Assembly (NCBI GenBank): GCA_902775075.1
Contig: CACYKX010000037.1
Location: 1 to 17,880 of the forward strand
Length of the DNA: 17,880 nt
Origin: an uncultured Prevotellaceae bacterium
Lineage (GTDB): Bacteria; Bacteroidota; Bacteroidia; Bacteroidales; Bacteroidaceae
Direction of reading: 5' to 3'
Part shown: piece after piece, positions 1-17,880 of the stretch
Position numbering within the stretch: the stretch's first letter is position 1
Layout of the letters: the number at the start of each line of letters is the position of its first letter
Position numbers and translations under genes: made by a program
The notes under the pieces: model-generated
Told to the model about the DNA's origin: nothing
What the model saw: the letters and a program-made list of their open reading frames with translations, nothing else
Database searches by the model: none

Positions 1-58
1 TACGAACAGGATTGCAACCAGCAAGGTTGAAACAGGAAGGCAACTTAAATTGTAGCAT

Positions 59-90
59 TTTGTATCTTATGTTATGATTTTATAAGTTTG
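59..90 (+). promoter_or_regulatory. Bacteroidota-type promoter for the exported hydrolase
   Basis: A TTTG (-33 element) at 59-62 is followed after 20 bp by TAAGTTTG at 83-90, an exact match to the Bacteroidota -7 consensus TAnnTTTG. Transcription would start near 95-100 and give a leader of about 60 nt before the ATG at 159. The match and spacing are seen directly; activity is inferred. Confidence 0.6.
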
Positions 91-103
91 TCGAATCGGG
101 CCC

Positions 104-121
104 TTTGATTAATGAACCAAA
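104..121. promoter_or_regulatory. Possible operator dyad just downstream of the promoter
   Basis: TTTGATT (104-110) and AACCAAA (115-121) form an inverted repeat with one mismatch around a 4-nt centre. It lies just after the predicted transcription start of the 159-986 gene, a usual place for a repressor site. No matching regulator is encoded nearby and the dyad is short and AT-rich, so chance is a real alternative. Confidence 0.25.
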
Positions 122-158
122 GACCAATGGTAGAATTCGTATATAAAACAATAGACAA

Positions 159-986
159 ATGAAACAATTCGCATTTATCTTACTTGGTGTCTTGTTGTCA
201 TTCGCAGGCTATGCCCAAAAGCCGGCAGACTATGAGAAAGCAAGCTACAAAGTAGTAAAGGATTTGAGCTACACACTCTCAGGCGATCCTTACGCCAAGG
301 AAAGATGTAAGCTCGACATCTACTATTCGGAAGAACTGAGCGACCGGCCTGTAGTAGTATGGTTCCATGGTGGAGGACTCACTCAAGGCAACAAGGATTT
401 TCCCTGGCTGATGAAGCAGAAGGGAATTGTACTTGTGGCTGTCAACTACCGCCTGCTACCTAACGTTACAGTAGACAGCACGCTCGATGATGCAGCAGCA
501 GCCATAGCCTGGACATTCAAGAATATCCAGCGCTTTGGCGGCAACCCTCATGAAATCTTCGTCTCGGGACATTCGGCAGGCGGTTACATCACAGCCATGG
601 AAGGCCTTGACAAGAAGTATCTTGCACACTATGGCATTGATGCTGACAGTATTATGGGGCTGGTGCCTTTCAGTGGACAGATGATCAGTCATTTCTCCTA
701 CAGGCAGATGAAAGGAATTGGCCCACTGCAGGCTATAGTGGACCCGTACGCTCCGCTCTACCATGTGCGTAAGGATGCCCCGCCCATCGTCTTGATTACG
801 GGCGATCGTGAGATGGAACTTTTCGGCCGCTACGAGGAGAATGCCTACATGTGGCGCATGCTCAAGCTTGTGGGGCACCCCGACGTTCGGCTCTATGAGA
901 TAGGAGGTCACAACCACGGAGATATGGGCAATCCCGCACAGCACATTCTCTACCAGTTTATATTGGAGAAAACAAGAAATCAGTAA
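159..986 (+). CDS. Exported alpha/beta hydrolase (esterase/lipase, HSL/BD-FAE-like)
   Basis: The 275-residue protein begins with a signal peptide (about residues 1-20, ending GYAQ), so it should act in the periplasm or at the cell surface. The oxyanion-hole motif HGGG is at residues 70-73, and the nucleophile elbow GHSAGG places the catalytic Ser at 139. The likely acid is Asp216 in GDRE, and the base is His251 or His253 in GHNHG. These features fit carboxylesterases of the hormone-sensitive-lipase/BD-FAE type, which remove acyl groups such as acetate or ferulate from glycans or small esters. The receptor gene follows 31 nt after the stop codon, so it probably belonged to a locus importing an acylated glycan. 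That locus is now broken by the adjacent insertion sequence. The catalytic set appears intact; the substrate is unknown. Confidence 0.85.
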   Translation: MKQFAFILLGVLLSFAGYAQKPADYEKASYKVVKDLSYTLSGDPYAKERCKLDIYYSEELSDRPVVVWFHGGGLTQGNKDFPWLMKQKGIVLVAVNYRLLPNVTVDSTLDDAAAAIAWTFKNIQRFGGNPHEIFVSGHSAGGYITAMEGLDKKYLAHYGIDADSIMGLVPFSGQMISHFSYRQMKGIGPLQAIVDPYAPLYHVRKDAPPIVLITGDREMELFGRYEENAYMWRMLKLVGHPDVRLYEIGGHNHGDMGNPAQHILYQFILEKTRNQ

Positions 987-1017
987 CAATCATCTACAAA
1001 CTTGCATTATTATCAAT

Positions 1018-1968
1018 ATGAATCAATTGCTATTCAAGTCACTGCTCATTGCAGGGGCCTTCACGGCACCATGCTTGTCCTTACATGCAGGACAGCTTGG
1101 GAGACAGAGTACACTGCACGTTGCTCAGCAATCACAACGCACAGTGCAGGGACATGTGGCGGATGCCGAAGGACCAATCATCGGCGCCACCATTAAGGAG
1201 AAAAGTAATCCACAAAATGCTACAGTAACCGACTTCGACGGAAACTTCACGCTCCGCGTTAGTGAGGGAGCTACACTTATTGTCACCTACGTGGGCTACA
1301 AGACCCAGGAGGTGGTCGTGGGCAGAAGAAACTCTTTGGATATCAAACTCTCTACAGACGACAAGTCTCTCGAAGAAGTTGTTGTGGTGGGCTATGGCAT
1401 TCAGAAGAAAAAACTGGTGACAGGAGCCACGGTTGATGTGAAGGGAGATGATATACAGAAAATGAACAACACCCAGGTGTTGGGTGCCCTGCAGAGCCTT
1501 AGTCCAGGTGTGAATATAGCAGCTGCGTCTGGTCAGCCTGGCGACAGCTACAACATCAACATCCGTGGTGCGGGAACCAACAGTTCTACCACTCCTTTAT
1601 ATATTATTGACGGTGTGGCTGGTGGAGATATCAATACGCTGAATCCTGCAGACATAGAGCGCATTGATGTGTTGAAGGATGCTGCCTCGTGTGCAATCTA
1701 TGGAGCAAGAGCTGCCAATGGCGTAATCATGATCACCACTAAGCAAGGCAAGCAGGGAAAAGTGCAGGTATCTTATGATGGATACGTGGGCTGGCAGAAT
1801 GTCTACAAGATGCCACGATTGCTCAACGCCCGGCAATATATGTCTATGATGGATCAAATGGCCGTAAACAGCGGCAGTGATGTATACGACTGGAGCCTCA
1901 ATTCCGCAACCCTATCAAAAAGTTTAGGGCCTTGCACCCGGAATCGCCGTGAACGCATTTCTTCTTGA
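1018..1968 (+). pseudogene. Truncated SusC-like TonB-dependent receptor (N-terminal part only)
   Basis: The frame encodes 316 residues, while intact SusC-like receptors, such as the one at 6621, have about 1000. It has a signal peptide, a carboxypeptidase-regulatory-like beta-sandwich (about residues 40-115, with GHVADAEGPIIGATI), a TonB-box region (EEVVVVGYGI) and a plug domain containing YIIDGV and AANGVIMITTKQGK. Receptor-like sequence runs to about codon 294 (VYDWS, near 1899). The last 22 or so residues are unrelated and come from the end of the insertion sequence starting at 1900. The outer-membrane barrel is missing and does not resume after the insertion sequence, so the gene is dead as a transporter. 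Loss by insertion followed by deletion or rearrangement is inferred. Confidence 0.88.
1900..1910 (+). repeat. Left terminal inverted repeat of the IS remnant
   Basis: AATTCCGCAAC matches the reverse complement of 3341-3351 at all 11 positions. It abuts the last receptor-like codon of the truncated SusC gene. Confidence 0.6.
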
Positions 1969-2068
1969 TTGGACCCACTTTTTCACCCTGATCAGTTGCA
2001 TGAGCGCATAGCGCCCCCTTTCCCCAAAATCGGAGATATAAATGGAAAGCCCACTAAAACGCTTTAAC

Positions 2069-3209
2069 TCATCCGTAACTGTTGTTGAATATGGGCCAAT
2101 AGTGCAGCCATCTGATTTTCGTGTAGATATTCAGAGTCCATTGTCTTGCGACACGGACTCATTTCGCCGGGACGACGATAAAGGCAAAGACAAAGCGCTT
2201 CAGACGGCTTTTCATGTCTATATCTGGGAAGATGGCGCTGACCTTGGACAACAAGTACTGATAGAAATTCTTCAGCATGGCAGTAAAGAGCAGGAACACC
2301 GTATTGTCCTCCATGGTTGAGAAGGGAAGATGGGCCATCCGAAGTCGTTATTCTGCATGTCGAAGTTCTTCTCGCTTGCGCCTCGTTGGTTGTACTTGTC
2401 TATAATCTGTTCTTCGGTACTATTATATGGTCGTTGGTCAGTATGGCGCGGTAGATGTATTCCATGCCTGGCAGAAACAGCTCCCCCCTCCCCGTATCCA
2501 TCTTGGTGCGCTGCACTACAAGCCGAAAATACCAGTTGGAAAGGAAATCGGTAAACTCAAATAAGGCGACGTCCTTTTCCTGACTGTTTACTGTCGTAGG
2601 GCGCCATTCCGTACACTGTTCATACATCCGTCTGGGGTCCGCACAACTGCTGGCACAGAGGTAGAACATCTCTGTCCGCAGGGAGAGCACCTCGACAAGT
2701 TCCTTGATGAACGATCCGCAATCGGCACGGAACATGCGTATGTATAGCCAATGAGCCTCAACATTGCCCAATATGCGTGTCAGTTCCTCCACTTGCTCAA
2801 ACTTGACATTTGAGTTGCCCTGCCTGTTCTCGATGCCGATTAACAGCGGACCGGAAGTCATCACTCCAGAGAAGTAGCCCCGTTTCTTCTTGTAGGAATA
2901 CAATGCGTCACTTTTCTCGGCTGGGATGAACTCGTTGTCAAAGTCCACGTCAATGCCCTGACCTTTTTTCAGAAGATCAAGCAGCAGGGTCATGTCAAGC
3001 AGCAGGGAATTGAGCCTCATGGCGGGTCATGCGCATAGACGCTGCCGTTCTGGCTAGTATAGGCTATACTCATTGTGCGCAGTTCCTTCAGCCCTCTGGC
3101 ATTAGTGTCTTAACAGGGAATTTTTGCGCCGGGTGCGGTGCCCATGTACTTTTTCAGGATGGTGGTAGTAGGGGATGATGTTATCGTATTTTATTGCTAA
3201 CTTTGCCAT
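2069..3209 (-). pseudogene. IS1380-family transposase pseudogene
   Basis: Read on the reverse strand from an ATG at 3209 (MAKLAIKYDN), the remnant passes through stretches characteristic of Bacteroides IS1380 DDE transposases: GIDVDFDNEFIPAEK, RADCGSFIKELVE, YRAILTNDH, TMEDNTVFLLFTAML and a C-terminal IRWLHYWPIFNNSYG ending at the TGA at 2069-2071. It is broken several times. There is a deletion near the N-terminus, an in-frame stop near 3118, a frame change near 3020, frameshifts near 2425 and near 2335, and a TGA at 2159-2161 where a Trp is expected. The longest clean stretch is 2400-3020 (206 codons). It cannot make a functional enzyme. Family assignment rests on remembered family motifs and is firm; the exact element is not identified. 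Confidence 0.85.
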
Positions 3210-3340
3210 GCCATTAAGATTTTTGCTTGATTTGTTTTTGCACCATAAAGTTAGTGAAAATTCTGCAAATGGCAAAACTCTGAGAAACTTATTGTCCCTT
3301 AAAGGCTTATAAAAAATATTAAAAACAAAATATACGCTTA

Positions 3341-3351
3341 GTTGCGGAATT
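3341..3351 (-). repeat. Right terminal inverted repeat of the IS remnant
   Basis: GTTGCGGAATT is the exact reverse complement of 1900-1910. It lies about 130 bp upstream of the transposase start and 74 bp from the regulator's stop codon. Confidence 0.6.
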
Positions 3352-3357
3352 AATGTT

Positions 3358-3377
3358 CATTTGTTTTGACTCAAATG
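3358..3377. terminator. Weak hairpin between IS remnant and regulator
   Basis: CATTTG (3358-3363) and CAAATG (3372-3377) form a 6-bp perfect stem with an 8-nt loop. A T-rich stretch follows on the forward strand (3378-3393) but not on the reverse strand, where termination of the regulator transcript would need it. It is a weak candidate only. Confidence 0.2.
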
Positions 3378-3424
3378 CTTTGATTTTTTATTTATACTAT
3401 GGATTATTTCTTGTAGTTACTCTA

Positions 3425-4441
3425 TTAGAGTTTCAGAAGCTTTTTTATGGATTTACCCTTTATGAGAGTAGGTGACATCAAAATTTGCGAGTGTATCTCT
3501 CTACCATTCTCAATACTTCCAATCAATATTTTTACAGCCGATTGGCCAATCCCCTTCAATGGTTGTGCGATACGTGTGATGGGTGGATCAAAATAGTCAA
3601 GATACCTAAGATTATCGAATGAAATAATAGATATATCTTCAGCAATGCCCAGACCAAATTCCTTGAGCGCCTGCAAAGAGCCTAGAAGAATGGTATTGCT
3701 CATGGCAAAAATAGCTGTAGGCTGCGGATCTAGCAATTTCAACAGGCGGGTCTGCAGATATCCGTTATCGATAGAGAACTCGTTGCCACGGAAATAAATA
3801 TTACAGTTCTTGCCTAGCTCTTTGACGGCTGCCTTGCATCCCCGTTCCCTTTCTTTCGTTGTTATTGAAATCGAAGGACCTTCTATGCAGAGAATGTTGC
3901 GGTGCCCCCCTTTGATCAACTCTTTCATTGCCATATATCCCCCATCGAAGTTGTTTGTTGAAATATAAGGCAATTTCGATTTCTTGAAGTATCTGTCCAC
4001 AAGAATTACTGGAATGTGCTTTTGCATCTCCTCCAATTCTTGAGTTCTCCCACCGCAAGGTACAATCACTATTCCATCAACTTTCCTGTGCCTCATTTCG
4101 TATAGAGCTTCTAATTCTGTGGTTCCGTTCTCTTGAGTATCAAAAATAGAAACAGAGTAATTGTACTTTCTTGCCTCCGCAATAATAGAAGCCGATAAAT
4201 TTGCAAAAAAAGGATTGCTTATTGAAGGTACTGCTAAACCTATCGTCTTATTAGAATCGTTGCGCAAACGTTGTGCGGTCTCATCCACGTCTTCACTGAT
4301 CAGTTTATAGATAGACATTACCATTCTCTGAGTAGTGTCAGAAACCCTGTATTCATCGGCTTTTCCATTGAGAATTCTTGATATGGTAGTTTTTGAGAAT
4401 CCAGTCAAACGCGATAATTCAGAAAGTGTCCCTCGTTTCAT
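3425..4441 (-). CDS. LacI-family transcriptional regulator
   Basis: The 338-residue protein has an N-terminal LacI-type helix-turn-helix and hinge (residues 1-50, with TLSELSRLTGFSKTTISRI and LNGK) followed by a periplasmic-binding-protein-like sugar-sensing core (about 60-330). An upstream in-frame ATG at 4465 adds eight residues, but it lies inside the best promoter -7 element (4463-4470). The ATG at 4441, giving MKRGTLSELS, is therefore preferred and gives the usual LacI N-terminus. The gene is divergent from ribokinase with 150 bp between starts, the typical position for a local repressor. It probably binds sites in that gap and releases them with ribose, ribose-5-phosphate or a related inducer. 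Use of a LacI regulator instead of a hybrid two-component or ECF sigma/anti-sigma system suggests sensing of a simple cytoplasmic sugar. Confidence 0.92.
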   Translation of the reverse strand: MKRGTLSELSRLTGFSKTTISRILNGKADEYRVSDTTQRMVMSIYKLISEDVDETAQRLRNDSNKTIGLAVPSISNPFFANLSASIIAEARKYNYSVSIFDTQENGTTELEALYEMRHRKVDGIVIVPCGGRTQELEEMQKHIPVILVDRYFKKSKLPYISTNNFDGGYMAMKELIKGGHRNILCIEGPSISITTKERERGCKAAVKELGKNCNIYFRGNEFSIDNGYLQTRLLKLLDPQPTAIFAMSNTILLGSLQALKEFGLGIAEDISIISFDNLRYLDYFDPPITRIAQPLKGIGQSAVKILIGSIENGREIHSQILMSPTLIKGKSIKKLLKL

Positions 4442-4451
4442 ATTTTCGTTG

Positions 4452-4473
4452 TTTTTTGGCAACAAAATTAAAA
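4452..4473. repeat. Direct-repeat copy 1, candidate LacI operator over the regulator -7 box
   Basis: A T-run followed by GGCAACAAAATTAAAA matches 4480-4501 at 19 of 22 positions, 28 bp away. Its core can also be read as an inverted pair, TTTTG (4454-4458) and CAAAA (4463-4467). It covers the regulator's own -7 box and predicted start site, so binding would repress it. The operator role is inferred. Confidence 0.45.
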
Positions 4474-4494
4474 AAAAATTTTTTTTGCGACAAA
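4463..4494 (-). promoter_or_regulatory. Promoter of the LacI-family regulator
   Basis: On the reverse strand TTTG (complement of 4491-4494) is followed after 20 bp by TAATTTTG (complement of 4463-4470), an exact match to the Bacteroidota TTTG / TAnnTTTG pattern. The predicted start near 4456 leaves a leader of about 15 nt before the ATG at 4441 and rules out the ATG at 4465. Confidence 0.65.
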
Positions 4495-4501
4495 ATTGAA
4501 A
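4480..4501. repeat. Direct-repeat copy 2, candidate LacI operator between the divergent promoters
   Basis: A T-run followed by TGCGACAAAATTGAAA is the second copy of the 22-bp repeat. Within it TTTTG-CGA-CAAAA (4483-4495) is a perfect 5+5 inverted repeat around a central CG-containing triplet, resembling the CG-centred dyads bound by LacI-family proteins. It covers the regulator's -33 box and ends 8 bp before the likely ribokinase -33 box, so one occupied site could control both directions. Confidence 0.5.
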
Positions 4502-4509
4502 GACTTAGA

Positions 4510-4541
4510 TTTAAAAGCAAACAACAATTTTCTTTACTTTG
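4510..4541 (+). promoter_or_regulatory. Likely promoter of the ribokinase-led operon
   Basis: TTTA (4510-4513, three of four -33 bases), 20 bp, then TTACTTTG (4534-4541, all but one base of TAnnTTTG). The start site would be near 4548, giving a leader of roughly 44 nt. No equally good promoter was found before the later forward genes, so this one may drive the whole run to 17532. Confidence 0.5.
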
Positions 4542-4591
4542 CAAATGAATCCTAACTAAAACCAAAAAATAGTTTCAAAACCAAAAACTAT

Positions 4592-5509
4592 ATGGAAAGA
4601 ATAAACAAAGGAAAACTTATCGTAGTAGGAAGTGCAAATACCGACTTGGTAATCCATGCTCCACACTTCCCACAGCCGGGAGAAACAGTCATTGGTGACG
4701 GCTTCATGACAAATTTCGGTGGAAAAGGAGCCAATCAAGCAGTAGCTGCTGCCAGACTTGGAGTTTCTACCACTTTTGTAGGGAAAGTCGGCTCTGATGA
4801 ATTTGGCAAGGCGACGGTAGCCCATCTTATCAAAGAAGGGATTGACGTAAGCCATCTATACACATCTCCCAATAAGCCGTCAGGGGTGGCACTAATCACA
4901 ACTGTAGATGGTGGCGAGAATAGCATCGTAGTAAACTCGGGAGCGAACTTCGACTTAACCGTAGAGGATATAGAAAAGGCAGAAGATGCTTTCACCAGTG
5001 CCTCCATCGTTTTGATGCAATTAGAGACCCCTGTAAATGCTCTTGTAGCGGCTGCTAGATTAGCAAAATCTCATGATTGCTACGTTGTTCTTAACCCTGC
5101 TCCTGCTCCCAAAAGACAACTTCCACAAGAATTACTACAAAACGTAGATCTGCTGATTCCAAATGAGACAGAGGCTTCTGCTATCTCGGGCTGCGAGATT
5201 ACAGACACGAGCACTGCAATGCAGGCCATTGGCATCATTCAGAAGACTGGGGTGAAAGACGTAATTATCACGATAGGATCAAAAGGCGCCATTGCTTCGA
5301 TTGAAGGCAAGCCTACTTTGATTCCAGCCTTTAAAGTTAAAGCGGTTGATACTACTGCAGCCGGTGATACATTTTGCGGAGCTTTATGTGCCGCGCTAAT
5401 CAACGGATCAGACAAACGATCAGCTTTGACCTTTGCCAACAAAGCTTCTTCTATCTCTGTCACTAAAGCAGGAGCACAAATATCAATGCCGCATCTTAGT
5501 GAAATGTAA
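4592..5509 (+). CDS. rbsK: Ribokinase (PfkB family)
   Basis: The 305-residue cytoplasmic enzyme phosphorylates ribose with ATP to ribose-5-phosphate, feeding the pentose phosphate pathway and nucleotide synthesis. The N-terminal PfkB signature contains GSANTDLV (13-20), PGETV (29-33) and GGKGANQAVAAARLG (43-57), all typical of ribokinase rather than fructokinase. The C-terminal signature DTTAAGDTFCGAL carries the catalytic Asp259, and the glycines before it form the anion hole. Length matches the family (about 300-310). It is the first gene of the forward run and the permease ATG lies 25 nt after its stop. Its place beside a LacI regulator and a SusC/SusD pair is the main reason to call this a ribose locus. 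A kinase for another pentose or nucleoside is possible but less likely given the signature. Confidence 0.93.
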   Translation: MERINKGKLIVVGSANTDLVIHAPHFPQPGETVIGDGFMTNFGGKGANQAVAAARLGVSTTFVGKVGSDEFGKATVAHLIKEGIDVSHLYTSPNKPSGVALITTVDGGENSIVVNSGANFDLTVEDIEKAEDAFTSASIVLMQLETPVNALVAAARLAKSHDCYVVLNPAPAPKRQLPQELLQNVDLLIPNETEASAISGCEITDTSTAMQAIGIIQKTGVKDVIITIGSKGAIASIEGKPTLIPAFKVKAVDTTAAGDTFCGALCAALINGSDKRSALTFANKASSISVTKAGAQISMPHLSEM

Positions 5510-5534
5510 ATTTCTCACCTTAAAATATAAAAAT

Positions 5535-6548
5535 ATGTTTATTGTAAATAGTTACACTTTAGCCATAGTGCTCTGTCTCATCACTATGCTTTGCTGGGGA
5601 TCCTGGGGAAACTCGCAAAAACTCGCTGCTAAATCCTGGCGATATGAGTTGTTCTATTGGGATTATGTCATCGGAATGGTAATATTTGCCCTGATAATGG
5701 CCCTGACACTTGGTAGTTTTGGTGAGAGGGGCCGCAGTTTTTTGGAGGATATTGCCCAGGTATCAGTTGCGTCTGTTATCTCTATCCTGGTTGGTGGAGT
5801 TGTTTTCAATGGATCTAACATTCTTTTGTCGGCTTCGACTAGCCTGGCTGGCATGTCTGTAGCATTCCCTCTTGGCGTTGGCCTTGCATTAGTAATTGGG
5901 GTTTTTGTGAACTACTTTGGCTCACCCAAGGGAGATCCTGTATTGCTATTCCTTGGAGTTGCGTTCATCGTTATTGCCCTTATTTTCAATGGAATAAGCT
6001 CTGCAAAGAAAGGTAGTGATACTGCTACGGACAGAAGTAGGAGTAGTAAGGGAATAATGCTTGCTGTTATTTCAGGTGTATTGATGGCTTTCTTCTATCG
6101 CTTTGTTGCAGCAGCCATGGATCTTGACAACTTCGTACATCCTGCTGTCGGAAAGGCAACGCCTTACACAGCATTCTTTATTTTCTCTATTGGAGTCCTG
6201 CTCAGTAACTTTGTCTTCAATACAATTCTGATGCGCCATCCTGTTGATGGGAAACCAACGAACTATAAAGAATATTTCCAGGGAAGCGCTAAGACCCATT
6301 TGGTAGGAATGCTGGGTGGTGTAATCTGGGGACTGGGCACTTTGTTCAGCTATATTGCCGCTGGCAAGGCTGGTGCCGCAATATCCTATGCTTTAGGTCA
6401 AGGCGCACCAATGATAGCAGCTTTGTGGGGCGTGTTTGTATGGAAAGAATTCCGTGGTGCCGGTAAAGTTGTAAATCGCCTACTTACTTTGATGTTCATC
6501 TTCTTTATTGTCGGTCTTAGCTTAATTGTTGCGGCTGGCAACCAATGA
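5535..6548 (+). CDS. Inner-membrane sugar permease, GRP/RhaT-like DMT superfamily (probable ribose uptake)
   Basis: The ATG at 5535 gives a 337-residue protein whose N-terminus enters a membrane helix at once. An in-frame start at 5433 would overlap ribokinase by 77 nt and add a charged, non-membrane leader, so it is rejected. About ten hydrophobic segments can be drawn (near residues 5-22, 40-60, 76-95, 100-122, 130-150, 170-190, 207-228, 255-275, 280-300, 312-335), as in the glucose/ribose porter and L-rhamnose permease branches of the drug/metabolite transporter superfamily. CWGSWGNSQKLAAKSWRYEL near the N-terminus and SYALGQGAPMIAALWGVFVW near the C-terminus are typical of that group. It follows ribokinase closely, so it probably brings periplasmic ribose into the cell for phosphorylation. 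Specificity is inferred from its neighbours. Confidence 0.82.
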   Translation: MFIVNSYTLAIVLCLITMLCWGSWGNSQKLAAKSWRYELFYWDYVIGMVIFALIMALTLGSFGERGRSFLEDIAQVSVASVISILVGGVVFNGSNILLSASTSLAGMSVAFPLGVGLALVIGVFVNYFGSPKGDPVLLFLGVAFIVIALIFNGISSAKKGSDTATDRSRSSKGIMLAVISGVLMAFFYRFVAAAMDLDNFVHPAVGKATPYTAFFIFSIGVLLSNFVFNTILMRHPVDGKPTNYKEYFQGSAKTHLVGMLGGVIWGLGTLFSYIAAGKAGAAISYALGQGAPMIAALWGVFVWKEFRGAGKVVNRLLTLMFIFFIVGLSLIVAAGNQ

Positions 6549-6620
6549 GATGAGTGATTCCTCTGTCTCATGAATAAAAGAAACGATAGAATCTAAAACA
6601 AGAACTATAAACCCAATTTT

Positions 6621-9569
6621 ATGAAAATCGATGTATTCCACAAAAAGGCATCTTCTTTTCGGTATTTGATTGCCTTATTGATGCTATTCTGTTTAAACCT
6701 GTGTGCGACCCAAGTCTTTGCGCAAAATGTGAATGGAACTGTTAAAGACGAGAATGGGGATCCCCTAGGTGGAGTGACCGTGACCATTAAGAACGGTCCT
6801 ACCGGTGTAGGTACTGTCACCGATATGGATGGCAATTACTCGATAAAGGCGAACAACGGCCAGACCTTACTTTTCTCTTTCATAGGTTTCAAGACTGCAG
6901 AAAGAAAAGTAACAGGAAGCCAGCTATCCGTATCCATGGAACCTGACAACGAGAATCTGGATGAAGTCGTTGTTATTGGTTATGGCACCGCAACAAAGAA
7001 AGAGATAACAGGATCGGTGGCAACTATTGGTCGTGACGATATGAATGTCGGTACTTTCACCAATGCCATGGGGTTACTCCAGGGTAAGGTGGCTGGATTG
7101 TCAATTGTCAATCCTAATGGTGCTGACCCAACCGCTTCTTACGAGGTACTCCTTAGAGGAACCAATACTCTTTCGGCAGGACAGGGGCCATTAGTGATTA
7201 TTGATGGAGTTGTAGGAGCTGACATTCGAAATGTGAATTTTGAGGATGTCGAGTCGGTAGACGTTCTTAAGGATGGTAGCGCAGCCGCTATTTATGGTAC
7301 ACGCGGAACAAATGGTGTCATCATCGTAACAACAAAGCGTGCAAAAGCCGGACAGACGGAGGTCACCTACGATGGACAGCTGACCGTTTCCTCCGTGGCC
7401 CATAGGGCAAAGCCTCTCACAACATCACAATTCAAGGATGTGATAAACACTTACCGTCCAGAACTGAGCAACTACATCTATAACGGCGATACTGACTGGT
7501 TTGACGAAATTACACGCACACCTTTCAGCCACAAGCATACAATAGGTATCTCTGGCGGAAGCCAGCTGTTCTCTCATCACACATCTCTTAATTACGAGAA
7601 AAGCGAAGGGTTGCAGAAGAAAAACGACGTAGAAAAGATGATGGCGACAACTAATATCCGTCAGAAGCTTTTCGATGGCTGGTTGGATATTGACTATAAC
7701 TTATCAATAGTGCACCGTGCTTATACTCCCTCGTTAACTTCCGCTTTCCAGCAGGCATTTACTCACAACCCCACAGAGTCTGTCTACGACCCGACGAACA
7801 CAGAAGCTGGTGGCTATAGCCGCACTGTGGCTATGGAATATTACAACCCTGTCGCAATGGTTAATGAGAGAAGTGCCAAGACAAAGGATGACAACTATGG
7901 CGGCAATATACGTTTGTCGTTAAACATAAAGCCCATTCCGGGACTTAAGTGGGATAATTTTATTGCTTTCAACAAAGAAGCTACAGAGAATCATACCTAT
8001 TATTCTCACTACTATCCTTCTTTAATCGGAACCAATGGACAAGCTACGATAGAGGATTACCATTGGACCGATCGTCAGTATGAGTCAACTTTGAACTATA
8101 ACCATGAATTTGGCAAGCACTCCTTACAGGCTCTTTTAGGCTATACCTACGAGTACAGTAAAAACAACACCCACAAATCGACTAACAATGGATTCGATTT
8201 TGATGATCTTTATACCAACGATATAGGTTCAGGCACGGGTCTTACAAAAGGAACTGCAAGCATGTACTCATACAAGGAGTCAAATAAGTACATTGGCTTC
8301 TTTGGCCGCGTGATGTACAATTACGACCAGCGTTACCTTCTCAGCTTAAGCTTGCGCCGCGATGGAAGCAGCCGGTTTGGCGCAGACCAGAAATGGGGAT
8401 GGTTCCCCGCTGTTAGCTTAGGTTGGCGTATCAGCCGTGAGGCTTTCATGCAAAATATAAAGTGGATCGACGACCTTAAGCTGCGCGTTGGGTATGGTGA
8501 GACTGGCAACCAAGACTTTGCCAACTACAAGTCATTGATGCTGATGGGCGTTGCTGGAAAGTTCTATTATAATGGCAGTTGGATAAACACATATCAGCCT
8601 GTGAGCAATGCCAATCCTAACTTGCAATGGGAAAAGAAAAAAGAGTTTAACGTTGGTGTAGATTTCTCCGCTCTGGGAGGACGTATCACTACAACTCTTG
8701 ATTATTATTATCGTCACACGACCAACTTGCTTTACAACTATTCAGTTCCTACACCTCCCTACGTGTATGATGAACTCTTCACTAATGTTGGCGAGATTAC
8801 CAATCAGGGTATTGAACTTACAATAGGAGCCATTCCTGTGAAGACTCATGACTTCATGTGGAGTACTACATACACACTCTCACACAACAAGAATAAACTC
8901 AAGAAGTTTACTAACGATGAATTCCAGAATGGTACGTACCGGGTGGGTTGGTCACACTCTGCTGCCGCCTACACACAACGTCTTATAGAAGGACAAAGTC
9001 TTGGTACTTTCTACGGTCCGAAATTTGTTGGTATTGAGAATGGAGCTGAAGTCCTTGAGGGACAGGATGAGGATGGAAGTGTTCCTGAAAATGACTGGAT
9101 AAAGATCGGTAATGCCTATCCCGATGTACAGATGGGATGGAGTAATACTTTCACCTACAAGCATTGGGATCTCAGCTTCTCCCTCCGTGCTTCTATCGGT
9201 GGTGATGTTCTCAATCAGTATGCCATGGAATACGAGAATCTCGGTTCTCTGGGTCTTCGTAATATCTCCCAGAAATGGCTCGACCACACAGAATTCACTT
9301 CCACGAAATATAAATACTCATCAAAGTACGTGGAAGATGCTTCATACTTGAAGATGGACAACCTCTCTCTCGGTTATACCTTCATACTTAACAAAACGTT
9401 CATAAAGCGCGTAAAGTTGTCTTTCACAGCACAGAACGTGTTCTGCATCACAGGATACAGCGGTGTTGACCCTGAGGTCGCCCTCAGCGGATTGGAGCCT
9501 GGAATAGAGAGCATGAGCTACTATCCCCGTACCACAGACTTCACTTTTGGCCTTAACATTACTTTTTAA
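6621..9569 (+). CDS. SusC-like TonB-dependent outer-membrane receptor
   Basis: This full-length 982-residue receptor imports the locus ligand across the outer membrane with energy from TonB-ExbB-ExbD. A signal peptide (1-35, ending FAQ) is followed by a carboxypeptidase-regulatory-like beta-sandwich (about 36-110), a TonB-box region (LDEVVVIGYGT, 113-123), the plug domain (about 125-240, with VIIDGVVGADIRN and GTNGVIIVTTKR) and a beta-barrel ending in the aromatic DFTFGLNITF typical of outer-membrane proteins. The SusD-like partner starts 10 nt after its stop. The 72-nt gap before it shows no promoter match, so it is probably co-transcribed with ribokinase and permease. Only the N-terminal and plug regions can be compared with the truncated receptor at 1018, and these are clearly different sequences, so this is not a recent duplicate. 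Confidence 0.95.
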   Translation: MKIDVFHKKASSFRYLIALLMLFCLNLCATQVFAQNVNGTVKDENGDPLGGVTVTIKNGPTGVGTVTDMDGNYSIKANNGQTLLFSFIGFKTAERKVTGSQLSVSMEPDNENLDEVVVIGYGTATKKEITGSVATIGRDDMNVGTFTNAMGLLQGKVAGLSIVNPNGADPTASYEVLLRGTNTLSAGQGPLVIIDGVVGADIRNVNFEDVESVDVLKDGSAAAIYGTRGTNGVIIVTTKRAKAGQTEVTYDGQLTVSSVAHRAKPLTTSQFKDVINTYRPELSNYIYNGDTDWFDEITRTPFSHKHTIGISGGSQLFSHHTSLNYEKSEGLQKKNDVEKMMATTNIRQKLFDGWLDIDYNLSIVHRAYTPSLTSAFQQAFTHNPTESVYDPTNTEAGGYSRTVAMEYYNPVAMVNERSAKTKDDNYGGNIRLSLNIKPIPGLKWDNFIAFNKEATENHTYYSHYYPSLIGTNGQATIEDYHWTDRQYESTLNYNHEFGKHSLQALLGYTYEYSKNNTHKSTNNGFDFDDLYTNDIGSGTGLTKGTASMYSYKESNKYIGFFGRVMYNYDQRYLLSLSLRRDGSSRFGADQKWGWFPAVSLGWRISREAFMQNIKWIDDLKLRVGYGETGNQDFANYKSLMLMGVAGKFYYNGSWINTYQPVSNANPNLQWEKKKEFNVGVDFSALGGRITTTLDYYYRHTTNLLYNYSVPTPPYVYDELFTNVGEITNQGIELTIGAIPVKTHDFMWSTTYTLSHNKNKLKKFTNDEFQNGTYRVGWSHSAAAYTQRLIEGQSLGTFYGPKFVGIENGAEVLEGQDEDGSVPENDWIKIGNAYPDVQMGWSNTFTYKHWDLSFSLRASIGGDVLNQYAMEYENLGSLGLRNISQKWLDHTEFTSTKYKYSSKYVEDASYLKMDNLSLGYTFILNKTFIKRVKLSFTAQNVFCITGYSGVDPEVALSGLEPGIESMSYYPRTTDFTFGLNITF

Positions 9570-9579
9570 TTGAGAAAAA

Positions 9580-11109
9580 ATGAAAAAACTGTATATTTTC
9601 TTTTCAGCTGCATTAGCAATGCTTTGCGGTTGTACCAATCTTGATGAAGAGGTCTACTCAAACAAGGATATGGATCATTTCTTCACCAACGAGCAAGAAC
9701 TCATCTCGAATGCCGGCCGTGCCTATACCAAGATGCAAGGCTTCAATGGTGAGCAAAGCTTGTGGACGCTTTTGCTGCAGGCGTCTGATGAGTGTGCAGT
9801 TCCGGCGCATGGTGGCGAATGGTATAGTAACGGACGGTATGAAGAGGTACAGACCAACAACATTCCTTCTACGAATAAGCTCGTAAAGAAAGGCTGGGAC
9901 TGGATTTTCAACGGTATCGCCGCTTGCAATGAAATTATCTATGAGACAGAGCTCTCGTCTGTGGAGTTTGAAGCTAAGGATAAGATTCTTGCAGAGATAC
10001 GTGTGCTGCGTTGCTTCTACTACTATGAAGCAATAAGCGGATGGGGCAATGTACCTTTCACGGAAGACTACACCGAGACTGGATACCCCAAGCAGAAGTC
10101 GCGTAAGGAAGTGTATGACATCATCGAACAGGAAATCAAGGACAACATCCAGTACCTTGACGCTGCTCCTTCTAAAGAAAATTATGGCCGAATTACTCAA
10201 GCTGCCGCTTATACCCTACTTGCCAAGATGTATCTAAACTCAGAGGCTTGGTTTGGTACAGCCCGTTGGCAAGAGGCTGCTGACGCCTGCAAGCATATTA
10301 TAGATTCTGGCAACTACATCATCGAGGACAACTATGACACTAACTTCAACATCAACGATGATCAATCCAAGGAAAATATATTTGCCATAGTTTACGATAG
10401 AACATACACATCCACTGGTTCTACAGCATTCTACTTGCATACCCTTACTTTGGAGCCTGCTTCGGAAGCTACTTTCAACCTGCATGCTGGTCCTTGGGCT
10501 GGATTCCTGTGCGAGCCCGACTTCTTCCAGACTTACGACCCTGCAGACAAGCGTCTTGCACAGTCTTGGCTGTATGGTGAGCAGTACTCGTATACCGGAG
10601 AAGATCTGGGGTTTGCTTACGAGCCTGTATTCGATGAGTCAAAATACTACAACGCAAATGGTGGACGTGGTGACTACGACGGAGCACGCTGCCGTAAATG
10701 GGCTCCACAGACCGATGGCTCCATTACGAGCTACGACATCAGCCAGGATAATGACTTTGCCATCTTCCGGTATGCAGATGTTGTTTTGATGTATGTCGAA
10801 TCTCTCGTACGTCAAGGTAAGAGCGCCGAGGCTGCAGCTGTTCCCGATTTCCAAAAAATACGCACAAGAGCTGGACTTAAGCCTTATACTGCTAGCGAGT
10901 TGACTCTCGATGAGCTATATAAAGAACGCGGACGCGAAATGGCATGGGAAGGATGGAAACATGAGGACATGATACGCTTCGGAACATACCTGAAGAAGCA
11001 TTGGGCTCATCCAGACCAGAGCACAGAAACATGGCGTAACCTGTTCCCCATTCCTGCAGATGCAATCAATGCTAATCCTAACTTGAAACAGAACGAAGGT
11101 TATAACTGA
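9580..11109 (+). CDS. SusD/RagB-like surface ligand-binding lipoprotein
   Basis: The 509-residue lipoprotein is predicted to sit on the cell surface as the lid of the SusC receptor. It has a type II signal peptide with lipobox LCGC and lipidated Cys18, and an acidic stretch (TNLDEEVYS) right after it, as in surface-exported Bacteroidota lipoproteins. SusD-family marks include WDWIFNGIAACNEIIYE (about 108-124), EIRVLRCFYYYEAISGWGNVPF (helical TPR-like region) and the C-terminal DELYKERGREMAWEGWKHEDMIRFG. It starts 10 nt after the SusC stop. SusD proteins decide which ligand is captured but diverge quickly, so the ligand cannot be read from the sequence. Confidence 0.95.
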   Translation: MKKLYIFFSAALAMLCGCTNLDEEVYSNKDMDHFFTNEQELISNAGRAYTKMQGFNGEQSLWTLLLQASDECAVPAHGGEWYSNGRYEEVQTNNIPSTNKLVKKGWDWIFNGIAACNEIIYETELSSVEFEAKDKILAEIRVLRCFYYYEAISGWGNVPFTEDYTETGYPKQKSRKEVYDIIEQEIKDNIQYLDAAPSKENYGRITQAAAYTLLAKMYLNSEAWFGTARWQEAADACKHIIDSGNYIIEDNYDTNFNINDDQSKENIFAIVYDRTYTSTGSTAFYLHTLTLEPASEATFNLHAGPWAGFLCEPDFFQTYDPADKRLAQSWLYGEQYSYTGEDLGFAYEPVFDESKYYNANGGRGDYDGARCRKWAPQTDGSITSYDISQDNDFAIFRYADVVLMYVESLVRQGKSAEAAAVPDFQKIRTRAGLKPYTASELTLDELYKERGREMAWEGWKHEDMIRFGTYLKKHWAHPDQSTETWRNLFPIPADAINANPNLKQNEGYN

Positions 11110-11138
11110 TAACAAAGCGTAAATTGGAGATATCAACA

Positions 11139-13094
11139 ATGAGAAAGACTTTATTTTTCATCCTCTTTATTCTGTGTCTGCAGCCTATGCAGGCACAGAA
11201 AATTTCAAAAGCTGAACTAAAGGATAAGATTGCCGGTGCTTGGCTTGGGCAGATGGTAGGAAATATATATGGTCTGCCACATGAGAACAAATATATTGAC
11301 GACCCAGCACCAGAGTCTCGTTTTCCATTTGGATATACAAAGAATCTCGCAAAGTTGGAAAAGTACAATGGCGCTTTTTCCGATGATGACACAGATATGG
11401 AATATATCTATCTGGCTACAATGGAGAAATATGGAATCGAACCCACTTATACTCAAATGCGTGACATGTGGATGGCTCACGTCCGTGATCGCGTTTGGCT
11501 TGCCAACCGTGCTGCCGTGGGCCTAATGCATTACGGTTTCACTCCGCCTTTTACAGGTGACAAACTCTACAACCCTCATTGGTATCAGATAGATCCGCAA
11601 CTCATTAATGAAATTTGGGGTTATACGGCCCCTGGAATGGTCCATTATGCTGCTGAGAAAAGCCGTTGGGCAGCTCGCATTACAAGTGATTCCTGGGCTA
11701 TCAGTCCTACTGTATTGTATGGAGCAATGTTTGCCAAGGCATTCTTCTGCAATGATGTGAGACAACTTATCAAGGAGGGGCTTAAGGAACTGCCTAAAGA
11801 AGATCGTTTCACACAAGGTGTTTTGAAGGCTATCAGATTGCACGACCAATATCCCAACGACTGGGTGAAAGTGCGTCAGATCATGGCTAAAGAATTCTAT
11901 ATCGATGAGAATCCCATGACTAAGACCATCTGGAATGCTGACCTCAATGGTATCATGGGTGTGTTGGCTATGCTCTATGGCAACAACGATTTCCAACGTA
12001 CTCTTGACCTCGCCTGCGCACTGGGCTTCGATTGTGACAATCAGGCAGCAACCATTTCTGGACTCATGGCTGTCATTCATGGTGCCAGCTGGCTACCTAA
12101 GAATCTGACTATGCCTATAAAAGGTTGGACCAAGCCTTTTAATGACCGCTATATCAACATTACTCGCTATGACATGCCTGATGCTTCAATTGAGGATATG
12201 ATAGAACGTACATACAAACAGGCGTTGAATGTAATAGTCAAAAATGGCGGTAAGATCAAAGGCGATTACGTCTACATTAATCCCAAAGCCATTTTCACGC
12301 CGCCTATGGAATTCAGCGTCGGTCCTGCACCTGTATTGGAATTGGGTGAAAAGAGCGATTATTCCTTTGCATGCGTTACGAATGAGATGTACAACTGGAA
12401 AATGATTGAGGGGAAACTGCCCTCAGGCATTGTCTTTGTAAAAGGTAAATTACTGGGTACACCTCAGGAAACAGGATCGTTCCCTATAACGCTTGAACTG
12501 AGTTCGAAAGACAAAACCATCAAGAAGGATTTTACGATCATCGTCAAACCAAAGAACATCGCTCTGACGGCCGATACTATTTATGCCAACATACGAAAAC
12601 TCAACAAGGCCGTTCTTGATTCCTGCTGGATAACGTTCGGCCAGCCTATGTATGCAGACAGTGTAAACGTTATCAACGATGGCATAATACGAGGAGAAGG
12701 CTCCGTATTTTACTCTCTGGCAGCTAAGAGCAACTTACCTAAGATAGACTATTTCGGATATGGCTGGAAAGAGCCGAAGACAATTGGAATGCTTCAGCTC
12801 AACATGGGTTGCCTAGAAGAGTTTGGTGGTTGGTTCTCATCTTTGAGCATCCAGTATCTGGGCGATGACAACCATTGGTATGATGTGGGAAAATTCACAT
12901 CTGTTCCATATTTGCCAAAAACAGATATCGTATTCTTCCAACCACATTTTGCGCAATATTTATTCCAGTTCAAGCCTGTAAAGACAAAAGGTATACGCAT
13001 CTTGTTCGACGATAAGGTACAGGATCATTGGAATAAATACACTAAACATGTGTCATCTTTTATATCAATCACTGAATTAGGCGTTTATGAATAA
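11139..13094 (+). CDS. Exported ADP-ribosylglycohydrolase-fold protein with Ig-like and discoidin-like C-terminal domains (copy A)
   Basis: The ATG at 11139 gives 651 residues with a signal peptide (1-20, ending MQAQ); a TTG at 11124 is in frame but less likely. Residues about 24-370 match the DraG/ARH (ADP-ribosylglycohydrolase) fold. KIAGAWLGQMVGNIYGLP opens the domain, SDDDTDM (81-87) is the N-terminal metal motif, and DCDN (298-301) followed by ISGLMAVIHG is the C-terminal one. The classical enzymes use these Asp residues to hold Mg2+ and cleave N- or O-glycosidic bonds to ADP-ribose. Residues about 395-470 resemble a putative-Ig (He_PIG) domain (WKMIEGKLPSGIVFVKGKLL). About 475-651 look like a discoidin-like (F5/8 type C) sandwich that may bind sugar. 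It starts 29 nt after SusD and its end overlaps the next gene by 8 nt. Export is unusual for a family best known inside cells. Confidence 0.85.
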   Translation: MRKTLFFILFILCLQPMQAQKISKAELKDKIAGAWLGQMVGNIYGLPHENKYIDDPAPESRFPFGYTKNLAKLEKYNGAFSDDDTDMEYIYLATMEKYGIEPTYTQMRDMWMAHVRDRVWLANRAAVGLMHYGFTPPFTGDKLYNPHWYQIDPQLINEIWGYTAPGMVHYAAEKSRWAARITSDSWAISPTVLYGAMFAKAFFCNDVRQLIKEGLKELPKEDRFTQGVLKAIRLHDQYPNDWVKVRQIMAKEFYIDENPMTKTIWNADLNGIMGVLAMLYGNNDFQRTLDLACALGFDCDNQAATISGLMAVIHGASWLPKNLTMPIKGWTKPFNDRYINITRYDMPDASIEDMIERTYKQALNVIVKNGGKIKGDYVYINPKAIFTPPMEFSVGPAPVLELGEKSDYSFACVTNEMYNWKMIEGKLPSGIVFVKGKLLGTPQETGSFPITLELSSKDKTIKKDFTIIVKPKNIALTADTIYANIRKLNKAVLDSCWITFGQPMYADSVNVINDGIIRGEGSVFYSLAAKSNLPKIDYFGYGWKEPKTIGMLQLNMGCLEEFGGWFSSLSIQYLGDDNHWYDVGKFTSVPYLPKTDIVFFQPHFAQYLFQFKPVKTKGIRILFDDKVQDHWNKYTKHVSSFISITELGVYE

Positions 13095-14700
13095 TAATAG
13101 AAGAATATTCATTTTTGCAGTTATGTCAGCCGTTTTCGCAACGGCTGGCATAGCACAATCTGTGAAGCTCACCACCGACCAGCTTATGAATAAGATCAAA
13201 GGTGGTTGGGCAGGACAAACCATAGGTGTGGTCTTTGGAGCTCCATACGAGTTTAAATTTACTGGATCTTACGTTCAGGATTACCAGCCTGTACCTTGGA
13301 GCAGACATTATATTCTATATTGGTGGAACAAAAAGCCCGGTCTTTTTGATGATATTTACAATGATTGCACTTTTGTTGAGGCTTTCTCCCAATTGGGTAT
13401 CGACTGTACACAAAAACAACTTGGCCACCGTTTCGCCTACGCTGATTATCATTTGGCTCATGCCAATCAGGCAGGACGTTACAACATACGGCAAGGAATC
13501 GAGCCACCCGAGTCTGGCAACTGGAGGAACAATCCTCACGCCGACGACCTTGACTTCCAAATAGAGGCCGACTTTATAGGCTTAATGACCCCTGCCATGG
13601 TCGGCCAGGCACAGCAGGTAGCTGACAAAGTTGGGCATATCATGAACAGCGGTGACGGATTTTACGGTGGTGCCTTTGTAGCGGCAATGTACAGCAGTGC
13701 ATTTTACCTCAATACACCGAAAGAAATTATCACTGCAGCTTTGGCAACGATTCCACAGGAAAGCCAGTTCTATAAATGCATAAGCGATGTTGTAGCCTTC
13801 CACGATGCACACCCGCAAAATTGGAAAGACTGCTGGTTCATGCTTCAAGACAAATGGAATAAGGATGTAGGATGCCCCAAGGGCGTATTCCTAAGTTTCA
13901 ATATCGACGCTAAATTCAATTCCGCCCTCGTAGCCATGGCTATGCTCTATGGAAATGGCGACATCACTGAGACTCTGGATATCGCTGCCCGGGCAGGACA
14001 AGACTCTGACTGCAACCCTTCAACATGTGGAGGAGTGCTGGGAGTAATGCATGGATATGATAACATTCCTGCATTTTGGCTCGACCCACTGAAAGAAATC
14101 GAGGACTCGACCTTCCAAAATACGGATATGTCGCTGGCCAGATCCTACACCATGAGTTATGACCTTGCCTTGAAATATATCAAGCGTAATGGAGGAAAAA
14201 TCGGTAAGAAAGATGTTGAGATTCCTATCGTCAAAGCCCCTGTATTATCGCTGGAACAGAATTTCCCCAACACATATCCTCTTTTCCGTGAACGCAAGGA
14301 CTGTTTTGTAGACAAGGATTATGAATTCAACTTTGATGGCAATGGCTTCGTTATCTGGGGCAACCTTTGTTGTTTGAGGAATATCAACAAGGACTACATC
14401 AACCGTGTGTCCATCAGACACATTGGCTCAGAGGTGTTCAGCATGACTGAGCCCGACGACCCCTATGTTGCAAAAGTGGAGGTTTGGATAGACGGTAAAC
14501 TGGATTGCACGGCAGAGATGCCTATGAAAGGGCAAAATCGCAGAGTAGAGCCGGCATGGAAATACGATCTTCCAGAGGGACATCACAAGGTTGTGCTAAA
14601 ATGGCTGAACCCTGACCCGATGTATACCATCAGGATAAACGATATTCAATATTATTCAGCAAACCCGCAACACCCAAGATTTTACTCTAACTTGAATTGA
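13087..14700 (+). CDS. Exported ADP-ribosylglycohydrolase-family protein (copy B)
   Basis: The 537-residue protein has a signal peptide (1-24, ending GIAQ) and opens with DQLMNKIKGGWAGQTIGVVF, the start of the ADP-ribosylglycohydrolase domain (about 28-370). HANQAGRYNIRQGIEPPESG and NNPHADDLDFQIEADFIGLM mark a subfamily common in Bacteroidota. The C-terminal metal motif is well kept (DSDCN, Asp306 and Asp308, then GGVLGVMHG). At the N-terminal site it reads FDDIYND (87-93) where classical members have [ST]DD[TS][DE], so metal binding may differ. About residues 415-530 form a likely beta-sandwich (VEVWIDGKL, HHKVVLKWLN) that may bind ligand. It overlaps copy A by 8 nt (TATGAATAA), suggesting translational coupling. 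It is much closer to copy C than to copy A. The actual substrate is unknown. Confidence 0.87.
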   Translation: MNNNRRIFIFAVMSAVFATAGIAQSVKLTTDQLMNKIKGGWAGQTIGVVFGAPYEFKFTGSYVQDYQPVPWSRHYILYWWNKKPGLFDDIYNDCTFVEAFSQLGIDCTQKQLGHRFAYADYHLAHANQAGRYNIRQGIEPPESGNWRNNPHADDLDFQIEADFIGLMTPAMVGQAQQVADKVGHIMNSGDGFYGGAFVAAMYSSAFYLNTPKEIITAALATIPQESQFYKCISDVVAFHDAHPQNWKDCWFMLQDKWNKDVGCPKGVFLSFNIDAKFNSALVAMAMLYGNGDITETLDIAARAGQDSDCNPSTCGGVLGVMHGYDNIPAFWLDPLKEIEDSTFQNTDMSLARSYTMSYDLALKYIKRNGGKIGKKDVEIPIVKAPVLSLEQNFPNTYPLFRERKDCFVDKDYEFNFDGNGFVIWGNLCCLRNINKDYINRVSIRHIGSEVFSMTEPDDPYVAKVEVWIDGKLDCTAEMPMKGQNRRVEPAWKYDLPEGHHKVVLKWLNPDPMYTIRINDIQYYSANPQHPRFYSNLN

Positions 14701-14717
14701 TAAACACTGACATTACT

Positions 14718-16235
14718 ATGAAAAGAATAATACTGTTGCTTCTGATAGCCGTATCAACTGTGCCGTCATGTATAGCGCAGATTCCCTACGGCAAGAAATT
14801 TGCTTTGGACAAAGCAACTCTCCTCGACAAAATAAAAGGAGGTTGGGCTGGACAGACCATCGGTTGTACATATGGTGGACCTACAGAATTTAAATACAAA
14901 GGTGGAATCATACCTTCGGAAGAACCCATACCTTGGCATGATGCTTATTGCAAAGATATATTTGAGGAAGACCCTGGGTTATACGATGATGTTTACATGG
15001 ACTTGACAGTACTGCAGGTGATGCAGCGTGAGGGCATCAATGCCTCTGCTGCATCGTATGCAAATAGCTTTGCGCATGCTAAATATAAGTTATGGCATGC
15101 CAATCAGGCTATGCGTTACAATGTGCTGCACGGCATCATGCCTCCTGAATCGGGTTATTGGCGCAATAATCCCCATGCTGATGATATCGATTTCCAAATA
15201 GAGTCCGACTTCATAGGTATGATATGTCCGGGCATGCCAAACGTGGCATCTACTTTTGCCGACACGGTCGGTCATGTCATGAATTATGGAGATGGTTGGT
15301 ATGGTGGTGTCTTCACTGCAGCAATGTACACGCTTGCGTATGTGAGTGATGACATTCCTACGGTTATCAGCGAGGCCTTACGCACTATTCCTGAAAATAC
15401 GGGGTTCCATAAAATAATAAAGGACGTATTGGATTTCTGGCATGAGCACCCTGACGATTGGACTGAATGTTGGCTGATGACACAAAAACGCTATGGCTTT
15501 GAGAAAGGATGCCCCGAAGGTGTTTTCAACGGTTTCAACATTGATGCCAAGATGAATGCTGCTTTCTGTGTTATTGGGTTGTTGTATGGCGGTGGAGACT
15601 TTTATCGCACAATGGACATTGCGACTCGATGTGGTAACGACTCTGATTGCAATCCGGCTACTGCAGCTGGCATTCTTGGTGTGATGCATGGCTGGAGCAG
15701 AATTCCTGAAAAATTCAGTAGGGGCATCGACTTGTGCGAAAATTATGATTTTCCGTACACGGATATATCTCTGTCAAAGGTGTATGGCATAAACCTTGAT
15801 TTGATGGCAAAAGTCTTGAAAGCCAATGGCGGAAAAGTCCACAATGATAAATATGAATTTACAATCCAAGAGCCCAAGGCTGTACGCTATGAACAGTCTT
15901 TCGAAGATTGCAGACCTGTGGAAAAAAGAGTGGTGAAATTTAAAATAGACCCAGTGCGCGAATTTGAGTTTAACGGCACAGGCTGTGTATTGATGGGAAA
16001 TGTAAGTACAGCCGACAGCGGAGGTGACGAAAGTTATGTCGCACACCTAGAAGCAAGCATTGACGGTAATGTAGTAGAAGAGATAGAGATGCCATACGAC
16101 TACATTACGCGTAAATATGATATTTTCTACCGCTATGGCCTCCCAAGAAGTAAGCACAAACTCTCCATAAAATTGTTGAATCCCGACCGGCACTTTGCCA
16201 TCCAATGCAGCGGATTAGTTGTCTATGATGAATAG
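14718..16235 (+). CDS. Exported ADP-ribosylglycohydrolase-family protein (copy C)
   Basis: The ATG at 14718 gives 505 residues; a TTG at 14697 that overlaps copy B by 4 nt is in frame but would put a polar stretch before the signal peptide. The leader MKRIILLLLIAVSTVPSCIAQ may be cut after IAQ or, less typically, lipidated at Cys18 (VPSC). The domain parallels copy B: LLDKIKGGWAGQTIGCTYGG, YDDVYMD (89-95), WHANQAMRYNVLHGIMPPES, NNPHADDIDFQIESDFIGMI and DSDCNPATAAGILGVMHG (Asp308, Asp310). Like copy B it lacks the Thr/Ser after the N-terminal Asp pair. A beta-sandwich with LEASIDGNVVEEIEMP ends the protein. Copies B and C clearly arose by duplication and then diverged, so they may cut different linkages. 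It overlaps the esterase gene by 8 nt. Confidence 0.87.
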   Translation: MKRIILLLLIAVSTVPSCIAQIPYGKKFALDKATLLDKIKGGWAGQTIGCTYGGPTEFKYKGGIIPSEEPIPWHDAYCKDIFEEDPGLYDDVYMDLTVLQVMQREGINASAASYANSFAHAKYKLWHANQAMRYNVLHGIMPPESGYWRNNPHADDIDFQIESDFIGMICPGMPNVASTFADTVGHVMNYGDGWYGGVFTAAMYTLAYVSDDIPTVISEALRTIPENTGFHKIIKDVLDFWHEHPDDWTECWLMTQKRYGFEKGCPEGVFNGFNIDAKMNAAFCVIGLLYGGGDFYRTMDIATRCGNDSDCNPATAAGILGVMHGWSRIPEKFSRGIDLCENYDFPYTDISLSKVYGINLDLMAKVLKANGGKVHNDKYEFTIQEPKAVRYEQSFEDCRPVEKRVVKFKIDPVREFEFNGTGCVLMGNVSTADSGGDESYVAHLEASIDGNVVEEIEMPYDYITRKYDIFYRYGLPRSKHKLSIKLLNPDRHFAIQCSGLVVYDE

Positions 16236-17532
16236 AAGAATGAATATATATTTTTATCGGATAGTTGTTGTCCTGACTACCATATTGGCTTTACCTTCAT
16301 GTGGTCAGGACAACACGACCGTTTCTGCGCCAATAACGTCGGACTCTGCTGATTGGCTGCCTGTAGAGATCGAAGACCTTAGTATCGCTAGCCGCATTCT
16401 TGGTCAAGATGTAGCTTATTCCGTCATCCTTCCACATGATTACTATTCTTCAGGAAAGTCATATCCTGTCGTTTATATGCTTCATGGGATAGGTGGTGAC
16501 CATGCCTCTTGGATGGAATATGGCAATGTGGCAAGGGTCATGGCCAATTTGCCCGTAGAGGAGGCCATCATCGTTAGTCCTGACGGTTACGAGTCTTATT
16601 ATAGCGACACGTATGACGACAAAGTGCGCTATCAGTCTTTTTTCTTGAAGGAATTAATTCCTACTATAGATAAGAACTTTCGTACATTGGCAAAACGCGA
16701 AGGTCGAAGTATCGTAGGATTTTCCATGGGTGGATTTGGAGCTTTGACTTTGGCATTAAAGCATATTGATACTTTCTCTGCAATTGCTGCCTTGTCTGCC
16801 TCAATACGAACAGACGAACAGTATATGACGGAAGGTCCTCAGAAAGATTGGAATTGGCAGTGGGGACGAATTTTCGGAGGCATCGGTCAGACAGGGCAGG
16901 GCAGACTTACCAGTTACTACAGGCAATGTAATCCGAAAGACATTTTGTCGAATATGGATACTAGCAAACTGAACGGGTTGCGCATCATGATAGATATTGG
17001 CGATCAGGAGACTAAACTTGCCGTTAGCAATAAAGAGCTACACGACGTACTTGTAAACAGGCATATAGACCATGAATGGGAGGTAAGACCAGGGGGACAC
17101 GACTTTCTGTGTTGGAACGCTGCCCTGCCAAAGGTTTTAGGTTTCTTCTTGCAAACTAGGGCTAAAGGAAGGACTATGACTTACCATAAGGGAGAAACAT
17201 CAAGCCTGTCAAATGCTATGTTGTTCATGCCACAAGCCAACCGACGCAGCCACCGCCGCTATCCAGTTTTGTATGTCACGGACGACAAAGATGGCAAATT
17301 CTCTGAAACACTGTCTAAGGTGGCCGACAGCCTATCCTCTACAGCCAAGATTTCGCCAATCATCATTTGCCAGCTTTACAAAAATGATATAGAGAACAAC
17401 ATTCTCGCTGTGGAAAGACAAAGCCCCGCCATCCGCATGGGTAAACGGTTCTACAGAATAATATCAGCTGCAAATGCACCAGCTGATATTGAGAACTGGC
17501 TAATTGACATTGACCATCAAATTCATAAATAG
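16228..17532 (+). CDS. Lipoprotein esterase (esterase D / PF00756 type) with a degenerate second half-domain
   Basis: The ATG at 16228 gives 434 residues and an 8-nt overlap with copy C, mirroring the copy A/B junction; ATGs at 16225 and 16240 are alternatives. A type II signal (ILALPSC, lipidated Cys25) anchors it to a membrane. Residues about 45-305 form an esterase-D-type alpha/beta hydrolase: YPVVYMLHGIGGDHASWMEY carries the oxyanion region, GFSMGGFGA holds Ser166, DIGDQE holds Asp259, and GGHDF holds His291. Relatives include acetyl-xylan and feruloyl esterases and S-formylglutathione hydrolase. Residues about 328-434 look like a second, cut-down copy: AMLFMPQANRR and RYPVLYVTDD mimic the first domain's VILPHDYY and YPVVYMLHG, but there is no Ser or His motif. 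It is the last gene of the run and probably removes acyl groups from the imported ligand. Confidence 0.85.
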   Translation: MNRRMNIYFYRIVVVLTTILALPSCGQDNTTVSAPITSDSADWLPVEIEDLSIASRILGQDVAYSVILPHDYYSSGKSYPVVYMLHGIGGDHASWMEYGNVARVMANLPVEEAIIVSPDGYESYYSDTYDDKVRYQSFFLKELIPTIDKNFRTLAKREGRSIVGFSMGGFGALTLALKHIDTFSAIAALSASIRTDEQYMTEGPQKDWNWQWGRIFGGIGQTGQGRLTSYYRQCNPKDILSNMDTSKLNGLRIMIDIGDQETKLAVSNKELHDVLVNRHIDHEWEVRPGGHDFLCWNAALPKVLGFFLQTRAKGRTMTYHKGETSSLSNAMLFMPQANRRSHRRYPVLYVTDDKDGKFSETLSKVADSLSSTAKISPIIICQLYKNDIENNILAVERQSPAIRMGKRFYRIISAANAPADIENWLIDIDHQIHK

Positions 17533-17593
17533 TCAGAGTTCAATTAGCTTATGGATTTTGGCGTGAAGCGTATTCATTGCATAAGAATCCTAC

Positions 17594-17632
17594 CAGCCTC
17601 TTACCGGCTGCTTAGGCTGTTTAGTCTTCTTA
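17594..17632 (+). terminator. Possible rho-independent terminator of the operon
   Basis: CAGCCT (17594-17599) pairs with AGGCTG (17614-17619), and the pyrimidine-rich TTTAGTCTTCTT follows. It begins 61 nt after the esterase stop. An overlapping alternative stem uses GGCTG at 17606-17610. The T tract is interrupted, so efficiency is doubtful. Confidence 0.4.
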
Positions 17633-17647
17633 AACCATTAATTTTCG

Positions 17648-17701
17648 GTAGGGGCACTGCTCAATTATGATGGACACATTATTGTCCCTACAGCCAGTAA
17701 C
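17648..17701. repeat. Inverted repeat, 9-bp stem
   Basis: GTAGGGGCA (17648-17656) pairs with TGTCCCTAC (17693-17701) through eight Watson-Crick pairs and one G-T pair, with a 36-nt loop. No T tract follows on either strand. Confidence 0.45.
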
Positions 17702-17714
17702 AGCTGACAACAAT

Positions 17715-17765
17715 TGGAAAAGGCTCTGAAAGAACATTTCCACCGTTCCATTGGAGCCTTTTCCA
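17715..17765. repeat. Perfect 12-bp inverted repeat
   Basis: TGGAAAAGGCTC (17715-17726) and GAGCCTTTTCCA (17754-17765) are exact complements separated by 27 nt. A stem this long is unlikely by chance. It could be part of a structured RNA, an attenuator, or the end of a small mobile element. Confidence 0.65.
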
Positions 17766-17794
17766 CATTGATTTCATCTTTTTGGAAAAAACGG

Positions 17795-17833
17795 TTGATA
17801 TCCACCCACTAAAAACGGGGATATCCGTTCACT
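17795..17833. repeat. 23-bp imperfect tandem direct repeat
   Basis: GATATCC followed four bases later by CACT occurs at 17797-17810 and again at 17820-17833, with ACGG before each copy. Short direct repeats of about 20 bp near an edge are typical of IS21-family ends, but no transposase is in view. Confidence 0.4.
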
Positions 17834-17860
17834 TTTTGTCTCGTTAGCCTAATGGCGCTG

Positions 17861-17868
17861 CAAAAGTA
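17861..17868 (-). promoter_or_regulatory. Leftward promoter -7 box at the window edge
   Basis: CAAAAGTA reads TACTTTTG on the reverse strand, an exact TAnnTTTG match. Its -33 box would lie beyond the window. A transcript from it would run leftward through the hairpins toward the esterase 3' end. Confidence 0.35.
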
Positions 17869-17880
17869 ATCATTTATTTC

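Follow-up and report, generated by a model that had tools for sequence, protein, structure and literature searches.

Within the window, by which we mean the whole analysed stretch of 17,880 nucleotides, profile searches and inspection of the translated reading frames identified the following genes (ARH, ADP-ribosylglycohydrolase):

3425..4465, minus strand: LacI-type regulator (Peripla_BP_1/3 profile matches)
4592..5509, plus strand: ribokinase of the PfkB family (TIGR02152, 346.8 bits, cut-off 299.65)
5535..6548, plus strand: sugar permease, RusT-like by Pfam family (PF07168, 1.8e-27; PF06800, 5.1e-12)
6621..9569, plus strand: SusC-type TonB-dependent outer-membrane importer (TIGR04056, 784 bits; PF00593/PF07715)
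9580..11109, plus strand: SusD-type surface lipoprotein (PF07980, 2.7e-30; PF14322; lipobox by eye)
11139..13094, plus strand: ARH-a, exported-type ARH-fold protein whose C-terminal part has Ig-like and CBM32-like domains (PF03747)
13087..14700, plus strand: ARH-b, exported-type ARH-fold protein with a C-terminal beta-rich domain (PF03747)
14718..16235, plus strand: ARH-c, exported-type ARH-fold protein that clusters with ARH proteins present as single copies in other genomes (PF03747, 1e-37)
16225..17532, plus strand: esterase, probable lipoprotein by eye (PF00756, 8.8e-37)

The genes from the ribokinase to the esterase form a co-directional, compact run, and its coordinates make a single transcript likely, since the widest internal gap is 72 bases and two of the junctions overlap. 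The esterase overlaps the end of ARH-c and reaches 17532, beyond the interval of the original prediction; it is closest to the second of the two esterases in another locus, L006 (43.5% identity). The regulator is divergent, pointing away from the operon, with a probable ATG at 4441, and the likely starts of the permease and ARH-c were corrected to the ATGs at 5535 and 14718. The ribokinase and SusC/SusD pair looked for in a rus-type ribose polysaccharide-utilisation locus (PUL) were both found, the ribokinase scoring over the TIGR02152 cut-off and also passing PRK11142 (343 against 341). The permease is called RusT-like from sugar-permease Pfam families and not from the RusT sequence of Bacteroides thetaiotaomicron. 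The regulator is matched by the Peripla_BP profiles of Pfam, its LacI HTH profile scores under the cut-off, and its top NCBIfam match, RbsR (NF047341), is likewise under its own (199 against 382 bits). The SusC/SusD pair, esterase, ribokinase, permease and regulator that had been expected around the ARH genes are thus all matched by profiles.

The assembly of this genome comprises 2.94 Mb and is 88% complete. Searches of it returned no PF03747 protein beyond the three ARH genes, no PF01156 nucleoside hydrolase, no further ribokinase over the cut-off and no second copy of the permease. At the cytoplasmic end of the locus are the one permease copy found in the genome and the one ribokinase that passes the cut-off, in agreement with the earlier view of the locus as ribose-directed, and the locus is probably the organism's route for ribose, if ribose is used at all. 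Elsewhere in the window, at positions 159-1968, a BD-FAE-type esterase precedes a SusC-like ORF that is cut off by a stop after 316 residues; this is apparently the leftover of a different PUL.

Fold, export and active site of the ARH proteins

All three consecutive ARH genes match PF03747 over its cut-off (4.2e-30, 2e-38 and 1e-37), as had been proposed, and the fold was modelled for two of the three proteins, with ADP-ribosylserine hydrolase ARH3 as the best match. To place these proteins among their relatives, species genomes were scanned; this returned at least 557 ARH-b relatives, the best 80 of which were taken as loci. As the loci were picked by ARH-b similarity, counts from them apply to close ARH-b orthologs only, and the denominators of the conservation counts are the loci long enough to judge.

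Export of the three proteins had also been suggested, and each of them does begin with an N-terminal hydrophobic segment. By a crude hydrophobicity test, as distinct from a signal-peptide predictor, the segment recurs in the orthologs (ARH-a 62/62, ARH-b 65/67, ARH-c 71/73), and the same test was positive in 1/65 ribokinases and 2/36 regulators used as controls.

The active site was compared in an alignment of 203 usable ARH ORFs from these best 80 of at least 557 loci (ARH-a label, 62; ARH-b, 68; ARH-c, 73; short contigs and antisense ORFs kept some loci from yielding the full set), together with YegU of E. coli and eight single-copy relatives. The catalytic Glu of ADP-ribosylhydrolases, in a GxxxGxPxE-type motif, and their four metal-binding Asp are invariant in 203/203 ORFs and in 8/8 single-copy relatives (Glu55, Asp88, Asp89, Asp306 and Asp308 in ARH-b numbering). 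In canonical ARH3/DraG enzymes, Thr residues beside the Asp pairs serve as metal ligands, and YegU has TDDT and DTDT at the two sites. These Thr ligands are absent from the proteins studied here: at the first site the residue preceding the Asp pair is Asp or Phe/Tyr, and at the second site Thr is replaced by Asn in 59 ARH-a and by Cys in 68/68 ARH-b, 73/73 ARH-c and three fusion ORFs. An NPH motif is likewise strongly conserved in each of the three clades; the residues after it are ADD in ARH-b and ARH-c and W in ARH-a. We read this pattern as a hydrolytic metal centre that is probably retained, with its chemistry or specificity altered; since both Thr ligands are replaced, catalysis by these proteins is not assured.

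The fold raises the question of ADP-ribose scavenging, in which the ARH proteins would act outside the cytoplasm and detach ADP-ribose from NAD, poly(ADP-ribose) or proteins, leaving its breakdown to ribose to enzymes whose genes lie elsewhere. Besides the ARH3-like models, this is favoured by a weak sequence match of ARH-b to 6dre, the ADP-ribosyl hydrolase of a toxin/immunity pair, and by the first Asp pair, which we take from its motif to be the equivalent of Asp77/Asp78 of ARH3. That adjacent pair, which seems retained, is needed for ARH3 activity (PMC5552275). The exchange of the second-site Thr for Asn or Cys and the CBM32-like module on ARH-a argue against it. Furthermore, the window genes covered by the Pfam scan include no Nudix, phosphatase or nucleotidase, and none was recognised in the nine clusters examined out of 19 unlabelled gene clusters recurring in the best 80 of at least 557 loci (Pfam was used for two of the nine, inspection by eye for the others). 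Removal of ADP-ribose from proteins yields ADP-ribose, which is unusable for ribokinase. Overall, ADP-ribose scavenging appears quite unlikely.

The three ARH proteins fall into one clade each when compared with orthologs from the best 80 of at least 557 loci (support 0.996, 0.982 and 0.995 for ARH-a, ARH-b and ARH-c), and ARH-c clusters with the eight single-copy proteins (0.934). The genes thus seem to represent three separate old clades, rather than the simple triple copy first supposed. Three ORFs of 1173-1176 residues labelled ARH-a but carrying Cys (L028, L032, L038) are read as ARH-a/ARH-b fusions; together with the separate clades, they argue for three cooperating, non-redundant steps.

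Conservation of the block and its wider relatives

The operon is near-fixed among the best 80 of at least 557 loci, which include members of Bacteroidales, Alistipes, Rikenellaceae, Paludibacteraceae, Cyclobacteriaceae and Gelidibacter. ARH-b is accompanied by ARH-a in 73/73 and ARH-c in 76/76 of the assessable loci, by SusD in 70/70, SusC in 67/67 and the esterase in 74/74, and by a ribokinase in 61/64. The permease occurs in 55 of 56, lying upstream in 30 and at the far end in 25, while a LacI-type regulator was found in 31/56 and a TPR-like gene in 17/56, one or the other being present in 48/56. In the same best 80, 104 esterase ORFs are spread over 75 loci, so that many loci have two. The block, which had been taken for a specialised variant, therefore recurs across all 80, as far as these reach. 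Pairwise identities follow those of ARH-b closely for ARH-c (Spearman 0.87), SusC (0.82), ARH-a (0.78) and SusD (0.76), and less so for the permease (0.65), ribokinase (0.56) and regulator (0.46); that the ribokinase and regulator track ARH-b least counts against a ribose reading.

Hosts of the block are gut, rumen and environmental bacteria, a spread that suggests no single substrate. A close ARH-b homolog (67%; P0014), known as a protein match alone, is named Bacteroides ovatus in the protein search, and Bacteroides is a genus with laboratory genetics.

Some local features were also observed. A gene for a lipoprotein-like protein of ~260 residues (L039:14630-15412 and relatives), with no Pfam match, lies near the operon end in 37/56 assessable loci of the best 80 of at least 557; the cluster is not represented in L005, and no ORF of at least 100 residues follows the esterase in the window. 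In Hallella multisaccharivorax (L005:13147-15215) the first esterase is seemingly in pieces, and the window retains a single esterase. At L024:11576-13382, ARH-b and ARH-c are separated by two ORFs, one of which is a Peptidase C10 ORF that also has an inhibitor I69 domain.

Across wider genome sets the block stays together as a unit, yet its distribution is patchy. The ARH-a profile gave full-length matches in 11/393 genomes of the order, 3/399 of the family and 1/295 of the class, the last being the genome studied here, and was absent from every other drawn member of its genus; any match at E 1e-40 was seen in 37/393 genomes of the order, including one whose ARH-a is partial and interrupted by a stop. 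The ARH-b profile had some match in 71/395 genomes drawn from the phylum and exceeded 580 bits in nine, all eight besides the present genome being single ARH-c-like genes. PF03747 matched in 85/151 family genomes, with three adjacent genes only in the present genome and in G867 (L153).

Of a further 52 loci (L115-L166), one (L153) has the full block again and two (L152, L155) encode canonical PF03747 proteins, leaving 49. A ribokinase and/or permease occurs in 12 of these (L115, L116, L119, L121, L122, L133, L134, L137, L144, L145, L158, L162), five of which also have a PF01156 nucleoside hydrolase (L116, L133, L134, L144, L145). These five lend some weight to nucleoside or modified-nucleoside scavenging, with the ARH proteins acting as exported N-ribosidases. 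We consider this unlikely, as a relative of that hydrolase was found in just 3/56 assessable three-ARH loci (best 80 of at least 557) and none in the present genome, and nucleosides would need neither an esterase nor a SusC/SusD pair.

Neither ribokinase nor permease lies near the ARH gene in the other 37 of the 49 loci, some on short contigs. One single ORF (L149:7260-10757) joins an ARH-c-like domain to GH92 domains, another relative adjoins GH92 and GH125 genes, and in two loci (L150:2959-6213, L166:4843-8118) an ARH-c-like domain and FG-GAP repeats form one fusion, whose neighbour is a LacI-type gene similar to that of the window. On this evidence the ARH clade is not ribose-specific by itself, and it is the operon rather than the fold that supplies the link to ribose. 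The 37 loci and the GH92 associations would also suit cleavage of a non-ribose glycoside, with kinase and permease handling that sugar; the ribokinase, however, passes two equivalog cut-offs and is the sole one over the cut-off in its genome, making this very unlikely. Also seen was an ARH-a-like gene adjoining genes that by eye resemble those for glycogen branching/debranching enzymes (L124, L125, L126), and two other Bacteroidota genomes have four consecutive ARH-like ORFs near ABC sugar-transport-type genes (L127:8430-12842, L128:7865-11893).

Proposed role in ribose use and comparison with known systems

Acylated ribosyl glycoconjugates are favoured here over nucleosides, ADP-ribose or a non-ribose sugar, an esterified saccharide being pointed to by the esterase, the carbohydrate-binding module and the SusC/SusD pair. 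We infer that the SusC/SusD pair would capture a ribose-bearing, probably ester-decorated glycoconjugate and that the esterase, which may act on another target, would strip its acyl groups. ARH-a, ARH-b and ARH-c would be metal-dependent glycosidases differing in linkage or position specificity, with free ribose as end product; the permease would bring in the ribose, the ribokinase would phosphorylate it, and the LacI-type protein would keep the operon repressed in the absence of ribose or a derivative of it. We give this reading as a whole a probability of about 0.55. In its favour are the near-fixed operon of the best 80 of at least 557 loci, the sole ribokinase over the cut-off and sole permease of the 88%-complete assembly, in which no nucleoside hydrolase was found, the invariant Glu and Asp residues, the three clades and the fusion ORFs, the CBM32-like domain of ARH-a, neighbour identities that parallel those of ARH-b, and the 12 further loci with a ribokinase and/or permease. 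It is weakened by our finding no enzyme activity for any of its members. A more far-reaching proposal, put forward tentatively, is that the three proteins form an exported ribosidase class jointly dismantling an undescribed acylated ribose-containing glycan of gut, rumen and environment, their altered metal site and carbohydrate-binding module making them glycoside hydrolases and not ADP-ribosylhydrolases.

The original prediction was therefore right in part: ARH fold, export-type N-termini, position within a PUL and a ribose-directed cytoplasmic end are supported, and an arrangement special to one organism and a simple triple copy are not. It had the locus harvesting ribose from ADP-ribosyl or other ribosyl conjugates; the second is the better half of that guess, the first being opposed by the altered metal site, the CBM32-like module and the lack of an ADP-ribose-to-ribose enzyme among the scanned window genes. 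Were the ribosyl glycoconjugate reading true, the ARH fold, known mainly from enzymes that undo ADP-ribosylation, would have been recruited as a secreted sugar-cutting enzyme set, and scattered Bacteroidota would use a ribose-bearing nutrient that still awaits a name. Having three enzymes of a single unusual fold together in one PUL offers a direct handle on finding that nutrient.

Glowacki et al. (2020) reportedly described rus variants that differ in their hydrolases, ADP-ribosylglycohydrolases perhaps among them. Ribose PULs are already known from B. thetaiotaomicron, and we file the present locus as a variant of them. The B. thetaiotaomicron PUL, the ribose utilisation system (rus), is BT2803-2809, with the role of RusT given as putative (PMC12596196). 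Compared by description, the window resembles rus in combining, in a ribose-type PUL, a ribokinase with a SusC/SusD pair and exported hydrolases, and its RusT-like permease may correspond to RusT; it differs in having one ribokinase, a LacI-type regulator, three ARH-fold proteins with an esterase, and no nucleoside hydrolase. With the ARH3/DraG ADP-ribosylhydrolases (PF03747) the ARH proteins share the fold, the catalytic Glu and the four metal Asp, whereas their export-type N-termini, replaced Thr ligands, extra C-terminal domains including the CBM32-like one, and PUL context set them apart. The yegTUVW genes of E. coli (L004) similarly combine a transporter, a PF03747 protein and a sugar kinase in one run, but YegU keeps TDDT/DTDT and begins directly with the domain (by eye), SusC/SusD are absent and the regulator is of a different type. 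Also comparable are the single-ARH loci with ribokinase and permease (L116, L119, L121, L134, L145, L158 and others), where an ARH-c-like protein accompanies both; unlike the window, these have one ARH protein, a nucleoside hydrolase in 5/12, and SusC/SusD in some only.
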